A stretch of DNA of 64,000 bases from Brevundimonas sp. G8 (lineage in GTDB: Bacteria; Pseudomonadota; Alphaproteobacteria; Caulobacterales; Caulobacteraceae), in assembly GCF_902506205.1 (NCBI RefSeq), contig NZ_LR732816.1, positions 248,001-312,000 of the forward strand, written 5' to 3'. This document shows, piece after piece, positions 1-64,000 of the stretch (position 1 is its first letter; each line of letters starts with the position of its first letter). Below the pieces are notes generated by a model. That model saw only the letters and a list, made by a program, of their open reading frames with translations, ran no database searches and was not told where the DNA came from. A program made the position numbers and the translations under genes.

Positions 1-135
1 GATGCTGATATCGCCGATCACGCCTTCCAAAACTTGCAGCGCATAGGCCGTCGGCTCTACGCCGGCCGCCTCGGCCGCAGCCTTCAGCCGGCGGGCCTGA
101 TCTTCGTTCAGGTGGATGTCGAAACCATCGGCCAT
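1..135 (-). CDS. Partial small antitoxin-like protein (ribbon-helix-helix type?)
   Basis: The first 45 codons of a minus-strand gene are visible, and the rest runs off the window edge. The start is the ATG at 135; the protein begins [21 protein letters not shown] short N-terminal beta-like stretch followed by alternating charged helices with Ala-rich faces resembles ParD or RHH-type antitoxins and similar short DNA-binding proteins. A toxin gene would be expected just outside the window. No strong ribosome binding site is seen. The gene is divergent from uvrA, and the LexA box lies between them. The family call is an inference from 45 residues. Confidence 0.5.
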
Positions 136-171
136 GCGGCGACGATAACCCAGCCTGCGGACCGCCGCAAT

Positions 172-186
172 GTTCACACATTGTTC
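172..186. promoter_or_regulatory. LexA (SOS) box upstream of uvrA
   Basis: The sequence reads GTTC-ACACATT-GTTC, an exact match to the alphaproteobacterial LexA operator GTTC-N7-GTTC. It sits about 80 bp before the uvrA start codon, where a promoter would be. uvrA is a classic SOS gene. The site could also affect the divergent small gene that starts at 135. Confidence 0.85.
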
Positions 187-267
187 TTGCTTCAATCCTG
201 CGATTCATCCCCATATAGCGATGTCGCGCCGGACCCGACCGGCCCTCATCCGCGTTCTCCGGACAGC

Positions 268-3213
268 ATGACCGAAAAGCACAACTTCATCCGCGTTCGC
301 GGCGCCCGCGAGCATAATCTCAAGGGCGTGGACCTCGATATTCCGCGCGAGCAGCTGGTGGTGATGACCGGCCTGTCGGGCTCGGGCAAGTCGTCCCTGG
401 CGTTCGACACCATCTATGCCGAGGGCCAGCGCCGCTATGTCGAGAGCCTGTCGGCCTATGCGCGCCAGTTCCTGGAGTTGATGGGCAAGCCGGACGTGGA
501 CCTGATCGAGGGCCTGTCGCCGGCCATCTCCATCGAACAGAAGACGACGTCCAAGAACCCGCGCTCGACCGTCGGCACGGTGACGGAAATCCACGACTAT
601 ATGCGCCTGCTGTGGGCGCGTGTCGGCGTCCCCTACTCCCCGGCCACCGGCCTTCCGATCGAGAGCCAGACCGTCAGCCAGATGGTCGACAAGCTGGTCG
701 CCCTCCCGGATGGCGAACGGATCCTGCTGCTGGCCCCCGTCGTCCGGGGCCGAAAGGGCGAGTACAAGAAAGAGATCGCCGAATGGCAGCGCCAGGGCTT
801 CCAGCGCCTGAAGATCGACGGCCAGTTCTATCCGATCGACGAGGCGCCGACGCTGGACAAGAAGTTCAAGCACGACATCGACATCGTCGTGGACCGCATC
901 GTCACCAAGCCTGACCAGGAAGCTCGCTACGCCGACAGCCTGCAGACCGCCCTTGGCCTTGCTGACGGCATCGCAAACGCCGAATGGGCAAGCACGGCAG
1001 AGGGCGAAACGGCGCCGCGCAGCCTGTTGTTCTCCGAACGGTTCGCCTGTCCGGTCTCCGGCTTCACGATCTCAGAGATCGAGCCGCGCTTGTTCTCGTT
1101 CAACAATCCCTTCGGCGCCTGCCCGGTTTGCGACGGCCTGGGGGTCAAGCTGGCCTTCGACGCCGATCTGGTAATCCCCGATCGCGACAAGACCTTGCAC
1201 AAGGGTGCCGTCGCCCCCTGGGCGCGCGGCCCGTCTCCCCTCTACACCCAGACGCTTCAGTCGCTCAGCCGCCACTACGGCTTCTCGATGGACGTGGCGT
1301 GGCGCGAGCTTCCGGCCCAGGCGCACAAGGCGATCCTGTACGGAACCGGCGCCGAGAAGATCAAATTCACCTACGACGATAACGCCCGCAAATACGAGGT
1401 CTCAAAGCCGTTCGAGGGCGTGCTGCCGAACTTGGAGCGCCGCTGGCGCGAGACCGACAGCGCCTGGGTGCGCGAAGAACTGGCCCGCTATCAGTCCGAG
1501 ACCCCATGCGACGCCTGCCACGGCAAGCGGCTGAAGCCCGAGGCCCTGGCGGTCAAGGTCGGCGCCCAGGACATCGCCGACATCTCCACCCTGTCGATCA
1601 AGAAGGCCTATGACTGGGTCCAGGCCTTACCCGAAGCGCTCAGCGACAAGCAGATGGAGATCGGCCGGCGCATCCTGAAAGAGATCGGCGACCGGCTGCG
1701 GTTCCTCAACAACGTCGGCCTGGACTATCTGTCGCTGTCGCGCGCCTCCGGCACCCTGTCGGGCGGCGAGAGCCAGAGGATTCGCCTGGCGTCGCAGATC
1801 GGCTCGGGCCTGACCGGCGTACTTTATGTGCTGGACGAACCTTCCATCGGCCTGCACCAGCGCGACAACACCCGCCTGCTGGAAAGCCTGAAGGGGCTGC
1901 GCGACTTGGGCAACTCGGTACTCGTTGTCGAGCATGACGAGGAAGCCATCCTGACCGCCGACTATGTCATCGACATGGGACCGGCCGCCGGCATCCACGG
2001 CGGCGAAGTCTGCGCCGAAGGCACGCCGGCCGAGGTCATGGCCAATCCCAAATCCTTGACTGGCAAATATCTGACCGGCGAGCGCGAGATCGAGATCCCC
2101 GCCGACGGCCGCCGCCCCATCGACCGCAAGCGGATGCTGAAGATCAGCGGCGCCAGCGGGAATAATCTGAAGAGCGTGACCGGCGAAATCCCCGTCGGCG
2201 TCTTCACCTGCATCACCGGCGTGTCCGGCGGCGGCAAATCGACCTTCACCATCGAGACCCTATACAAGGCCGCCGCGCGTCGCCTGAACAATGCGTCGGA
2301 AGCCCCCGCCCCCTTCGACCGGATCGAGGGGCTGGAGCATTTCGACAAGGTCATCGACATCGACCAGTCGCCCATCGGCCGCACCCCGCGCTCCAACCCG
2401 GCGACCTACACCGGCGCCTTCGGCCCCATCCGTGACTGGTACGCTGGCTTGCCGGAATCCAAGGCGCGCGGCTACGGTCCCGGCCGGTTCAGCTTCAACG
2501 TCAAAGGCGGCCGCTGCGAGGCCTGCCAGGGCGACGGCGTCATCAAGATCGAGATGCACTTCCTGCCCGACGTCTATGTCACCTGCGACGTCTGCAAAGG
2601 CAAACGCTACAACCGCGAAACGCTGGAGATCGTCTTCAAGGGCAAGTCCATCTCGGATGTGTTGGACATGACGGTCGAGGAGGCCGCGACCTTCTTCAAG
2701 GCCGTGCCGCCGATTCGCGACAAGATGCTGACGCTGGAACGGGTTGGCCTAGGTTACGTCAAGGTGGGACAGCCGGCCACCACCCTGTCGGGCGGCGAGG
2801 CCCAGCGGGTCAAGCTGTCCAAGGAGCTGTCGAAACGGGCCACCGGCCGCACCCTCTACATCCTCGATGAGCCGACGACCGGCCTGCATTTCGAGGACAC
2901 GCGCAAGCTCTTGGAAGTGCTTCAGGAACTGGTCGAGGCCGGCAACACCATCGTGGTCATCGAGCACAATCTGGATGTCATCAAGGTCGCCGACTATCTG
3001 CTCGACTTTGGCCCCGAGGGCGGCGACGGCGGCGGCGAAATCGTCGCGGTCGGCACGCCGGAACAGGTGTCCGACAACAAGGCCAGCTGGACCGGTAAAT
3101 ACCTGAAGGAAGTGCTGGATCGGCACGAGACCCGCCGCAAGGCGCGGGTCGCGGCTTTGGGCGGATCGGTCGGCGAACCGGCCAAGAAGAAGCGGGCGAA
3201 GGCTTCCGCCTAG
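268..3213 (+). CDS. uvrA: Excinuclease ABC subunit UvrA
   Basis: Damage-recognition ATPase of nucleotide excision repair, which loads UvrB on lesions. The protein is 981 aa, typical for UvrA. It has two ABC modules: Walker [10 protein letters not shown] near residue 35 and GVSGGGKST near 650, with ABC signatures LSGGESQR near 495 and LSGGEAQR near 840. The second zinc finger (CEAC...CDVC, near 750) is intact. The first reads CPVSG...CPVC, with Ser in place of one usual Cys, which I believe also occurs in other alphaproteobacteria. I chose the ATG at 268 because [19 protein letters not shown] is the normal family N-terminus; the frame is open further upstream but that part is not UvrA-like. 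A LexA box precedes it. Confidence 0.97.
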
Positions 3214-3265
3214 CCTCCATTGCCTCCATCGCCGCCCAGTTCCGGCGGCGATGGAGACAAGCTGC

Positions 3266-4147
3266 TCAGCGCGGCTTCAATGCCGCCCAGGCGGCCGAGA
3301 AGGGCGCGTAGAGCACGGCCAGTTGCAGCGCCGACAGGAAGGCGTTGACGACCGACGAGACCAGAAGGGCCGGCCAGGCTTGGGCCAGGATCTGCATCGT
3401 TCCGACGCCGTCGTACCGAGCGAGTGTCTGGATCCCCCCGGTCATCAGGTCGGTCGCCGCACCGATGATCATGCCCAGGATGCTGACGATCAGGGACATG
3501 ATGACCGCGATCACAGCCATGCCCAGCAGTGACCAGAAATGGCCCTTGGTGGCGCCGAAGGATTCGAACAGCGTGATCTTGCGGCGATCCACGGTCATCG
3601 GCACGGCTAGGCTGAACTTGATCGCCAGCCAGACGATCAGGGCGAAAACGGCGAAGACCAGCAGCACGCCGGCCAGGATCAGCAGAGGCTGACCCGACGC
3701 CGAACCGAAGCCAATGGCGGCGCCCACCAACGCCATGCCCACGCCGGAGGCCAGACCCACGATGATGCTGACCAGCAGGCTGACGACCAGCACGCGCACC
3801 TCGTCCATACCAACCCGAACGTAGCCCCAGCGCGACTCTTCCGGACGCAGGACCGACCGGGCGACGGCGGCGCTCAGCACCGTCCCGATCAACAGGCCGG
3901 CCGGAGCCGCCCAGGCGAGCGCGCCGGCATAGACCTGACCCAAGGCCTGGAAGTCCGCCATCGACGGATTGGCCGACTGTTCCAACGCCTCGCCCGCCGC
4001 CATCAGGGCCGCCCATTTGTCGGCGCCCAAGCCGAACATGACGACATACATCAGCAGATAGACCAAGCCCCAGGCCAGGGCCACAACCGGATGACGGCGA
4101 ACGACCCGAAAGCCTTCGAAGGCGGCGTCGGTGGCGGAAAAACTCAT
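3266..4147 (-). CDS. Polytopic inner-membrane protein of unknown function
   Basis: A 293-aa protein with about five or six hydrophobic segments. One follows the N-terminus (LAWGLVYLLMYVVMFGLG), a pair lies in the middle, and others are near residues 205-235 and 260-280. Gly, Ala and Val content is high and I see no catalytic motif. It resembles uncharacterised membrane proteins common in Caulobacterales, but I cannot name a family. It lies 83 bp downstream of the lipid-transport operon on the same strand and could be read through from it. Its end converges on uvrA. Confidence 0.8.
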   Translation of the reverse strand: MSFSATDAAFEGFRVVRRHPVVALAWGLVYLLMYVVMFGLGADKWAALMAAGEALEQSANPSMADFQALGQVYAGALAWAAPAGLLIGTVLSAAVARSVLRPEESRWGYVRVGMDEVRVLVVSLLVSIIVGLASGVGMALVGAAIGFGSASGQPLLILAGVLLVFAVFALIVWLAIKFSLAVPMTVDRRKITLFESFGATKGHFWSLLGMAVIAVIMSLIVSILGMIIGAATDLMTGGIQTLARYDGVGTMQILAQAWPALLVSSVVNAFLSALQLAVLYAPFSAAWAALKPR

Positions 4148-4230
4148 GACAACTCCGGGTCAGATTCGGAGCCAGCCTAGCGCATCCGCACGCCTGCGTC
4201 CTGCGGCCGTGGAGGACTGCCGACCTGCCG

Positions 4231-4884
4231 TCAGTTGGCCGAACTGATCGTCCAGTCGGCGATCTGGGTGTTGATGTCGCGCGTGGCCGTATCGAACGCC
4301 GCCACTATGGCCGACACGCGATTGTCGCCCGCCGGCTGGGTCACCGTGAAGACCCGTTCAACCGAACGCCCCTCTTCCGGGCGAATGGTCCCGCTCGCTG
4401 CGGCTCTCCGTTCGGGCGTGGAACGCAGCTGCGCGCGCGCCGTCACAACCACGTCCGGTACGGCGCCCGGCGCGACATAACGCGCCTCGAACGTCGTGAC
4501 CGTCACCTGCAACACCAAGGGCGGCGTGCCGGCTTCGCGACGGCCCAGGACACGAATCCGGTCTGCCCGGTTGGCGAAGGCGGCCTTCAAGCTGTCGTCG
4601 AAAAGGGTCGAGGCCGGCGACACCCAACGCGCCCCGCCGATATAGGCCGTCTCCAGCCCCGTGACGCCCAGGATGCGGTCGTCGCCGGTCGCCTGCGGAA
4701 ACTCGATGCGCCGGATCGAGACCGTCAGCGGCGCGGGCGTGTCGCCAACGGCTGACGGCGCCTCGACCGGCAGGCCGAACCGATAGTTCTGCACCGGGTC
4801 CGGGCTCGACAGCAGGGCGCACCCGCTCAAGGCCGTCAGGACTGCGGCGGCGGCCGCCATTCGAAGGACAGGACGAAGGATCAC
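4231..4884 (-). CDS. ABC-type transport auxiliary lipoprotein (PqiC/DUF330-like)
   Basis: A 217-aa lipoprotein. The N-terminus is a signal peptide ending in lipobox LSGC (Cys near residue 22), so it is probably anchored in the outer membrane. The body (QNYRFGLP..., VSIRRIEFP, RWVSPASTLFDDSL) fits the ABC_trans_aux family, whose members pair with MCE-type lipid transporters, like PqiC. Its ATG overlaps the mlaD stop by 4 bp, so it is translationally coupled as the last gene of the mla-type operon. It may supply the outer-membrane contact, since no mlaA or mlaC is seen nearby. Confidence 0.85.
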   Translation of the reverse strand: MILRPVLRMAAAAAVLTALSGCALLSSPDPVQNYRFGLPVEAPSAVGDTPAPLTVSIRRIEFPQATGDDRILGVTGLETAYIGGARWVSPASTLFDDSLKAAFANRADRIRVLGRREAGTPPLVLQVTVTTFEARYVAPGAVPDVVVTARAQLRSTPERRAAASGTIRPEEGRSVERVFTVTQPAGDNRVSAIVAAFDTATRDINTQIADWTISSAN

Positions 4885-5819
4885 GGCTGCACCTCCAGCT
4901 CTTTGGATTGGGGACGACCGATGAAGTCGCGCGGGCTGGCGCGGACATCGTCGATCAGGGACTGCAACGAACGGGTGGCGTCCTGCAGCTCTTCGATCGT
5001 GCCGCTCAGTTGCGGCAGGCTGTTGGTGGTGAAGTCGCCCAGCGGACGCTCCAGCCCGCTGATCGAACGGTTGGCCGAAGCGATGGCCGTGCGGGCCTCC
5101 GCCGTCGCCGAGTTGATGTTGGCGATGGCCTGGCGACCGTCGGTGTTGATGATCTGACGCGTGTCCACAGCCAGGCCCTGATATTCCTTCACCGCGGCGT
5201 TGGCGTTGGTCACGGCCTCTTCCAACTGCTGGAAGATGGCCTTGCGGGCCTCAAGCTCGGTCGTCAGGGATTCGACGTTTTTTACGCTGGTCGAGAAACT
5301 GCGGATATTGTCGTCGGACATGACGCGGTTGATCCGGTTCAGTGCATCCACCGTCTGGGCCAGCACCGTGCCCGAACCGCTCAGAAGCTCGGCGATGGGC
5401 GACGGCTGACTTTGCAGCACCGGCACGACATTGTCGGGATACTGCTCTTTGAGCAGTGCGCTGTTGGGCGAGCCGGCGGTGATCTGGATGTAGTTCAGGC
5501 CGGTGATGCCCTGCGGCTCCAGCTGGGCGCGCGAGGTGACGCGCACCGGCGTGGTGCCATCCACGCGAACGCGGGCGATGACCTGATCGCCACGCTTGGT
5601 GTCGATGTTCAAGTCCGTGACCTCGCCGACGCGGATGCCGTTGAAATGCACCTCGCCGCCTTCCGACAGGCCGTTCACCGGCCCGTAGAAGACGATGTCG
5701 TACATGTCGTAGTCGCTGTTGAACTGAAGCCGGGCCAGCCAGATCGTGAAGACGGCCAGCGCCGCCAGAAGGCAGACGGTAGCGATCCCGACCGCGGCGT
5801 AATGTGCGTCTCTTTCCAT
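4881..5819 (-). CDS. mlaD: MlaD-type MCE-domain lipid-transport protein
   Basis: A 312-aa substrate-binding component of an Mla-type retrograde phospholipid transporter. One N-terminal membrane segment (residues 10-30) anchors it in the inner membrane. The MCE domain follows (about 38-115; YDIVFYGPVNGLSEGGEVHF, GIRVGEVTDLNI). The remaining helical region (about 150-300) is the extended periplasmic part, longer than in E. coli MlaD (about 183 aa), as in other alphaproteobacterial MCE proteins. It starts 12 bp after mlaF and overlaps the lipoprotein gene by 4 bp. Confidence 0.9.
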   Translation of the reverse strand: MERDAHYAAVGIATVCLLAALAVFTIWLARLQFNSDYDMYDIVFYGPVNGLSEGGEVHFNGIRVGEVTDLNIDTKRGDQVIARVRVDGTTPVRVTSRAQLEPQGITGLNYIQITAGSPNSALLKEQYPDNVVPVLQSQPSPIAELLSGSGTVLAQTVDALNRINRVMSDDNIRSFSTSVKNVESLTTELEARKAIFQQLEEAVTNANAAVKEYQGLAVDTRQIINTDGRQAIANINSATAEARTAIASANRSISGLERPLGDFTTNSLPQLSGTIEELQDATRSLQSLIDDVRASPRDFIGRPQSKELEVQP

Positions 5820-5831
5820 AGTCGGCTCTCC

Positions 5832-6608
5832 TCAGGCCGCCGTCTTGGTGGCTGCGCGACCGCGCGGCCCCAGGAAGTATTCCTTGATCCACGGATGGTC
5901 GGAGCGTTCCAGCTCCTGCACCGTGGCCTTTTCCACAACCCGCTTGTCCGCCAGCACCGCCACCTTGTCACAGATGGCGTACAGCGTATCGAGGTCGTGG
6001 GTGATCATGAAGACGGACAGACCCAGGTCGTCCGCCAGTTGCCGGATAAGGTCGTCGAACGCCGCCGCGCCGATGGGGTCCAGACCCGCCGTTGGTTCGT
6101 CCAGGAACACCAGTTCCGGATCCAGCGCCAGCGCGCGCGCCAGGCCGGCGCGCTTCTTCATCCCGCCCGACAATTCGGCGGGCTTGAGGTGATGGTGCTC
6201 GGGCTTCAAGCCCACCATGGCGATCTTCAACTCGGCCAGCTCATAGATGACGGCCTTGGGCAGTTTGGTGTGCTCCACCAAGGGCGATGCGACATTCTCC
6301 AACACGCTCAGCGACGAGAACAGTGCACCCTGCTGGAACAGGATGCCGGTGCGCCGCTCGATGTCCGCCGACTGATCGTCGGTCAGGGTCGCGCGGTCGT
6401 AGCCCAGCACCTTGACCGACCCGCCCTCGGGCTCCTTCAGGCCGATGATGGTGTTCAGCAGCACGGTCTTGCCCGCGCCAGACCCGCCGACCACGCCCAT
6501 GACCTCGCCCCGCACCAGATCGAGGTCCAGGTTCTCGTGGATGGTGCGCTCGCCGAACTGGCTCAGCAGGCCGCGCACCTCGATCAGATTTTCGGGCGCG
6601 TCGGTCAT
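5832..6608 (-). CDS. mlaF: MlaF-type ABC transporter ATPase
   Basis: A 258-aa cytoplasmic ATPase that powers the Mla-type lipid transporter. Walker A is GGSGAGKT (near residues 41-48), the signature is LSGGMKKR, and Walker B is ELVFLDEPTAGLDP; the KKR after the signature is typical of Mkl/MlaF ATPases. The start is the ATG at 6608, which overlaps the mlaE stop as ATGA. The frame is open upstream but that part is a shadow of mlaE. It sits between the permease and the MCE gene, the standard order. Confidence 0.95.
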   Translation of the reverse strand: MTDAPENLIEVRGLLSQFGERTIHENLDLDLVRGEVMGVVGGSGAGKTVLLNTIIGLKEPEGGSVKVLGYDRATLTDDQSADIERRTGILFQQGALFSSLSVLENVASPLVEHTKLPKAVIYELAELKIAMVGLKPEHHHLKPAELSGGMKKRAGLARALALDPELVFLDEPTAGLDPIGAAAFDDLIRQLADDLGLSVFMITHDLDTLYAICDKVAVLADKRVVEKATVQELERSDHPWIKEYFLGPRGRAATKTAA

Positions 6609-7720
6609 ATGTTCAGCTCCAGGAAGACCAGGGCGAACACGGCGTCCAGCAGGATGATGGCGAAGATCGCCTGCACCACGGCGGCCGTCACGCGCCGCCC
6701 CAGGCTCTCGACGTCCCCGGCGACCGACATGCCCTGACGGCAGCCGATCGCGGCGATGACCAGGGCGAAGACCGGCGCCTTTACTAAGCCGACCATCATG
6801 TGCTGGGCCATGGTTCCGTCCTCGACCAGGCGCTGGAAGAAGAAGGCTGGGCCGAGGTTCAGCGAGGTCCAGCACACCACCAGACCGCCCATCAGGCCGC
6901 CGATCATGCCCATGAAGGTCAGCAGCGGCAGCATCAGCACCAGGGACGCCACGCGTGGGATCACCAAGGCCTGGAACGGATTGACGCCCATGACCTGCAT
7001 GGCGTCGACTTCCTGGTTCATCCGCATCGAGCCGATCTCGGCCGCGAATGCCGACGCCGAACGCCCCGCCAACAGGACCGAGGCGATCACTACGGCGAAC
7101 TCGCGGAACATGGCCACGCCGATCAACTGCACCGCAAAGACCTGGGCGCCGAAGTCGGTCAGAAGGTCCACGCCGATGAAGGCGACCACAGCCCCGATGA
7201 AGAAGTTGGTGATCATGACGATGGGGATGGCGTCCAGCCCGGCTCGCTCGGCTTGACTGACCCAGGCGGGCCAGCGAATACCGCCGGGGTGTTTGGCGGC
7301 CTCGACCACAGCCGCCATCAGCCGACCGAGGAAGGCCAGCGACAACATCGCCTCGCCGCCGAAATCATAGACGCCCCGGCCGATCTTGGCGAAGGTGCGG
7401 ATGAAAGCGCTGGGGCGTTTCGGGGCCGGGGCGCTCTCGCGCTCCAGCAATTCGATCATGTGGTAGATGCGACCTGCCTCGGGCCGATCCTTCCACTGGC
7501 TTTTCGACAGACGGCCGCTGGACGCCTGTACTAGGGCCAGGGCGCCGGCCGTGTCGAACCGGCCCAGGTCGGCTGTGTCGATGCTGGCGATCTCGCGCCC
7601 TTCCAGGTCGCGGCTCAGCTCGGTCGGCAGACGGCCGAGCGCCGTCGTGGTCCAGTCGCCGGACAGACGCAGTTTGGCTGCGCCGTCCGCATCCACGATT
7701 TCATACTGCGGCTGGTTCAT
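6605..7720 (-). CDS. mlaE: MlaE-type permease with N-terminal STAS domain
   Basis: A 371-aa inner-membrane permease. Residues 1-100 form a STAS-like domain (VDADGAAKLRLSGDWTT, IASIDTADLGRFDTAGALAL), which covers the role of separate MlaB in enterobacteria. Residues 115-371 are the MlaE domain with about five membrane segments and the conserved FREFAVVIASVLLAGR and GSMRMNQEVDAM regions that contact the ATPase. It is the first gene of the operon. A GAGG motif lies seven bases before the ATG. The 230 bp upstream to the udgX-fusion gene show no further gene. Confidence 0.93.
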   Translation of the reverse strand: MNQPQYEIVDADGAAKLRLSGDWTTTALGRLPTELSRDLEGREIASIDTADLGRFDTAGALALVQASSGRLSKSQWKDRPEAGRIYHMIELLERESAPAPKRPSAFIRTFAKIGRGVYDFGGEAMLSLAFLGRLMAAVVEAAKHPGGIRWPAWVSQAERAGLDAIPIVMITNFFIGAVVAFIGVDLLTDFGAQVFAVQLIGVAMFREFAVVIASVLLAGRSASAFAAEIGSMRMNQEVDAMQVMGVNPFQALVIPRVASLVLMLPLLTFMGMIGGLMGGLVVCWTSLNLGPAFFFQRLVEDGTMAQHMMVGLVKAPVFALVIAAIGCRQGMSVAGDVESLGRRVTAAVVQAIFAIILLDAVFALVFLELNI

Positions 7721-7950
7721 CGGGCCTCGAACGACCGGTCGGACATCGCGATCTTCCCCAGGCCGCCTCTCGAGGCAGCCGAAATCCCTACCGCGCTAAT
7801 GGTCAAGCCGGCAGACGATGTCAACGCGCGATGACATTCGCGCGGATGTTTGTCGTTCGACCGTGTCGAGACCGCCTCCCCCAATCTATTTTCCCCAACT
7901 GTCACGCTGACGCTGATGCCAAACGCGGCCGAACGGGATTCGTTCTCGGG

Positions 7951-9405
7951 TCAATCCATACGCTGTCGAACCGCGACCAGATCATCGATGAACAACCGCC
8001 GCGCCTGAACCTTCGCCGCTTCATCCGGAAGGCGCAGCAGATAGGAGGGGTGGACGGTCAGGACGGCGCTCGATCCATCCTCCAGCGCGATCGGCGCACC
8101 GCGTTCCTGCATCACCGCCGGCTTGCGCCCCAACAGCGCCAGACCGGCCGTCGCGCCCAAGGCCAGCACCACCCTGGGCTTAATCAACCGCCGCTCAGCA
8201 TCCAGCCACCAGCGGCAGGCCTGGACCTCGCCCGCGTTCGGCGTCTTGTGCAGACGGCGCTTGCCGCGCGGCTCATGCTTGAAGTGTTTGACGGCGTTGG
8301 TGACATAGACGTCGGATCGGTCGATCCCCGCCTCGGCCAGGGCCGCATTCAGAACCTGACCCGCCGGCCCGATGAAGGCGCGACCCGCCAGATCCTCCTG
8401 ATCGCCCGGTTGTTCGCCGACGATCATCAGCCGCGCCATCTTTGGCCCCTCGCCGCACACCCCTTGGGTCGCATCACGATACAGCGGGCAACGGCGGCAG
8501 GCCTGAACGCCGTCGGTCACATCCGCCAAACTGTCCGGCACCGCCTCAGCGTCCGGCCGCGCGGCGTGAAGATCGGGCGCCGTCAGACGCGCGAAACGCG
8601 GATTGGGTTCGGGCGCAGGCGTGGCGACCATGGTCTCGGTGCGAACCGACGATGCGGCGATCAGTTCGGGAATCAGCGCGGCCTCGGGCAGGTTCTTCCA
8701 ATAGGATTTGGCCATCTCGCCCTGCATGGTCTTCACCTTCAGCCGCGCAGGATTGAAGGTCGAGGCGTAGTAGGTCTTCCAGAAATCCTCGATCTCGTCC
8801 TCGGCTGGCGCCATGTCGCGCGTCGCGGGCGGGCCGAACCGCAAGGTCTCACCATCCCAGAAGGCCGAACCGTCCGGCGTCAGGATGGACCAGCGCATCG
8901 TCGTGAACCGCCGCTGGAAGAAGGGCGCAGTCTTTTCCAGCACCCGGTGCGGCGGTTCGAACCACGCCACCCAGGCCTCGCCGCGATCATCGTGAACCTG
9001 ACGAAAGCGCACGAAAGCCTTCATCTTGTGCGAGGCCCGGCTGACGTTCTTGGCCCGCTCCAACGCGTCGGCCACGTCGCGGTCGGAGATCACCTTGATC
9101 AGATCGGGCTCGTCCCGCAACCGCCACAGCAGCCGATACATCAGGTCGAACCGGTCGGCGGATCGATGCAGGATCAGGTTCTGGGCCAGATCCACAAAAT
9201 CCTTGGGGACGCTGAATTCCTGCCGCTCGTCTGCTCGTAGGTCGGGGTGAGCGGCGGTCGCCTCATCGAACAATCCCCCCTGTTCCTGCCCGCCGCGCAC
9301 CACGAACCGCGCCGCCGCCGGCTCCACCCCCGCCAGCCGGAACGCCCGCGCGGCCTTGCGCCAGCCGTCGAAGTCCGTTTCGCCGTCCAGTATCGCCGTC
9401 CCCAT
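7951..9405 (-). CDS. TIGR03915-type DNA repair domain fused to a UdgX-type uracil-DNA glycosylase
   Basis: A 484-aa two-domain protein. Residues 1-260 match the TIGR03915/DUF4130 family, which accompanies a specific radical SAM protein. Residues 290-484 are a family-4-like uracil-DNA glycosylase of the UdgX type: CRRC iron-sulfur Cys (303, 306), motif GEQPGDQED (330-338), the UdgX loop KRRLH (382-386) and HPSYLLR (452-458). In UdgX, the His of KRRIH forms a covalent bond with the abasic sugar after uracil excision; His386 is the equivalent. The first base of its start codon region overlaps the stop of the upstream radical SAM gene (TGATG), so the two are coupled. The reaction of the N-terminal half is unknown. 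Confidence 0.9.
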   Translation of the reverse strand: MGTAILDGETDFDGWRKAARAFRLAGVEPAAARFVVRGGQEQGGLFDEATAAHPDLRADERQEFSVPKDFVDLAQNLILHRSADRFDLMYRLLWRLRDEPDLIKVISDRDVADALERAKNVSRASHKMKAFVRFRQVHDDRGEAWVAWFEPPHRVLEKTAPFFQRRFTTMRWSILTPDGSAFWDGETLRFGPPATRDMAPAEDEIEDFWKTYYASTFNPARLKVKTMQGEMAKSYWKNLPEAALIPELIAASSVRTETMVATPAPEPNPRFARLTAPDLHAARPDAEAVPDSLADVTDGVQACRRCPLYRDATQGVCGEGPKMARLMIVGEQPGDQEDLAGRAFIGPAGQVLNAALAEAGIDRSDVYVTNAVKHFKHEPRGKRRLHKTPNAGEVQACRWWLDAERRLIKPRVVLALGATAGLALLGRKPAVMQERGAPIALEDGSSAVLTVHPSYLLRLPDEAAKVQARRLFIDDLVAVRQRMD

Positions 9406-10643
9406 CAGAACAGGCTCAACTGTTCAGGCGTGCGGCTGGTCACGCGCGCCCTCAGGTCCGCCGCATCCGTCAGCCCGCCCGGCGTCCAATCCAGCGCCGT
9501 GATGAACGGCCGGATCTTGGCCACCGACCGAGTCAGCCGGCCGACATCCTCCAACCGCAAGGTCCGATAGCGTCGAACCGACACGATCCGGTCCACCGCC
9601 TTCACGCCCAACCCCGGCACCCGCAGCAGCATCTCGCGCGGCGCCCGGTTCACATCGACCGGAAACTGCTCACGCTTGTTCAGCGCCCAGGCCAGTTTGG
9701 GATCGACCGCCAGGTCCAGCATGCCGTCCGACGCCCCCTCACCGATCTCTGGCGCGGAAAAGCCGTAGAACCGCATCAGCCAGTCGGCTTGATAGAGGCG
9801 GTGCTCGCGCATCAGCGGCGGCTTGGACAGGGGCAGGATCGCGCTGGAATCCGGGATCGGGCTGAACGCCGAATAATAGACCCGCCGCAAGCCATAGCCG
9901 CCGTACAGCGACGCGCTGCGCTCCAGGATTTCGGTGTCCGGCGCGCCGTCGGCGCCGATGATCAACTGGGTGCTCTGGCCGCCCGGCGCGAACTTCGGCG
10001 GCTTTATCTTGTCGCCTTTGCCTGGCTTGGCTGCCTCGACGCCCAGCCGCACCTGGCTCATGGCCTTCTTGATGACGCCTACGTCCTTCTGTGGCGCCAG
10101 TCGGGCCAGGGCCTCGTCGCGCGGCAGTTCGATATTGGCCGACAGACGGTCGGCGTACAGGCCCGCCATCTCCACCAGTTTGGGATCGGCCTCGGGGATC
10201 AGCTTCAGATGGATATAGCCTCGGAAGTCGTGAACCTCGCGGAGGGTCTTTGCGATTAGAACCAGCTGTTCCATCGTATAGTCGCCGGATCGAATGATGC
10301 CCGACGACAGGAACAGCCCTTCGATATAATTCCGCTTGTAGAAATTCAGCGTCAGATCGACGACCTCGTCCACATCGAACCGCGCCCGCTCCACATTCGA
10401 CGACACCCGATTGATGCAATAGGCGCAGTCGTAGATGCAGAAGTTGGTCAGCAGGATCTTCAGCAGGCTGATGCACCGCCCATCCGGCGTATAGGCGTGG
10501 CAGATGCCCATGCCCTCGGTCGAGCCGATCCCCTTACCGCCGACAGAGTTCCGTTTCGACGTCCCCGACGACGAGCAGGACGCATCGTATTTCGCCGCGT
10601 CAGCGAGGACGGACAGTTTTCGACGCAGATCGAGACGAGCCAT
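9405..10643 (-). CDS. Putative DNA modification/repair radical SAM protein (TIGR03916)
   Basis: A 412-aa radical SAM enzyme. The CX3CX2C cluster is NFCIYDCAYC (Cys69, 73, 76). The N-terminus has the family's GKGIGSTEGMGICHAYTPDGR segment in broken form here (residues 37-57). The C-terminus has a helix-hairpin-helix DNA-binding motif (LLRVPGLGVKAVDRI), so a DNA or nucleotide substrate is likely. It is always paired in genomes with a TIGR03915 protein; here that partner is fused to UdgX and overlaps by 1 bp. The ATG at 10643 is two bases from a LexA box, pointing to SOS control. No Shine-Dalgarno is visible, and the transcript may be nearly leaderless. Confidence 0.92.
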   Translation of the reverse strand: MARLDLRRKLSVLADAAKYDASCSSSGTSKRNSVGGKGIGSTEGMGICHAYTPDGRCISLLKILLTNFCIYDCAYCINRVSSNVERARFDVDEVVDLTLNFYKRNYIEGLFLSSGIIRSGDYTMEQLVLIAKTLREVHDFRGYIHLKLIPEADPKLVEMAGLYADRLSANIELPRDEALARLAPQKDVGVIKKAMSQVRLGVEAAKPGKGDKIKPPKFAPGGQSTQLIIGADGAPDTEILERSASLYGGYGLRRVYYSAFSPIPDSSAILPLSKPPLMREHRLYQADWLMRFYGFSAPEIGEGASDGMLDLAVDPKLAWALNKREQFPVDVNRAPREMLLRVPGLGVKAVDRIVSVRRYRTLRLEDVGRLTRSVAKIRPFITALDWTPGGLTDAADLRARVTSRTPEQLSLF

Positions 10644-10644
10644 T

Positions 10645-10659
10645 GTTCATGATACGTTC
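10645..10659. promoter_or_regulatory. LexA (SOS) box at the start of the radical SAM/UdgX cassette
   Basis: The sequence GTTC-ATGATAC-GTTC matches the alphaproteobacterial LexA operator exactly. It ends two bases from the radical SAM start codon, so bound LexA would block initiation at this promoter. The only other gene here, flgL, ends 50 bp away and is transcribed toward the box. Confidence 0.85.
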
Positions 10660-10708
10660 TCGCACGATGATCGGTCCAGCGTGGCCGTTTCTTTTTTAAT
10701 GCCGCCGC

Positions 10709-11674
10709 TTAACGCAGCAGATTCAGCAGCGACGTATTCTTCAGCGAGTTGATGATCTGGGCCGAGGCCTCGATGGCGACCTGGGCCATCTGCAGGTCCG
10801 TGATCGCGCGCGCGGGATCATAGCCGGACTTGTCCTGCATCATCTTCTGCAGGGCCGTCTTCTGGCCCTCCTGAGAGTCCAGCGCCGCCTCGACATGGTT
10901 CTGGATCAGGCCGTTCTTGGCGGTCTGGTTGGTCAGGCCGACGTTCGCCTTGTCCAGTTCGCCCAGCTGCGCCTTCAGGAAGGCCGTGACGTCGGCGTTC
11001 GGCTGGCCGGTCAAGGTTCCAGCCCCGGCCGGCGTATAGGTCACCCCACCCACGGTCACCGGCGTGCCGTTCTGGAAGGCCTGGATGTTGCGGAACACCT
11101 CCGTCAACGGGCCGCCGATCTCGCTGGCCAGGAAGCCGGTCTCGACCGTCGTCTTCTCGTCGACGCGTGACTTCTGCTTCAGCGTGTCGTTGGCGAAGGT
11201 CGAGGCGACCGAGGGCGCCGTCGCCAGATCGGCCATGGTTCCCGCCGTCGCCGGAGCGATGTCGCCCTGACCGCCCGCGAACAGATATGACCCCTGGTGC
11301 TCGGCATTCAGTCCGCCTTGGACCGTTTGATACTGTAGGCCCAACTCTGTCATCAGGTTGGTGATATTGCCCGCCGCCATACTGGTGGCGATGGCTTCGC
11401 GCGCGCCGGTTCCGCCCTCGTAGATGCGGCTCATGGCCAGGTCCTGCGCGCTCAACCGCGCCGCCACGGCCTCTCCGGTGGAGATGAAGCCGTCCAGACG
11501 CGCCTGGGTCGAGGTCAGGCTGGTCAATTGTTCGGCGCCCCGACCATAGCCGGACATGTCGGTGGCGATCTTCTCGCTGTCGATCCGTTCTTGCGCCTGC
11601 TGCGCGCGGCTTTGTGCATTCATCAGGCTGAGCAGGGCCGACTGGTAGTTCCCGTGGGTCGCGACGCGCGTCAT
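10709..11674 (-). CDS. flgL: Flagellar hook-associated protein FlgL (HAP3)
   Basis: A 321-aa hook-filament junction protein, exported by the flagellar type III system. The N-terminus (MTRVATHGNYQSALLSLMNA) and C-terminal heptads (DLQMAQVAIEASAQIINSLK...LLNLLR) are the paired coiled-coil segments of the flagellin/FlgL fold. Its ATG overlaps the flgK stop as ATGA, so it is the second gene of the flgK-flgL unit. It corresponds to the Caulobacter flaN transcription unit by position. Confidence 0.93.
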   Translation of the reverse strand: MTRVATHGNYQSALLSLMNAQSRAQQAQERIDSEKIATDMSGYGRGAEQLTSLTSTQARLDGFISTGEAVAARLSAQDLAMSRIYEGGTGAREAIATSMAAGNITNLMTELGLQYQTVQGGLNAEHQGSYLFAGGQGDIAPATAGTMADLATAPSVASTFANDTLKQKSRVDEKTTVETGFLASEIGGPLTEVFRNIQAFQNGTPVTVGGVTYTPAGAGTLTGQPNADVTAFLKAQLGELDKANVGLTNQTAKNGLIQNHVEAALDSQEGQKTALQKMMQDKSGYDPARAITDLQMAQVAIEASAQIINSLKNTSLLNLLR

Positions 11675-13788
11675 TGCAGGATTCCGATCAGAACGTCGTA
11701 CATGTCCTTGCTCGCCTGGATCAGGCGCGCAGAGGCGTTATAGGCTTGCTGGAAGGTGGTCATATTGACCAGTTCCTCGTCCATATTGACCCCTTCTGCC
11801 GAGGTGCGACGGCTGTCCGCCTCCTTGGCCAGGGCGGACGCGGTCTCGCTGCGGGTCTTGGCGGCCGAGGCCTTGCCGCCGATCTCGCCGGCGAAGTCCG
11901 CCGCATAGGACGACAGGGTCTTGGTCCCGCCCGAGTTTCCGCCGGCTGCGCCAAAGGTGACGTTCTTCTTGCCTACGTCGCCCAGCCCCAGCCCGCCGCG
12001 CCCATCGCTCTTGCTCAACGCCGGCGTTCCCGCCGCCGCCGACATGTTCAGTTGCGCCAGGGCCAGTTTGCCGGGGTCCTGCTGGATGTCGCTGCGGACC
12101 GTATAGGCTTCGGCGCGCGTCGATCCGGTCGCGCCCAGGCCGAACAGTTGCGACATCGATACGCCGGACGGATCCTGGGTCGTGCCGTCCTTGACCACGC
12201 TCATGGTGGTGACGGAGGGGTCGTAGGCCTTGAACGACAGCTTGCCCACGGCATCCAGGCTGAAGGCGCCGTAGCGACCCACGCCCGTGATCGGATCGTT
12301 CAGCGCGCCCAACATCTCGCCCATCGTGCCCGTGCCGGCGGGGACCGAGACGGTGATGTCGCGCTGGCGCGACCCCGATTCACCGGCGAAACGCAGCGTC
12401 AGGCTCTCGCCCGGATCGAAGCCGTGTTGCGACGTCAGGGTCAGCCCGGTCTCGTAGAAGCTGGGCGTGTTGGTCGAGACCAGATCGTTCAGCCCGAACC
12501 AGTGCGAGAAGCCACGACCGCCCTTGGCGCTGGGCGATGTCGCATCGTCGGCGATGGCGACGCCGTTTGCGCCCGCGCCGTCCAGTTGCAGCCGGCCTTC
12601 CGAGAAGCTGGCCGTCGCCGCCCCGCCCATCTGTGCATTCAGCACGCTGAGGAAGGTCGAAGGATCGGCCGCCACGCCATTCACGGTCATCGTGGCGCCG
12701 GAGAAGACGATCTGGGCCGAGGCCTGAACCACGCCGGCCGCATTGACCGCCGTGATCGTGGTCGTGCCGGTAAAGCCGGTCAGGGCGTTTTCCAGCGACT
12801 GACCCGTGTTGCGTCCGGCCAGGGTGGTCGGCGCCGGCACGCTGCTGTTGGCATTGTGGGCGCGGTTCAGTTCGTCCGCCAGCTTGGCGGTCAGCTCGCT
12901 CAAGCGCGCCGCAGCCGCCGGCGCATCGACATCGCGGATCTCGATCAAACCCTTGATCTGCCCAGACGACACCCCGTCCAGCAGAGGCCAGCGCGTGCCG
13001 CTCGGCTCGGTGATCATGATGTCGGAGAAGGCCGTCATGGCGCCGACCGTCCCGGCCGCCTGATAGGACAGGGTCGCGGCGCCTTCGCCCACCAGGGTCG
13101 TGCCGGCGTTTGTGCGCAGGGTCACGCCGCCGTTCGAGCGGGCCTCGACCTTCACATCCATATATTTCGACAACTCGTTGATCAGGCCGAGTTGTGCGTT
13201 CTGTGCGCCGGTCACGTCCTCATTGGTGACCGTGCCGGAAGCGATGGTCTTGTTCAGCTTGGCGATCTGCTCCAGCAGCGGATTGACGGTCTCGATCGCG
13301 CTTTGCAGACGGCCGTCCGCTTCCTGGCGCGCGGACTGGATTTGGGCCGCGATGCCCGAGGCCTGGTTGAAGATCGCCTGGGTCTTGTAAATCGTGTCCT
13401 GACGCCCGGCGGACGAGGTCGGGCTTTCGGCCAGGGTGGCGTAGCTGGCGAACAGCTTGTCGACCTGGGCGAAGAAGTTGCTGTCGCTGCTGGGATCGCC
13501 GAACTGGTTCTGAATCTGGTCGTAAAGCTCGTAACGCACGGTCTGGCGCGCCGCGTCCGCACCCGCGCTCAGGCTTGCCGCTTGCAAAAACCGATCGGTC
13601 GCCAGACGAACTCGCGTGACATCGACGCCGGAGCCATAGCCGTTGGTGACGGCGGCGGATTGATCGGCGACCTTGCGGATGTATCCGGGCGTGTCGACGT
13701 TGGCGATATTGTCGGCGGTGACGCGCAACTGAGCCTGGGCGGTCTTCAGCCCCGACGTCGCGATGTTCATGATCGAGTTCAGCGACAT
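11671..13788 (-). CDS. flgK: Flagellar hook-associated protein FlgK (HAP1)
   Basis: A 705-aa hook-filament junction protein. The N-terminus (SIMNIATSGLKTAQAQLRVTADNIANVDTPGY region, residues 5-36) is the rod/hook family signature with the ANVDTPGY motif. The C-terminus (NMDEELVNMTTFQQAYNASAR) is the FlgK signature. The central domains are variable and longer than in enterobacteria (about 550 aa). It begins the minus-strand unit and is driven by the sigma-54 promoter at 13930. Confidence 0.95.
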   Translation of the reverse strand: MSLNSIMNIATSGLKTAQAQLRVTADNIANVDTPGYIRKVADQSAAVTNGYGSGVDVTRVRLATDRFLQAASLSAGADAARQTVRYELYDQIQNQFGDPSSDSNFFAQVDKLFASYATLAESPTSSAGRQDTIYKTQAIFNQASGIAAQIQSARQEADGRLQSAIETVNPLLEQIAKLNKTIASGTVTNEDVTGAQNAQLGLINELSKYMDVKVEARSNGGVTLRTNAGTTLVGEGAATLSYQAAGTVGAMTAFSDIMITEPSGTRWPLLDGVSSGQIKGLIEIRDVDAPAAAARLSELTAKLADELNRAHNANSSVPAPTTLAGRNTGQSLENALTGFTGTTTITAVNAAGVVQASAQIVFSGATMTVNGVAADPSTFLSVLNAQMGGAATASFSEGRLQLDGAGANGVAIADDATSPSAKGGRGFSHWFGLNDLVSTNTPSFYETGLTLTSQHGFDPGESLTLRFAGESGSRQRDITVSVPAGTGTMGEMLGALNDPITGVGRYGAFSLDAVGKLSFKAYDPSVTTMSVVKDGTTQDPSGVSMSQLFGLGATGSTRAEAYTVRSDIQQDPGKLALAQLNMSAAAGTPALSKSDGRGGLGLGDVGKKNVTFGAAGGNSGGTKTLSSYAADFAGEIGGKASAAKTRSETASALAKEADSRRTSAEGVNMDEELVNMTTFQQAYNASARLIQASKDMYDVLIGILQ

Positions 13789-13928
13789 TGACGCATCTCC
13801 CCCGCCCTACCCGGCAACCGCTGCACTGTCGCGCGCAGTTCTTGCCCAGCCACGCGCCGCCCCCGCTCATGCAGAGCGTTGTTTTTCAACAGGATCACAG
13901 ATCGGGCGGCCGTCATGATCGGCAAGAC

Positions 13929-13946
13929 GCGCAAAGGTCGGGCCAA
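13929..13946 (-). promoter_or_regulatory. Sigma-54 promoter for flgK-flgL
   Basis: Read on the minus strand this is TTGGCCCGACCTTTGCGC. The -24 GG (13944-13943) and the -12 GC (13932-13931) are exactly 10 bp apart, the required spacing. Transcription should start near 13919, giving a leader of about 130 bases before the flgK start. Confidence 0.85.
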
Positions 13947-14000
13947 CAGCGCCAGATACGGTTTTGGGACTGGGCGCGCGTCGAAGGGCGTTCGTCCACA

Positions 14001-14018
14001 GCCGGGCAAAAAATGGCG
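14001..14018. promoter_or_regulatory. Candidate FlbD-binding (ftr-like) site
   Basis: GCCGGGCAAAAAATGGCG is a GC-flanked A-run with partial dyad symmetry. It lies about 60 bp from the -24 of one promoter and 85-100 bp from the other, a suitable position for an enhancer that serves both sigma-54 promoters. Assignment to FlbD is by analogy with the Caulobacter flaN-flbG region; I could not compare it with an exact consensus. Confidence 0.45.
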
Positions 14019-14103
14019 ATAGCGCGGCAATAAACGACCGCCGCCATGACGACCGCCCATCGGACGGCCTGCATTACCCACTGTTTTTGCTCGACTAAGG
14101 TCT

Positions 14104-14120
14104 TGGCCCGACCCTTGCGT
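14104..14120 (+). promoter_or_regulatory. Sigma-54 promoter for fliK-flgD-flgE
   Basis: The sequence TGGCCCGACCCTTGCGT has -24 GG at 14105-14106 and -12 GC at 14117-14118, separated by 10 bp. It is nearly identical to the promoter of the divergent flgK unit. The predicted start of transcription is near 14130. Confidence 0.88.
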
Positions 14121-14187
14121 TGATGGCGGCGAACCCTTGGGCGCAGCAGGCGCCGACCTTACCCCTTACGAAAGCCGCCGCGCTTCC

Positions 14188-16131
14188 ATGTCGATCGCCT
14201 CCGCCCTGTTTGCGCCTGCCGCTCCGGTTTCGACCGGAACGACGGCTGCTGGCATGGGCGCAGACATGGCGGAGGCCAACCTGTTTTCCAGTAAGGTCGC
14301 TTTGGCCCTGGACGCAGGCCTCGACAATGCGCCGGTCGAACGGGTCGCGCCGGGTCGTTTGACGACCGCTCAATCCCTCGGCGTCGTCCTGACCCAAGCC
14401 GTCGGTGACGAAACGAACGCCGTCGCGCCTGACCTGACGGTCGAAGTCCCCGCACCGGTCACGATCGAGACTGCCGACTCCCAAACCCTGCCCGTCGCCT
14501 CAAACGAGACGGCGAGAGCAACCGAAGACGCCGCGAACGATGACGATGCGGCAAGCGTCACCATCACGTCCTCCCCCTTCTCCACCCCGCAGCCGACGGC
14601 ACCGGTTGCGCCACTGACGTCTGCGACACCGCAGTCGTTGGCCGTGGAAGTGGCCGCTGAGCAAACCGCCGAGACCACGCCCCCGACGGCGACAACTATC
14701 GATTTAAGGGCGCCGCAAGGCGTGGCGACGCCCACGCCCTTCTCTTCGGTGAAAGTGTCGTCGGTGGCAGCGCTCCCGACCAAGACAGACGTTGCTGCAT
14801 CGGATGTCTTCGCCGCGCCGGCTTCGTCATCGACCGAGGCCAACGCCAAAACTGCTGCTAGCCTCGCTCTACCCGAAGCCGTCCAAGCGATAGCAACCGA
14901 ACTCGGCGATCTTCTAACGACCGTAAAGGCGGCGCCGGCGTCGGCGGCAAAGATTTCCGACAAGGCCACGGCCGACAATGACCAGAGCGAACCTGCTCAG
15001 TCGGCGTCGGCAAACGTTCAGAAGTCCCCCGCCGAACCCACGGCTGCGGTTCGACCTATGGCGGATGCCGCGACGCTGACCACCGCCGCGCCGGACATCG
15101 CCAACGCCGCCGCTCAGGCGGCGCCAGCTGACAGCGCCAAGCCGTCCGCACCATCGCCCATCGCCCAGGCCATGACGGCCGCCCAGATCCCGACGGCCCA
15201 GGTTCAGATTTCGGTCGCCGCGGCGTCGAAACCGGCGCTGGCCGTATCGGCCGATATCGCGGCAGCGGTGGTGGTGGCTAAACTGTCCGCCAAATCCGAA
15301 ACGGCCGCCGCATACGACCAACCCGCCGAGGCCGCATCCAGCGACACGCCGTCGCAAACGCTGCCCACGCCCACCCAAGCCGCGCCGCCGCTTAAGCCCT
15401 TGCGCCACGAACTGGCGCAGCAAACCAGCAACGCCGCCACGACGCCCGTCTCGGCCGAAACGACCGATGCGAAGACGACGGTCGTAGAGACCACGTCTCT
15501 GGCGGACGCCGGCGCCGCCTCGGCCCTGTCGGCCAAGTCGACGGCGACGACCGAAACGGCCGCCACCCCGGCGCCTCTCGCGGTCGCCCCTACCGTTGCA
15601 CAAACGACCAGCGCGGGGGCCGCCGACACCCAGGCGATCCAGCAGGCCGTCGCGCCTGATCGCGACCTGGGCCTCTCGACCCTGTCGCGCGCGACTGTCG
15701 AGACCACCGCCCAACTCGCCGCCCAGATTGCGCGCAGGTTGGACAGCCGTTCGACCCGGTTCGACATGGTGCTGACGCCGGAAGACCTGGGCCGTGTGGA
15801 TGTCAGCCTGGAGATCGGCAAGGACGGTCAGCTTTCCGCCCGCCTGGCTTTCGACAATCCGGCCGCCGCCGCCGACCTGAAGGGTCGCGCCGACGAACTG
15901 CGCCGCCAGCTTCAGGACGCCGGCTTCCAGGTCGCGGGTGATGCGCTCGATTTTTCCCAACGCGACCCCTCGGCAGGCAACGGCGGCGCCTTCGACCGCC
16001 AGCAGCAACGCAACGCCCTGTTCGCCGGCGGCTCTCGCCTGGCGGCCCAGGCCGACACCCCCATCGTCCCGGCGCCCGGCGCCTGGATCAACCATTCCCA
16101 GACGCCTGAGCGCGTCGATCTGAAGGTCTGA
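14188..16131 (+). CDS. fliK: Flagellar hook-length control protein FliK
   Basis: About 647 aa from the ATG at 14188; a TTG at 14137 in the same frame is possible but lies only about 7 bases from the predicted transcription start. Most of the protein is low-complexity Ala/Thr/Pro/Ser sequence, as expected for the molecular ruler. The C-terminal Flg_hook domain is clear (LTPEDLGRVDVSLEIGKDG, then a helix with RADELRRQLQDAGFQV). It is exported and sets hook length through FlhB. It is the first gene of the hook operon; flgD starts 4 bp after its stop. Confidence 0.9.
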   Translation: MSIASALFAPAAPVSTGTTAAGMGADMAEANLFSSKVALALDAGLDNAPVERVAPGRLTTAQSLGVVLTQAVGDETNAVAPDLTVEVPAPVTIETADSQTLPVASNETARATEDAANDDDAASVTITSSPFSTPQPTAPVAPLTSATPQSLAVEVAAEQTAETTPPTATTIDLRAPQGVATPTPFSSVKVSSVAALPTKTDVAASDVFAAPASSSTEANAKTAASLALPEAVQAIATELGDLLTTVKAAPASAAKISDKATADNDQSEPAQSASANVQKSPAEPTAAVRPMADAATLTTAAPDIANAAAQAAPADSAKPSAPSPIAQAMTAAQIPTAQVQISVAAASKPALAVSADIAAAVVVAKLSAKSETAAAYDQPAEAASSDTPSQTLPTPTQAAPPLKPLRHELAQQTSNAATTPVSAETTDAKTTVVETTSLADAGAASALSAKSTATTETAATPAPLAVAPTVAQTTSAGAADTQAIQQAVAPDRDLGLSTLSRATVETTAQLAAQIARRLDSRSTRFDMVLTPEDLGRVDVSLEIGKDGQLSARLAFDNPAAAADLKGRADELRRQLQDAGFQVAGDALDFSQRDPSAGNGGAFDRQQQRNALFAGGSRLAAQADTPIVPAPGAWINHSQTPERVDLKV

Positions 16132-16135
16132 CCCC

Positions 16136-16864
16136 ATGGTCGACGCCGTCACAACCAATGCCGCAGCCGGTCGGGTAACCGGCGGCACCAAGGCCCTGGC
16201 CTCGAACTTCGAGACCTTCCTGACGCTGCTCACCACGCAGATGAAGAACCAGGACCCCTTGTCGCCGCTCGATTCCAATCAGTTCACCTCCCAGTTGACC
16301 CAGATGGCGGGCGTCGAGCAGCAACTGCTAACCAACGACCTGCTGACCAGCCTGCTGTCGGCGCAGTCCGCAGGCGGTCTCGACAACGCCGCCAACTACA
16401 TCGGCAAGAGCGTGACCGCCGCCTGGACGGCGACCGAGTTCAACGACGGCAAGGCGACCTGGGCCTACGAACTGGGCGCCGACGCCGAAAAGGCCACGCT
16501 GCAGGTCGTCGACAGCAAGGGGGCCGTCGTCTGGGAAGGCGCTGCGCCCGACAAGACGTCCGGCCTGCACACCTTCAACTGGGACGGCAAGTTGAAGGAC
16601 GGCGGCACGGCCGCAGACGGCGGCGTCTATACCCTCAAGATCGCCGCGACCAACGCCACCGGCGCCAAGGTCGACGCCCAGGCCCTGATCCAGGGCCGGG
16701 TGACCGGCGTCGAAATGTACAACGGCGCGCCGTACCTGGTGATCGGCGACTCCATCCTTCCGCTTTCGACCGTGATCTCGCTGAACGAGATCAAGGCGCA
16801 GGCCGACAACGACACTGACGATACGGAGAATCCGAACGTCCCCACCGAGGAGGCGGCCGCATGA
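16136..16864 (+). CDS. flgD: Flagellar hook assembly protein FlgD
   Basis: A 242-aa hook cap (scaffold) protein. The N-terminal signature is present (FLTLLTTQMKNQDPLSPLD, FTSQLTQMAGVEQQL). The C-terminal half has the FlgD Tudor-like and Ig-like parts (TFNWDGKLKDGG..ADGGVYTLKI). It lies 4 bp after fliK and 48 bp before flgE, the standard fliK-flgD-flgE order. Confidence 0.95.
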   Translation: MVDAVTTNAAAGRVTGGTKALASNFETFLTLLTTQMKNQDPLSPLDSNQFTSQLTQMAGVEQQLLTNDLLTSLLSAQSAGGLDNAANYIGKSVTAAWTATEFNDGKATWAYELGADAEKATLQVVDSKGAVVWEGAAPDKTSGLHTFNWDGKLKDGGTAADGGVYTLKIAATNATGAKVDAQALIQGRVTGVEMYNGAPYLVIGDSILPLSTVISLNEIKAQADNDTDDTENPNVPTEEAAA

Positions 16865-16912
16865 TGCGATCCGCCGCCTTCCCGATGACCTTCATTTAAG
16901 GAGCGTTCTTCC

Positions 16913-18670
16913 ATGAGCCTCAATAGTGCAATGCTGGCCGGCGTGTCCGGTCTCGCCGCCAACTCCGCCGCCCTGGCGGCCATTTCCCAGAACATCGCCA
17001 ACGTCAACACGGTCGGCTACAAGCGCACGGCCAGCGAGTTCCAGACACTGGTCAACAGCCAGTCCTCATCCGGCGGCAGCTATTCCGCCGGCGGCGTGAC
17101 CACCAACACGCGGTCGTTCGTCAGCCAGGAAGGCCAGCTTCAGCGCACGACCTCCAGCACCGACCTCGCCGTAAGCGGCCAGGGCTTCTTCGTCACGACG
17201 ACCCAGGCCGAGAACGTCGGTTCGACCGACACCCGCCTGTTCACCCGCGCCGGCGCCTTCACCGTCGACAAGCAAGGCTATCTGAAAAACAGCGCCGGTC
17301 TGTACCTGCAAGGCTGGCCCGTCGATTCCAACGGCGAGATCTCGACCGATCCGTCGGACCTGTCGCGCCTGCGCTCGATCAACATCGGTTCGGTCGGCGG
17401 CACCGCCGAACCGACAACCCGCGTCCAGATCAACGCCAACCTGCGGTCCAGCCAGGACCCAGCCGCCGCCGCCAGCGCCCAATCCTACAAGGGCGTGGCC
17501 GACACCGCGACACCGTCGGTCGCGCACGATGTCTCGGTCCGCTACACGCGCACCGGCGCCAACACCCATGACGTCGTCATCAAGTCTGGCACGCAGAGGA
17601 TCAACGGCGCCGCGACCTTCGACCCAGCCACCGGCGCTCTAACCGGCCTGACGGTCACGGGTGCGAACGCAGGCACGGCGACCCCGATCGGCACGCCGCC
17701 GACGCAGTTGCAGTTCACGCCGGCGACCGGCACGCCTTACACGGTCAACCTGGCGGACATCGGACTGGGCAATGGCAACGTGGCCAAGACCAAGTATGAC
17801 CCGTCGGTCAACTCGATGGCCATGTACAACGCCGACGACGACAACCCCGTCGGCGTCAAACCCGACTTTAAGATGAACATCCCTGTCTCGGACTCCAAGG
17901 GCGGCCAGCGCAATCTGGAAATCCGCTTCATCAAGAGCGACGAGCCGAACATCTGGTACGCGGAAGTCGTTTCCGTGCCGGCGAGCGATGTCGTGACCGG
18001 CGCGCCGTACTCCAACGGCCAGATCAAGATCGGCAAGATCGCCTTCACCCCGTCGGGTCGCCTCGACGTGGAAACGATGAAGGCCTGGCCGGCGGGCACG
18101 GGTCTGTTCGACGATCCGACCATGGCCACGCTCGACTTCGGCAAGTCCGATCCGAACAACCTGGCCATGGCGCCGGGTCAGGTCGCCTGGGCCGACGGCC
18201 TGGGCATTGCCGCCCAAGGTGTGACGCTGGATCTTAACACCTCCGCTGGCGGCCTCAGCCAGTTGAACACCGCCTCGGTGGTGCAATCGACCGTCACCAA
18301 CGGCACGGCCTTCGGCAATCTGAGCGAGATCAAGATCGACGAAGGCGGCTTCGTCACCGCCATCTTCGACAATGGCGTGATGCGTCGCATCGCCCAGGTC
18401 GCGGTCGCCACCTTCCCCAGCCCCGACAGCCTTCGTGAAGTGTCCGGCAACGCCTACGCCGTCAGCCTTCAGTCCGGCACCTTTAACCTAAAGGCCGCCG
18501 GCACGGGCGGCGCAGGCGAGATCGCGGCCAAGCAGTTGGAGTCCTCGACGGTCGATCTGTCCGCGGAATTCACCGGCCTGATCACCACCCAAAGGGCCTA
18601 CTCCGCCTCGTCCAAGATCATTACCACGGCCGATGAAATGCTGGCCGAGCTGATCAACATCAAACGCTGA
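16913..18670 (+). CDS. flgE: Flagellar hook protein FlgE
   Basis: A 585-aa hook subunit. The N-terminus has the flagellar rod/hook signature (NIANVNTVGYKRT) and the C-terminus the matching helix (EFTGLITTQRAYSASSKIIT...DEMLAELINIKR). The central D2-like region (about 150-450) is large, as in Caulobacter (about 591 aa). AAGGAG lies 9 bases before the ATG. The gene ends the operon; sciP follows 172 bp later with its own upstream signals. Confidence 0.96.
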   Translation: MSLNSAMLAGVSGLAANSAALAAISQNIANVNTVGYKRTASEFQTLVNSQSSSGGSYSAGGVTTNTRSFVSQEGQLQRTTSSTDLAVSGQGFFVTTTQAENVGSTDTRLFTRAGAFTVDKQGYLKNSAGLYLQGWPVDSNGEISTDPSDLSRLRSINIGSVGGTAEPTTRVQINANLRSSQDPAAAASAQSYKGVADTATPSVAHDVSVRYTRTGANTHDVVIKSGTQRINGAATFDPATGALTGLTVTGANAGTATPIGTPPTQLQFTPATGTPYTVNLADIGLGNGNVAKTKYDPSVNSMAMYNADDDNPVGVKPDFKMNIPVSDSKGGQRNLEIRFIKSDEPNIWYAEVVSVPASDVVTGAPYSNGQIKIGKIAFTPSGRLDVETMKAWPAGTGLFDDPTMATLDFGKSDPNNLAMAPGQVAWADGLGIAAQGVTLDLNTSAGGLSQLNTASVVQSTVTNGTAFGNLSEIKIDEGGFVTAIFDNGVMRRIAQVAVATFPSPDSLREVSGNAYAVSLQSGTFNLKAAGTGGAGEIAAKQLESSTVDLSAEFTGLITTQRAYSASSKIITTADEMLAELINIKR

Positions 18671-18773
18671 TCGGCGAGTAAGTAAGCGTTAGTCTCGATG
18701 AATCGTCGCGCAATCAAGGTTGACAGAGTCGTTCGCGCAGGGACGGATTTTATCCGTTCCTTCACCACGACGC

Positions 18774-18788
18774 TTAAACGGACCTTAG
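18774..18788. promoter_or_regulatory. Probable CtrA-binding site upstream of sciP
   Basis: TTAA-ACGGACC-TTAG matches the CtrA box TTAA-N7-TTAA at 7 of 8 positions, 55 bp before the sciP start. A CcrM methylation site, GAGTC, lies at 18726-18730. In Caulobacter, sciP transcription depends on CtrA, which supports the reading. Confidence 0.6.
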
Positions 18789-18842
18789 TCGGGGACGCCT
18801 ACATTCATGACACTACGGTGTTGGTGAAAGAGGCATAAGCCC

Positions 18843-19127
18843 ATGTTGCAAGAGCGACGCCTGAATAGCAAAGGCGAACAATACGTGGTCGGACCGACTG
18901 GCACGCCCCTGACCCTGAACGATCTGCCGCCGTCCAATACGGACCGGTGGGTGATCCGGCGCAAGGCCGAGGTCGTCGCCGCCGTGCGCGGCGGTCTGTT
19001 GAGCCTTGACGACGCCCTGGCGAAGTATCGCCTGACGGCGGAAGAATTCCTCGCATGGCAGAAGGCCATCGACAAATGGGGCATGCAGGGTCTGCGCACG
19101 ACGCGGATCCAGAGCTACCGCTCCTAA
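18843..19127 (+). CDS. sciP: CtrA inhibitor SciP (DUF1153)
   Basis: A 94-aa DUF1153 protein. The core residues VVGPTGTPLTLNDLPP and RWVIRRKAEVVAAVRGG, followed by the helix-turn-helix segment LSLDDALAKYRLTAEEF, are the SciP signature. In Caulobacter, SciP binds CtrA (and DNA) in G1 and swarmer cells and blocks CtrA-activated genes; it sits just downstream of the hook gene there, as here. A terminator follows at 19148. Confidence 0.96.
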   Translation: MLQERRLNSKGEQYVVGPTGTPLTLNDLPPSNTDRWVIRRKAEVVAAVRGGLLSLDDALAKYRLTAEEFLAWQKAIDKWGMQGLRTTRIQSYRS

Positions 19128-19147
19128 GGGTTTCCCCGAAGACGAAG

Positions 19148-19183
19148 AAGGGCCGCATCCGGCGACGGGTGCGGCCCTTTTCG
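19148..19183 (+). terminator. Rho-independent terminator after sciP
   Basis: A perfect 10-bp stem (AAGGGCCGCA / TGCGGCCCTT) with a 12-base loop, followed by TTTTCG. It lies 20 bp after the sciP stop and isolates the flagellar block from mnmA. Confidence 0.85.
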
Positions 19184-19219
19184 TTGGCGGGCCTCGAAAT
19201 CGCGCCGGTTCCGCACTAA

Positions 19220-20431
19220 ATGGCCGCAATGACCCTGGTCGAAGACATCTGCGCCATTCCGAATATCGTCCGCACCGACATGGATGCGGCGGTCGAGAGC
19301 GCGCGGGCGGCGGTCGGTCTGCCCGTGGGCGCGCGCATCGTCGCGGCGATGTCGGGCGGGGTGGATTCCACTGTCGTCGCAGCCCTGCTGCGCAAGGCTG
19401 GCTATGACGTCGTCGGCGTGACGCTGCAACTCTATGACCACGGCGCGGCGCTGAAGAAGAAGGGCGCTTGCTGCGCGGGCCAGGACATTCACGACGCGCG
19501 TTTGGCCGCCGACATGATCGGCATCCCCCATTACGTGCTGGACTATGAGAGCCGGTTCAAGGACGCCGTCATCGACCAGTTCGCAGACAGCTACCTGAAG
19601 GGCCAGACGCCGGTCCCCTGCATCCGCTGCAATCAGACGGTCAAGTTCCGCGACCTGCTGGACGTCGCCCGCGACCTGGGGGCCGAGGCCATGGCGACGG
19701 GCCACTATGTCCGCCGCGCCGTCGCCGGCAATCGCTCGCAGATGCGCAAGGCGATCGACCATTCGCGCGACCAGTCCTATTTCCTGTTCGCCACGACCCA
19801 GGACCAGCTCGATTATCTGCGCTTTCCTCTGGCCGATCTGGAAAAGCCCCAGGTGCGCGGCGTCGCCGCCGAACTGGGCCTGAAGATCGCCGCCAAGCCG
19901 GACAGCCAGGACATCTGTTTCGTCCCGTCCGGCGATTATCGCACCCTGATCGACCGCCTTCGTCCGCAAGGGCGCGAGGCCGGCGAGATCGTGCATATGG
20001 ACGGCCGGGTGCTGGGCGCCCACGCAGGCATTACCGACTACACCATCGGCCAGCGCCGGGGGCTGAATGTCGCCGTGGGCGAGCCGCTGTTCGTGACGAA
20101 GCTGGAGCCCGAGACCCGCCGCGTCATCGTCGGCCCGCGTGAAGCCCTGCTGACCGCCTCCCTAACATTGGAAGAAACCAACTGGCTGGGCGACGAGGCC
20201 ACCATCGTCGAGGCCGCACAGGCCGGTATCCCTGTCCTGGCCCGCGTCCGCTCGACCCGTCAGCCCTCGCCTGCCCGCCTGGCGCTGATCGACGGTGACA
20301 TCCGCATCGTCTTCGATGACGGCGAAGAGGGCGTGGCCCCCGGCCAGGCCTGCGCCCTTTACGATCCCGTGGACACCGAACGCGTGCTGGGCGGCGGCTT
20401 CATTCGGGACACGACGGCGGTGGCCGCATAG
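19220..20431 (+). CDS. mnmA: tRNA-specific 2-thiouridylase MnmA
   Basis: A 403-aa enzyme that thiolates U34 of Lys, Glu and Gln tRNAs. The PP-loop is [14 protein letters not shown] (near residues 42-55). The catalytic Cys pair is in [12 protein letters not shown] and in [13 protein letters not shown]. The middle has the tRNA-binding region (HYVRR..., RDQSYFL). The ATG at 19220 is used; another at 19229 (MTLVEDIC) would remove three residues. It stands alone between two terminator-bounded blocks. Confidence 0.95.
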
Positions 20432-20516
20432 CGGCGGTTCATTAAATCGGAGACAGGCTGCATCCGACGTGATGTTCTGTCGCCTCCTACGGTCATCCCA
20501 CCGACGAGAGGTTCCG

Positions 20517-22442
20517 ATGCGCACCACCGCCTGCCTGGTTTCCGTACTGGCCCTGATGGCCGCCCTTCCCACCGCAGCGACGGCGCAGGCCGCTCCGCCG
20601 CCAGTCGTCAGCACGGCCGCGCCGACCTATACGGCGGCCCAGTTCTTCGACACAACGACGTACGGCCTGGGCTACGGCGGGGCCAAGGCCTTTTCGCCCG
20701 ACGGCAAGTCGGTGCTGATCCGGTCGGACAAGACGGGCGTGTTCAACGCCTACGCCCTGCCCATTGCCGGCGGCGACCCAGTGCAACTGACCGCCTCGAC
20801 CACCAGCGCCGTCAATCCGGTCACTTACTTCCCCGCCGATGCGCGCATCCTGTTCACCCAGGACGGCGGCGGCGACGAACTGAGCCATCTGTTCGTGAGG
20901 ACGCCTGACGGCGCGGTCACGGACCTGACGCCGGGCGACAAGGTCAAGGCGGACTTCCTGAGCTGGAGCCAGGACGGCAAGACCTTCTTCGTCACGTCGA
21001 ACGAACGCGACGCCTCGGCCTTCGACGTCATCGCCTATGACGCGACCACCTATGCGCACCGGATGGTGTTCGAGAACACCGGCGGCTTCTCGCCCGCCGC
21101 CCTGTCGCCAGACGGCCGTTGGCTGGTGCTGGACAAGTCGCTGACCAGCGCGAACAACGACCTCTACCTGGTCGATCTGACCGCACCGGGCGAGCCGAAA
21201 CTGCTGACCCCGCATGAGGGCAATGTCGCCTATACCGCCTTCGACTTCACGCCGGACTCGAAGGCTGTCCTGATCGGCACGGACCAGAACGGCGAGTTCC
21301 AACAGGCCATTCGCCACGATCTCGCGACCAGCACCAACACACCTCTGATCCAGGCGGATTGGGATGTCAGCTTCGTCTTCTATTCGCCGACCGGCCGCTA
21401 TCGCGTCTCAGGCCTGAACGCCGACGCCAAGACCGAACTGACCCTGCTGGACGCCACGAGCAACCAGCCCGTCGCCTTGAGCGGCCTGCCGGACGGCGAC
21501 ATCGGCAATGTGCGGTTCAGCGATGACGAGAAGACCATCGCCTTCACCGTTTCGTCCGACACCTCGCCGGCTGATGTCTTCGTCGCCGATCTGACCACCG
21601 GCCGGGCCACGCGTCTGACCCACGCCCTGAACCCCGCGATCGACGAGAACGCCCTGGTCGAAGCCACCATCGTCCGATACCCCGGCGAAGGCGGCGTCAT
21701 GATCCCGGCGGTGCTCTACACGCCCAAGGGCGCGTCGGCGGCCCACCCTGCGCCGGCCATCGTCCTGGTCCACGGCGGTCCCGGCGGCCAGACCCGTCGC
21801 GGCTATTCGGCGATGGTCCAGCATCTGGTGAACCACGGCTATGCGGTCCTGGGGGCCAACAACCGGGGCAGTTCCGGCTACGGAAAGACCTTCTTCCATC
21901 TGGACGACAAGAAGCACGGCGAGGCGGACCTGCGCGACATCGTCGCCGGCGGCGAATGGTTGAGACAACAGGACTGGGTCGCCGACGATCAGGTGGCGGT
22001 GATGGGGGGATCCTATGGCGGATACATTACCGCTGCGGCCCTGGCCTTCCATCCGGAGGCCTTTACGGCGGGCGTCGACATCTTCGGCGTCACAAACTGG
22101 GTGCGGACCCTGGAGTCGATCCCGCCCTGGTGGGGCGCCCAGCGTATCGCCCTGTATGATGAGATGGGCGATCCGGCGACGGACGCGGAACGCCACCGCC
22201 GCATCTCGCCTCTGTTCCACACCGAGGGCATCAACAAGCCCCTGCTGGTCGTCCAGGGCGAGAACGACCCGCGCGTGCTGAAGGTCGAGAGCGACGAACT
22301 GGTCGCCGCCGTCCGCGCCAACGGCGTGCCGGTCGAATACGTCGTCTTCCCCAACGAGGGTCACGGCTTCACTCGCCGCGACAACCGCATCACCGCCCAA
22401 GACGCCTATCTGACCTTCCTGGACAAATACGTGCGGAAATAG
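20517..22442 (+). CDS. Secreted S9 family prolyl oligopeptidase-like peptidase
   Basis: A 641-aa protein with a cleavable signal peptide (MRTTACLVSVLALMAALPTA, then AQA). Residues 45-385 form a TolB-like beta-propeller (repeated FSPDGK, LSPDGR, FTPDSK). The C-terminal alpha/beta-hydrolase has the catalytic triad Ser499 (GGSYGGY), Asp584 (GENDP) and His616 (NEGHGF). It probably degrades short peptides in the periplasm. I chose the ATG at 20517 because the signal peptide begins there; the frame is open further upstream within mnmA. A TonB-dependent receptor follows after a terminator. Confidence 0.93.
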   Translation: MRTTACLVSVLALMAALPTAATAQAAPPPVVSTAAPTYTAAQFFDTTTYGLGYGGAKAFSPDGKSVLIRSDKTGVFNAYALPIAGGDPVQLTASTTSAVNPVTYFPADARILFTQDGGGDELSHLFVRTPDGAVTDLTPGDKVKADFLSWSQDGKTFFVTSNERDASAFDVIAYDATTYAHRMVFENTGGFSPAALSPDGRWLVLDKSLTSANNDLYLVDLTAPGEPKLLTPHEGNVAYTAFDFTPDSKAVLIGTDQNGEFQQAIRHDLATSTNTPLIQADWDVSFVFYSPTGRYRVSGLNADAKTELTLLDATSNQPVALSGLPDGDIGNVRFSDDEKTIAFTVSSDTSPADVFVADLTTGRATRLTHALNPAIDENALVEATIVRYPGEGGVMIPAVLYTPKGASAAHPAPAIVLVHGGPGGQTRRGYSAMVQHLVNHGYAVLGANNRGSSGYGKTFFHLDDKKHGEADLRDIVAGGEWLRQQDWVADDQVAVMGGSYGGYITAAALAFHPEAFTAGVDIFGVTNWVRTLESIPPWWGAQRIALYDEMGDPATDAERHRRISPLFHTEGINKPLLVVQGENDPRVLKVESDELVAAVRANGVPVEYVVFPNEGHGFTRRDNRITAQDAYLTFLDKYVRK

Positions 22443-22455
22443 GCATGGCCGCCAA

Positions 22456-22485
22456 GGGGCGCGCCGATTTGCCGCGCCCCCTTTT
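22456..22485 (+). terminator. Rho-independent terminator after the S9 peptidase gene
   Basis: An 8-bp GC stem (GGGGCGCG / CGCGCCCC) with a 9-base loop, then CTTTT. It lies 13 bp beyond the stop. Confidence 0.8.
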
Positions 22486-22504
22486 CTTCAATTGTGGAGG
22501 AAAA

Positions 22505-22582
22505 ATGGAGCAGGCGTGGATGCATGCCGAATATTGATCTTTGGTCAGGACATCAAAGATGCATCTGAGTGTTGCACGCCTG
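22505..22582 (+). promoter_or_regulatory. Structured leader with a ten-codon reading frame before the TonB-dependent receptor
   Basis: GTGGAGGA lies five bases before an ATG at 22505 that opens the frame MEQAWMHAEY, with a stop at 22535. The stop overlaps a 7-bp hairpin, ATCTTTG (22537-22543) with CAAAGAT (22554-22560). An outer stem pairs CAGGCGTG (22511-22518) with CACGCCTG (22575-22582). An alternative stem pairs GATGCAT (22519-22525) with ATGCATC (22559-22565) and shares two bases with the hairpin. Such nested, partly exclusive stems suggest RNA-level control of the receptor. They could also be operator DNA for a dimeric regulator. Confidence 0.5.
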
Positions 22583-22639
22583 TAAACTGCGCATCGCAAT
22601 GGCGCCGTAATCCCCGCAGCGACTAAGCAGGGGATATAA

Positions 22640-24961
22640 ATGCACCGTCAAACCAAACTGCGCCTTCAGCTGCTGCTGGGGACCGCCCTTCTCGCCGCAC
22701 CTGTTTCCGCCTTCGCCCAGACCGCTCCAGCGCCTGTCGATACCGCGCCCGCCGGCCTGGACGACATCATTGTCACCGCGACCAAGCGCGAAACCAATCT
22801 GCAGGACACGCCGATCTCGATCTCGGTGGTCAACGCCGAAGCGCTCCAGAACCGCCACGTGCAAAGCCTGATGGACCTCGCCGACGGCAGCGTCCCTGGC
22901 CTGCGTATCGCCACCTTCGAAGCCCGCCAGTCGGCTTTGACCATCGGCATCCGCGGCATCGTGCCGAACGATGCCAACCAGCCCGCCCGTGAACAAGGCG
23001 TCGGCGTCTATGTCGACGGCGTCTATCTGGCCCGCCAGCACGGCTTGGCCGCCGCCCTGCTCGACATCGAGCGCGTCGAAGTCCTGAAGGGTCCACAAGG
23101 CACCCTGTTCGGCCGCAACACCGAAGGCGGCGCCCTGTCGCTGGTCACCAAGAAGCCCACGGGCGTCTTCGGCATGCGCGCCGTCGCCGGCATCGGCAAC
23201 CTCGAATCCTACAACTCGGAACTGCACGTCGACTTCCCGTCGATCGGCGACTTCGCGTTCAAGGTCGACGGCATCATTTCGGTCCAGGGTCCGGTTACCG
23301 AGAACATACTGCCGGGCGAAACCGGCTTTGGTCAGTACGATCGTCGCGGCGTTCGCTTCCAGACGCGCTGGACCCCGACAGAGAACTTCACCGCCAACTT
23401 CGCAGCTGACTTGAGCAAGGACAAGAACACACCGTTCTACTCCCAACTGCTCAACTTCAACCCGAACGGCTTGCCGGTCTTGCCGTTCACCTCGACTTCC
23501 GTTCCTTCGACCAGCATCCGCGCACTGTCTCCGCTGGTGCAGGTCGAAGGCTCTAAGCGCATGACGCAGGCCGACATCGGCGTGCCGCAGCAGTGGAGCG
23601 TCGACGACACCCGTGGGATGGATCTGCATCTGTCGTATCGCCCGACGGACTCGTTGGAAATCCGCTCGATCACCGCCTATCGCGACCTTGACGTCGAGCA
23701 GTACGACAACATCGCCGGCGCCCACCGCCCGCCCGTTGTCGGCCCGAACGGCAACTTCAGCCGCTATTCGTTGGCTGGCTTCTGGCAGCACCAGTTCAGC
23801 CAGGAGCTGCAGGCAGTCGGCAGCATCGGCGACCGCATCGATTACGTCGGCGGCCTGTTCTACTTCAAGGAAACCGTGTCCGACGATGCGGCGACGCCCT
23901 CGACCAACACCTGGAACGCGACCGGCACAGACTATACGATCCGCGATCCGCGTCCGACCCAGCGCGGCTTCCGCTCCATCGACCGCGCTTCGACGGCTCA
24001 TTCGGAATCGAAGGCCATCTATGGTCAAGCGACCTTCACCCCCGACGTTCTGAACGACGCCCTGCACCTGACAGTGGGCGGCCGCTTCACCTGGGACGAC
24101 AAGGACGGCATCCTCTCCACCGTCAACAACGCCCCGACGAACTTCACCTTCGACAGCTCGGTCAACCGTTTCGACCCCATGGTGACCGCAGCCTTTGAGG
24201 TCAACGACCAAGTCAACGTCTATGCCAAATATTCGACCGGCTATCGCGCCGGCGGCGCGTCCTCGCGTTCGCTGACCTATCGCTCGTTCGATCCGGAAGA
24301 GGTGAAGGCCTACGAACTGGGTCTTAAGAGCGACCTGTTCAACAATCGGGTCCGATTGAACGCGGCGGTTTACGCCATGGACCGCGAAGACAGCCAGATC
24401 GACTTCAGCCTGGTGACCGTGACCGGCGCATCCACCCGCAACACCCTGGAAACCATCAACGCCCCGGGCACCACAAAAATCCGTGGCGTGGAGTTGGAAG
24501 GTCAGTTCCAGGCTACCGAGAACCTGCGTCTGTCGGCTTCTTACGCCTATACCGACGCGAAGATCCCCGACACGGTGAACCCGTTCAACAATGTCACCCA
24601 GAAGGTCTTCATCGCCTACACCCCGCCGAACGCCGCCAGCGTGGCCGCCGATTGGGAATCGCCGTTCATGGGCAGCACCTTCAAGGCGCACATCGACGCC
24701 AACTATTCCGATGCAACCCAAAGCTTCGACCAGTTCGAGATCAAGAACGACCAGTCCTTCATCGTGAACGCTCGACTGGCGCTGGCCGACATCACGACCC
24801 GTGACGGCGGCCCGCTGCTGGAAGTGGCCCTGTGGTCGCGCAACCTGCTGGACGAGACCTACGTCTATCGTCGTGACCCGTCGAACCGGGCCACGCTGGG
24901 GGACTACGGCAACTTCAACAATCCGCGCACCTTCGGCATCGAACTGCGCGCCTCCTACTAA
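22640..24961 (+). CDS. TonB-dependent outer-membrane receptor
   Basis: A 773-aa receptor with a signal peptide (cleavage after AFAQ near residue 29), a TonB box-like segment (DDIIVTATKRE, 41-51), a plug domain (about 50-165; GIRGIVPNDANQPAREQGVG, VEVLKGPQGTLFGRN) and a 22-strand barrel ending in IELRASY. It imports a substrate across the outer membrane using TonB energy. The substrate cannot be read from the sequence; neighbours (a secreted S9 peptidase upstream, a response regulator downstream) do not settle it. The start ATG follows AGGGGATATAA, a moderate ribosome binding site. Confidence 0.93.
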   Translation: MHRQTKLRLQLLLGTALLAAPVSAFAQTAPAPVDTAPAGLDDIIVTATKRETNLQDTPISISVVNAEALQNRHVQSLMDLADGSVPGLRIATFEARQSALTIGIRGIVPNDANQPAREQGVGVYVDGVYLARQHGLAAALLDIERVEVLKGPQGTLFGRNTEGGALSLVTKKPTGVFGMRAVAGIGNLESYNSELHVDFPSIGDFAFKVDGIISVQGPVTENILPGETGFGQYDRRGVRFQTRWTPTENFTANFAADLSKDKNTPFYSQLLNFNPNGLPVLPFTSTSVPSTSIRALSPLVQVEGSKRMTQADIGVPQQWSVDDTRGMDLHLSYRPTDSLEIRSITAYRDLDVEQYDNIAGAHRPPVVGPNGNFSRYSLAGFWQHQFSQELQAVGSIGDRIDYVGGLFYFKETVSDDAATPSTNTWNATGTDYTIRDPRPTQRGFRSIDRASTAHSESKAIYGQATFTPDVLNDALHLTVGGRFTWDDKDGILSTVNNAPTNFTFDSSVNRFDPMVTAAFEVNDQVNVYAKYSTGYRAGGASSRSLTYRSFDPEEVKAYELGLKSDLFNNRVRLNAAVYAMDREDSQIDFSLVTVTGASTRNTLETINAPGTTKIRGVELEGQFQATENLRLSASYAYTDAKIPDTVNPFNNVTQKVFIAYTPPNAASVAADWESPFMGSTFKAHIDANYSDATQSFDQFEIKNDQSFIVNARLALADITTRDGGPLLEVALWSRNLLDETYVYRRDPSNRATLGDYGNFNNPRTFGIELRASY

Positions 24962-24985
24962 GCCTTCCTCCCGAACGACAGACTG

Positions 24986-25015
24986 CCCCCTTCCGCCACG
25001 CGGGAGGGGGTTTTT
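24986..25015 (+). terminator. Rho-independent terminator after the TonB-dependent receptor
   Basis: CCCCCTTCCGC pairs with GCGGGAGGGGG across a three-base loop, with one G-T pair. A run of five T follows, then CTTTG. It lies 25 bp after the stop. Confidence 0.9.
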
Positions 25016-25113
25016 CTTTGTCTGCGTGAAGCCTTTGCGACGGCGCGATGAAACTTGTCCGAACGCGTCCGGTTTTGCTGGATTTTAGCGGCCGACAGGG
25101 CGATGGCGGCGCG

Positions 25114-25803
25114 ATGAGCAGCTTGATCCTGATCGCTGACGACGACGCAGAGAGCGTCGAGGCCCTGGACGCCTGTCTGCGCCGAGAGGGGTTTCGCACA
25201 GTTGTCGCCTCCGACGGCCAGCAGGCCGCCGACCTGCACGCCGCGCTGAAGCCCGATCTTGTCCTGCTGAATATCCGCCTGCCGATCCGCGACGGGTGGG
25301 ACGTGCTGGGTGAGTTGCGTCGGCGCGGCGAGACCCCTGTGATCATGGTCAGCGACCTGGACCTCAGCACGAACAAGCTGCAGGCCCTGCGGATCGGCGC
25401 CGACGACTATGTCGTCAAACCGTTCAAGCCGATCGAGGTAGTGGCGCGCGCCCAGGCCATCCTGCGTCGCAGCAACGGCGACCGCTCCACCAAGGTGCTG
25501 CGCGTCGGCCCCTTGGAGGTCCAGTTGGAAAACTATCTGGCCGCCATCCTGACCCCGGCGGGCAAGCGCCGTCTGGATCTGACCCTGACCGAGTTCCGCA
25601 TCCTGGCCCATATGGCCCGTGTTCCGTTGCGGGTCTTCAGCCGTGCCGAGATCATGCAGGCCTGCTTCCCCAATCAGGACGTGCTGGAACGCACTATCGA
25701 CAGCCACGTCAGCCATCTGCGCCGCAAGCTGGACGCCGCCGACGCCGCCGGCCTGCTGACCAATGTGCGCGGGGTCGGCTATCGGCTCGAAGCCGAGTTC
25801 TGA
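25114..25803 (+). CDS. OmpR-family response regulator lacking the phospho-acceptor Asp
   Basis: A 229-aa protein from the ATG at 25114 (MSSLILIADDD). The receiver domain (1-115) keeps the acidic pocket Asp9-Asp10-Asp11, Ser80 and Lys102 (VVKPFKP). The phospho-acceptor position reads LLNIRLP, Asn53 (codon AAT), instead of Asp. The C-terminal winged helix is complete (LDLTLTEFRIL, RTIDSHVSHLRRKL, NVRGVGYRLE). It probably binds DNA without ordinary Asp phosphorylation. No sensor kinase is adjacent. An upstream in-frame ATG at 25048 would add 22 atypical residues. Confidence 0.9.
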   Translation: MSSLILIADDDAESVEALDACLRREGFRTVVASDGQQAADLHAALKPDLVLLNIRLPIRDGWDVLGELRRRGETPVIMVSDLDLSTNKLQALRIGADDYVVKPFKPIEVVARAQAILRRSNGDRSTKVLRVGPLEVQLENYLAAILTPAGKRRLDLTLTEFRILAHMARVPLRVFSRAEIMQACFPNQDVLERTIDSHVSHLRRKLDAADAAGLLTNVRGVGYRLEAEF

Positions 25804-25806
25804 CCC

Positions 25807-26154
25807 TTAGGCGGCGACGGCGTAGACGCGCAGCCGATGCCCGTCAGGATCGCCCGCCACGAAGCTTCGGCCCGGCTGCGTATCCATCGGCGGCGTCAGG
25901 ATGCGCGCACCCCGGTCCCACCAATCGATGTGCGCCTGATCCACCGCGTCGGCGCCCTGCAGCGGAAAGTCCACCTCGCAGACCTGCCCGTCGCCGGCGC
26001 GCCGCAACAGCCCCAGCGCCCGCCCCGAACTCAGCACGAACAGGGCCCGATCCGGCCCCGCCATCACCGGCCGACAGCCGAACAGGCCGGCGTAAAACCG
26101 CGCGCTGGTCTCGGGATCCGCGACGGCCAGAAGAATGTCCTCGATCTCGGTCAT
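25807..26154 (-). CDS. VOC family (glyoxalase/bleomycin-resistance fold) protein
   Basis: A 115-aa single VOC domain (IEDILLAVADPETSARFYAGLFG at the start, DPDGHRLRVYAV at the end). The usual substrate is a small molecule, sometimes with metal; I cannot assign it. The start MTEIEDI at 26154 fits the family; an upstream in-frame ATG at 26175 is also possible. It lies 58 bp after a WYL-type regulator gene on the same strand, which may be its partner, and its end converges with the response regulator gene at 3 bp. Confidence 0.88.
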   Translation of the reverse strand: MTEIEDILLAVADPETSARFYAGLFGCRPVMAGPDRALFVLSSGRALGLLRRAGDGQVCEVDFPLQGADAVDQAHIDWWDRGARILTPPMDTQPGRSFVAGDPDGHRLRVYAVAA

Positions 26155-26212
26155 CGGCCCTGCCCTCGTTTCCAATAGGACTGACCCTAGTCGCCGATGC
26201 TGCCAGTTTCCG

Positions 26213-26914
26213 TCAGCAGCCCTCAGACGCTCTCGACCTTTCGTGCGCCTCGCGCCAGGTCTTCATCAAGGCCTGACGACGCGCCGGATAGCGCGCCTCC
26301 ATCACCTCGGCCTCGACAATGCGATCGGTTCGGAAGCTACGGAAATCGCCGCGCAGTTCGCACCAGGCGATCAGAAGCCGCACCCGGTCGAAGAAGGCCA
26401 GGGCGAAGGGCCAGACCACCCGTTCGGACGCCGCCCCCGCCTCGTCGCGATAACACAGCCTCAGCCGCCGCTCGGTGCGGATCGCCTTTCTCAACAGCCC
26501 CGGATCAACCTGGTCCGCCGGGAATGGCGCGCCCGGCACGACCAGCAGGGCCGAGGTCTCCATCTCGTCGCGCAGATCGGGCGGCAGCACCGCCGAAATC
26601 CGTCCCAGGGCCGCCAGCGCCGCATCCCGCATGCGCGGGTCGGCCCGATCCGCCACCCAGCGCGAGCCCAGCACCAGGGCCTCGATCTCTTCCGGCGTGA
26701 ACATCAGCGGCGGCAGCATGAAGCCCGGCTTCAGCACATAGCCGACCCCCGCCTCCCCCTCGATCGTCGCGCCTTGCGCCTGCAGGCTGGCGATGTCGCG
26801 ATAAAGGGTGCGCAGGCTGACGCCCATCTCATCCGCCAACACCTGCCCGCTCACCGGCCGACGATGCCGCCGCAGGACGTTCAGCAGATCGAGAAGGCGT
26901 TCGGACCGGGACAC
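26213..26914 (-). CDS. WYL-domain HTH transcriptional regulator (YafY/DeoR-like)
   Basis: A 233-aa regulator. The N-terminal winged helix is clear (SERLLDLLNVLRRHRRPVSG, LADEMGVSLRTLYRDIASL). The C-terminal WYL-type domain (about 135-225; LRKAIRTERRLRLCYRDEAG, VWPFALAFFDRVRLLIAWCE) usually senses a ligand or nucleic acid. The start is GTG at 26914. It probably controls the VOC gene downstream. It ends 49 bp after the HxlR gene stops. Confidence 0.92.
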   Translation of the reverse strand: MSRSERLLDLLNVLRRHRRPVSGQVLADEMGVSLRTLYRDIASLQAQGATIEGEAGVGYVLKPGFMLPPLMFTPEEIEALVLGSRWVADRADPRMRDAALAALGRISAVLPPDLRDEMETSALLVVPGAPFPADQVDPGLLRKAIRTERRLRLCYRDEAGAASERVVWPFALAFFDRVRLLIAWCELRGDFRSFRTDRIVEAEVMEARYPARRQALMKTWREAHERSRASEGC

Positions 26915-26963
26915 CGCACGATCCTAGCAGACCTCCTGCCAGAAAGCGGCAGCAGGCTGAGGC

Positions 26964-27452
26964 TTACGCCGCTTCCTTCGGCATCACGTCCCCGACCGTG
27001 GGCCGGTTCTCGGCGCGGGTCAGCAGGATGTCCCGGGGTTTGACGATCTCGTTGCAGCAGCCGCAGGCGATGCGCGGCGTCAGGGTCGAGCCGCAGGTCT
27101 TGTGGATCATGTCGATGCCGCTGTCGGCGTCGCCATAGACGTGCTTGGCGCCCCAGCCGTGCAGGGTCACCAGCACCCCGTACAAATCCTTGCCCTTGGC
27201 GGTCAGGACATATTCGTTGCGCGGCGGTCGTTCGGAATAAAGCTGGGGCTCCAGCACGCCGTGCTGAACCAGGCTCTTCAGGCGCGCGGCCAGGACGTTG
27301 CGCGCCACGCCCAGATTGTCCTGCCACTGTTCGAACCGGCTGACGCCGTTGAAGGCGTCGCGGATGACCAACAGGGTCCAAGGGTCGCCTATCACTTCAA
27401 GCGTGGCGGCGATGGAGCAGCTTTGGCGGCTGTAGTCGGCGGTGCGTCCCAT
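26964..27452 (-). CDS. HxlR family winged-helix transcriptional regulator
   Basis: A 162-aa protein. The HxlR core is complete: CSIAATLEVIGDPWTLLVIRD, the wing region LGVARNVLAARLKSLVQHGVL, and RNEYVLTAKGKDL. The C-terminal tail has four Cys (CGSTL...CGCC), a feature of a subgroup that may bind metal or sense thiols. It is divergent from a thioesterase gene 180 bp away and may regulate it. Confidence 0.92.
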   Translation of the reverse strand: MGRTADYSRQSCSIAATLEVIGDPWTLLVIRDAFNGVSRFEQWQDNLGVARNVLAARLKSLVQHGVLEPQLYSERPPRNEYVLTAKGKDLYGVLVTLHGWGAKHVYGDADSGIDMIHKTCGSTLTPRIACGCCNEIVKPRDILLTRAENRPTVGDVMPKEAA

Positions 27453-27631
27453 GCGGCGAAAGTGACCCCGCGTCAGGCGTTTGGCAAGGGTTGCAAATCC
27501 GAACGGTCCAGGTCAGTCTTGTTTGGCAACGGACGTGCGACCCCTTTGGTTCGCCGCCTTGTTCCTTTGACTTCGGCGGGAGATCTCCATCAGGTCTTCC
27601 GCCGCCTCTTCGCCTGACGCAGGATTGCGGA

Positions 27632-28480
27632 ATGACGCTGCCGATCTCCCTCGACGACGCCCTGGCCTTTCAGACCCTTGACGACGGTGGCCTGTCCGCC
27701 CCGGTGCCAGGCCATTTCTCCAATGGCCCCTGGGGCATGGCGCCGGAAAAGGGCTTTCCGTTCGGCGGCCTGCTGGCGGCCCTGTGCGCCCAGTCGATGC
27801 GCCAGGGTCTGGCCCTGACCGCGCCGTTGCGCACCCTGTCGGTGCAATACCTGTCGGCGGCCAAGTTCGGCGAGCAGGTCGCTTTTCGCCCACGCCTGCT
27901 GCGCGGCGGCCGCAACGTCGTCTATGCGGCGGTCGAGGCCGAACAGGACGGCCGCCTGACCCACCACGCCACGGGCACCTATGGGCTGGACGGCGCCACG
28001 CCGCCGGTCACGCCCCTGCACCTGCCGCCGCCGCTGCTGGACAGCCTGAACCCCAAAGCCACCATCCACGGCCCGATGGCCCCGCATTTCTCGCAGCACG
28101 TCGAATATCGGTTCGACGGCGGCCCCAACATCCTGGGCGGCAACGAGGGCCGGCCCGCGGTCGAGCGCACCTGGATGCGGATGGCGGACGGCCGGCCGCT
28201 GGACGAGGTCGGGCTGTGCTACCTGCTGGACGCCCTCTATCCGCCGGCCTGGACCCTGTCGAAGACGCCGGCGGCGATGACGACCGTGGACCTGCGCATC
28301 GATATCCTGACCGATCCGACGCCGCAGACGGCACCCGACGGCTGGGCCTTCTTCGAGTTCAGAATGCTGGACCTGGGCTTGGGCTGGACGGTGGACGAGG
28401 CCGCCGCATGGGGCGCCGACGGAACCCCGCTGGCCCTGTCGCGCCAGCGCCGAAAACTGCTGCCGCAACGCACGGCCTGA
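27632..28480 (+). CDS. Acyl-CoA thioesterase-like double hotdog protein
   Basis: A 282-aa protein from the ATG at 27632. The N-terminal hotdog half (WGMAPEKGFPFGGLLAALCAQSM, RTLSVQYLSAAKFGEQVAF) and the C-terminal half (TTVDLRIDIL...GWAFFEFRMLDLGLGWTVDEAAAW) match TesB-like thioesterases (4HBT_3), which hydrolyse acyl-CoA. The frame is open further upstream but that part has no family similarity. It is divergent from the HxlR gene. Confidence 0.87.
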   Translation: MTLPISLDDALAFQTLDDGGLSAPVPGHFSNGPWGMAPEKGFPFGGLLAALCAQSMRQGLALTAPLRTLSVQYLSAAKFGEQVAFRPRLLRGGRNVVYAAVEAEQDGRLTHHATGTYGLDGATPPVTPLHLPPPLLDSLNPKATIHGPMAPHFSQHVEYRFDGGPNILGGNEGRPAVERTWMRMADGRPLDEVGLCYLLDALYPPAWTLSKTPAAMTTVDLRIDILTDPTPQTAPDGWAFFEFRMLDLGLGWTVDEAAAWGADGTPLALSRQRRKLLPQRTA

Positions 28481-28536
28481 AGTCAGCCCTCATTCATGAT
28501 TATCAGCGACTATTCCAAATCTCTGGAGTCGTCCTC

Positions 28537-28815
28537 ATGCGTCGTCGAAATCGCCTCGTTTCCGCATCTCAAATCGCCGTCGTTCTGGGGATCTGCCTGA
28601 TGCTCCAGGGCTGCCTGGTCGGCGCCGTTGTCGGAGGCACTGCGGCGGTCGTGGGCGGCACGGCAAAAGCCACCGGAGCTGTCGTGGGCGCCGGCTTCGA
28701 CGCCGTCACCACCTCGGACGAGGAAACCAGACTGCGCCGTGAGCGCGAACAGCGCGACTACGACCGCCAGCAACGCCGCTGCGAAGAGCGCCAACGCCAG
28801 GGCAAGCGCTGCTGA
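28537..28815 (+). CDS. Small glycine-zipper lipoprotein
   Basis: A 92-aa protein with a basic N-terminus and hydrophobic segment ending in lipobox LQGC (Cys26). A Gly/Val/Ala segment follows (GAVVGGTAAVVGGTAKATGA), then a highly charged Arg/Glu tail to residue 92. CTGGAG lies nine bases before the ATG. Function unknown; similar lipoproteins are envelope proteins in Caulobacterales. It converges on queD with no gap. Confidence 0.8.
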   Translation: MRRRNRLVSASQIAVVLGICLMLQGCLVGAVVGGTAAVVGGTAKATGAVVGAGFDAVTTSDEETRLRREREQRDYDRQQRRCEERQRQGKRC

Positions 28816-29184
28816 TTAGAGGCTCAGCACGCACCGCTCGTTGATGGTCGGCCGCGCCACCTGAACCCGGCACAGGCCGGGCCACTCGGGTTTCAACGTC
28901 TTGACGAACCACAGGCACAGGTTCTCCAGGCTGGGCAATTCCAGCCCTTCGTGTTCGTTCAGCATGCCGTGGTCCAGCGTCTCCGCCGCCGCCTTCAGCG
29001 CCCGGTCCAGCGCGCCCAGGTCGGCGACCCACCCGTGCTCCGCGTCCAGCACCTCGGACCGCACCGTCGCCTCGACCGTGAAGGAATGGCCGTGGACGCG
29101 ACGATAGATGCTGCCTTCGGGCTCGTTGGGGAAATGGTGAGCGGCGTCGAAGGTCGCCTGTTTGGTGATCTCGAAGACGGGCAT
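28816..29184 (-). CDS. queD: 6-carboxy-tetrahydropterin synthase QueD-like
   Basis: A 122-aa T-fold enzyme that converts dihydroneopterin triphosphate to 6-carboxy-tetrahydropterin in queuosine synthesis. Zinc His are in FDAAHHF (near 15-16) and HGHSF (31-33); the Asp-His pair is in LDHGMLNE. The usual catalytic Cys four residues before HGH is Tyr here (YRRVHGH). The start is the ATG at 29184, one base into the queE stop; upstream codons in frame are a queE shadow. It is the last gene of the queC-queE-queD operon. Confidence 0.88.
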   Translation of the reverse strand: MPVFEITKQATFDAAHHFPNEPEGSIYRRVHGHSFTVEATVRSEVLDAEHGWVADLGALDRALKAAAETLDHGMLNEHEGLELPSLENLCLWFVKTLKPEWPGLCRVQVARPTINERCVLSL

Positions 29185-29819
29185 TAGCGGACGCCGATAT
29201 ATTTGTGGGTCTGGACGCTCAGGCGCCACTGGGGATGGGTCAGGCAGTATTCGATGGCGGCGGCGGTGTTCGCCGCTTGGTCGGGGCCGTCCATCGGCTG
29301 GAGCCAGAACCGTTCGAAGTCCAGATGTTCGAACCGGTCAGGCAGGGCCTTGGCCTGGGGATAGACCAGCTTCAGCTCCTGGCCCGTGATCTGGACGACA
29401 TCCGCATCGGCCTTGGGGCTGATGCAGACCCAGTCGATGCCGCCGGGCGCCGCCAGGGTGCCGTTGCTTTCTATGGCGATCTCGAAACCGCGCGCATGCA
29501 GGGCCTCGACCAGCGGTGCATCCAGTTGCAGCAAGGGCTCGCCGCCGGTGCAGACCACCAGTTTCGGATCGCCTTCGCGCCCCCGCCACATAGAGGCGAC
29601 ATGGTCAGCCATCAGGTCCGGTGTCCTGAATTTGCCGCCCCCGCCGCCGTCGGTCCCGACGAAGTCCGTGTCGCAGAAGCTGCAGACGGCCGTCGCGCGA
29701 TCCTGTTCGCGCCCGCTCCACAGATTGCAGCCGGCGAAACGCAGGAAGACCGCAGGCCGTCCCGCCTGTCCGCCCTCGCCCTGCACCGTCAGAAAGACTT
29801 CCTTGGCCGAATAGGTCAT
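29184..29819 (-). CDS. queE: 7-carboxy-7-deazaguanine synthase QueE
   Basis: A 211-aa radical SAM enzyme that forms 7-carboxy-7-deazaguanine from carboxy-tetrahydropterin. The cluster Cys are in [10 protein letters not shown] and VCSFCDTDF, with the 14-residue insert known from one QueE group. GGEPLLQLD binds SAM. The start [20 protein letters not shown] at 29819 is the family N-terminus and overlaps the queC stop as ATGA. Confidence 0.95.
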
Positions 29820-30535
29820 CGGCTCGCGACCCATTCCGCATGGCCCGCCGCCCGCAACTCGCACGCCGGGCAATCGCCGCAGCCATAGCCCCAAGCATGC
29901 CGATGCGTCCGGTCGCCCCGATAACAGGTATGGCTATCCTCGATAATCAGCTCGACCAGTTTGGCCCCGCCCAGCGTATCGGCCAGCTCCCAGGTCTGGG
30001 CCTTGGTCAGCCACATCAGCGGCGTGTCGATCACCACCGGCTTGTCCAGCCCCAGCGACAACGCCCGCGCCATCGCCTCGATCGTCTCGTGGCGGCAATC
30101 CGGGTAGCCCGAGAAATCCGTCTCGCACATGCCGCCGACCAGCACCTCAAGCCCACGCCGGTCCGCCAGAGCCGCCGCCGCGACCAGAAAGATCAGGTTG
30201 CGCCCAGGCACGAAGGTCGTGGGCAGGCCACGCGCATCCATCTCGATCATGCGGTCAGCGGTCAGGGCGCTCTCGGCGATCCGACCATATCCGGTCAGGT
30301 CCACCACATGGTCGTCGCCCAGCCGGTCGGCGTACTGCGGCAAGGCTGCGCCCATGCCGTCGCGCACAGCCTGGCGCGCCTCCATCTCGACCAGATGGCG
30401 CTGGCCATAGTCGAAGCCGACCGTCTCCACCCGCTCGAACCGCTCCAGAGCCCAGGCGAGGCAGGTCGCGCTGTCCTGCCCGCCGGAGAACAGGACCAAG
30501 GCGGATGTTGGGGTCTTTTCCAGGATGACGCTCAT
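29816..30535 (-). CDS. queC: 7-cyano-7-deazaguanine synthase QueC
   Basis: A 239-aa ATP-dependent enzyme that makes preQ0. The PP-loop is [17 protein letters not shown] (15-31). Four zinc Cys are at the C-terminus ([18 protein letters not shown]). The start MSVILEKTP at 30535 is chosen; 43 further codons upstream are open but not family-like. It leads the queC-queE-queD operon. I found no preQ1 riboswitch in the 200 bp before it. Confidence 0.95.
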
Positions 30536-30644
30536 GACGAATCTGCGGTCGGCCGTTCGGCCGCGCGCATGCACAAAGGGATGAGGACCCAGATGGGTCA
30601 GGCGGGCCTCATACACCAGACCCGGATGCGGCGCAAAATCACCG

Positions 30645-30664
30645 TTTGCATCGATTTGCATCAA
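30645..30664. repeat. Direct repeat TTTGCATCRA in the queC / hybrid kinase intergenic region
   Basis: TTTGCATCGA and TTTGCATCAA are adjacent with a 10-bp period, one helical turn. They lie 110 bp before queC and 71 bp before the divergent kinase gene. This could be an operator; no known consensus is recognised. Confidence 0.4.
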
Positions 30665-30734
30665 GCTGCGCCAGCTTAACCAATCCGCAAGCGATTTTGG
30701 GCTTTAGTCCCAACGAGTAGGAGTTCCGGGCAGT

Positions 30735-32372
30735 ATGCCGACCATCGAGACCCTTTCCGAGCGTCCCAAGCCGGTGGCTCCGACGACGCTCGGGTGCGAG
30801 GTGCTGGCGCGTTTCGAACGCGAGCCGGACACGCTCGTCATCCCCGTGGTCGATGGCAATCGCCCGGTCGGGCTGGTTGAACGCACCGCCTTCCTCCAGA
30901 AGATCGCCGCCCGTTTCGGCCACGCCCTCTACGATCTGCGCCCCATCACCTTCGCCATGGACCCCGAGCCGGCTGTGGTCGAGGCCGGCGTCCGCATCGA
31001 CGCCTTCTGCGACATCATGCTGAAAGGCGGCCCGGCCGCCCTGCTGCGCGGCTTCATCGTCACGCACAACGGCGCCTATCTTGGCGTCGGCACGGCCGCG
31101 ACCCTGCTTCAAGCGGTCAATACGCGCCAGCGCGAACAGAACGAAGAGCTGGCCGAACAGGCCGCGATCCTCAGCGATACCCGCGCCCAGGCCATCGCGG
31201 CCGCCCGCGCCAAGAGCCAGTTCCTGGCCATCATGAGCCACGAGTTGCGCACGCCGATGAACGGCGTACTGGCGGTCGCAGAACTGCTGCGTCGTCAGCC
31301 GCTGAACGCGGCGGCCCAGGCGCATGTCCAGACGATAATGGACTCGTCCGAAACCCTGTTGCGCATTCTTCAGGACGCCGTCGATCTGTCCAAGGCCGAA
31401 GCGGGCGAACTGGAACTCAACAGCACGCCAACCGCCCTTCGCGCCGTGATGGACGACATCCAGTCGATGTGGGAGCCGCGCGCCTCTCAGGACGGCGTCA
31501 CGCTATTGGTCGGTTACGAAGGCGACACCGAGCTGGCCGCCGTCATCGACGGCACGCGCCTGAAACAGGTGTTCAACAACCTGGTCGGCAATGCCCTCAA
31601 GTTCGCCCGCAACGGCGTCGTCGAAGCGGGCCTGAAAGCCTGGGTGGAAGGCGAGAGCATCCACATGGAGGCCCGCATCCGCGACGACGGGCCCGGCATC
31701 GACACCGACCGCGTCGACTCGATCTTCGAACCCTTTGTCCACGGCTCCGGCCCTGACGGCGCAGGCCTGGGCCTGTCGATCTGCCGCCAGGTGATCGACC
31801 GCATGGGCGGCCGGATCTGGGCCGAGAACAACAAGGGCCGCGGCGCCACCTTCGCCTTCGATCTGATTGCACCGCGTGCGGCCGTGGAGGTCGAGGTCCA
31901 GTCGAATGTGTCCGACCTGTCCGGGCTGGACCTGAAGTCGGCGCCGCACATCCTGATCGTCGACGACAACGCCACCAACCGCGTCGTGGCCCAGGCCCTG
32001 TGCGAGATGTTCGGTTGCAGCTCCGAACTGGCCGAGGACGGCCTTGAGGCGCTTCAGGCCGTTCAGGAAAGCCGCTACGACCTTGTCCTGATGGATATCA
32101 AGATGCCGCGCATGGACGGCGTTCAGGCGACGCAGGCGATCCGCGCCCTGCCCGGCGCCGTCGGTCGTGTACCCATCGTGGCCCTGACCGCCAACGCCGA
32201 CCCGGAAGACGCCAAACACTATCTCTCCATCGGCATGGCCGCCGTGGTCGAAAAACCGATCAAGCCCGAGCGTCTGCGAATGGCGATGAACGCCGCCCTG
32301 TCAGCGGCACAGGAAGAGGCCGGCGACGCCGACCGGCTCTCTGAAGACGAAGGCGACCGGTCAGCCGCCTGA
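30735..32372 (+). CDS. Soluble hybrid histidine kinase with N-terminal CBS-like domain and receiver
   Basis: A 545-aa protein with no membrane segment. Residues 15-130 resemble paired CBS modules (PDTLVIPVVDGNRPVGLVER, FIVTHNGAYLGVGT). A coiled linker (130-160) leads to HisKA with His169 (FLAIMSHELRTPMNG), then HATPase (NNLVGNALKF, RDDGPGID, GAGLGLSI) and a C-terminal receiver with acceptor Asp454 (LVLMDIKMPRMDG). A CBS-like input suggests sensing of a nucleotide or similar small ligand in the cytoplasm. A partner phosphotransferase is not adjacent. The gene is divergent from queC. Confidence 0.92.
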   Translation: MPTIETLSERPKPVAPTTLGCEVLARFEREPDTLVIPVVDGNRPVGLVERTAFLQKIAARFGHALYDLRPITFAMDPEPAVVEAGVRIDAFCDIMLKGGPAALLRGFIVTHNGAYLGVGTAATLLQAVNTRQREQNEELAEQAAILSDTRAQAIAAARAKSQFLAIMSHELRTPMNGVLAVAELLRRQPLNAAAQAHVQTIMDSSETLLRILQDAVDLSKAEAGELELNSTPTALRAVMDDIQSMWEPRASQDGVTLLVGYEGDTELAAVIDGTRLKQVFNNLVGNALKFARNGVVEAGLKAWVEGESIHMEARIRDDGPGIDTDRVDSIFEPFVHGSGPDGAGLGLSICRQVIDRMGGRIWAENNKGRGATFAFDLIAPRAAVEVEVQSNVSDLSGLDLKSAPHILIVDDNATNRVVAQALCEMFGCSSELAEDGLEALQAVQESRYDLVLMDIKMPRMDGVQATQAIRALPGAVGRVPIVALTANADPEDAKHYLSIGMAAVVEKPIKPERLRMAMNAALSAAQEEAGDADRLSEDEGDRSAA

Positions 32373-32375
32373 TCC

Positions 32376-33407
32376 TCAGTCCGGGCGGACGTCCAGCGCC
32401 TCCTCATCCTCTTCGTCATAACCGACCAGACGCAGAGCCCGCGCCTTCTGGCCATTGATCTCGGCCCACCGAAGCAGGCCCTCCTCCCGGCCGTGGGTGA
32501 TCCAGACTTCCTCTGGCTTCAGCTCGGTGAAGGTCGCCGTCAGCTCGTTCCAGTCGGCATGATCCGAGACGACAAGCGGCAGTTCCACCCCCCTCTGACG
32601 CGCCCGCGCCTTCACCCCCATCCAGCCCGAGGCGAAGGCTGTGACCGGATCGGCGAAACGACGCGCCCAGCGATCCTGAATGGCGGACGGCGGGGCGATG
32701 GCGACCTCTCCGCCCAACGCATTCTTGGGCAGGTCGCGCGTCGGCGCCAACGGCCCCAGATCGACGCCCTCGCGCTGATACAGGGCGTTCAGCCGCTCCA
32801 TCGCGCCGTGGACATAGATGGTGCGGTCCCAGCCTGCCTCGCGCAACAGCCGGATGATCCGCTGCGCCTTGCCCAGCGCATAGGCCCCGACCAGATGCGC
32901 CCGCTCGGGAAACTGGCCCAGCGATCGCACCAGCCGTCCGACCTCCTCCTCGGCTGGAGGATGACTGAAGACGGGCAGGCCGAATGTCGCCTCGGAGATG
33001 AAGACGTGACACGGCACGGGTTCGAACGGCGCACAGGTCGGGTCGCGGCGACGCTTGTAGTCGCCCGAGACCACCATGGTCAGTCCCTTCCACCGCACCT
33101 CAACCTGGGCAGACCCCAGGACGTGACCCGCCGGGACCAGCCGCAGATCGACGCCGTTGATCGCAGTCGCCTCGCTATAGTCCACAGATTGCGGCTTCTC
33201 GGTGAAGTCGGCGCCGTAACGTTCAGCCATGATCGCCAACGTCTGGCGCGTCGCCAGCACAGCGCCATGCCCTGCGCGGGCATGATCGGCATGGCCATGC
33301 GTGATGACGGCGCGATCCACCGGCCTCACTGGATCGACGTAGAAATCTCCCGGCGGGCAATAGAGGCCGGCAGGCGTCGGGTGTAGCAGGTCTTCGGGGC
33401 GGATCAT
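32376..33407 (-). CDS. Ligase-associated DNA damage response exonuclease (MBL fold)
   Basis: A 343-aa metallo-beta-lactamase-fold protein with the beta-CASP-like arrangement of TIGR04122. The metal motif is THGHADHA (37-44), with further ligands in PAGHVLGSAQV and SGDYKR, and HGREEG near the C-terminus. Relatives are mRNA 3'-end processing factor-like nucleases usually encoded with an ATP-dependent ligase, an Lhr-like helicase and a phosphoesterase. None of these partners is adjacent here. It ends 3 bp from the convergent kinase gene. Confidence 0.9.
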   Translation of the reverse strand: MIRPEDLLHPTPAGLYCPPGDFYVDPVRPVDRAVITHGHADHARAGHGAVLATRQTLAIMAERYGADFTEKPQSVDYSEATAINGVDLRLVPAGHVLGSAQVEVRWKGLTMVVSGDYKRRRDPTCAPFEPVPCHVFISEATFGLPVFSHPPAEEEVGRLVRSLGQFPERAHLVGAYALGKAQRIIRLLREAGWDRTIYVHGAMERLNALYQREGVDLGPLAPTRDLPKNALGGEVAIAPPSAIQDRWARRFADPVTAFASGWMGVKARARQRGVELPLVVSDHADWNELTATFTELKPEEVWITHGREEGLLRWAEINGQKARALRLVGYDEEDEEALDVRPD

Positions 33408-33491
33408 GTTGCGGTAACGCTCTCGACGCCGTCAGGTCGCCGCCTCATACAAGATGATCGGAAAATCGGCTCAAAAGGTCCAGTCCGCACG

Positions 33492-33944
33492 ATGCAAGAG
33501 AGCTTCCTGACCACCATCCTGCCGCAACTGGCCGCGGGCGCCGCCCACACCGGCGCGCTGGGTTTCGCCTTCGATGGATTGCATGACGGCGAGCCGCGCA
33601 TCCGCGTGCCGTGGCGCGAGGATCTGGTGGGCGATCCCGACAGCGGCGTCTTCGCCGGCGGCCTCGTCACCACCCTGCTCGACCACATCGGCGGCCTGGC
33701 GGTCTGGACGGCGCTCGACACCTTCCAGCCCATCGCTACCTTGGACTTGCGGGTCGATTACATGCGCGCCGCGCGGCCGCGTCAGGATCTGCTGGCCCAG
33801 GGGCTCTGCTACCGCCTGACGCCGACTATCGCCTTCGTGCGCGCCTGGGCATTCGAGGACGATCCGTCCGATCCCGTCGCGGCGGCGCAGTCCGCCTATA
33901 TCCTCAACCAGACCCGCGAGCGTTCGACGCGAGCCGCCGTATGA
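33492..33944 (+). CDS. PaaI-type thioesterase (first of a tandem pair)
   Basis: A 150-aa single hotdog domain with the PaaI-like active-site segment VFAGGLVTTLLDHIGGLAVW (near 54-73) and LRVDYMRAARP. The likely activity is acyl-CoA hydrolysis. Its stop overlaps the start of a second hotdog gene as ATGA, so the two products may form a heteromer. It is divergent from the exonuclease gene. Confidence 0.88.
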   Translation: MQESFLTTILPQLAAGAAHTGALGFAFDGLHDGEPRIRVPWREDLVGDPDSGVFAGGLVTTLLDHIGGLAVWTALDTFQPIATLDLRVDYMRAARPRQDLLAQGLCYRLTPTIAFVRAWAFEDDPSDPVAAAQSAYILNQTRERSTRAAV

Positions 33945-34336
33945 CCGACATCCTGGACCGCATGCCCTATGCCCGCTTCCTGGGCCTTCAGACCTTGGTC
34001 AGCGGCGACGAGATCACGGTGATCATGCCGTTTGCCGACAGGCTGATCGGCAATCCCATGCTGCCAGCCCTGCACGGCGGATCGACCGCCGCCCTGCTGG
34101 AAATGACCGCCATGGCCCAGGTGGCGATCCTCTTCCCCAGCCCTCGCCTGCCCCGCCCGATCAATGTGACGGTCGCCTATCTGCGCACCGGCCGGCCCAT
34201 CAACGCCTACGCCCGCGCCCGCATCAGCCGCGCCGGCCGCCGCGTCGCCCATGTTCAGGCCGAGGCCTGGCAGGAAGAACGTGCACAGCCAATCGCGTCC
34301 CTGACGGCCCACTTCCTGCTGGACAACCAGAGCTAG
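33941..34336 (+). CDS. PaaI-type thioesterase (second of a tandem pair)
   Basis: A 131-aa hotdog protein starting MTDILDRMPYARFLG. The active-site region is LPALHGGSTAALLEMTAMAQ and the helix is followed by PINVTVAYLRTGRP. It overlaps the upstream thioesterase gene by 4 bp, indicating coupled translation. The 174 bp after it hold regulatory-looking repeats and no supported gene. Confidence 0.87.
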   Translation: MTDILDRMPYARFLGLQTLVSGDEITVIMPFADRLIGNPMLPALHGGSTAALLEMTAMAQVAILFPSPRLPRPINVTVAYLRTGRPINAYARARISRAGRRVAHVQAEAWQEERAQPIASLTAHFLLDNQS

Positions 34337-34458
34337 GCACAGGCGGGGCCAGCGCCGATTCGGCCAAGATCCCCACAGATGCTGAACTTCACCGTCATCC
34401 TTATGGCGGCGCTTCAACGCGCGATTGCCGCACTTATGAAGATACCTCTACCAAGCAT

Positions 34459-34492
34459 GGTTAAGACGTGATAACCATAAGCCTCTCGTAAC
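34459..34492. promoter_or_regulatory. Inverted repeat and CtrA-like motif before the 116-aa gene
   Basis: GGTTA (34459-34463) and TAACC (34472-34476) form an inverted repeat with an 8-bp spacer. It is followed by ATAA-GCCTCTC-GTAAC (34477-34492), which matches the CtrA box TTAA-N7-TTAAC at 7 of 9 positions. Both lie within 52 bp of the start at 34511. Confidence 0.35.
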
Positions 34493-34510
34493 CTTATCTG
34501 AGGGGCTTTC

Positions 34511-34861
34511 ATGGACCGCACTGAAGTCGTCACCAGCGTTGCTGGCGATCTGCATGCTACCGAACTCGCGATCGACGCCGCGATCACCCAGGCGACGACG
34601 CTGGTTCAATCCTTCATCGGCGCCCGCGCCGCGCTTTCGCTGTCGCCCGTCAGCGGCACGGTCGCCCAGGCCAAGGCCATGGAAACGATTGCCGCCCTGT
34701 CGGCCGCGCGCGAGTCCATCGTCGCCTGTCACGCCGAACTGCAAAAAGACCACCGTCGCCTCGGCTACGGCACCTACGCCGCTGGCCCGCTCGCCAAGCC
34801 CAACGATTGGCTTGATCCTAAGGCGGCGCTCACTCCGACGCATCTCCACCGCGTCGCATGA
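34511..34861 (+). CDS. Conserved-looking hypothetical protein, 116 aa
   Basis: A mostly alpha-helical, Ala-rich protein (TEVVTSVAGDLHATELAIDA, AITQATTLVQSFIGARAALS, AMETIAALSAARESIVACHA) with no signal peptide or membrane segment. No family recognised. GAGGGG lies seven bases before the ATG, inside a possible imperfect hairpin with AAGCCTC at 34479. Codon use matches the neighbours, which supports a real gene. Confidence 0.75.
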   Translation: MDRTEVVTSVAGDLHATELAIDAAITQATTLVQSFIGARAALSLSPVSGTVAQAKAMETIAALSAARESIVACHAELQKDHRRLGYGTYAAGPLAKPNDWLDPKAALTPTHLHRVA

Positions 34862-34915
34862 ATTCTTGGTAAGCTTGGCTTATCGAGATTTCAGTCTGAG
34901 TTGAATTCGGTCATG

Positions 34916-34947
34916 ATCGCCCCTGCGCAGTGATGCGCGGGGGCGAT
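34916..34947 (+). promoter_or_regulatory. Strong hairpin covering the ribosome binding site of the next gene
   Basis: ATCGCCCCTGCGCA pairs with TGCGCGGGGGCGAT across a four-base loop, with one mismatch in 14. The 3' arm contains GGGGG, the only Shine-Dalgarno-like sequence before the ATG at 34953. It could be a terminator for the gene upstream, but no T-run follows (TTGTC), so translational control is as likely. Confidence 0.55.
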
Positions 34948-34952
34948 TTGTC

Positions 34953-35396
34953 ATGTTCAACATCATTTACGCGATCGTTGGCGCCGTCTTTATGGTCGGC
35001 ATGGCTTTGTTTGCGTTCCTGAAGGGGAACAAAGCCGAGAAATTCGGGGCTGGCGCCTATTTGTTCGCCTGGTTCGCATCGCTCGTTTTGCAGGAAAATG
35101 ACGGCTTTCAAGGTGTCCCTGTTGGGTTGCTGCTCATAGACACGGGCGTTCTGGTCGCATTCTGCGCCATAGCTTGGCGCTACCGACAATCTTGGCCCGT
35201 GTGGGCTGCCGGACTTCAGTTGATCACGGTGATGTCTCAGTTCATGAGATTGACAGGTCAGAACGTATTGGTGGCGTCATTGTATACGGTCACTAACCTG
35301 ACCAGTTACCTCATCATCATCTCCATCATCGTAGGCACATTCTACGCTTGGCAAGAGCGACGAGCCGCGTCGGCCAACCTAGGTAGAAATTCCTAA
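34953..35396 (+). CDS. Small four-helix membrane protein, low GC
   Basis: A 147-aa protein with four predicted membrane segments (residues 2-23, 33-49, 55-75, 105-130) and a short charged C-terminus. No family recognised. Base composition is unlike the surroundings: I counted 33 of 60 G+C in 34981-35040 and 27 of 60 in 35281-35340, while neighbours are clearly higher. This suggests acquisition by transfer or relaxed selection. It lies 42 bp before an S24-type regulator gene on the same strand, which may be its partner. Confidence 0.72.
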   Translation: MFNIIYAIVGAVFMVGMALFAFLKGNKAEKFGAGAYLFAWFASLVLQENDGFQGVPVGLLLIDTGVLVAFCAIAWRYRQSWPVWAAGLQLITVMSQFMRLTGQNVLVASLYTVTNLTSYLIIISIIVGTFYAWQERRAASANLGRNS

Positions 35397-35438
35397 TCAC
35401 GCATCGTATCCTGAGGGCGAATCGGTCGCCGGGACGCC

Positions 35439-36074
35439 ATGCCGCTATCGCACGCCAAACTGTGGAAGGCCGTCGACACATTAGCGCGACGCGAGGGCCT
35501 GACGCCGTCGGGCTTAGCCCGCCGCGCCGGTCTGGACGCCACCAGCTTCAACCCCTCCAAACGCTTTGGTCCAGGCGATCCGCCGCGTCCGCGCTGGCCA
35601 TCGACCGAGAGCATGACCTTGGTGCTTCAGGCAACTGGGGTGTCGCTGTCCGACTTCGCAGTCCTGGCCGATGATGCACCGGATAGACCCACCACCGTGC
35701 CGCTTCTCGGATTGGCCAAGGCGGGACAGGACGGGTTTTTCGACGATGCCGGCCTGCCGATAGGCGAAGGCTGGGATCAAACCGACCTGCCCCGCGCCAA
35801 GGACACTCTGTTCAGTCTGAAGATCACCGGCGATTCCATGTCGCCGCTCTATCGCGAGGGCGACCGGGTCATCGTCGATCAGGAGGCGACGCGCGTGCGG
35901 CGCGGCGACCGGGTCGTGGCCCGGCTGACGACCGGCGAGACCGTCGCCAAGGAGGTGACCAGCCTGACCAGCCGCACGGTCACCCTGTCCTCTATCAATC
36001 CAGAATATCCGCCCCGCCTCGTGCCGCGTCGCGAAATCGAATGGATGGCCCGCGTTCTGTGGGTCAGCCAGTAA
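35439..36074 (+). CDS. HTH-S24 (LexA/CI-like) repressor
   Basis: A 211-aa regulator. The N-terminal helix-turn-helix (TLARREGLTPSGLARRAGLD) is followed by a linker and an S24 peptidase domain with Ser133 (GDSMSPLYREGD) and Lys171 (ETVAKEV), the serine-lysine dyad of self-cleaving repressors. A candidate Ala-Gly cleavage bond is at 95-96 (LAKAGQDG). It could respond to RecA or act as a non-cleaving repressor. No phage genes are near. A shared terminator separates it from the convergent SH3 gene. Confidence 0.9.
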   Translation: MPLSHAKLWKAVDTLARREGLTPSGLARRAGLDATSFNPSKRFGPGDPPRPRWPSTESMTLVLQATGVSLSDFAVLADDAPDRPTTVPLLGLAKAGQDGFFDDAGLPIGEGWDQTDLPRAKDTLFSLKITGDSMSPLYREGDRVIVDQEATRVRRGDRVVARLTTGETVAKEVTSLTSRTVTLSSINPEYPPRLVPRREIEWMARVLWVSQ

Positions 36075-36084
36075 GCGCCAGCAG

Positions 36085-36116
36085 AAAGCCCCGCCCGGCG
36101 AACCGGACAGGGCTTT
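36085..36116. terminator. Bidirectional terminator between convergent genes
   Basis: AAAGCCC pairs with GGGCTTT, and inside the loop CCGG pairs with CCGG around GCGAA-like bases. The A/T-rich outer arms can serve as the U-tract in either direction. It lies 10 bp after the S24 gene and 20 bp from the SH3 gene. Confidence 0.7.
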
Positions 36117-36136
36117 CGATGGTCTTGGGTAAAGAC

Positions 36137-36610
36137 TTAGTTGGCCGAGACGTAGTGGGCGTTCACCCAACCGCCACCGGCGATCTGGACCCATTCACCT
36201 TGCGAACCGATGGCGGTGAAGGGCTGGCCTGCCGACAGGGTGCCGGCCTGGCGATAGTTGGTGCCGGGGCCGCTGCGGATACGCAGGTTGGACGAGGCGC
36301 GATATTGCGAGCCGTTCGACGTGGTCGCGGCACGCGTCCGCTGCTGGTTGCAGCCGATGTACGACCCGGCCGCGGCGCCAGCGCCTGCGCCGACGATGGT
36401 GCCGGCGGTGCGCTCGTTACGCGCCAGGTTGGAACCCACCACGCCGCCGACGACGGCGCCGATCAGGGCGCCCGCGCGCTGGCGACCACCGGGGGCGTCG
36501 CAGTTGGTCACGCCATTGGCTTGAGCCTGGGCGGCCATCGGTGCGGCCGTCACCATGGCGGCCAGAGCAGCAGCCGTGGCCAGACCGGTCTTGAAAATCT
36601 TGTTCGACAT
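36137..36610 (-). CDS. Secreted glycine-zipper and SH3b domain protein
   Basis: A 157-aa protein with a signal peptide (cleavage after AAQAQ near residue 30). The middle has a glycine-zipper segment (GALIGAVVGGVVGSNLA, AGTIVGAGAGAAAGSYIG) that may insert in the outer membrane. The C-terminal 60 residues are a bacterial SH3 domain (NLRIRSGPGTNYRQAGTL, WVQIAGGGWVNAHYV), which often binds cell-wall material. AGGAGA lies seven bases before the ATG. A role in the envelope is inferred. Confidence 0.88.
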   Translation of the reverse strand: MSNKIFKTGLATAAALAAMVTAAPMAAQAQANGVTNCDAPGGRQRAGALIGAVVGGVVGSNLARNERTAGTIVGAGAGAAAGSYIGCNQQRTRAATTSNGSQYRASSNLRIRSGPGTNYRQAGTLSAGQPFTAIGSQGEWVQIAGGGWVNAHYVSAN

Positions 36611-36717
36611 AACTCTTCTCCTGTCAGCGCGTTTGCCGATGAGGGGAGAATGCCTGGACGAACCTGAAGGCTCCCGGAGCTTCGCCGTTATTTTCGGTTC
36701 ATGTTTGCGGCGGCTAC

Positions 36718-36749
36718 CGCGCTTCGCGCTACTTGAGGCGCGAAGCGCG
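36718..36749. terminator. Perfect 12-bp hairpin downstream of lysS
   Basis: CGCGCTTCGCGC pairs exactly with GCGCGAAGCGCG around an 8-base loop. It lies 12 bp beyond the lysS stop. There is no T-run on either strand, so it may be an atypical terminator or an RNA-end stabiliser. Confidence 0.5.
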
Positions 36750-36760
36750 AGATGTCGTGT

Positions 36761-38440
36761 CTAGGCAGCAAGCTCCCCGCTCGCACCCGCCTCGGTCAGT
36801 GCGATGGTCTGCGGCAGGCCATAAATCGCCGCGAACGAGCCAAAACGCGGGCCTTGGCTGGCGCCCAGCAGCACCTCGTACAACGCTCCAAACCAGGCCC
36901 GCAGCGGCTCGAACTCATGCGCCTTACCCACGGCATAGACTTCGCCCTGGATCAGCTCGCCGTCGGTCGTGTCCGCAGGCAAAGCCTTCAACCGCTCCGC
37001 CAGGTCCAGCAGCGCCGCCTTCTCCTTGTCGTCCGGCAGGCGGTACGACTTCGAGGGCTTCACGAAGTCCTCGTAATAGTTCAGCGCCGACCCCATCAGC
37101 CGATCCAGCAGCGGCTCGTTCTGCGGCGTCGCCTCGGGCAGATATTTGGCGAAATAGGCCCACAGCTGATCCTTGGTCGAGGCGTTGGCCACGCCGACCA
37201 GGTTCAGCAGCAGGGCGAAGGACACCGGCGACGTGTGGGTCGGCGGATCGCCCGCATGGATCGACCAGACGGCGTTGTCGATCCGCTTGGCAGGCTCCTG
37301 GGTCTTGTAGCTTTCGATGAAGGCCAGATAGTCGTCGATCGCGCGGGGAATTACATTGAAGTGCAGGCTCTTGGCCGACTTCGGCGACTGGAACATGTAC
37401 CATGACAGCGACTCCGGCGTGCCGTAGCGCAGCCACTCGTCCATCGTCAGGCCATTGCCCTTGGACTTGGAGATCTTCTTGCCCTCGATGTCGAGGAAGA
37501 GTTCGTAGTTGAAGCCTTCCGGCGGCGTGCCGCCCAGGGCGCGGCACAGCTTGGAGCTTTCGCGCACGCTCTCGATCAGGTCCTTGCCCGACATCTCGTA
37601 ATCGACGTCCAGCGCGACCCAGCGCATGGCCCAGTCGGGCTTCCATTGCAGCTTCACATGGCCGCCGGTGACAGGAACTTCGGTGCGGTTGCCCGGCTCG
37701 CCGGCCGGATCCTCGAAGGTGATGGTTCCCTTCTCGACGTCGCGCGCCAGGGTCGGGACCTGCAGCACATGGCCGGTGATCGGGCTGACCGGCAGGAAGG
37801 GCGAATAGGTGGCGCGCCGCTCCTCGCCCAGGGTCGGCAGCATAATGGCCATGACCGCGTCGAACCGTTCCAGCAGCGTCAGCAGCGTCGCGTCGAACCG
37901 GCCGGACTTGTAGGTCTCGGTCGAGCTCATGAACTCGTAGTCGAAGCCGAACGAATCCAGGAAAGCCTGCAGCCGCGCATTGTTGTGCGCCCCGAAACTG
38001 TCGTGCGTGCCGAAGGGGTCGCGCACACGCGTCAGGGACAGGTGCAGGTCTTCGCGCAGCATTTCCGGGTTCGGGATGCCCTCGGGCACCTTGCGCAGCC
38101 CATCCATGTCGTCGCTGAAGGCGATCAGGCGCGTCGGCCAATGATCGCCGGTCAGGGCGCGGAAGGCGTTGCGCACCATGGTCGTGCGCGCCACCTCCCC
38201 GAAGGTGCCCATGTGCGGCAGGCCCGACGGGCCATAACCGGTCTCAAGGACCACCGGCTTTTGCAGCGCCGGGAAGGTCGCCAACGCCTCGTCCGCCTTG
38301 CCCGCGTCGATCAACAGTTTCGCCGCGTCCCGCTCGGCGTCGGTCAGGCGCTTCTTCAGCACATGGGCCAGCAGATTGCGGGCTTGTTCGAACGGCCAGG
38401 ACTTGGCCTCGCGGGCGAGGGTTTCGAGGTTCTGCAACAT
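36761..38440 (-). CDS. lysS: Class I lysyl-tRNA synthetase
   Basis: A 559-aa class I LysRS (LysK type), the archaeal-like form that most alphaproteobacteria use in place of the class II enzyme. HIGH-like motif HMGT is at 76-79 (GYGPSGLPHMGTF), and KMSKS-like KISKS is near 320 (GKKISKSKGNG). The C-terminus is helical, for anticodon binding. It charges tRNA-Lys with lysine. It reads toward the SH3 gene, with a strong hairpin between. Confidence 0.96.
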   Translation of the reverse strand: MLQNLETLAREAKSWPFEQARNLLAHVLKKRLTDAERDAAKLLIDAGKADEALATFPALQKPVVLETGYGPSGLPHMGTFGEVARTTMVRNAFRALTGDHWPTRLIAFSDDMDGLRKVPEGIPNPEMLREDLHLSLTRVRDPFGTHDSFGAHNNARLQAFLDSFGFDYEFMSSTETYKSGRFDATLLTLLERFDAVMAIMLPTLGEERRATYSPFLPVSPITGHVLQVPTLARDVEKGTITFEDPAGEPGNRTEVPVTGGHVKLQWKPDWAMRWVALDVDYEMSGKDLIESVRESSKLCRALGGTPPEGFNYELFLDIEGKKISKSKGNGLTMDEWLRYGTPESLSWYMFQSPKSAKSLHFNVIPRAIDDYLAFIESYKTQEPAKRIDNAVWSIHAGDPPTHTSPVSFALLLNLVGVANASTKDQLWAYFAKYLPEATPQNEPLLDRLMGSALNYYEDFVKPSKSYRLPDDKEKAALLDLAERLKALPADTTDGELIQGEVYAVGKAHEFEPLRAWFGALYEVLLGASQGPRFGSFAAIYGLPQTIALTEAGASGELAA

Positions 38441-38492
38441 GTCGGCGGTTTGCAGTCTGCATACCGCCCGGTCAACCGCTTAGCCGCCGCGA

Positions 38493-38849
38493 TCAGCCCT
38501 TGGCGGCCCCAGTGGCAGCAATGACGATGACTTCCACCAGATATTCCGGCGATGCCAGTCGGCTCTCACCGGTGGCGCGGGCGGGCGGATTGGCGGTGTC
38601 CACCCAGCCGTCCCAGACGCTGTTCATCGCGTCGAAATCGCCGATGTCGGCCAGCCAGATCTGGGCCATCAGGATCTTCGACTTGTCGCTGCCCGCCTCG
38701 GCCAGCAACGCCTCGACCTCGGCCAAGGCCGTTTTCGTCTGGGCGATGACGTCGTCGCCGGGCTCTCCGACCTGACCGGCCAGATAGATGGTGTCGCCGT
38801 AGATGACGGCTTCGCTCATGCGGGCGCCGGGCTGGATGCGGGTGATCAT
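38493..38849 (-). CDS. RidA family protein
   Basis: A 118-aa protein of the RidA/YjgF/UK114 family (MITRIQPGARMSEAVIYGDT, YLAGQVGEP, VSLAEVEALLAEAGSD-like helix, RATGESRLASPEYLVEV). Canonical RidA hydrolyses reactive enamines and imines; the catalytic Arg is in PPARATGESRL. The ATG at 38849 follows AGGAACCCGTC, a fair ribosome binding site; codons upstream overlap the next gene and are not family-like. Confidence 0.88.
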   Translation of the reverse strand: MITRIQPGARMSEAVIYGDTIYLAGQVGEPGDDVIAQTKTALAEVEALLAEAGSDKSKILMAQIWLADIGDFDAMNSVWDGWVDTANPPARATGESRLASPEYLVEVIVIAATGAAKG

Positions 38850-38910
38850 GACGGGTTCCTCTGAACGTGCAGTCGCACCTATCGCCGCCCGCCTCTCGCC
38901 TGTCGAGCGC

Positions 38911-39387
38911 TTAGCGGCGGCTGAACCGCGCAACGGTCAAGCCGACGACCAGCGCGCCCGCACCGACGATCAGGGCGTCCTCGATCAGACCGCTGCGCGT
39001 CTGGCCGATGCGAGCCATGGCCTTCTTGCGACCGGCCAGGGTCAGATAGGCCAGCGGCACGGCGGTCGCGACGGCGACTCCGGCGCCCAGTTTCTCCTTG
39101 CCGCGCGGCGCCAGGGCCGATCCCGCGATCCCGGCGCTCATCACCCGCGCTAACAGCCCCAGGAAGACCGTGCGGTCGGGCGCCGACTTCATCTTGTCGC
39201 CCAGCAGTTCGCCGATACCCATGGCCAGGGAGCCGAACTTGAACAGCGGCTGGTTCAACAGGAAGACCCGCCCCGGCGTCGGCTTGTGCGCCAACTCGGC
39301 CGCGGCGATCGCCGCCATCGGGGTCATGGAACGGGCGCTGGCGACAGCGCCGATGAGAGCGGAGGGCAAGAGTTCGGTGATCTTCAT
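38911..39387 (-). CDS. DUF4126-like membrane protein
   Basis: A 158-aa integral membrane protein starting MKITELLPSALIGAVASARS. Segments near 10-30, 88-105, 110-125 and 138-155 are hydrophobic. The early SMTPMAAIAAAELAHKP stretch and FLGLLARVMSAGIAGSALA recall DUF4126 proteins, which have no known role. Another in-frame ATG lies at 39405. It ends 62 bp before RidA, which is on the same strand. Confidence 0.72.
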   Translation of the reverse strand: MKITELLPSALIGAVASARSMTPMAAIAAAELAHKPTPGRVFLLNQPLFKFGSLAMGIGELLGDKMKSAPDRTVFLGLLARVMSAGIAGSALAPRGKEKLGAGVAVATAVPLAYLTLAGRKKAMARIGQTRSGLIEDALIVGAGALVVGLTVARFSRR

Positions 39388-39417
39388 GCCGTCTGAACAC
39401 CGCAAGACGACGAGGGT

Positions 39418-39867
39418 TCAGCCGCGCGCCGCCAGAACGTTTCGGATCGCCAGGCTGGAGTGGATGCGCGACACCCCCGGCAGACGCGACAACACGTCCT
39501 TGTGGATCACCTCATAGGCGGCGATATCGGGCGCCACGGCCCGCACGATATAGTCGGCCTCGCCCGCCATCAGATAGCAGTCGCGGATTTCAGGGTGGTT
39601 GCGCACCGCCGCCTCGAACCGGCGCATATGGTCGTCGGTCTGTTTCTCCAGCGTGATCTCGACATAGGCCACCACCCCGTCGTCGGCGTCATTGGCCAGG
39701 ACGGCGGCATAGCCCCGGATTACGCCGCGCTCCTCAAGCCGTCGCACCCGACGTAGGCAGGCCGACGGCGAAAGGCCGACCGCAGAGGCGAGGTCCGCGT
39801 TGCTGACGCGGCCATCAGCGCGAAGCCGTTGAAGAATGCGCTGGTCGATTGGATCAAGCAGGGTCAC
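39418..39867 (-). CDS. Lrp/AsnC family transcriptional regulator, likely controlling dadA
   Basis: A 149-aa protein. The HTH is at 5-55 ([38 protein letters not shown]) and the RAM ligand domain follows ([38 protein letters not shown]). It is divergent from dadA, and two matching 16-bp repeats lie between them, so regulation of D-amino-acid catabolism in response to an amino acid is likely (as for DadR-like regulators). Confidence 0.93.
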
Positions 39868-39884
39868 AAGTTTCCGCCTTTCGA

Positions 39885-39930
39885 CCGCAGATTATTGCGC
39901 CTCACATCTATCAGCCGCAGATCATTGCGC
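39885..39930. repeat. Two 16-bp direct repeats in the lrp-dadA promoter region
   Basis: CCGCAGATTATTGCGC (39885-39900) and CCGCAGATCATTGCGC (39915-39930) differ at one base and are spaced exactly 30 bp, about three helical turns, placing both on one DNA face. Each has internal GCA...TGC symmetry. They are good candidates for Lrp-family dimer sites. Confidence 0.7.
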
Positions 39931-39999
39931 AAACAGGCAGGATCATCGAACGATGCGAGGGTAACTTCGCCGACAATCAACACGGTTCGGAAGCGTCAC

Positions 40000-41286
40000 A
40001 TGCAGGTTCTGGTTCTGGGTTCCGGCGTCATCGGCGTCACCACCGCCTGGTATCTCAATCAGGCGGGGCATGAGGTGACGGTGGTGGATCGCCAGAGCGG
40101 CCCTGCGCTGGAAACCAGCTTCGCCAACGCAGCCCAGATTTCCCCCGGTTATTCCGCGCCCTGGGCCGCTCCATCGATCCCGGTCAAGGCGATGAAGTGG
40201 CTGCTGATGCGCCACGCCCCGCTGATCGTGCGTCCGCGTCTGGACATGGCCATGGTGCGCTGGACGCTGGCCATGCTGCGCAACTGCACCCACGACCGCT
40301 ATGCGCTGAACAAGAGCCGGATGGTGCGCTTGGCCGAATACAGCCGCGACCAGCTGGACCTGCTGCGCCGCGACACCGGCATCGCCTATGAAGGCCGCCA
40401 GCAGGGCACGCTGCAGTTGTTCCGCACCGAAAAACAGCTGGCCGACGTGCACAAGGACGTGGACGTGCTGAAGGCCGCCGGCGTCCCTTGCGAGGTGCTG
40501 GATCGCGCCGGCTGCATCGCCGCCGAACCGGGTCTGGCCGCCTCCGATGTCGACTTCGTCGGGGGTCTGCGCCTGCCGCACGACGAAACGGGCGACTGTT
40601 TCCTGTTCACCAACGCCCTGGCGAAGCTGGCGGCGGAGCGGGGCGTGGTCTTCCATCACGAGACCGAAATCCACGCCATCACGACCACGGACGGCCGCGC
40701 GACCGGCGCCCTGACCAGCAAGGGGGCGATGTCCGCCGATCTGGTCGTCCTGGCGCTGGGCTCCTATTCGCCGATGATGGCCAAGCCCCTGGGCCTCGAC
40801 CTGCCGGTCTATCCGGTGAAGGGCTATTCGATCACGGCCCGGATCCTGGACGCCGACCGCGCGCCGGTCTCCACAGTAATGGACGAAAGCTACAAGGTGG
40901 CGATCACTCGCCTGGGCGACCGCATCCGCGTCGGCGGTATGGCCGAGCTGTCAGGCTACAACAACACCCTGCCCGCCCTGCGCCGTGAGACACTGGCCCA
41001 TTCTGTCGGCAGCCTGTTCCCCGGCGGCGGCGATCTGGCGGGCGCCAGCTACTGGTCCGGCCTGCGTCCCATGACGCCGGACGGCACGCCGGTCATCGGC
41101 GCGACGAAGATCCCCGGCCTCTATCTGAACACCGGCCATGGCACCCTGGGCTGGACCATGTCGTGCGGCTCGGCCCGCGTGCTGGCCGACATGATCGACG
41201 GCCGGTCGCCCGAGATCGACGCCCACGACCTGTCCCTGAACCGCTACGGCGCCTGGGCGGGGGCGTTCGCGCCCGGCTACAACTGA
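40000..41286 (+). CDS. dadA: D-amino acid dehydrogenase small subunit
   Basis: A 428-aa FAD enzyme that oxidises D-amino acids such as D-alanine to keto acids and passes electrons to quinones at the inner membrane. The FAD motif is [15 protein letters not shown] at the N-terminus. [19 protein letters not shown] and the C-terminal [37 protein letters not shown] are DadA hallmarks. The start is the ATG at 40000; codons open upstream are shadows of the regulator's promoter region. Confidence 0.96.
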
Positions 41287-41308
41287 CATCAGACGCTGAC
41301 CGGCGATT

Positions 41309-41417
41309 TTTACCGTCTGAAGTGTCTAATTCGTCTGAACTCCCGATGTCAGCAACCTGAGACACGAGCGAGAATTTACCGTCTAAAGTGTCTGAATCGT
41401 CTGAACTCACGCTGTCA
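41309..41417. repeat. Pair of 43-bp direct repeats between dadA and queA
   Basis: The two units lie at 41309-41351 and 41375-41417 and match at 38 of 43 positions, offset by 66 bp. Both begin TTTACCGTCT and end GTCTGAACTC followed by GTCA. Within each unit the octamer CGTCTGAA or a close variant recurs. No gene is supported across the 289-bp gap, so these look like regulatory or mobile-repeat DNA of unknown class. Confidence 0.75.
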
Positions 41418-41432
41418 AAGATCGGCACCCAT

Positions 41433-41459
41433 CCTAACACGCGGATAGGGCGCGTTAGG
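41433..41459. other. Imperfect hairpin after the repeat pair
   Basis: CCTAA and CGCG on the left pair with CGCG and TTAGG on the right, with a two-base bulge and a seven-base loop. There is no T-run. It may be a weak terminator for dadA or part of the queA leader. Confidence 0.35.
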
Positions 41460-41575
41460 GTAAAAGCCGTTCGGGCGGCAAATCCCTTTGGCAATCAAGA
41501 ACCCGTGCGACCGAAATGCGCTGGCAGCGCGTCCCGGCGTGGCGTGGGTCGCCCGACAGCCTTATAGAGCGCGCG

Positions 41576-42661
41576 ATGAAGACCGCCGATTTCGATTTCG
41601 ACCTGCCTGACGACCGGATTGCGCTGCGTCCGGCCGATCCGCGAGACTCTGCGCGACTGCTGGTCGTGAAGGGCGGCGCGCTGGACGACCGAGTCATCCG
41701 CGACCTGCCCGACTTCCTGAGACCCGGCGACGCCCTGGTGTTCAACGACACACGTGTCATCCCCGCCCGTCTGTCAGGCGTGCGCCAGCGCATAGGCGCC
41801 GAGGGTGAAACCCTGACGGTGGAGGTGGAGGCCACGCTGCATCACCGCGACGCTCCTGATGTCTGGTCCGCCTTCATGAAGCCGGGCAAGCGCATCAAAC
41901 CGGGCGACCGGATAAGGTTCGGCCTCGCCTCAGATGCCGCCTGCGACCTGGGCCGTCTGGACGCCACCGTCACGGCGAAGGGCGACGACGGTCTGATCAC
42001 CCTGACGTTCGACCTGTCCGGCCCGGCGCTGGACGACGCCATCCGCGACGTGGGGGTCATGCCCCTGCCGCCCTATATCGCCGCCAAAAGGCCCGAGGAC
42101 GACCGCGACCGTTCGGACTATCAGACGGTCTTCGCCGAACATGACGGGTCGGTCGCCGCCCCGACCGCCGGGCTGCATTTCACCCCTGCCCTGCTCGACG
42201 CGATACGGGCGAAAGGCGTCTCGACCCACGCCGTGACCCTGCACGTCGGGGCCGGCACCTTCCTGCCGGTCAAGGCCGACGACCTGGCCGATCACAAGAT
42301 GCACAGCGAGTGGGGCGAGGTGTCAGCCGAGACCGCCGTCGCCCTGAACGGCGTCCACGCGAACGGCGGCCGCATCGTCTGCGTCGGCACCACCAGCTTG
42401 CGTCTGCTGGAAAGCGCCACGGCCGAGGACGGCGAAATCAAGCCCTTCCACGGCGACACGGCCATCTTCATCACGCCGGGCTATCGGTTCCGGGCGGTCG
42501 ATGTGCTGATGACCAACTTCCACCTGCCGAAATCGACGCTGTTCATGCTGGTCAGCGCCTTTGCCGGCAGCGCGACGATGAAGGCGGCCTACGCCCACGC
42601 CATCGCCGACGGCTATCGCTTCTATTCCTACGGCGACGGATCGCTGCTTTTCCGCAACTGA
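41576..42661 (+). CDS. queA: S-adenosylmethionine:tRNA ribosyltransferase-isomerase QueA
   Basis: A 361-aa enzyme that makes epoxyqueuosine in tRNA from preQ1 and the ribosyl part of SAM. Family motifs are present: [20 protein letters not shown] near the start, [43 protein letters not shown] and [17 protein letters not shown]. The start ATG at 41576 ([11 protein letters not shown]) is typical; 20 further open codons upstream are not. It completes the queC-D-E set found at 28.8-30.5 kb. Confidence 0.96.
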
Positions 42662-42668
42662 TCGCGGG

Positions 42669-43343
42669 TCAGGGCCACAGTCGGCCCGACCGCCAGGCCT
42701 CACCGTCGCGCTCGAACCGCAGCCGGTCATGCAGGCGAAACGGCCGGTCGCGCCAGAACTCGACCGATTGCGGCGCCACCCGCCAGCCGGTCCAATGCTC
42801 GGGACGGGGCACGTCCTGGCCGTCGAACCGCGCCGTTTCGCGACCCACGGCCTCTTCCAGCACCGTGCGATCCGAAAGGGGCCGAGACTGGTCCGAGGCC
42901 CAGGCGCCGATGCGGCTTTCGCGGGCCCGGCTGGCGAAATAGGCGTCGGCTTCGGTTGCCGACACCGGCTCGACCGCGCCGCGCACCCGCACCTGACGAC
43001 GCAGCGACTTCCAGTGGAAGGTCAGGGCGGCGGCGGCGCAGCCGGCCAGCTCCACGCCCTTTGCGCTCTCGCTGTTGGAATAGAAGGTGAAGCCGCGCGC
43101 ATCGACGTCCTTCAGCAGGACGATCCGCGCATCCGGCAGGCCGTCCGCATCGACGGTGGACAGGGTCATGGCGTTGGGATCGTTCGGCTCGTGCGCCCGC
43201 GCGTCAGCCAGCCATTCGACGAAAAGTCCGATGGGTTCGGCGCGCGTGAAGATCGTCTCGTCGCCATTGGCGGCCAGGGCGGCGGCGTAGTCGCGGGCGT
43301 ATTCCTCACGCGACGGGCTGGGGGGGATCACGGATGCGGTCAT
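42669..43343 (-). CDS. pdxH: Pyridoxine/pyridoxamine 5'-phosphate oxidase
   Basis: A 224-aa FMN enzyme of PLP synthesis and salvage. Signatures are [49 protein letters not shown] and the C-terminal [16 protein letters not shown]. It is convergent with queA (7 bp apart) and divergent from the J-domain-like gene. Confidence 0.95.
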
Positions 43344-43413
43344 ATCAGTGATCTAATCCCTGGGAGCCGTTCTGGAAATGATCGAGGTCAAAACGGCCGT
43401 TTGCGCAGCACGG

Positions 43414-43429
43414 TTAACCGCCCATTGAC
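43414..43429. promoter_or_regulatory. CtrA-like site before the J-domain-like gene
   Basis: TTAA-CCGCCCA-TTGAC matches the CtrA box TTAA-N7-TTAAC at 8 of 9 positions. It lies 24 bp before the ATG at 43453, between pdxH and that gene. Confidence 0.5.
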
Positions 43430-43452
43430 CCTGATGAGCGAACGGTGACGGG

Positions 43453-44187
43453 ATGAGCGCGCATGGTCACCCCTCCGATGTTTCCGGCGTCCGCGAGGCC
43501 CTTTCGACGCTGGGTCTCAGCGGCGATGTCGACGCCGCCGCGCTGAAGACCGCCTTCCGCGCGGCGGTCAAGGCGGCGCGTCCCGATCAAACCGGAGGCG
43601 ACGCCGAGCGGTTCCGCCGCGTGATCGCCGCCTATCGCCTGATCCAGGCGCATCAGCCCGCCCGGCCGGCCCTGTCCCCGCCCAAGCAGCGTCCCGCGCC
43701 TGCCCCCGTGCTGGTGCTCACCCCCATGCAGGCCATCGCCGGCGCGCGCGTCGAATTGCGGCTGGGCGCGCGAGTGGTGCGGGTCACAGCGCCGGCTGGC
43801 CTGCGGAGCGGCGATCATCTGCGATTGCGGCGCGGCGCGGCGGATGGCGGCGACCTCTATCTGTCGGTTCTGATCCGGCCCGAGGACGGGATGTCGGTCG
43901 TCGGCGACGACATCTTCATGACCTGGCCCACGGAACAGCGCCTGATGGCCGACGGCGGGCGGGTCGAGATCGAGACCCACGCGGGTACGCGTTCGGCCTG
44001 GATCACGGCCGACATGGCCGCGCCGGTGCGAGTTCGCCTGAAAGGCCTGGGCCTGCCGGCGCGCGGATCGCGCGAGGCCGGGCATCTGTTCGTGACGTTG
44101 ACGCCGTCGTCGGACGTGCCCTCGGCGGCGGAAGACCTGTTGCTGCGGTTCACGCGGGTCTGGACGCAGGAGCGTCTGGCGGCATAA
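43453..44187 (+). CDS. DnaJ-like protein with degenerate J-domain (RPD instead of HPD)
   Basis: A 244-aa protein. Residues 12-65 are a J-domain-like fold ([32 protein letters not shown]), but the catalytic HPD tripeptide that activates Hsp70 reads Arg43-Pro-Asp. The rest is DnaJ C-terminal peptide-binding sequence ([44 protein letters not shown]). It is CbpA-like without a Gly/Phe or zinc region. It probably cannot stimulate DnaK in the usual way. aroC follows 8 bp later and is probably co-transcribed. Confidence 0.85.
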
Positions 44188-44195
44188 GTCACCGC

Positions 44196-45281
44196 ATGTC
44201 GCACAATACCTTCGGCCATCTGTTTCGCGTGACCACCTGGGGCGAGAGCCACGGGCCGGCCATCGGCTGTGTCGTGGACGGATGCCCGCCGATGATCCAT
44301 CTGACCGAGGCGGACATCCAGCCGTGGCTGGATCAGCGAAAGCCCGGCGGCAGCCGCTTCGTCACGCAACGCAAGGAAAGCGACACGGCGCGCATTCTGT
44401 CGGGCGTCTTCGACGACGGCGACGGCCCTGTCACCACCGGCACGCCGATCTCGATCATGATCGAAAACGAGGACCAGCGGTCCAAGGACTATGGCGAGAT
44501 CGCCCGCGCCTATCGGCCGGGCCACGCCGACTACGCCTATCAGGCCAAATACGGGGTGCGCGATCACCGGGGCGGCGGCCGATCTTCGGCGCGCGAAACC
44601 GCCAGTCGCGTGGCGGCCGGCGCCGTGGCGCGCAAGGTGCTGGATGAAGGCGTTAGTATCCGCGCGGGCGTGGTCCAGATCGGCCCGCACCGGATCGCAC
44701 CGGATCAGGTCGATTTCGACGCCGTATCCGGCAATCCGCTGTTCGCCGCCTCGGCCAAGGTCGTGCCTGCCTGGGAAGCCTATCTGGACGGCGTTCGCAA
44801 GGCCGGGTCGTCGGTCGGCGCCGTGGTCGCGCTGGAGATCACGGGCGTTCCGGCCGGATGGGGCGCGCCGATCTATGGCAAGCTGGATTCCGAACTGGCG
44901 GCGGCCCTGATGTCGATCAATGCGGCAAAGGGCGTCGAGATCGGCGCGGGCTTCGACGCCGCCGAACTGACGGGTGAAGAGAACGCCGACGAGATGCGGC
45001 TGGACCTGAACAAGCAGCCCGTCTTCCTGTCGAACAAGGCGGGCGGCGTGTTGGGCGGGATTTCGACGGGCCAGCCGTTGACGGCGCGTGTGGCGTTCAA
45101 GCCCACATCCTCGATCCTGACCCTTCGCCAGACTGTTACGCGCGACGGCGAGGAAACGGACCTGCGCACCAAGGGCCGCCATGACCCCTGCGTCGCCCTG
45201 CGCGCCGTGCCGGTCGTGGAAGCCATGGCCGCCTGCGTCCTGGCCGACGCCTTGCTGAGGCACCGCGCCCAGGTCGGCTGA
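44196..45281 (+). CDS. aroC: Chorismate synthase
   Basis: A 361-aa FMN-dependent enzyme, last step of the shikimate pathway (EPSP to chorismate). Family signatures are [17 protein letters not shown] near the start, [20 protein letters not shown] (108-127), [18 protein letters not shown], and the C-terminal [18 protein letters not shown]. It begins 8 bp after the J-domain-like gene. Confidence 0.97.
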
Positions 45282-45285
45282 CGGC

Positions 45286-45429
45286 TTATCGCCTCGGTCT
45301 GCGCGCCGAAATGATGGATTGAAGGCTTTGCGGGTGACCGGTTTGCGGTCTGGGCGGCGGTTCGACCGGCCGCTCTTCCTGACGCATCAAGGCCATCAGG
45401 CCCGACAATCCCGTCGTCATCACGATCAT
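45286..45429 (-). CDS. Possible small protein, 47 aa
   Basis: The frame MIVMTTGLSGLMALMRQEER is followed by a Pro-rich and basic tail ending ARRPRR. AGGAG lies six bases before the ATG at 45429, an ideal ribosome binding site. The first 15 residues are hydrophobic enough for a membrane-associated helix. It overlaps no other gene and ends 4 bp from aroC. No family recognised, so it may be spurious. Confidence 0.45.
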   Translation of the reverse strand: MIVMTTGLSGLMALMRQEERPVEPPPRPQTGHPQSLQSIISARRPRR

Positions 45430-45527
45430 CGCCGACTCCTGCAACTGCGAACCGTTTGCAGGTTTGCGCATGTTGGGTCGACGTGCAAGAGGGATCGGTC
45501 GGTGGCGTCGAACTGAGGAGATCAACC

Positions 45528-45869
45528 GTGCGTGAAGACGGAAAGCTGGACTACCTCGAAATGCCCGCCGCAGACCTGCCTGCGACCAAGGAATTCTACA
45601 GTCAGGCGTTCGGCTGGACCTTCGTGGATTACGGCCCGACCTATGCGGCCTTCGACCAGGGGCTGGACGGCGGGTTCGACGCCGATCAGGCCGAACGGAC
45701 CCAGACGCCCCTGCCCGTTCTGTACGCCCATGACCTGGAAACCATGCTGGCCAAGGTCGAGGCGGCCGGCGGTCGTATCCTGAAGCCGATCTACGCCTTC
45801 CCCGGCGGTCGCCGGTTCCACTTCGCCGATCCGGCAGGCACCGAAATGGCGGTCTGGTCCGAGGGCTGA
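45528..45869 (+). CDS. VOC family protein
   Basis: A 113-aa single VOC domain (GKLDYLEMPAADLPATKEFY, SQAFGWTFVDYGPTYAAF, ETMLAKVEAAGGRILKP, FHFADPAGTEMAVW). The start is taken as GTG at 45528 because GAGGAG lies seven bases upstream; the frame opens earlier but with no family match. Substrate unknown. It converges on the Pro-rich protein gene. Confidence 0.88.
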   Translation: MREDGKLDYLEMPAADLPATKEFYSQAFGWTFVDYGPTYAAFDQGLDGGFDADQAERTQTPLPVLYAHDLETMLAKVEAAGGRILKPIYAFPGGRRFHFADPAGTEMAVWSEG

Positions 45870-45873
45870 CGCC

Positions 45874-46755
45874 TCAGCGGGCGTCGATGGACTGGCCGAT
45901 CCGTTCGGCCAGGTCCCGGTCGGCGCCGGTGACGCTGGTGATCCAGACGTGGATTTCCTTGGGGGCGGTCGCACGCTGGAACAGGTGCTCCATGGCCAGG
46001 CGTCGCCCGCCCTCCGTCACCACCACCGAGGCGCGGCCGCCGGCGCGCACCATCTCGCCGTCATAGATCGGAAACTGCGATGACGGCCCGGCGTAAATCA
46101 TCAGCAGCGTCTGATCGCCGCGCTGAACCCGGTAGATGCTGGCGTCGGCGCCCGCGCGCGCAGGTGTGATGGTCAGACCCGTAGCCAGCTCGATCCTGAA
46201 TGGCAGGGCGGCGATGGCTGCGGTGTCGAGCGCGGCAGGCGCAGGCGTTGCGGGGGGCGGGGTCGCTGTGACGGGTGCGGGCGTCGTGGCTTGCGGTGCA
46301 GCGGTGGTCGGCGCCGGGCGCGGGGTCCCGGTTGAAGCAGAGGGCGGTTGCGACGCGGCGGGCGCCGTCGTCGTTCGACCAGGCACCTGTGTCGAACGTG
46401 GAGCCGAGGATGTCGTCGGCGCCGGACGAGGCGTCGCAGCCGGGCTTTGACCGATGGGAGGCAGGGCTTGCGTATTGGATGAGCTTGGCGTCTGGGCCGG
46501 GCGTTGCGCCGGGGATGTCGTCGGCGCCGGGCGAGGCGCCGCCGCCGGGCTCTGACCGATTGGCGGCAGGGTCTGCGTTGTCGTGCGGGCCGGGGCTTGC
46601 GTCGGCGTAGAACTCGCGCTGGGCGAGGCTGGCGCCGTCGCGGGTGACGGGGGAGCGCTGTTCAGATCGCGGGTCAGGTCCGACGTGGCGCGCTGAGGCG
46701 GCGTGGTCGCCTGTCCTGAAATCAGAAGGGCGGCGGCAAGGGCGATCATGGGCAT
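45874..46755 (-). CDS. Secreted Pro/Ala/Thr-rich protein with internal repeats
   Basis: A 293-aa protein with a probable signal peptide (MPMIALAAALLISGQ). Residues 20-175 are low-complexity Pro/Ala/Thr/Ser with a tandem repeat of about 35 residues: TQTLPPIGQSPAAAPRPAPT and TQALPPIGQSPAATPRPAPT. Residues 180-293 are a folded region (ALPFRIELATGLTITPARAG, YRVQRGDQTLLMIYAGPSSQ, EIHVWITSVTGADRDLAERI) that matches no family I know. The Pro-rich part may span the periplasm or wall. It follows the sensor kinase gene by 43 bp on the same strand. Confidence 0.78.
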   Translation of the reverse strand: MPMIALAAALLISGQATTPPQRATSDLTRDLNSAPPSPATAPASPSASSTPTQAPARTTTQTLPPIGQSPAAAPRPAPTTSPAQRPAQTPSSSNTQALPPIGQSPAATPRPAPTTSSAPRSTQVPGRTTTAPAASQPPSASTGTPRPAPTTAAPQATTPAPVTATPPPATPAPAALDTAAIAALPFRIELATGLTITPARAGADASIYRVQRGDQTLLMIYAGPSSQFPIYDGEMVRAGGRASVVVTEGGRRLAMEHLFQRATAPKEIHVWITSVTGADRDLAERIGQSIDAR

Positions 46756-46798
46756 GGCCCGACAATCGCGCGGCCAGGGCCCGACCGCAAGCGCGACC

Positions 46799-48484
46799 TC
46801 ACGCCTTGGGCAACAGAGCCCAGAAGGTAGCGCCTTCGCCCGGCGCCGAGATCACGCCGATTGACCCGCCCTGCAACTCCACCAACCGCTTGGCCAGCGC
46901 CAGACCCACGCCATGACCCTCAACCGTCGAGCGCTCAAGCCCCAGGCGGTTGAAGGGTTCGAATAGTTGCGCCTGCTTCTGGACGGACAGACCAGGGCCG
47001 AAGTCGCTGACCTCGATCCGCACACAGTCGTCCTCGCGCAGCGCACGAAGAATGACGCGCCCCCCGGAACTGCCGTATTTCAAGGCGTTGATCGTCAGAT
47101 TGGTCAACACCTGCGCCAGACGCTGAGAATCGGCGATGGCGATCAGGCCGTCGCCTTCGCACACCACTTCGATGGCGACCTTGTCGGCGTCCGGTCGCAA
47201 GAGGCAGGTGCGACGCACATCCTCCAGCAAGCCCGGAATGTCGGTCGGACGCAGTTCCACCCTGACGGCCCCGGATTCGGCGCGGGCCACATCCAGCAGA
47301 TCATGGGCCAGGGTTTCGACCTGACGGGCGGTCGTCACCAGCATTTCGGACATTTCAGTTTGCTGAGCCGTGATCGGCCCCAGATGCCCTTGCCGCCACA
47401 GGTCGCCGATGCCGATGATGCCGGCGACCGGGCTCTTGATCTCGTGGGCGACGTTGGCGAGCAGGCGGGACTTGGCCTCGGACGCCTTTTCCGCGCGCTC
47501 ACGGCCCAGACGTGCACGTTCGGCCAGCAAATCGCGTTCTTCCAAGAGAGACGCCACCAGCAAAATGGGCATATAGCCGATCAAAACCAGCATCTGCGCC
47601 ATCAGCACCTGTTCGGGCGGCGACCCTTGAGTGTAGGGGCCGTGGCCTATCATCGCGCCGCCGACCAACAAAAAGCTGACGACAACGAGCGTGAAGGCTA
47701 TGCCCGCCACGCCCAACCGCACGGCAATGGCCAGCAGCAAGGGCAGCAGCACGAACCCCATGGGAATGCTGCCCGCGAAAGCGACATAGTAGAAGACGGG
47801 AACCAACCCCAACAGGATGGCGGCCTCGACCATCTTCGCCGGTCGAAACAGTTTCGCAAGCGTGGTGCGCGTCAGCGACAGCCCCATGGAGCCGAGCACG
47901 GCGATGCCAAGCGCATGGCCGAACCACCAGGTCTGGAACCCTTGCCAGACATCCGCCTGTCCCATCTGATTCAGGATGACCAAACTAGCCAAGGCCGCCG
48001 GTATCGGCGCCAGGACGGCGGCGAAGAACAGGAAGCTGACGGCGCCGTTCAGGCTGGACAGATTCAGTGTCGGCGAGAACCGCCGCGCCAGCAGGACCGC
48101 AGCCACGATCTCGATCATGTTGACGATGGTGAAGGCCAGCGCCAGCAACGGATTGTTGCCGGCGATGATCTCGCCGATCAGGATGCTGACAGTCAGGACG
48201 CCCGCAAACGTCATGTCGCTGTTGCGGCCGCGGCTGGTCCGCAACCATACGGCGACCGCGACGCCGCTGGCGCCCCATAGACCTGCGACCAGTCCTGCCG
48301 AGCGACCATAGGCGATGGCCAAGGCGACGAGGATTGCGACCGCCACGCCGGTCAGCACAGGCACAAGAGGCTGGAAGGGGTGGACGCCGTCGTTCAGGTC
48401 AACCGGCTTCTGGCCCACCTCCGGCGGTGTCGTCGAAGACGAGATCGGCGGGTCGTCGCTGTTGAGCGCGCGGCTCAGGATCAT
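46799..48484 (-). CDS. Membrane sensor histidine kinase (MASE1-like)
   Basis: A 561-aa kinase. Residues 38-315 contain about eight hydrophobic segments resembling a MASE1-type integral sensor domain. HisKA has His347 (RLLANVAHEIKSPVAG) and the HATPase domain has NLTINALKYG, DFGPGLS and GHGVGLALAKRL. No receiver domain is attached and no response regulator is adjacent. It lies 63 bp after thiE on the same strand and may be read from the same promoter. Confidence 0.9.
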   Translation of the reverse strand: MILSRALNSDDPPISSSTTPPEVGQKPVDLNDGVHPFQPLVPVLTGVAVAILVALAIAYGRSAGLVAGLWGASGVAVAVWLRTSRGRNSDMTFAGVLTVSILIGEIIAGNNPLLALAFTIVNMIEIVAAVLLARRFSPTLNLSSLNGAVSFLFFAAVLAPIPAALASLVILNQMGQADVWQGFQTWWFGHALGIAVLGSMGLSLTRTTLAKLFRPAKMVEAAILLGLVPVFYYVAFAGSIPMGFVLLPLLLAIAVRLGVAGIAFTLVVVSFLLVGGAMIGHGPYTQGSPPEQVLMAQMLVLIGYMPILLVASLLEERDLLAERARLGRERAEKASEAKSRLLANVAHEIKSPVAGIIGIGDLWRQGHLGPITAQQTEMSEMLVTTARQVETLAHDLLDVARAESGAVRVELRPTDIPGLLEDVRRTCLLRPDADKVAIEVVCEGDGLIAIADSQRLAQVLTNLTINALKYGSSGGRVILRALREDDCVRIEVSDFGPGLSVQKQAQLFEPFNRLGLERSTVEGHGVGLALAKRLVELQGGSIGVISAPGEGATFWALLPKA

Positions 48485-48547
48485 GGAACCGTCCCGACCA
48501 AATAGAGGCGGGCTAAAAGACCACAGGGTTCCTAATATCCCCTAAAG

Positions 48548-49201
48548 TCAGAATCTCAACCTTTGATTGAACAACCTGACCGCCTCGGCTGCGCCTTCAT
48601 TGTAACCCCACACGCCGTTGCTGACAGCGACGAAGTCCGCGCCTGCACGCGCCAGGTCGGCGGCATTATCGACGGTGACGCCGCCGATGGCGACGCAAGG
48701 GGTCTCGACCGTGTCCTGCCAGACCGTAAGGATTTCCAGCCCCGGACGATGGACCGTCTCTTTCGTATCGGTGGGATAGAAGGCGCCGAAGGCGACATAG
48801 TCGGCCCCGCCCTCGGCCGCGTCCCAGGCCAGGTCTCGGTCGTCGTGGCAGGTGACCCCGATCATGGCGTCCGGCCCCAGGATGCGCCGCGCCTCGGTGA
48901 GCGAGCCGTCCTCCTGACCGATGTGAACGCCGTCGCACCCTGTTTCGCGCGCCAGGTCCGGCCGGTCGTTCAGCAGGACGGCTACATCATGGCGGCGAGC
49001 GATAGGAGCCAGCACCTCGACCGCCACGCGGATCGTGGCGTCGTCCGCAGGCTTAAGCCGGATCTGCAAGGCCGCGACATCGCCGGCCGACAGGGCCTGA
49101 TCCAGGGTCTCGGCGAAGGCGTTCAGGTCCGCGATCGCGGGCGGCGTGATCAGATACAGCCGGCAAGGTGGTCGGGCGGGGACGGTGGGTGTTCTGGCCA
49201 T
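48548..49201 (-). CDS. thiE: Thiamine phosphate synthase
   Basis: A 217-aa TIM-barrel enzyme that joins HMP-PP and thiazole phosphate. Motifs: [67 protein letters not shown] and [15 protein letters not shown]. It is the first gene of a minus-strand run with the sensor kinase. No THI-box riboswitch is seen in the 120 bp upstream. Confidence 0.93.
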
Positions 49202-49276
49202 GCCCGTCCTTGCCTCCCCCCGCGACGATCCGTCAATGTTCGAGCCATGCGAACGACTTGCAATCGCCCTAACTCG

Positions 49277-49297
49277 TGCTATAGCGAACCATTCTCA
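49277..49297. promoter_or_regulatory. Fur-like box upstream of bfd
   Basis: The bases TGCTATAGCGAACCATTCTCA resemble one strand of a Fur box, with CATTCTCA at one end. It lies 24-44 bp before the bfd start codon. Assignment rests on resemblance and on the iron-related genes that follow. Confidence 0.45.
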
Positions 49298-49320
49298 GTC
49301 GATGGAACGTGTAGCGCCTC

Positions 49321-49506
49321 GTGTACGTCTGCAACTGTAACGGTCTTCGCCAACGTGATGTCGCCCAGGCCATCGAGGCGGGGGCCCGCCGTCCGCGCGA
49401 CATCTTTGCGCGCAACCAGTGCCAGGCCCAGTGCGCCAAATGCGTCTGCGAGATGCGCCAGATGATCCAGGACAGCCGCGAAGCGTTCGCACTCGCAGCC
49501 GAATAG
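49321..49506 (+). CDS. bfd: Bacterioferritin-associated ferredoxin
   Basis: A 61-aa BFD-like [2Fe-2S] protein. The cluster Cys pattern is CxC near the start (VCNCNGL) and CxxC later (QCAKC), as in E. coli Bfd (64 aa). It reduces ferric iron in bacterioferritin for release. The start is GTG at 49321. bfr follows 143 bp downstream, and a Fur-like site lies upstream, consistent with the pair's role. Confidence 0.93.
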   Translation: MYVCNCNGLRQRDVAQAIEAGARRPRDIFARNQCQAQCAKCVCEMRQMIQDSREAFALAAE

Positions 49507-49533
49507 TCCTCAGCCGCGTCGCGGCCGAAAATC

Positions 49534-49567
49534 ACTCGCACTATCAATGTAGTGATAAAAACTCGCA
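49534..49567. promoter_or_regulatory. Repeat elements upstream of bfr
   Basis: ACTCGCA occurs at 49534-49540 and 49561-49567. Between and overlapping them, CACTA (49539-49543) and TAGTG (49550-49554) form an inverted repeat with a 6-bp spacer. The region is AT-rich and lies 83-116 bp before the bfr start. An iron-responsive operator (Fur or Irr) is possible but unproven. Confidence 0.4.
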
Positions 49568-49649
49568 AATAAACAACGCGCGTTTTACTGTGGTATTGCC
49601 TCGCTCGACAGACGGCGAACGCGCCGTGGCGAGACCAAGGACCATGGCC

Positions 49650-50150
49650 ATGAAGGGCGACCCCGCAATCCTGCGCACGCTGAACGCAGTGCTCACCAAC
49701 GAACTGACGGCCGTGAACCAGTATTTCCTGCATGCGCGCATGTTCGAAAGCTGGGGCCTGTCGCACCTCGGAAACGTGATCTACGAAGAATCGATCGGCG
49801 AGATGAAACACGCCGACATGCTGATCAAGCGGATCCTCTTCCTCGACGGCCTGCCCAACCTGCAGGATCTGCACAAGCTGAAGGTCGGCGAGGATCCGAT
49901 CGAATGCCTGGGCGCCGATCTGCAGCTGGAGCTGGACAGCCGCGCCACGACCGCCGCCGCCGTGACTCAATGCGAGGAAACCCGCGACTATGTCAGCCGC
50001 GATCTGCTGATGAAGATCCTGGCGGATACCGAGGAGCACATCGACTTCCTGGAAAACCAGCACAAGCTGATCGAACTGATGGGCGCCCAGAACTATCTGC
50101 AATCGGCCATGAAAGAGATCGTCACCGACAGCGCCGCGACCGGCAACTAA
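49650..50150 (+). CDS. bfr: Bacterioferritin
   Basis: A 166-aa heme-containing iron-storage ferritin subunit. From MKGDPAILRT, Glu18, Glu51, haem ligand Met52, His54, Glu94 and His130 are present. The usual ferroxidase Glu127 reads Thr (DTEEHID), so one bridging ligand may be altered. The ATG at 49650 has AAGGA eight bases before it; another ATG two codons earlier is possible. It pairs with bfd upstream. Confidence 0.92.
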   Translation: MKGDPAILRTLNAVLTNELTAVNQYFLHARMFESWGLSHLGNVIYEESIGEMKHADMLIKRILFLDGLPNLQDLHKLKVGEDPIECLGADLQLELDSRATTAAAVTQCEETRDYVSRDLLMKILADTEEHIDFLENQHKLIELMGAQNYLQSAMKEIVTDSAATGN

Positions 50151-50219
50151 GCTCAGACTTCTGACGGAACTCTGGTCCGCTCCGGTCATTAGCCTTTCAG
50201 GGCCAAGCTGGAGCGGACC

Positions 50220-50780
50220 ATGACCGATATCGACGACGCCATCGACGACGTGCGCGACGCCGCCAAGGACCTGCTGAACAGCGAGGGCCGCAGCGCAGGC
50301 CATGTCGTCGCCGGCATCGCCCTGACCGTGGGCTTCGCTTTATTGGCGCACGGGATCGCCTCGGGGGCCATGAAGCCCAGGCACAATCTGAAACAGGTCC
50401 GCAACAAGGATCTGCCGATCACCGAAAAGCCCAAGGGCGCGTTCAGCCTGATCCTGCCCGCCGTATTTTCGGCCACCACCCTGTCGGCAGTACGAGTGTG
50501 GAACGCCCCGCCGCAGCGCGAGCGCACCACCGCCATGGGCCTGTGGGTCGCGGCGCAGACCGTGAACGCGGTCTGGCTGGGCCTGCGCCCGTCGTCGATG
50601 GCGCGTCAGGTGATCGCCGCCATGTCGTCCGCCGGTCTGGCCGCAGCCTTCGCGCACGAGGCACGCAAGCTGAACGAGGGCGCCGGCAAGATGGCGTCGC
50701 CTACAGGTTCCGGCGTGCGGTTCGGCAACTTCCTGCATCGCAAGGCGGACGAAGCGTCGCGCGAACGCACGCTGCATTAG
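50220..50780 (+). CDS. Small membrane protein, distantly TspO/MBR-like
   Basis: A 186-aa protein with four hydrophobic segments (about 28-48, 72-92, 103-120, 125-143) and a basic C-terminus. The stretch RVWNAPPQRERTTAMGLWVA, QTVNAVWLGL recalls the TspO/MBR arrangement of Trp and Asn-Ala-Trp motifs, but the resemblance is weak. An acidic N-terminus (DIDDAIDDVRDAAKDLL) precedes the first helix. It lies between bfr and efp with no clear partner. Confidence 0.65.
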   Translation: MTDIDDAIDDVRDAAKDLLNSEGRSAGHVVAGIALTVGFALLAHGIASGAMKPRHNLKQVRNKDLPITEKPKGAFSLILPAVFSATTLSAVRVWNAPPQRERTTAMGLWVAAQTVNAVWLGLRPSSMARQVIAAMSSAGLAAAFAHEARKLNEGAGKMASPTGSGVRFGNFLHRKADEASRERTLH

Positions 50781-50878
50781 GCCGCCTTGCCCTTTCTTGG
50801 GGCTTACTCTAGGGATCGCGCCCTATTCGCCTCGCCCCGAACGGCGCGAGAGCGCAACCCTATTCCCGATGTGACCCC

Positions 50879-51445
50879 ATGAAGATCAACGGCAACACCA
50901 TCAAGCCAGGCATGGTTCTGCAAGTGAACAACGGCCTGTGGGTCGTCACGAAAGCAAGCCACGTCAAGCCCGGCAAGGGCGGCGCCTTCGCCAACGTCGA
51001 GGCCAAGAACCTTGAAACCGGCAACAAGCTGAACGAACGCTTCCGGTCGGAAGACAAGGTCGAACGCGTGACGCTGGAGCAGAAGGACTTCTCCTATCTG
51101 TTCGACAATGGCGACAGCCTGGTCTTCATGGACGACGGCACCTACGAGCAGATCGAACTGCAGAAGACCTGGGTCGGCGACGACCGCATCCCCTATCTGC
51201 AAGAAGGCATGAAGGTCGTCATCGAGATGCACGAAGAGCGTCCGATCGGCCTGTCGCTGCCGGATCAGGTCGTGCTGGAAGTCGCCGAGACCGAACCGAC
51301 GGTCAAGGGCCAGACGGCCTCGTCGTCCTACAAGCCGGCGCTGGCGTCGAACGGCGTCCGCATCATGATTCCGCCCTATATGTCGGCTGGCGAGCGCATC
51401 GTCGTCGATACCGAGACCGGCGAATACGTCCGCCGCGCGGACTGA
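50879..51445 (+). CDS. efp: Elongation factor P
   Basis: A 188-aa factor that rescues ribosomes stalled at polyproline. The three domains are recognisable: [23 protein letters not shown]-like [20 protein letters not shown], and C-terminal [20 protein letters not shown]. Lys33 is at the usual modification site (KPGKGGAF). suhB follows 104 bp later. Confidence 0.97.
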
Positions 51446-51549
51446 TACCGACTGCCGGCCTCATTCGGGGCCGTTCCCTTTCTTGAACTTCTCCGCATGT
51501 CCGGGCCAACCAGCGCCTTTTCAGGATATGCGGACCAGGAGATCCGCCG

Positions 51550-52353
51550 ATGGCCCTCGCTTCCGCCCTGCTCCAAGTCATGCTCGACGCGGTGCGCAAG
51601 ACCGCCCGCCCCATGCTGCGCGACTTCGGCGAGGTCTCTCAGCTTCAGGTGTCGCGCAAGGGTCCCGGCGACTTCGTCACGGCCGCCGACCTGAAGGCCG
51701 AGGACACCCTCTACGAACTGCTGATGAAGGCCCGCCCCGGCTATGGCTTCCTGGGCGAGGAGCGCGGCATGATGGAGGGGACCGACAAGTCCCACACCTG
51801 GATCGTCGATCCGATCGACGGCACCACCAACTTCATGCACGCCATGCCCCACTTCGCCATCACGGTGGGCCTGGAGCGTCGTGCGCCGGACGGTTCGTCC
51901 GAGATCGTAGCCGGGGTGACCTACAACCCCGTCCTGAACGAGCTGTTCTGGGCCGAAAAGGGCAAGGGCTGCTATCTGAACGATCACCGCATCCGCGTCG
52001 CCGGTCGTCGCGATCTGTCAGAAAGCCTGATCGCCACCGGCCTGCCCTTCATCGGCAAGTCGGGCCACGCCCAGGCCATCAAGGACATCCACGCCGTGGG
52101 CCAGCGCGTCGCCGGCATGCGCCGTCTGGGCTCGGCCGCCCTGGACTTCGCCTGGGTCGCGGCCGGTCGCTATGACGCCTTCTATGAGCGCAACCTGAAG
52201 CCCTGGGACGTGGCGGCAGGCATCCTGTTCGTCACCGAGGCCGGCGGCAAGGTCACGACCATCGAGAACGACGGCGATCCCAAGACGGGCGTATCGGTGC
52301 TGGCGAGCAACAGCGAACTGCATCCGCAGCTGCGCAAGGTGCTGCAGGGCTGA
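51550..52353 (+). CDS. suhB: Inositol monophosphatase family protein (SuhB-like)
   Basis: A 267-aa Mg-dependent phosphatase. Metal and substrate motifs are present: GEERGMMEG (Glu), WIVDPIDGTTNFMHAMPHFA (near 85-104) and the C-terminal WDVAAGILFVTEAGGKVT. In E. coli, SuhB also works with the NusA antitermination complex. GAGATCCGCCG precedes the ATG. A palindromic repeat element follows. Confidence 0.93.
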   Translation: MALASALLQVMLDAVRKTARPMLRDFGEVSQLQVSRKGPGDFVTAADLKAEDTLYELLMKARPGYGFLGEERGMMEGTDKSHTWIVDPIDGTTNFMHAMPHFAITVGLERRAPDGSSEIVAGVTYNPVLNELFWAEKGKGCYLNDHRIRVAGRRDLSESLIATGLPFIGKSGHAQAIKDIHAVGQRVAGMRRLGSAALDFAWVAAGRYDAFYERNLKPWDVAAGILFVTEAGGKVTTIENDGDPKTGVSVLASNSELHPQLRKVLQG

Positions 52354-52360
52354 TCAGCCT

Positions 52361-52506
52361 CTGTCTCCTCCCTGCTTTGCGGGGAGGTGGCGCGGCGCGT
52401 CTTTGCGCCGTGACGGAGAGGTTCTTCACCGCATCACAGGCGCCCGTGGGGCTTCAAGAGCCCCTCCACCGCGTCGCGGTCCCCCTCCCCACAAGTGGGG
52501 AGGACA
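52361..52506. repeat. Palindromic dispersed repeat element, copy 1
   Basis: About 146 bp between suhB and the phosphodiesterase gene. Both ends are CTCC/GGAG hairpins (CTCCTCCC...GGGGAGG, then CTCCCC...GGGGAG). The reverse complement of the copy at 60927-61074 matches it with about eight substitutions in the core plus different hairpin loops. It holds no reading frame of note. It looks like an intergenic repeat family of the REP or BIME kind. Confidence 0.85.
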
Positions 52507-52544
52507 GTCACGTTCGTGTCGCCCGCCAGCCCTATTAAAAGGGC

Positions 52545-53573
52545 ATGATCCGCGCCATCGTCACCGCCCTCGCCCTCCTTGTCGGAACCCCCGCCCTGGC
52601 CCAGCCCCTGATCATCGCCCACCGCGGCGCGTCCGGCGAACGGCCGGAGCACACGCACGCGGCCTATGAGCTGGCAGTCGAACAGGGGGCGGACGTGATC
52701 GAGCCGGATCTGGTGCTGACCAGGGACGGCGTCTTCGTGGATCGGCACGAGAACGAGATCGGCGGCACGACCGACGTCGGCGACCGGCCCGAGTTTGCAG
52801 ACCGCAAGACGACCAAGACCATCGACGGGACCGAGACCACCGGCTGGTTCACCGAAGACTTCACCCTGGCCGAACTGAAGACCCTACGGACCAAGGAACG
52901 GCTGCCCGCTTTCCGACCGGGCAGCGCGACCTTCGACGGACAGGAGCCGATCCTGACCTTCGACGAGGTGGTCGCCATCGCCCGCGCGGCCTCGGCCCGC
53001 ACAGGACGCACCATCGCCGTAGCGCCGGAACTGAAGCACCCGACCTATTTCGCCGGGATCGGCCTGCCGATGGAGGACGCCTTCGTCGCCGAGCTGGAGC
53101 GACTGGGCCTGACGGGCGCGGACGCACCCGTAATCATCCAGTGTTTCGAGGTCGGGCCGCTGGAGCGGCTGGCGACGCGCATCGACGCGCCCCTGGCCCA
53201 GTTGGTCGCCGGAGCGGGCGGACCAGCTGACCGACCGGACATGACCTATGCCCAGATGATCACGCCCGAGGGGCTGAAAGCGATGGCCGCCTATGCCGCC
53301 TGGGTCGCCCCGGAGATGACCCTGGTCCTGCCGCGCGACGCGGAGGGCCGCACGAGCGCGCCCAGCGCCCTGGTCGGCGACGCCCACGCGGCGGGACTGA
53401 AGGTCGTGATCTGGACCCTGCGGGCCGAGAACGCCTTCTTGCCGGCCGAGCGGCGACGCGGGGAAGGCTTCGCGGAGCATGGCGACATGGCGGGCTATGC
53501 CGCCGCCTTCGCCGAGGCGGGGGTGGACGCGATCTTCAGCGACTTCCCGGCGCTGGCACGCGCAGGCCTTTAG
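52545..53573 (+). CDS. glpQ: Secreted glycerophosphodiester phosphodiesterase
   Basis: A 342-aa GDPD enzyme with a signal peptide (cleavage after ALAQ near residue 20). Catalytic motifs are HRGASGERPEHT (26-37), EPDLVLTRDG and DRHE. The C-terminus has the TIM-barrel end (VDAIFSDFPALA). It releases glycerol-3-phosphate from glycerophosphodiesters in the periplasm. Only 38 bp separate it from the repeat element, which may hold part of its promoter. Confidence 0.92.
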   Translation: MIRAIVTALALLVGTPALAQPLIIAHRGASGERPEHTHAAYELAVEQGADVIEPDLVLTRDGVFVDRHENEIGGTTDVGDRPEFADRKTTKTIDGTETTGWFTEDFTLAELKTLRTKERLPAFRPGSATFDGQEPILTFDEVVAIARAASARTGRTIAVAPELKHPTYFAGIGLPMEDAFVAELERLGLTGADAPVIIQCFEVGPLERLATRIDAPLAQLVAGAGGPADRPDMTYAQMITPEGLKAMAAYAAWVAPEMTLVLPRDAEGRTSAPSALVGDAHAAGLKVVIWTLRAENAFLPAERRRGEGFAEHGDMAGYAAAFAEAGVDAIFSDFPALARAGL

Positions 53574-53587
53574 CCCAAGCGGCAGGC

Positions 53588-55471
53588 CTAGCCTGCCCGG
53601 AACTGCAGTTCGGCCAGACGCGCATAGAGGCCGCCCTTGGCCACCAGTTGGTCGTGCGTGCCCTCCTCCACCACGCGGCCGTCGTCCATGACGACGATGC
53701 GGTCGGCGCGGAGCACGGTGGCCAGGCGGTGGGCGATGACGATGGTGGTGCGTTCCTCCATGGCCTGGTCGAGAGCAACCTGGACTAGGCGTTCGCTTTC
53801 GGCGTCCAGGGCGCTGGTGGCCTCGTCCAGCAGCAGGATGGGGGCGTCGCGGACCAGGGCGCGGGCGATGGCTAGACGCTGGCGTTGGCCGCCGGACAGG
53901 CTCTTGCCGCGCTCGCCCAAAGGGGTGTCGAAGCCTTGAGGCAGGGCGTCGATGAAGCCCAGGGCCTGGGCCTTGTCGGCGACGATCCGGGCTTCTTCCA
54001 GGGTGGTCGCTTCGCGACCGAAACGGATGTTCTCCAAGGCCGAACCCGAGAATAGCGGCGTTTCCTGCGACACCCAGGCGAAGCGATCGCGCACGGCGAC
54101 GGGATCGGCCTGGCGCACATCGACGCCGTCGACCGAGACCATGCCGCTCTGCGGATCATAGAAACGCAGCAACAGGCGGAAGACGGTGGACTTGCCCGCG
54201 CCGGAGGGACCGACCAGCGCGACGGTCTCGCCCGGCCGCACGGTCAGGCTGAAACCCTTCAAGGCCGGAAGGTCGGGACGACCCGGATAGGAGAAGCCGA
54301 CGGCCGACATCGACACCTCGCCGCGCGGCGGCGAAGGCAGGACCGTGGCGTGGGCCGGGGGCGCGATGCCGGCGACTGCCCGCATCAGCTCCTCGATCCG
54401 CTCCATGGCGCCGGCGGCCTTTTGCACGTCACCCCAGCTTTCGCCCAAGGCGCCCACGGCCCCGGCGGCGAAGACCGACAGCAGGACGAACTGAAGCAGG
54501 GCGCCCGGCGACATGACGCCGGCGACCACGTCCTGGGCTCCCAGCCACAGCACCAGAGTCACCCCGCCGAACATGACGACGATGATCAGGGCGGTCATCC
54601 AGGCCCGCGCCTGCATTCGGGTGAGCGAGGCGGAGAAGGCGTCCTCGACCGCCGCGCCGAAGCGGGCGATGGCGCTCTGTTCGCGCCCGAAGGCCTGGAC
54701 CGTCTCGATGGCGTCCACGCTCTCGCCGGCGAAGCCGACGGCGTTGGCGAACCGATCCTGGGAAGTCACGGTCAGCTTCCTGACCTTGCGACCGAAGATG
54801 AAGATCGGCCCCAGGAGGAAGGGCACGATCAGCAGGACGAAGCCTGTCAGCTTGGGGCTGACGAAGAACAGCAGGGCCACGCCGCCGATCAGGGTCAGGA
54901 AGTTGCGCAGCGCATAGGAGATCGAGGTCGTCATCAGCGTCTCGACCAGGGCGATGTCCGTGGTCAGGCGCGACAGCACCTCACCCGTGCGCATGTGGGC
55001 ATAAAAGGAGGGGTCCAGCGTCAGGATGCGGCCGAACAGGCCCTTTCTCACATCGGCGATAACGCGCTCGCCCGTGCGGGTGACGAAATAGTAGCGGGCG
55101 GCCGTCGCCAGGCCCAGGAACAGGGCGTTGGCGCCCAGCAGCAGGAACCAGATGTTCAGATTGGCGCCGCCGGCCTCGAACCCATGGTCGATGGCCCCAC
55201 GCGCCAGGGCGGTCAGACCCAAGGAGGCGGCGGTGGACAGCAGCAGCCAGAAGACCGCCATCAGGGCATGCCCCTTGTGCCGCATCGCAAAGGGAATCAG
55301 CCGCGCCAGCGGACGGATGTCGCGGCGCTTGGCGCGCTTGGCGCCCGCCTCGGACATCTGATCGGCCAGCAGGGCGCCGGCGCTGGGCCGGCCGTCGAGC
55401 GACGCCACGCCGGGGGCAGGGCCCGAAGCGCGGTTGGCGGAGTGGGCGGATGCGGCGGTGTGATCGGTCAT
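53588..55471 (-). CDS. ABC exporter with fused permease and ATPase (MsbA-related)
   Basis: A 627-aa half-transporter. Residues 60-350 form six membrane segments of the ABC type-1 exporter fold. The ATPase domain (about 385-615) has GPSGAGKS, Q-loop VSQETPLFSG, signature LSGGQRQR and ILLLDEATSALDAESE. The family (TIGR02204-like) exports lipids or other amphiphiles; the substrate cannot be read here. It forms a homodimer. It converges on the phosphodiesterase gene and is divergent from rpmE. Confidence 0.93.
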   Translation of the reverse strand: MTDHTAASAHSANRASGPAPGVASLDGRPSAGALLADQMSEAGAKRAKRRDIRPLARLIPFAMRHKGHALMAVFWLLLSTAASLGLTALARGAIDHGFEAGGANLNIWFLLLGANALFLGLATAARYYFVTRTGERVIADVRKGLFGRILTLDPSFYAHMRTGEVLSRLTTDIALVETLMTTSISYALRNFLTLIGGVALLFFVSPKLTGFVLLIVPFLLGPIFIFGRKVRKLTVTSQDRFANAVGFAGESVDAIETVQAFGREQSAIARFGAAVEDAFSASLTRMQARAWMTALIIVVMFGGVTLVLWLGAQDVVAGVMSPGALLQFVLLSVFAAGAVGALGESWGDVQKAAGAMERIEELMRAVAGIAPPAHATVLPSPPRGEVSMSAVGFSYPGRPDLPALKGFSLTVRPGETVALVGPSGAGKSTVFRLLLRFYDPQSGMVSVDGVDVRQADPVAVRDRFAWVSQETPLFSGSALENIRFGREATTLEEARIVADKAQALGFIDALPQGFDTPLGERGKSLSGGQRQRLAIARALVRDAPILLLDEATSALDAESERLVQVALDQAMEERTTIVIAHRLATVLRADRIVVMDDGRVVEEGTHDQLVAKGGLYARLAELQFRAG

Positions 55472-55605
55472 TTCGCCCGCCTCTTGCCCCGGAACGCCCC
55501 CCGGTGTAAACGCCGCCCCTCATTCCCGCCGGTTTTCTGGCGGGTTTCTCATTTCACGCGCACCGACGGTCGGCATCGTCATCGCGCAGAGACCGGACGA
55601 CGACC

Positions 55606-55830
55606 ATGAAAGCGGATACGCACCCCGACTATCACTTCATCACCGTGGTGATGACCGATGGCAGCTCCTACCAGACCCGTTCGACCTACGGTAAGGAAGG
55701 CGACACGCTGAACTTGGACATCGATCCGTCGACCCACCCGGCCTGGACCGGCGGCAACGCCCACCTGCTGGACCGCGGCGGTCGCGTCTCGCGCTTCAAC
55801 AACAAGTTCGCTGGCTTCATCAAGAAGTAA
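55606..55830 (+). CDS. rpmE: 50S ribosomal protein L31
   Basis: A 74-aa L31 ([20 protein letters not shown]...). No Cys is present, so this is the zinc-independent (C-) form that lets cells save zinc. The family N-terminus and AGFIKK end are intact. The gene is a single unit with its own promoter region. Confidence 0.95.
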
Positions 55831-55990
55831 GCGCGTCTTGGCTGCGACATGTCGCAGCAAACGGGTCACGAAGAGCGTCGGTCGCAAGGCCGGCGCTTTT
55901 TGTTTGGCCGGAACACCGATAATGTGGCGGCGTTCGGGTACCAGGGGCGTTGGCCACGCTGGCCGAAGCGATCGAAGAAGCGGACTGGAT

Positions 55991-57553
55991 ATGAATAGAC
56001 GGCAACTGGGTCTGGGCGTCGCCACGGCGGCCATGGCCCTCGGCTCCACGGCGCGCGCGCAGCAGGTCTTCGTGCAGCGCGGACCGGAGGCGACCGCCTT
56101 TTACAACAGCTTCAACGACCAGATTTCGCGCCTGCCCGCGACGCAGCAGGCGGACGTGCGCGCCTTCTATGAGATGAACGGCTGGCGGCCGGTCTGGAAC
56201 GCCGAACGAATGCGCGCCCTGAACGCCGCCGCCGCTCGCGCCGATCGCCACGGCCTGGCGGGAACCGACTATTTCGACTTCGTGGGATTGGCGGCCGATC
56301 CGGCCAGCGCCGACCTGCGCACCACCACCGCCGCCCTCGCCTATGCGCGTGTCCTGGCCGAGGGCAAGGTGCGGCCCGAGACGGTCGAAGACCTGTGGGA
56401 GATGCAGAAGAACCGCGTCGACCTGCCGCGCGGCCTCAGCGACGCGCTGAGCCGCAATGTGCTGGCCAACTGGTACGACGGTCTGGCGCCCACCGACATC
56501 GGCTATCAGAACCTGTCGGCCGGCTATGTACGCTATCGCCGCCTGGCGGCGCAGGGTGGCTGGCCCGCCTTCGCGCCGGGCGGCACCATCGAGCCGGGCA
56601 ATAGTGACCGCCGCATCCCCGCCCTGATCGACCGGCTGACGGCCGAGGGCGATCTGTCGGCCGCCGACGGCGCGCGACTGAAGGCGCAGGGCCTGACCTA
56701 CAACGCCGAACTGCAGCGCGCGGTGCAGGGCTTCCAGAACCGCCACGGCCTGGGCGCCGACGGCCGCGTCGGCACCGGGACCCAACGTTCGCTGGGTGCA
56801 TCGGCCGAGGACCGCGCCCGCCAGATCGCCCTGAACCTGGAACGCCGCCGCTGGCTGAAGCGCGATGTCGCGCCCGAGCGGATCGAGGTCAACACCGCCG
56901 CCGCCATCATGGTTTATTGGAAGGACGGCAAGCCGGTTCACTCCAACCGGGTCGTGGTCGGCTCGGCCGAGAACCAGACGCCCAGCCTGGAGAAGCCGTT
57001 CGCCTCGGTCGTGGCCAATCCGCCCTGGTATGTGCCGGCCGGCATCGCGCGTCGCGAAATCCTGCCCAAGGGTCCGGGCTATCTGGCCGCCAACGACATG
57101 TATGTGAAGGACGGCACGGTCATCCAGCGCGCCGGCCCGCGTTCGGCCTTGGGCTATGTGAAGTTCGAACTGCGTGACAGCTACGCCATCTTCCTGCACG
57201 ACACGCCGTCGAAGGCCGCCTTCAACCTGTCCACGCGTCAGCGCAGCCACGGCTGTGTGCGGGTGCAGAATGCGGTGGAGTTCGCGCGCCTGCTGCTGTC
57301 GCCCGACCCGACCAAGCTGAGCCAGTTCGACACGGCCCAGGACACGCGCGAGACGACGCGCGTCACCACCGGGCGCGAGATTTCGGTGCGGCTGCTGTAC
57401 TGGACCGCCTTCGTGGACGGTCAGGGACGCGTGGCCTTCCGCGAAGATGTCTATGGCCGCGACGACAAGCTGGCCCAGGCGCTGGGCATCGGGGTCAACC
57501 TGCCCAAGCCGGTCGATGACGGCCGCGCCGACGCCAACGACGTCGGGCCGTAG
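55991..57553 (+). CDS. L,D-transpeptidase with peptidoglycan-binding domain (YcbB-like)
   Basis: A 520-aa periplasmic enzyme with a signal peptide (MNRRQLGLGVATAAMALG, ending ARAQ). It contains a scaffold domain with NRHGLGADGRVGTGTQ, a peptidoglycan-binding segment (near 255-275), and a YkuD domain (about 300-470) with catalytic Cys422 (SHGCVRVQN). It forms 3-3 crosslinks in the cell wall or attaches proteins. Codons upstream of the ATG at 55991 are open but not signal-peptide-like. Confidence 0.92.
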   Translation: MNRRQLGLGVATAAMALGSTARAQQVFVQRGPEATAFYNSFNDQISRLPATQQADVRAFYEMNGWRPVWNAERMRALNAAAARADRHGLAGTDYFDFVGLAADPASADLRTTTAALAYARVLAEGKVRPETVEDLWEMQKNRVDLPRGLSDALSRNVLANWYDGLAPTDIGYQNLSAGYVRYRRLAAQGGWPAFAPGGTIEPGNSDRRIPALIDRLTAEGDLSAADGARLKAQGLTYNAELQRAVQGFQNRHGLGADGRVGTGTQRSLGASAEDRARQIALNLERRRWLKRDVAPERIEVNTAAAIMVYWKDGKPVHSNRVVVGSAENQTPSLEKPFASVVANPPWYVPAGIARREILPKGPGYLAANDMYVKDGTVIQRAGPRSALGYVKFELRDSYAIFLHDTPSKAAFNLSTRQRSHGCVRVQNAVEFARLLLSPDPTKLSQFDTAQDTRETTRVTTGREISVRLLYWTAFVDGQGRVAFREDVYGRDDKLAQALGIGVNLPKPVDDGRADANDVGP

Positions 57554-57558
57554 AGGCG

Positions 57559-58074
57559 TTAGCCCCGGAAGGCGGCTTCCAGCAGGACCATCTGGCTGAG
57601 GACGGCGTTTTCGGGCGCCGTCTCCTGGGCGTCCGCATACATGCGGCGATCCAGATAGAGGGTGCGGTCGAACAGCTTTTCCGACCGCACCAGATATTCG
57701 ATCAGGGCGATGGGCAGTTCGGCGTGGCTGGGCTCTGCCTCGATGCGGCGCTCGTTCAGGCGATAGCGCGGCTCGCAGGCCGTTTCCGGCGTCATGTCGT
57801 CCTCGCGCACGGCCCGCTGGACCAGCAGCCAAGAGGCGATCTGCATCAGGCGCGTCGTCAGCTTCATGCTTTCGGCCGCATAGGCCAGGGCGGCGGCGCG
57901 CGACAGCATCTTGGAATCGCGACGGCCCTCGCCGTCCAGATAGGCGGCGGTCTCCTCGACCAGTTCCATGCCTTCGCGGAAGGTGCGGTCGAACAGCTCC
58001 GAACGGGCGAAATCGCGCACGGTGCGGCTGCGGTCAGCGAAGGACGGAGCGGAGGTCATTTGAGCTTTGATCAT
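57559..58074 (-). CDS. rcdA: RcdA-like adaptor of CtrA proteolysis (DUF1465)
   Basis: A 171-aa DUF1465 protein, close in size to Caulobacter RcdA (about 177 aa). Helices FARSELFDRTFREGMELVEE, YLDGEGRRDSKMLSR and MKLTTRLMQIASWLLVQRAV are typical. RcdA delivers CtrA to ClpXP at the pole with CpdR and PopA. The start is the ATG at 58074; an ATG five codons later is possible and neither has a clear Shine-Dalgarno. It ends 5 bp from the convergent L,D-transpeptidase gene and lies next to a DUF1192 gene on the same strand. Confidence 0.88.
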   Translation of the reverse strand: MIKAQMTSAPSFADRSRTVRDFARSELFDRTFREGMELVEETAAYLDGEGRRDSKMLSRAAALAYAAESMKLTTRLMQIASWLLVQRAVREDDMTPETACEPRYRLNERRIEAEPSHAELPIALIEYLVRSEKLFDRTLYLDRRMYADAQETAPENAVLSQMVLLEAAFRG

Positions 58075-58168
58075 TAGGGAAATGCGATTCCGTCCTGCAA
58101 TCGGCCCCTGACGGAACCGTTCGCACGAAAGATGCAACGCTCATGCCATGCCAGCGTGCCATTCGCGA

Positions 58169-58372
58169 TCAGGAACCGAAGTTGAAAAGGGCGTCTGCGG
58201 CGTTTTTCTTGGAGCGTTTGGCCTCGATTGCGCGGCGGGCGCGTCCGATCTCGTCGTCCAGGGCCGCGATCCGCTCTTCCAGATCTTCGATGGAATAGAC
58301 GTCCAGATCCTCGCGCGACAGAGCGCGCAGGGGTTCGCCGCGTTGCGGGCGGGGTTCAATATCTTCGAACAT
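58169..58372 (-). CDS. DUF1192 family protein
   Basis: A 67-aa acidic protein (MFEDIEPRPQRGEPLRALSR, EDLDVYSIEDLEERIAALDDE), which matches DUF1192. A charged coiled-coil follows. The family's role is unknown, but it commonly sits beside rcdA-type genes in alphaproteobacteria. It reads toward rcdA, with 94 bp between. Confidence 0.9.
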   Translation of the reverse strand: MFEDIEPRPQRGEPLRALSREDLDVYSIEDLEERIAALDDEIGRARRAIEAKRSKKNAADALFNFGS

Positions 58373-58460
58373 CGTCGTCGCCTTTCCGCGCTGTCATGGC
58401 CAAGGCGGCCCAGGACCCTTATCTGAACGCCCGGATACGGACGAATGCAAGGGAAGTGCG

Positions 58461-59432
58461 ATGCGCGTGATCGAGATCGAAGGCGGTTCTGGCCCGGCCG
58501 AGGCGCTGAAGATCGCCGAACGCCCCGATCCCGTCGCCGGGCCGGGGCAGGTGCTGATCCGGGTGCGGGCGGCGGGCGTCAACCGGCCCGACCTGTTGCA
58601 GCGAAACGGCGGATACCCCCCTCCCCCCGGCGCGTCGGACGTGCTGGGCCTTGAGGTCGCGGGCGAAATCGCGGGCGTCGGCGAAGGCGTGACGCGCTGG
58701 CAGGTCGGGGATCGGGTCTGCGCACTTCTGGGCGGCGGCGGCTACGCCGAGCAGGCGGTGGTGGATGCGCGGCACGTCTTGCCGATCCCCAAGGGTCTCG
58801 ACTTCGTCCAGGCGGCCGTGCTGCCGGAGACCGTCTTCACCGTCTTCGCCAATGTATTCGAGGGCGGGGCATTGAAAGCCAGCGAGACCCTGCTGATCCA
58901 CGGCGCGACCAGCGGCATCGGCGTGACGGCGATCCAGATGGCCAAGGCGGCCGGCGCGAAGGTGATCGCCACCTCGCGCGGGGCGGATAAGGCCAGGGCG
59001 GCGAAGACACTTGGAGCGGATATCAGCCTGGACGCCTCGGCCGACGATCTGGAAGCGCAGATCAAGGCGGCAGGCGGGGCCGACGTGGTTCTGGACATGG
59101 TGGGGCGAGATTACGCCGCCCTGAACCTGAACAGCCTGAACACCGGCGGGCGGTGGGTGGTCATCGCCTCTCTAACTGGAGCCAAGGTCGAGATGGACTT
59201 GCAGCGGATCATGCTGAAGCGATTGACGCTGACGGGATCGACGCTGCGCAGCCGTCCCACTGACGAAAAGGCCAGGCTGGCCGCCGCTGTCGAGGCGACG
59301 GCCTGGCCCTGGGTCGCGTCCGGCGCGGTCAGACCGCCGGTTCAGGCGGTCTTTTCGTTGGAACAAGCTGCCGATGCGCACGCCGAGCTGGAGGCCGGCG
59401 GGCACATCGGCAAGATCGTCCTGACCGTCTGA
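58461..59432 (+). CDS. NAD(P)H:quinone oxidoreductase (zinc-independent MDR family)
   Basis: A 323-aa medium-chain dehydrogenase/reductase. Motifs: AGVNRPDLLQRNGGYPPPPG, VCALLGGGGYAEQ, HGATSGIGVTAIQMAKAAGA (Rossmann nucleotide site, near 150) and the C-terminal AADAHAELEAGGHIGKIVL. It resembles quinone oxidoreductase QorA/PIG3. The gene is divergent from the DUF1192 gene. Confidence 0.92.
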   Translation: MRVIEIEGGSGPAEALKIAERPDPVAGPGQVLIRVRAAGVNRPDLLQRNGGYPPPPGASDVLGLEVAGEIAGVGEGVTRWQVGDRVCALLGGGGYAEQAVVDARHVLPIPKGLDFVQAAVLPETVFTVFANVFEGGALKASETLLIHGATSGIGVTAIQMAKAAGAKVIATSRGADKARAAKTLGADISLDASADDLEAQIKAAGGADVVLDMVGRDYAALNLNSLNTGGRWVVIASLTGAKVEMDLQRIMLKRLTLTGSTLRSRPTDEKARLAAAVEATAWPWVASGAVRPPVQAVFSLEQAADAHAELEAGGHIGKIVLTV

Positions 59433-59435
59433 GGC

Positions 59436-60032
59436 CTAGTATCGCCCGCCCCCGCGCACGGGGCGCATGGACGAGATGCTGTCGTTGAAGCCGCCGCTCA
59501 GATTGCGGACATCGCCTTCGACGACGCGGCAACGGCCCCGGAACTCGGCGTCGGTGCAGACTTCCCAACGGCCCTGGACGCGGAGCGAGCTGATCCGGTC
59601 GTTGAATGGGGTGCGACCGAGGTTGCGGTCCTCGCTGGTGAACTCGCGCGAAGCGCCGCGGAAGTTGGAGTTTTCATATACGGTGATGGACGAACGGCCC
59701 CAGCCGCCGCCGTTTCCGCCGCCCCAACCCGGACCACCGTTGCCGGGGCCGGGACGACCGGGCTGGGCACCCTCGTAATCGCCACGGAAGCGACCGCAGA
59801 CCAGCAGGCCGTTTTCGTTGTTGATCTCCTCATTGCCGCAGCGCGCCAGCTCGATCGAGGTGCCGCGCATCTGGCCGCGCGTGTCGCGGCAGTCGGCGTA
59901 AAGCCGACCCCGGTTCACATAGGCTTCGGTGCAACTCTGAGCGTAGCCGCCTCTCGGTGCGACGCGTTGCTGTTGCGGCTCGACCGGGGACGACATGGCG
60001 GCCGCAAGGGCCGCAGCGAATAACAGGGACAT
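59436..60032 (-). CDS. Secreted CVNH and beta/gamma-crystallin domain protein
   Basis: A 198-aa protein with an N-terminal signal peptide. Residues 30-85 contain Cys and the GQMRGTSIELARCGNEEINN stretch of CVNH (cyanovirin-type) lectin domains. A Gly-rich linker (about 95-120) joins a beta/gamma-crystallin-like domain (ITVYENSNFRGASREFTSED; WEVCTDAEFRGRCRVVEG). Such folds bind sugars or calcium outside the cell. AGGAGA lies seven bases before the ATG at 60032. Confidence 0.8.
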   Translation of the reverse strand: MSLLFAAALAAAMSSPVEPQQQRVAPRGGYAQSCTEAYVNRGRLYADCRDTRGQMRGTSIELARCGNEEINNENGLLVCGRFRGDYEGAQPGRPGPGNGGPGWGGGNGGGWGRSSITVYENSNFRGASREFTSEDRNLGRTPFNDRISSLRVQGRWEVCTDAEFRGRCRVVEGDVRNLSGGFNDSISSMRPVRGGGRY

Positions 60033-60165
60033 AGTGGTTCTCCTCTCCACAGGCTGTAAGTCTTCACTACCGCGAAGGTTGCGCCGTAGCGGATGAACCG
60101 TTGCTGTATAGGATTGTCGGTCGGCGTTTTCTTTTCAGGCGAATAGGCCTATATCGAAACCCTAC

Positions 60166-60189
60166 GCGCCCGGTCGAAAGGCCGGGCGC
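60166..60189 (+). promoter_or_regulatory. GC-rich hairpin in the trcR leader region
   Basis: GCGCCCGGTC pairs with GGCCGGGCGC around a GAAA tetraloop, with one G-T pair. It lies 64 bp before the trcR start and has no T-run. If transcribed it would be a very stable stem-loop in the 5' leader. Confidence 0.5.
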
Positions 60190-60252
60190 CGTCGTATCCA
60201 ACGCCAGCCGAAGCTCCATTCGGCGGCTTAACAACACCGGGACGAACGCCCC

Positions 60253-60918
60253 ATGAGCGACATTCTGATGCCGAAGGCCACTGCGGTCTGGCTGGTCGAC
60301 AACACCTCCCTCAGTTTCGAGCAGATCGCCGATTTCTGCGGACTGCACCCGCTGGAAGTCCGCGGCATCGCCGACGGCGACGTGGCGCGCGACATCCGCG
60401 GCGTCGATCCCGTCACGGGCGGCCAGCTGACGCGCGAAGAGCTGGACAAGGCCCAGGGCGACGAGAACTACCGGATGAAGGCCATCGTCAGCCGTCACGC
60501 CGAACTGATGAAGTCGGCCAAGCCGGCCCCGAAATACACGCCGGTCTCGCGTCGTCAGGACCGCCCGGACGCCATCGCCTGGTTTGTGCGTAATCACCCG
60601 GAAGTGACCGACGCCCAGATCGCCAAGATGCTGGGGACGACCAAGTCCACCATCGAGAGCGTGCGCAACCGTACCCACTGGAACAGCGCCAACATCAAGC
60701 CTGTCGATCCCGTGACACTGGGCCTGGTCGGCCAGCTGGCCTTGGACGAAATCGTCAAGAAGGCCGCCGACAAGAAGACCAAGGACGACCTCAAGAAGGG
60801 CGGCGGCACCATCCAGCCCGTCGAACAGGTCGAGGCCGAGCCTGAGTTCGTGCCGGAAGCCCGCCAGCGTCCGACCGCAGAACCGACCGCAGCCTCGGTG
60901 TTCGGCACCAAGGACTAA
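60253..60918 (+). CDS. trcR: Cell-cycle transcriptional regulator TrcR (DUF1013)
   Basis: A 221-aa DUF1013 protein (PKATAVWLVDNTSLSFEQIA, DFCGLHPLEVRGIADGDVA, RPDAIAWFVRNHPEVTDAQI, AKMLGTTKSTIESVRNR). The family is annotated as TrcR, a conserved alphaproteobacterial cell-cycle transcription regulator. The C-terminal 50 residues are charged and disordered. A repeat element follows and no partner gene is adjacent. Confidence 0.92.
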   Translation: MSDILMPKATAVWLVDNTSLSFEQIADFCGLHPLEVRGIADGDVARDIRGVDPVTGGQLTREELDKAQGDENYRMKAIVSRHAELMKSAKPAPKYTPVSRRQDRPDAIAWFVRNHPEVTDAQIAKMLGTTKSTIESVRNRTHWNSANIKPVDPVTLGLVGQLALDEIVKKAADKKTKDDLKKGGGTIQPVEQVEAEPEFVPEARQRPTAEPTAASVFGTKD

Positions 60919-60926
60919 AACACATC

Positions 60927-61074
60927 GTCTCCTCCCCACAACGTGGGGAGGGGGACCGCGTAGCGGTGGAGGGGCTCTTCAAGTCCCACAGGCGCCTGCG
61001 ATGCGGTGAAGAACCCCTCCGTCACGGCGCGAAGACGCGCCGCGCCACCTCCCCATTTCATGGGGAGGAGACAG
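60927..61074. repeat. Palindromic dispersed repeat element, copy 2 (inverted)
   Basis: About 148 bp between trcR and the DUF465 gene, in the opposite orientation to the copy at 52361. It starts GTCTCCTCCCC and ends GGGGAGGAGACAG, with terminal hairpins. It shares the core with copy 1, with about eight substitutions. Located 8 bp after the trcR stop, so it may act as the transcript end. Confidence 0.85.
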
Positions 61075-61082
61075 CACGAAAA

Positions 61083-61112
61083 ACGGCCCCGGAGAGCGAT
61101 CTCCGGGGCCGT
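61083..61112. terminator. Bidirectional terminator, main use for the DUF465 gene
   Basis: A perfect 13-bp stem (ACGGCCCCGGAGA / TCTCCGGGGCCGT) with loop GCGA. The minus strand continues TTTTT beyond it, as expected for the minus-strand DUF465 gene 25 bp away; the plus side has a weaker TCGTTTT. Confidence 0.9.
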
Positions 61113-61136
61113 CGTCGTTTTCAGGCAGGTCGGTCG

Positions 61137-61310
61137 CTAGTGCGCCCGCGCCTCCAGACTGGTGATTTCTTCCTTTAGCCGAAGCTTCTTCTGCTTCAGC
61201 GCCCTGACCTGCAACGGATCCGTGGACGGGCGGGTAAGTTCCTTCTGGATGGTCTCATCCAGACTGCGATGACGATTACCCAGTTCGCGAATACGAGCCT
61301 CGATGGTCAT
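61137..61310 (-). CDS. DUF465 (YdcH-like) protein
   Basis: A 57-aa coiled-coil protein beginning MTIEARIREL and ending SLEARAH. KQKKLRLKEEIT is the conserved DUF465 helix. GGAGG lies eight bases before the ATG. Family members are short helical proteins with no settled role. A second DUF465 gene lies at 62526, facing the other way beyond ubiX. Confidence 0.9.
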   Translation of the reverse strand: MTIEARIRELGNRHRSLDETIQKELTRPSTDPLQVRALKQKKLRLKEEITSLEARAH

Positions 61311-61426
61311 GGCTTGCGCCTCCTCAGGTTAGGGACCAGTAGAGTGAGCGCCCGGTTTGGCAGGCTGTGGAATCACTTTCCAGTGACAGCCGGTCTCGCC
61401 GGACCCCACGGAGGCTGACCCCCAAA

Positions 61427-62026
61427 ATGGTCGATGATGTGAACGGAGCCATACGGAACCCGCCCGCCCGGATGGTGGTCGGAATTTCAGGGGCTTCCGG
61501 AGCGATCTACGGCGTGCGCATGCTGGACGCGCTGAACGACCTGGGCGTCGAGAGCCATCTGGTGGTGACCAAGGCCGCCCTGCTCACATTGTCGCAGGAG
61601 ACGGATCTGTCGCCCGACGACCTGACGTCCAAGGCGTCCGTCGTTCACAAACTGGCCGACGTGGGCGCGACCATCGCCTCCGGCTCGTTCCGCACCCTGG
61701 GCATGATCGTGGCGCCCTGCTCGGTCAAGACGATGAGCGAGATCGCCACGGGCGTGACCTCCAGCCTGCTGACGCGGGCGGCGGACGTGACGCTGAAGGA
61801 ACGGCGGCCGCTGGTTCTGATGGTGCGCGAGACGCCGTTCCACCTGGGCCACCTGCGCACCATGACGGCCCTGACGGAGATGGGCGCGATCATCGCCCCG
61901 CCCCTGCCCGCCCTTTACGCCAAGCCCGCGTCGATCCTGGAGATGGTGGATCAGTCAGTCGGGCGAACGCTGGATTTGTTCGGCCTGGACTGGGGCGCGG
62001 TGCGGCGTTGGGAGGGGCTGAAATAA
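61427..62026 (+). CDS. ubiX: Flavin prenyltransferase UbiX
   Basis: A 199-aa enzyme that makes prenylated FMN for UbiD-type decarboxylases in ubiquinone synthesis. Motifs: VVGISGASGAIYGVRMLDAL near the start, APCSVKTMSEIATGVTSSL (active-site region) and PPLPALYAKPASILEMVDQS. The ATG at 61427 is preceded by GGAGG eleven bases away; the frame opens earlier but not in family form. Its stop overlaps the next start (TAATG). Confidence 0.95.
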   Translation: MVDDVNGAIRNPPARMVVGISGASGAIYGVRMLDALNDLGVESHLVVTKAALLTLSQETDLSPDDLTSKASVVHKLADVGATIASGSFRTLGMIVAPCSVKTMSEIATGVTSSLLTRAADVTLKERRPLVLMVRETPFHLGHLRTMTALTEMGAIIAPPLPALYAKPASILEMVDQSVGRTLDLFGLDWGAVRRWEGLK

Positions 62027-62490
62027 TGCGGCTGTGGGATTGGGCCGTCGCCGCCTATAGCGCGCCGGGCGTGGGCGAGGCCTGTCTGGGGCTGCAGGAC
62101 AGTCATGAGCAGAACGTGCCGGTATTGTTGTGGTCCGGCTGGGTCGCGGCGACCGGCCGCAAGCCGGATGCGGAGACCATCGAGGCCGCCTGCGACACCG
62201 CCCGCGCCTGGGACAGCGTCGTCGTCGCGCCCCTGCGTTCGGTTCGCCGCACGCTGAAAGCCCCCATCCCCGACATCGACGACGGCCCACGCGAGGCGGT
62301 TCGAAACCGCATCAAGGCGTTGGAGCTTGAGGCGGAAAGACACCTGCTGGAGGCGCTAGAGGCGCTGGCGCCCGAACCCGCCGGCCCGGCTCGACCGGCC
62401 ATTGACGCCCTGGTCGCCACGGCGAGGGTCTGGGCTTCCGTCACGCCACGACCGGCGCTGATCCGCCTTGCCGACGCCCTTCCGGCCTGA
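62026..62490 (+). CDS. TIGR02444 family protein
   Basis: A 154-aa protein (MRLWDWAVAAYSAPGVGEAC; LWSGWVAATGRKPDAETIEA; LRSVRRTLKAPIPDI) of a small family often found beside ubiquinone genes. No catalytic motif is known. It starts one base before the end of the ubiX stop, so the two are translationally coupled. Confidence 0.88.
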   Translation: MRLWDWAVAAYSAPGVGEACLGLQDSHEQNVPVLLWSGWVAATGRKPDAETIEAACDTARAWDSVVVAPLRSVRRTLKAPIPDIDDGPREAVRNRIKALELEAERHLLEALEALAPEPAGPARPAIDALVATARVWASVTPRPALIRLADALPA

Positions 62491-62525
62491 CGACGGCTTG
62501 GCTATAAGCGTCGGGGGATGACACG

Positions 62526-62750
62526 ATGAACGACGACCTTCCAGACATCAGCGAAGAGGAAGCGGCGCTACACGCCCGCGTCAAACTGCTGCGCCAGGAA
62601 CACGCCGATCTGGACGCGTCCATCGACGCCCTGAGCCTGGCCGCTGTTCCGGACCAACTGATGCTGGCCCGGCTGAAGCGCAAGAAGCTGGCGCTGAAGG
62701 ACGAGATCGTGAAGATCGAAGACGAGATCTTGCCCGACATCATCGCCTGA
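62526..62750 (+). CDS. DUF465 (YdcH-like) protein, second copy
   Basis: A 74-aa coiled-coil protein (EEEAALHARVKLLRQEHADL, RLKRKKLALKDEIVKIED). It is longer than the 57-aa copy at 61137 and shares the KRKKLALKDEI helix. Located 35 bp after the TIGR02444 gene and probably co-transcribed with ubiX. Confidence 0.9.
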   Translation: MNDDLPDISEEEAALHARVKLLRQEHADLDASIDALSLAAVPDQLMLARLKRKKLALKDEIVKIEDEILPDIIA

Positions 62751-62928
62751 TCGGGCCTGATCCAGGACGGCAAGGCGCGGGTTCCGGCGTGCGACCATCC
62801 GCCGCCCCGCCACAGCCCCAAAGTCGCCCCAGCCGATAGGCATAAGCCGGTCTTCCACGGAACGCCGTGCGCCGTCGGGCGCCGCGTGCCTTCATTCCAG
62901 AGCGTAAAGACGCTGGAGACGCCGCCGA

Positions 62929-63570
62929 ATGCGACGCCTGCTTACCAACGCGCCACTAGCGCGGTGCAAGACCCTTTTGATCCACTCCGGCCAGACGGCC
63001 GCCTTCGCTGCGATCGCCGTGTTCGCCGCCGCCGCCGCGCCCAATGCCGCCCGTGAGGCCGCCACGCCCCCGCTCGCACAGATCGCCATTCCCGTCGCCC
63101 CGCCGGTCAAGGCAGAGGTCGAGAAGGCCGGTCCGATCACACGCCAGATCGCCTTTTCCGCCCCCGTGCGCGGCTATGCGATCAACTCCCCCTTCGGCCT
63201 GCGCAAACTGGCCATCGAAGCCCGGGCTCGCGCCCACAAGGGCGTCGATATCGCCGCTCCAAAAGGCACGACCGTCTTCACCGCCGCCGAAGGCGAAGTC
63301 GTCCGCACAGGTTACGACCCCGAGGGCTATGGCAACTTCATCGAGGTGCGCCACCCCAATGGCATGAGCACGCTTTATGGCCACCTCAGCCGCATCGACG
63401 TGGCGAACGGCGACGCCGTGACGATGGGCCAGCGCATCGGCCTAGTCGGCTCCACCGGCTATTCCACCGGCCCCCACCTGCATTTCGAAGTCCGCCGCGA
63501 CGGCGCCCAGGTCAACCCGACCAAGGTCGTCGATCGCCATTTCGAAGTGACGGTGAAGGCGAAGACCTAA
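62929..63570 (+). CDS. M23 family metallopeptidase
   Basis: A 213-aa envelope peptidase with an N-terminal hydrophobic segment (about 20-40) that is a signal or anchor. The M23/LytM domain has zinc ligands in HKGVDIAAPKG (His104-Asp108) and HLHFEVRRDG (near 183-186). It probably cleaves peptidoglycan crossbridges during growth or division. The 178 bp before it contain no supported gene. Confidence 0.92.
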   Translation: MRRLLTNAPLARCKTLLIHSGQTAAFAAIAVFAAAAAPNAAREAATPPLAQIAIPVAPPVKAEVEKAGPITRQIAFSAPVRGYAINSPFGLRKLAIEARARAHKGVDIAAPKGTTVFTAAEGEVVRTGYDPEGYGNFIEVRHPNGMSTLYGHLSRIDVANGDAVTMGQRIGLVGSTGYSTGPHLHFEVRRDGAQVNPTKVVDRHFEVTVKAKT

Positions 63571-63640
63571 GGCTGCCCGCGACATTGCGACACGGGACGA
63601 AATCGGCCTAACGTCTCTCCGTTTTTCGGAGGGATTGGGA

Positions 63641-64000
63641 TTGAACAGATTTGTCGCCGCAATCGTCGCGGGCATATTGGCGGCCACGCCGGTCGCCGCC
63701 GCCGCTCAGGATTACGGCCGCTACAGCGACGCCGCCGCCCAGACCGAGCTGTCGCGCATCGCGGACGTGAAGATGGCGGTCATGGTGCCGATGCGCGACG
63801 GCGTGGGCCTGGCGACCAACGTCTACCGCCCCAAGGACGCCGAAGGACCTCTGCCCACCGTCTTCGTCAGAACACCGTACAACGAACTGGCCTACAGCGC
63901 CCGCACCACCCGTTCGGCCCTGAGCTGGGTCAGCCAAGGCTACGCCTTCGTGATCCAGAACGAGCGGGGACGCTACTTCTCGGGCGGCGACTATCAGATC
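63641..64000 (+). CDS. CocE/NonD-type hydrolase, N-terminal part
   Basis: Open to the window edge (120 codons). The start is taken as TTG at 63641 because GGAGGG lies seven bases upstream. A signal peptide (MNRFVAAIVAGILAATPVAA) is followed by VMVPMRDGVGLATNVYRPKD, FVRTPYNELAYSA and ERGRYFSGGDYQI, typical of the X-Pro dipeptidyl-peptidase/CocE alpha-beta hydrolases. The catalytic Ser would be just beyond the window. The ribosome binding site sits in a small hairpin (63615-63632). Confidence 0.85.
   Translation, partial: MNRFVAAIVAGILAATPVAAAAQDYGRYSDAAAQTELSRIADVKMAVMVPMRDGVGLATNVYRPKDAEGPLPTVFVRTPYNELAYSARTTRSALSWVSQGYAFVIQNERGRYFSGGDYQI

Follow-up and report, generated by a model that had tools for sequence, protein, structure and literature searches.

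A radical SAM gene and a DUF4130-UdgX fusion gene behind a LexA box in Brevundimonas sp. G8: a putative SOS-controlled, clamp-docking enzyme pair

In a window of 64,000 nucleotides from Brevundimonas sp. G8 (the whole stretch of DNA that was analysed), a radical SAM gene and a gene that joins a DUF4130 domain to UdgX lie directly behind a LexA box. The explanation which we favour, and to which we give, taken as a whole, an even chance, is that the two genes form a LexA-repressed operon and that they encode a radical enzyme, induced by the SOS response and tethered to the clamp, together with its partner; the two would act on DNA near replication with UdgX as an add-on uracil trap. The pair is spread across the Pseudomonadota and Bacteroidota loci examined. 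A conserved clamp-like tag suggests the cellular site of action of the radical enzyme, six cysteines suggest the number of its clusters, and the separation from UdgX tells which part is the core.

The operon, its LexA box and its promoter

The two open reading frames (Table 1) have a single base, 9405, in common, at which the ATG of the fusion gene and the stop codon of the radical SAM gene meet in the sequence TGATG. A TIGR03916 gene overlapping by 1 bp with a TIGR03915-UdgX fusion, as the preliminary description had it, is borne out by the reading frames and by the NCBIfam scores, which are 547.4 bits for TIGR03916 (cut-off 343.5), 208 bits for TIGR03915 (cut-off 112.25; Pfam PF13566, 129.5 against 27) and 316.4 bits for the UdgX family TIGR03914 (cut-off 189.95). 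No NCBIfam family besides TIGR03916 matched the radical SAM protein. Judged by names read from the translations, the upstream flank consists of flagellar FlgL/FlgK-like genes and the downstream flank of STAS/MlaE-like and ABC-transporter-like genes.

Table 1. Features of the locus, with positions in the window
Feature	Position	Strand	Basis
Radical SAM gene, TIGR03916, 412 aa	9405-10643	minus	ORF and NCBIfam match
DUF4130-UdgX fusion gene, 484 aa	7951-9405	minus	ORF and NCBIfam matches
LexA box GTTCATGATACGTTC	10645-10659	plus	exact pattern match and conservation
-35-like hexamer TGGACC	10673-10678	minus	promoter scan
-10-like hexamer TATCAT, within the LexA box	10649-10654	minus	promoter scan
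Six invariant cysteines, C23, C48, C57 and C69-X3-C73-X2-C76	10416-10577	minus	alignments
Helix-hairpin-helix-like segment, residues 328-358	9570-9662	minus	sub-threshold HHH_3 match
QLSLF, beta-clamp-binding-motif-like tail, residues 408-412	9408-9422	minus	motif definition (PMC11139829)
DUF4130/TIGR03915 domain, residues 9-242 (constant partner)	8680-9381	minus	NCBIfam, Pfam
UdgX/TIGR03914 domain, residues 244-478	7972-8676	minus	NCBIfam and structure alignment
UdgX R-loop KRRLH	8248-8262	minus	alignment to M. smegmatis UdgX

The exact LexA box that had been reported at 10645-10659 is present, 1 nt from the ATG (10643-10641), so that it abuts the start codon with no overlap. As bare counts of the pattern are too weak (three matches in the window against 1.92 expected, and 117 genome-wide against 46 for the reversed pattern), position and conservation were used as evidence for the box. 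Positive controls in the same genome gave one box upstream of recA and two upstream of lexA, and the comparable box noted earlier at uvrA was found at 172-186, 81 bases before the likely ATG at 268, a start which is a reading of the ORF. TIGR03916 is present in 83 of 150 relatives (82 above the cut-off) and in seven of 22 genera. With the loci aligned by start, a second fragment in one genome (G053) left out and two remnant loci lacking a readable start (L090, L091) dropped, 73 same-genus loci including the window possess 64 exact boxes, 62 of them within 0-2 nt of the start codon, and nine boxes that are one base off. Eight exact boxes and one that is one base off were found at the nine loci from other genera of the same order, against 22 in 6500 control windows that were sampled across all 130 loci. 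The operon is thus almost certainly under SOS control, and conservation strongly supports the proposed LexA control of the pair, although this is already in print.

With respect to transcription, a scan of both strands of 3.3 kb gave a single sigma-70-like site (9/12 matches, against 0.5 expected), in which 18 nt separate TGGACC from TATCAT. As the second hexamer is located inside the box, transcription is predicted to start at about 10642-10644, that is, at the ATG. At 51 of 71 same-genus loci, against 3.9 expected, and at 18 of 28 other loci, against 1.7 expected, a -35-like word precedes the box by 16-21 nt, an excess that is somewhat flattered as the words were picked after viewing the sequences and the shuffle preserves base composition only; the same test gave none at 20 same-genus and 10 other loci, and one locus with too little upstream sequence (L085) was left out. 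The spacing to the box that is seen in the window is not constant across the genus, but varies by about 3 nt.

With the promoter spanning the box, LexA would occupy the core promoter, and the transcript would have no leader. The earlier guess of a leaderless transcript is hence supported by a promoter-like site across the box and a start predicted at the ATG, and a leaderless mRNA is likely. In the relative Caulobacter, leaderless messages are common, with 375 such mRNAs given in the excerpted text of PMC4117421. A comparison of Shine-Dalgarno scores was uninformative (positive for 9 of 86 box-abutting, 6 of 25 box-distal and 1 of 9 intermediate starts); AGGA at the edge of the box probably produces false-positive scores.

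Co-occurrence of the box with the pair and with UdgX

Three families were counted over their cut-offs in a survey of 398 genomes of the same phylum, the Pseudomonadota, in which TIGR03916 was found in 84, TIGR03915 in 87 and TIGR03914 (UdgX) in 78. DUF4130 accompanies the radical SAM gene in 84 of 84 genomes, in two of which (G374, G386) the genes are about 3 kb apart, and occurs without it in three of the 398. UdgX over the cut-off is missing in 21 of the 84 radical SAM genomes and is found in 15 of the 398 without a radical SAM gene.

A box was scored up to 200 nt from the radical SAM start, as GTTC-N7-GTTC on either strand in the same class, the Alphaproteobacteria, and as CTG[TG]-N8-[AC]CAG in other classes. 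It was present at 55 of 55 alphaproteobacterial loci (control 8/2200) and 24 of 29 loci outside the class (control 43/1160), giving a LexA-type box at 79 of the 84 surveyed loci, while at five no recognised box was found. The frequency of the box is 60 of 63 in genomes with UdgX and 19 of 21 in those without. On the other hand, of the 15 genomes with UdgX and no radical SAM gene, 12 are without DUF4130 over the cut-off, and none of these 12 stand-alone UdgX genes has a box of either form; the first possible in-frame start was assumed in this test, so that box positions are rough. Two of these 12 genomes (G199, G203) seem to have remnants of DUF4130. The three genomes with DUF4130 but no radical SAM gene all keep the box, two of them with UdgX (G346 and G363, the latter with its box 23 nt into the assumed ORF) and one with UdgX not over the cut-off (G431), and a further genome with UdgX and no radical SAM gene (G219) has a DUF4130 fragment and the box.

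As the box tracks the pair and not UdgX, SOS control is assigned to the radical SAM-DUF4130 pair. A survey of whether box and fusion co-occur had been proposed; most genomes with UdgX indeed have the box, but so do most of those in which the radical SAM gene occurs without UdgX. The genomes are related and not independent, so that all counts are inflated relative to the true number of events; that the box changes its type from class to class speaks for its having been maintained independently.

Beyond the phylum, named genomes were scanned with an alignment of 18 diverse proteins (A1). Of 587 loci the best 80 were kept, most of them from Bacteroidota. All of these encode a readable radical SAM protein, and at 76 of the 80 a DUF4130 partner was seen, 245-342 aa long, with a match that ends by query residue 247, short of UdgX. 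At the other four (L172, L205, L229, L239) a DUF4130 match was not found in the stretch covered. In L124 and L129, genes found downstream of the radical SAM gene were considered and set aside, as they look unrelated. At 72 loci taken as Bacteroidota, the motifs CTAA-N5-TTAG (23/72, control 19/1440) and GGA-N5-TCC (12/72, control 57/1440) are consistent with a partial enrichment of Bacteroidetes-type LexA motifs that concerns a minority of loci only. Carriage on plasmids is real (158 of 72,556 records, 142 of them typed as non-mobilizable). Matches to phage records number 10 of 50,697; phage carriage was rejected for the annotated Acinetobacter record, which adjoins the host genes glyS and glyQ and looks chromosomal. 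One of two unannotated gut records (L270) gave a protein.

Cysteines, tail and domains of the two proteins

From large protein searches the best 120 of 8000 were used, and for alignments only. In A1 and in an alignment of 72 proteins (A2), cysteine is conserved in half of the rows or more at exactly six columns, and all six, including the CX3CX2C cluster motif C69-X3-C73-X2-C76, are invariant; the six-cysteine pattern is found in 239 of 239 proteins. Six cysteines are enough for two 4Fe-4S clusters, and C23, C48 and C57 could hold the second one. Lipoyl synthase and MiaB are precedents for a second cluster among radical SAM enzymes. Solved structures matched the radical SAM protein over short stretches only (12 PDB matches). 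The helix-hairpin-helix-like segment remains below the gathering score of HHH_3 (19.3 bits, Pfam cut-off 27, E 0.0013) and has weak structure matches to ComEA and RuvA (E 0.0016 and 0.0043).

The radical SAM protein ends in QLSLF. The excerpted text of PMC11139829 gives the clamp-binding motif as Q-phi-x-[L/M]-[F/L] with a six-residue alternative, and places some of the known motifs in C-terminal tails; according to a section of PMC12309361, QLSLF itself is the C-terminal clamp motif of PolC. The strict form used here, Q[LMI]xL[FLW] or Q[LM]xLG[FL] within the last 14 residues, was found in 211 of 238 proteins (77/81, 57/77 and 77/80 in three sets) and a broader form in 80, 74 and 80 proteins of the same sets, so that in the phylum-level set 20 of 77 are without the strict and 3 of 77 without the broad form. 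Between 0.008 and 0.019 motifs are expected per shuffled tail, and Q[LMI]xL[FLW] is absent from the remaining 95,665 residues of the three sets. In A2, Q408 and F412 are invariant and L411 is conserved to 99%, while the approximately 25 residues before the motif are poorly conserved; with such a variable linker the tail is presumably accessible. Docking of the radical SAM protein on the sliding clamp via this tail is, on the strength of the motif, quite probable. A second candidate motif, QGGLF in DUF4130, was dismissed as too little conserved (Qxx[LMI]F in 39 of 67 rows). A search of the open-licence literature gave no paper that ascribes a clamp-binding motif to a radical SAM enzyme.

The UdgX half of the fusion aligns with the M. 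smegmatis UdgX structures (PDB 6AIL and relatives) at an E-value of about 1e-51 and keeps the motifs GEQPG, KRRLH and HPSYLLR. The histidine of its R-loop aligns with His109 in the KRRIH loop of M. smegmatis UdgX, the residue with the cross-linking role (PMC10359453, in part). All 116 fused ORFs having motif A keep this histidine (115 by pattern and one by eye); the R-loop pattern was loosened for this count, as a stricter form missed 22 of 117. Proteins of the UdgX type cross-link to the site and do not pass it to ordinary base excision repair, and their precise physiological role is called largely unknown in the extract of the same paper (PMC10359453).

Proposed function, alternatives and known systems

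In the favoured explanation, LexA on its box would occlude the -10 region as well as the start site until, upon DNA damage, its cleavage would allow the leaderless mRNA to be made. The radical SAM enzyme would combine the SAM-cleaving 4Fe-4S cluster with a putative second, three-cysteine cluster, probably bind DNA by its helix-hairpin-helix-like segment and dock on the sliding clamp through the beta-clamp-binding-like motif of its variable tail, while DUF4130 as the constant partner would most likely recognise or present the lesion. The presumed target is a base or sugar that has been damaged, in DNA that is newly replicated or stalled, and the two proteins would together act on it by radical chemistry. 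The fused UdgX would be an accessory for covalent capture of uracil or abasic sites, a chemistry proposed here as it is known for M. smegmatis UdgX and the residues are conserved, and the core reaction would have no need of it. That the pair acts directly on DNA seems somewhat more plausible than the explanation as a whole; a replisome-docked, two-cluster radical SAM enzyme that performs with DUF4130 a new radical DNA chemistry at the fork or behind it, UdgX serving as an optional trap for uracil or abasic sites, can be put forward tentatively.

Two alternatives assign UdgX a central role. The preliminary description had a radical step precede or follow base excision, and such a route of uracil or alkylation repair, with the radical step directly next to excision by the fused UdgX, would agree with the fusion, the 1-bp overlap, the intact UdgX motifs and the occurrence of UdgX and radical SAM gene together in 63 of 398 genomes, which is above chance when kinship is ignored. 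The step from the fusion to this route is weak: a quarter of the radical SAM genomes (21/84) do without UdgX over the cut-off, the box is about as frequent with UdgX as without it and is missing at all 12 stand-alone UdgX genes, none of the matches to the DUF4130 partners at 76 of the best 80 of 587 loci reaches into UdgX, and UdgX captures the abasic site with no hand-on (PMC10359453, as excerpted), which makes the base-excision route unlikely. A role of the radical enzyme and DUF4130 in resolving the covalent adduct between UdgX and DNA would make sense of the physical fusion and of the cross-linking histidine in all 116 fused UdgX domains; with 21 of 84 genomes having the pair but no UdgX, and 15 of 398 having UdgX but no radical SAM gene, it is very improbable.

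Alternatively, the enzyme might directly reverse UV thymine lesions in the manner of spore photoproduct lyase (SPL). The CX3CX2C motif is in place for this, but SPL is a one-cluster enzyme and three extra invariant cysteines are found here, while neither an SPL family in NCBIfam nor an SPL structure was among the matches (12 in the PDB). The enzymes associated with DUF4130 are called SplB-like radical SAM photolyases in a part of PMC3765255, yet SplB (COG1533) and COG4277 figure as separate SOS genes in the extract of PMC8565304, and reversal of this type is unlikely as well. The label 'predicted mutagenesis-related enzyme' (PMC3765255, same part) points to a pair that modifies DNA bases and so aids translesion synthesis or mutagenesis, not repair; SOS control together with a clamp motif, as in the translesion polymerases Pol IV and Pol V (PMC11139829, excerpted text), would fit, while the six-cysteine pattern does not discriminate, and we regard base modification as unlikely.

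With respect to known systems, SplB resembles the radical SAM protein in being a DNA repair enzyme with the radical SAM motif CX3CX2C; set against what is generally known of SPL, no sequence match was detected, and the additional cysteines are joined here by the helix-hairpin-helix-like segment and the clamp-like tail. With the beta-clamp clients PolC and Pol V the radical SAM protein has the motif Q-L-x-L-F in common. M. smegmatis UdgX shares GEQPG, the KRR[IL]H loop and HPSxLLR, but the UdgX considered here is the C-terminal half of a DUF4130 fusion and belongs to an SOS operon.

The closest system involves COG4277, which we take to be TIGR03916. LexA motifs at a COG1573-COG4277 operon in Bacteroidetes are described in the excerpted text of PMC8565304, which cites for an SOS-regulated UDG system Erill 2016 in Verrucomicrobia and da Rocha 2008 in Alphaproteobacteria; association of DUF4130 with SplB-like radical SAM photolyases and UDGs appears in part of a 2013 paper (PMC3765255). 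As these papers report them, the SOS link and the gene association were already known, while for the clamp motif, the six-cysteine pattern, the leaderless promoter and SOS control independent of UdgX no report was found among open-licence papers. Like the locus described here, the Bacteroidetes operon comprises two genes, for a UDG and for COG4277, under LexA control. The clamp-like motif, the six cysteines and the leaderless promoter are added here, and, while the extract of PMC8565304 views the system as one of UDG base excision, DUF4130 is the constant and UdgX the optional component in the present analysis.

Sites other than the canonical box

In eight Brevundimonas loci (L036, L047, L051, L064, L065, L069, L072 and L089) the region preceding the radical SAM gene contains GAACATAATGGCAAC or GAACATAACGGCAAC, with CAAC as the second half-site in all eight, and these variants with the CAAC half-site are perhaps shifted or weakened LexA sites. 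Upstream of the radical SAM gene in L126, L127 and L131 (genomes G445, G241 and G531, respectively), a LexA box was not recognised. The three loci have in common the inverted repeat TCTCATCCAATGAGA 5' of this gene, which is possibly the site of another repressor.

Within the window, the inverted GAAC-N7-GTTC repeat listed in the table is located directly beyond the UdgX stop codon; about 0.9 such repeats are expected by chance in the whole window.

Features of the window and a partial radical SAM match
Feature	Location	Strand	Detail
Inverted GAAC-N7-GTTC	window 7931-7945		GAACGGGATTCGTTC
LexA/S24-peptidase-like repressor ORF	window 35439-36074	+	211 aa; TIGR00498 match of 30 bits, below cut-off
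L091, second, short partial TIGR03916 match	G088:C1:1752983-1753120		positions 1-45

Decayed, partial and plasmid-borne copies

The locus L257 (G219) has kept the LexA box and lost the radical SAM gene with most of DUF4130, a fragment of which follows with UdgX shortly after the box. In the decayed copy L090 (G073), approximately 57 aa of the radical SAM start precede UdgX-like remnants and the box is damaged. The genome with the partial match L091 possesses a full TIGR03916 copy too.

Large replicons of Phaeobacter, Leisingera and Paracoccus, deposited as plasmid records (e.g. NZ_CP010742.1, locus L273), also carry the radical SAM gene. In the single plasmid record read, pP59_a, the annotation gives a 1-bp overlap of the radical SAM gene with a UdgX gene, and a box lies 2 nt 5' of the radical SAM start.

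A divergent relative in a gut record

The divergent radical SAM relative in gut record MT835514.1 (L270) possesses the six cysteines and a tail, RQLSFFD, that falls outside the strict clamp-like motif. Upstream of position 2501, TATAAT is flanked by two near-matches to GAAC-N4-GTTC, the Firmicutes-type LexA motif, an arrangement suggestive of a LexA site of this type.
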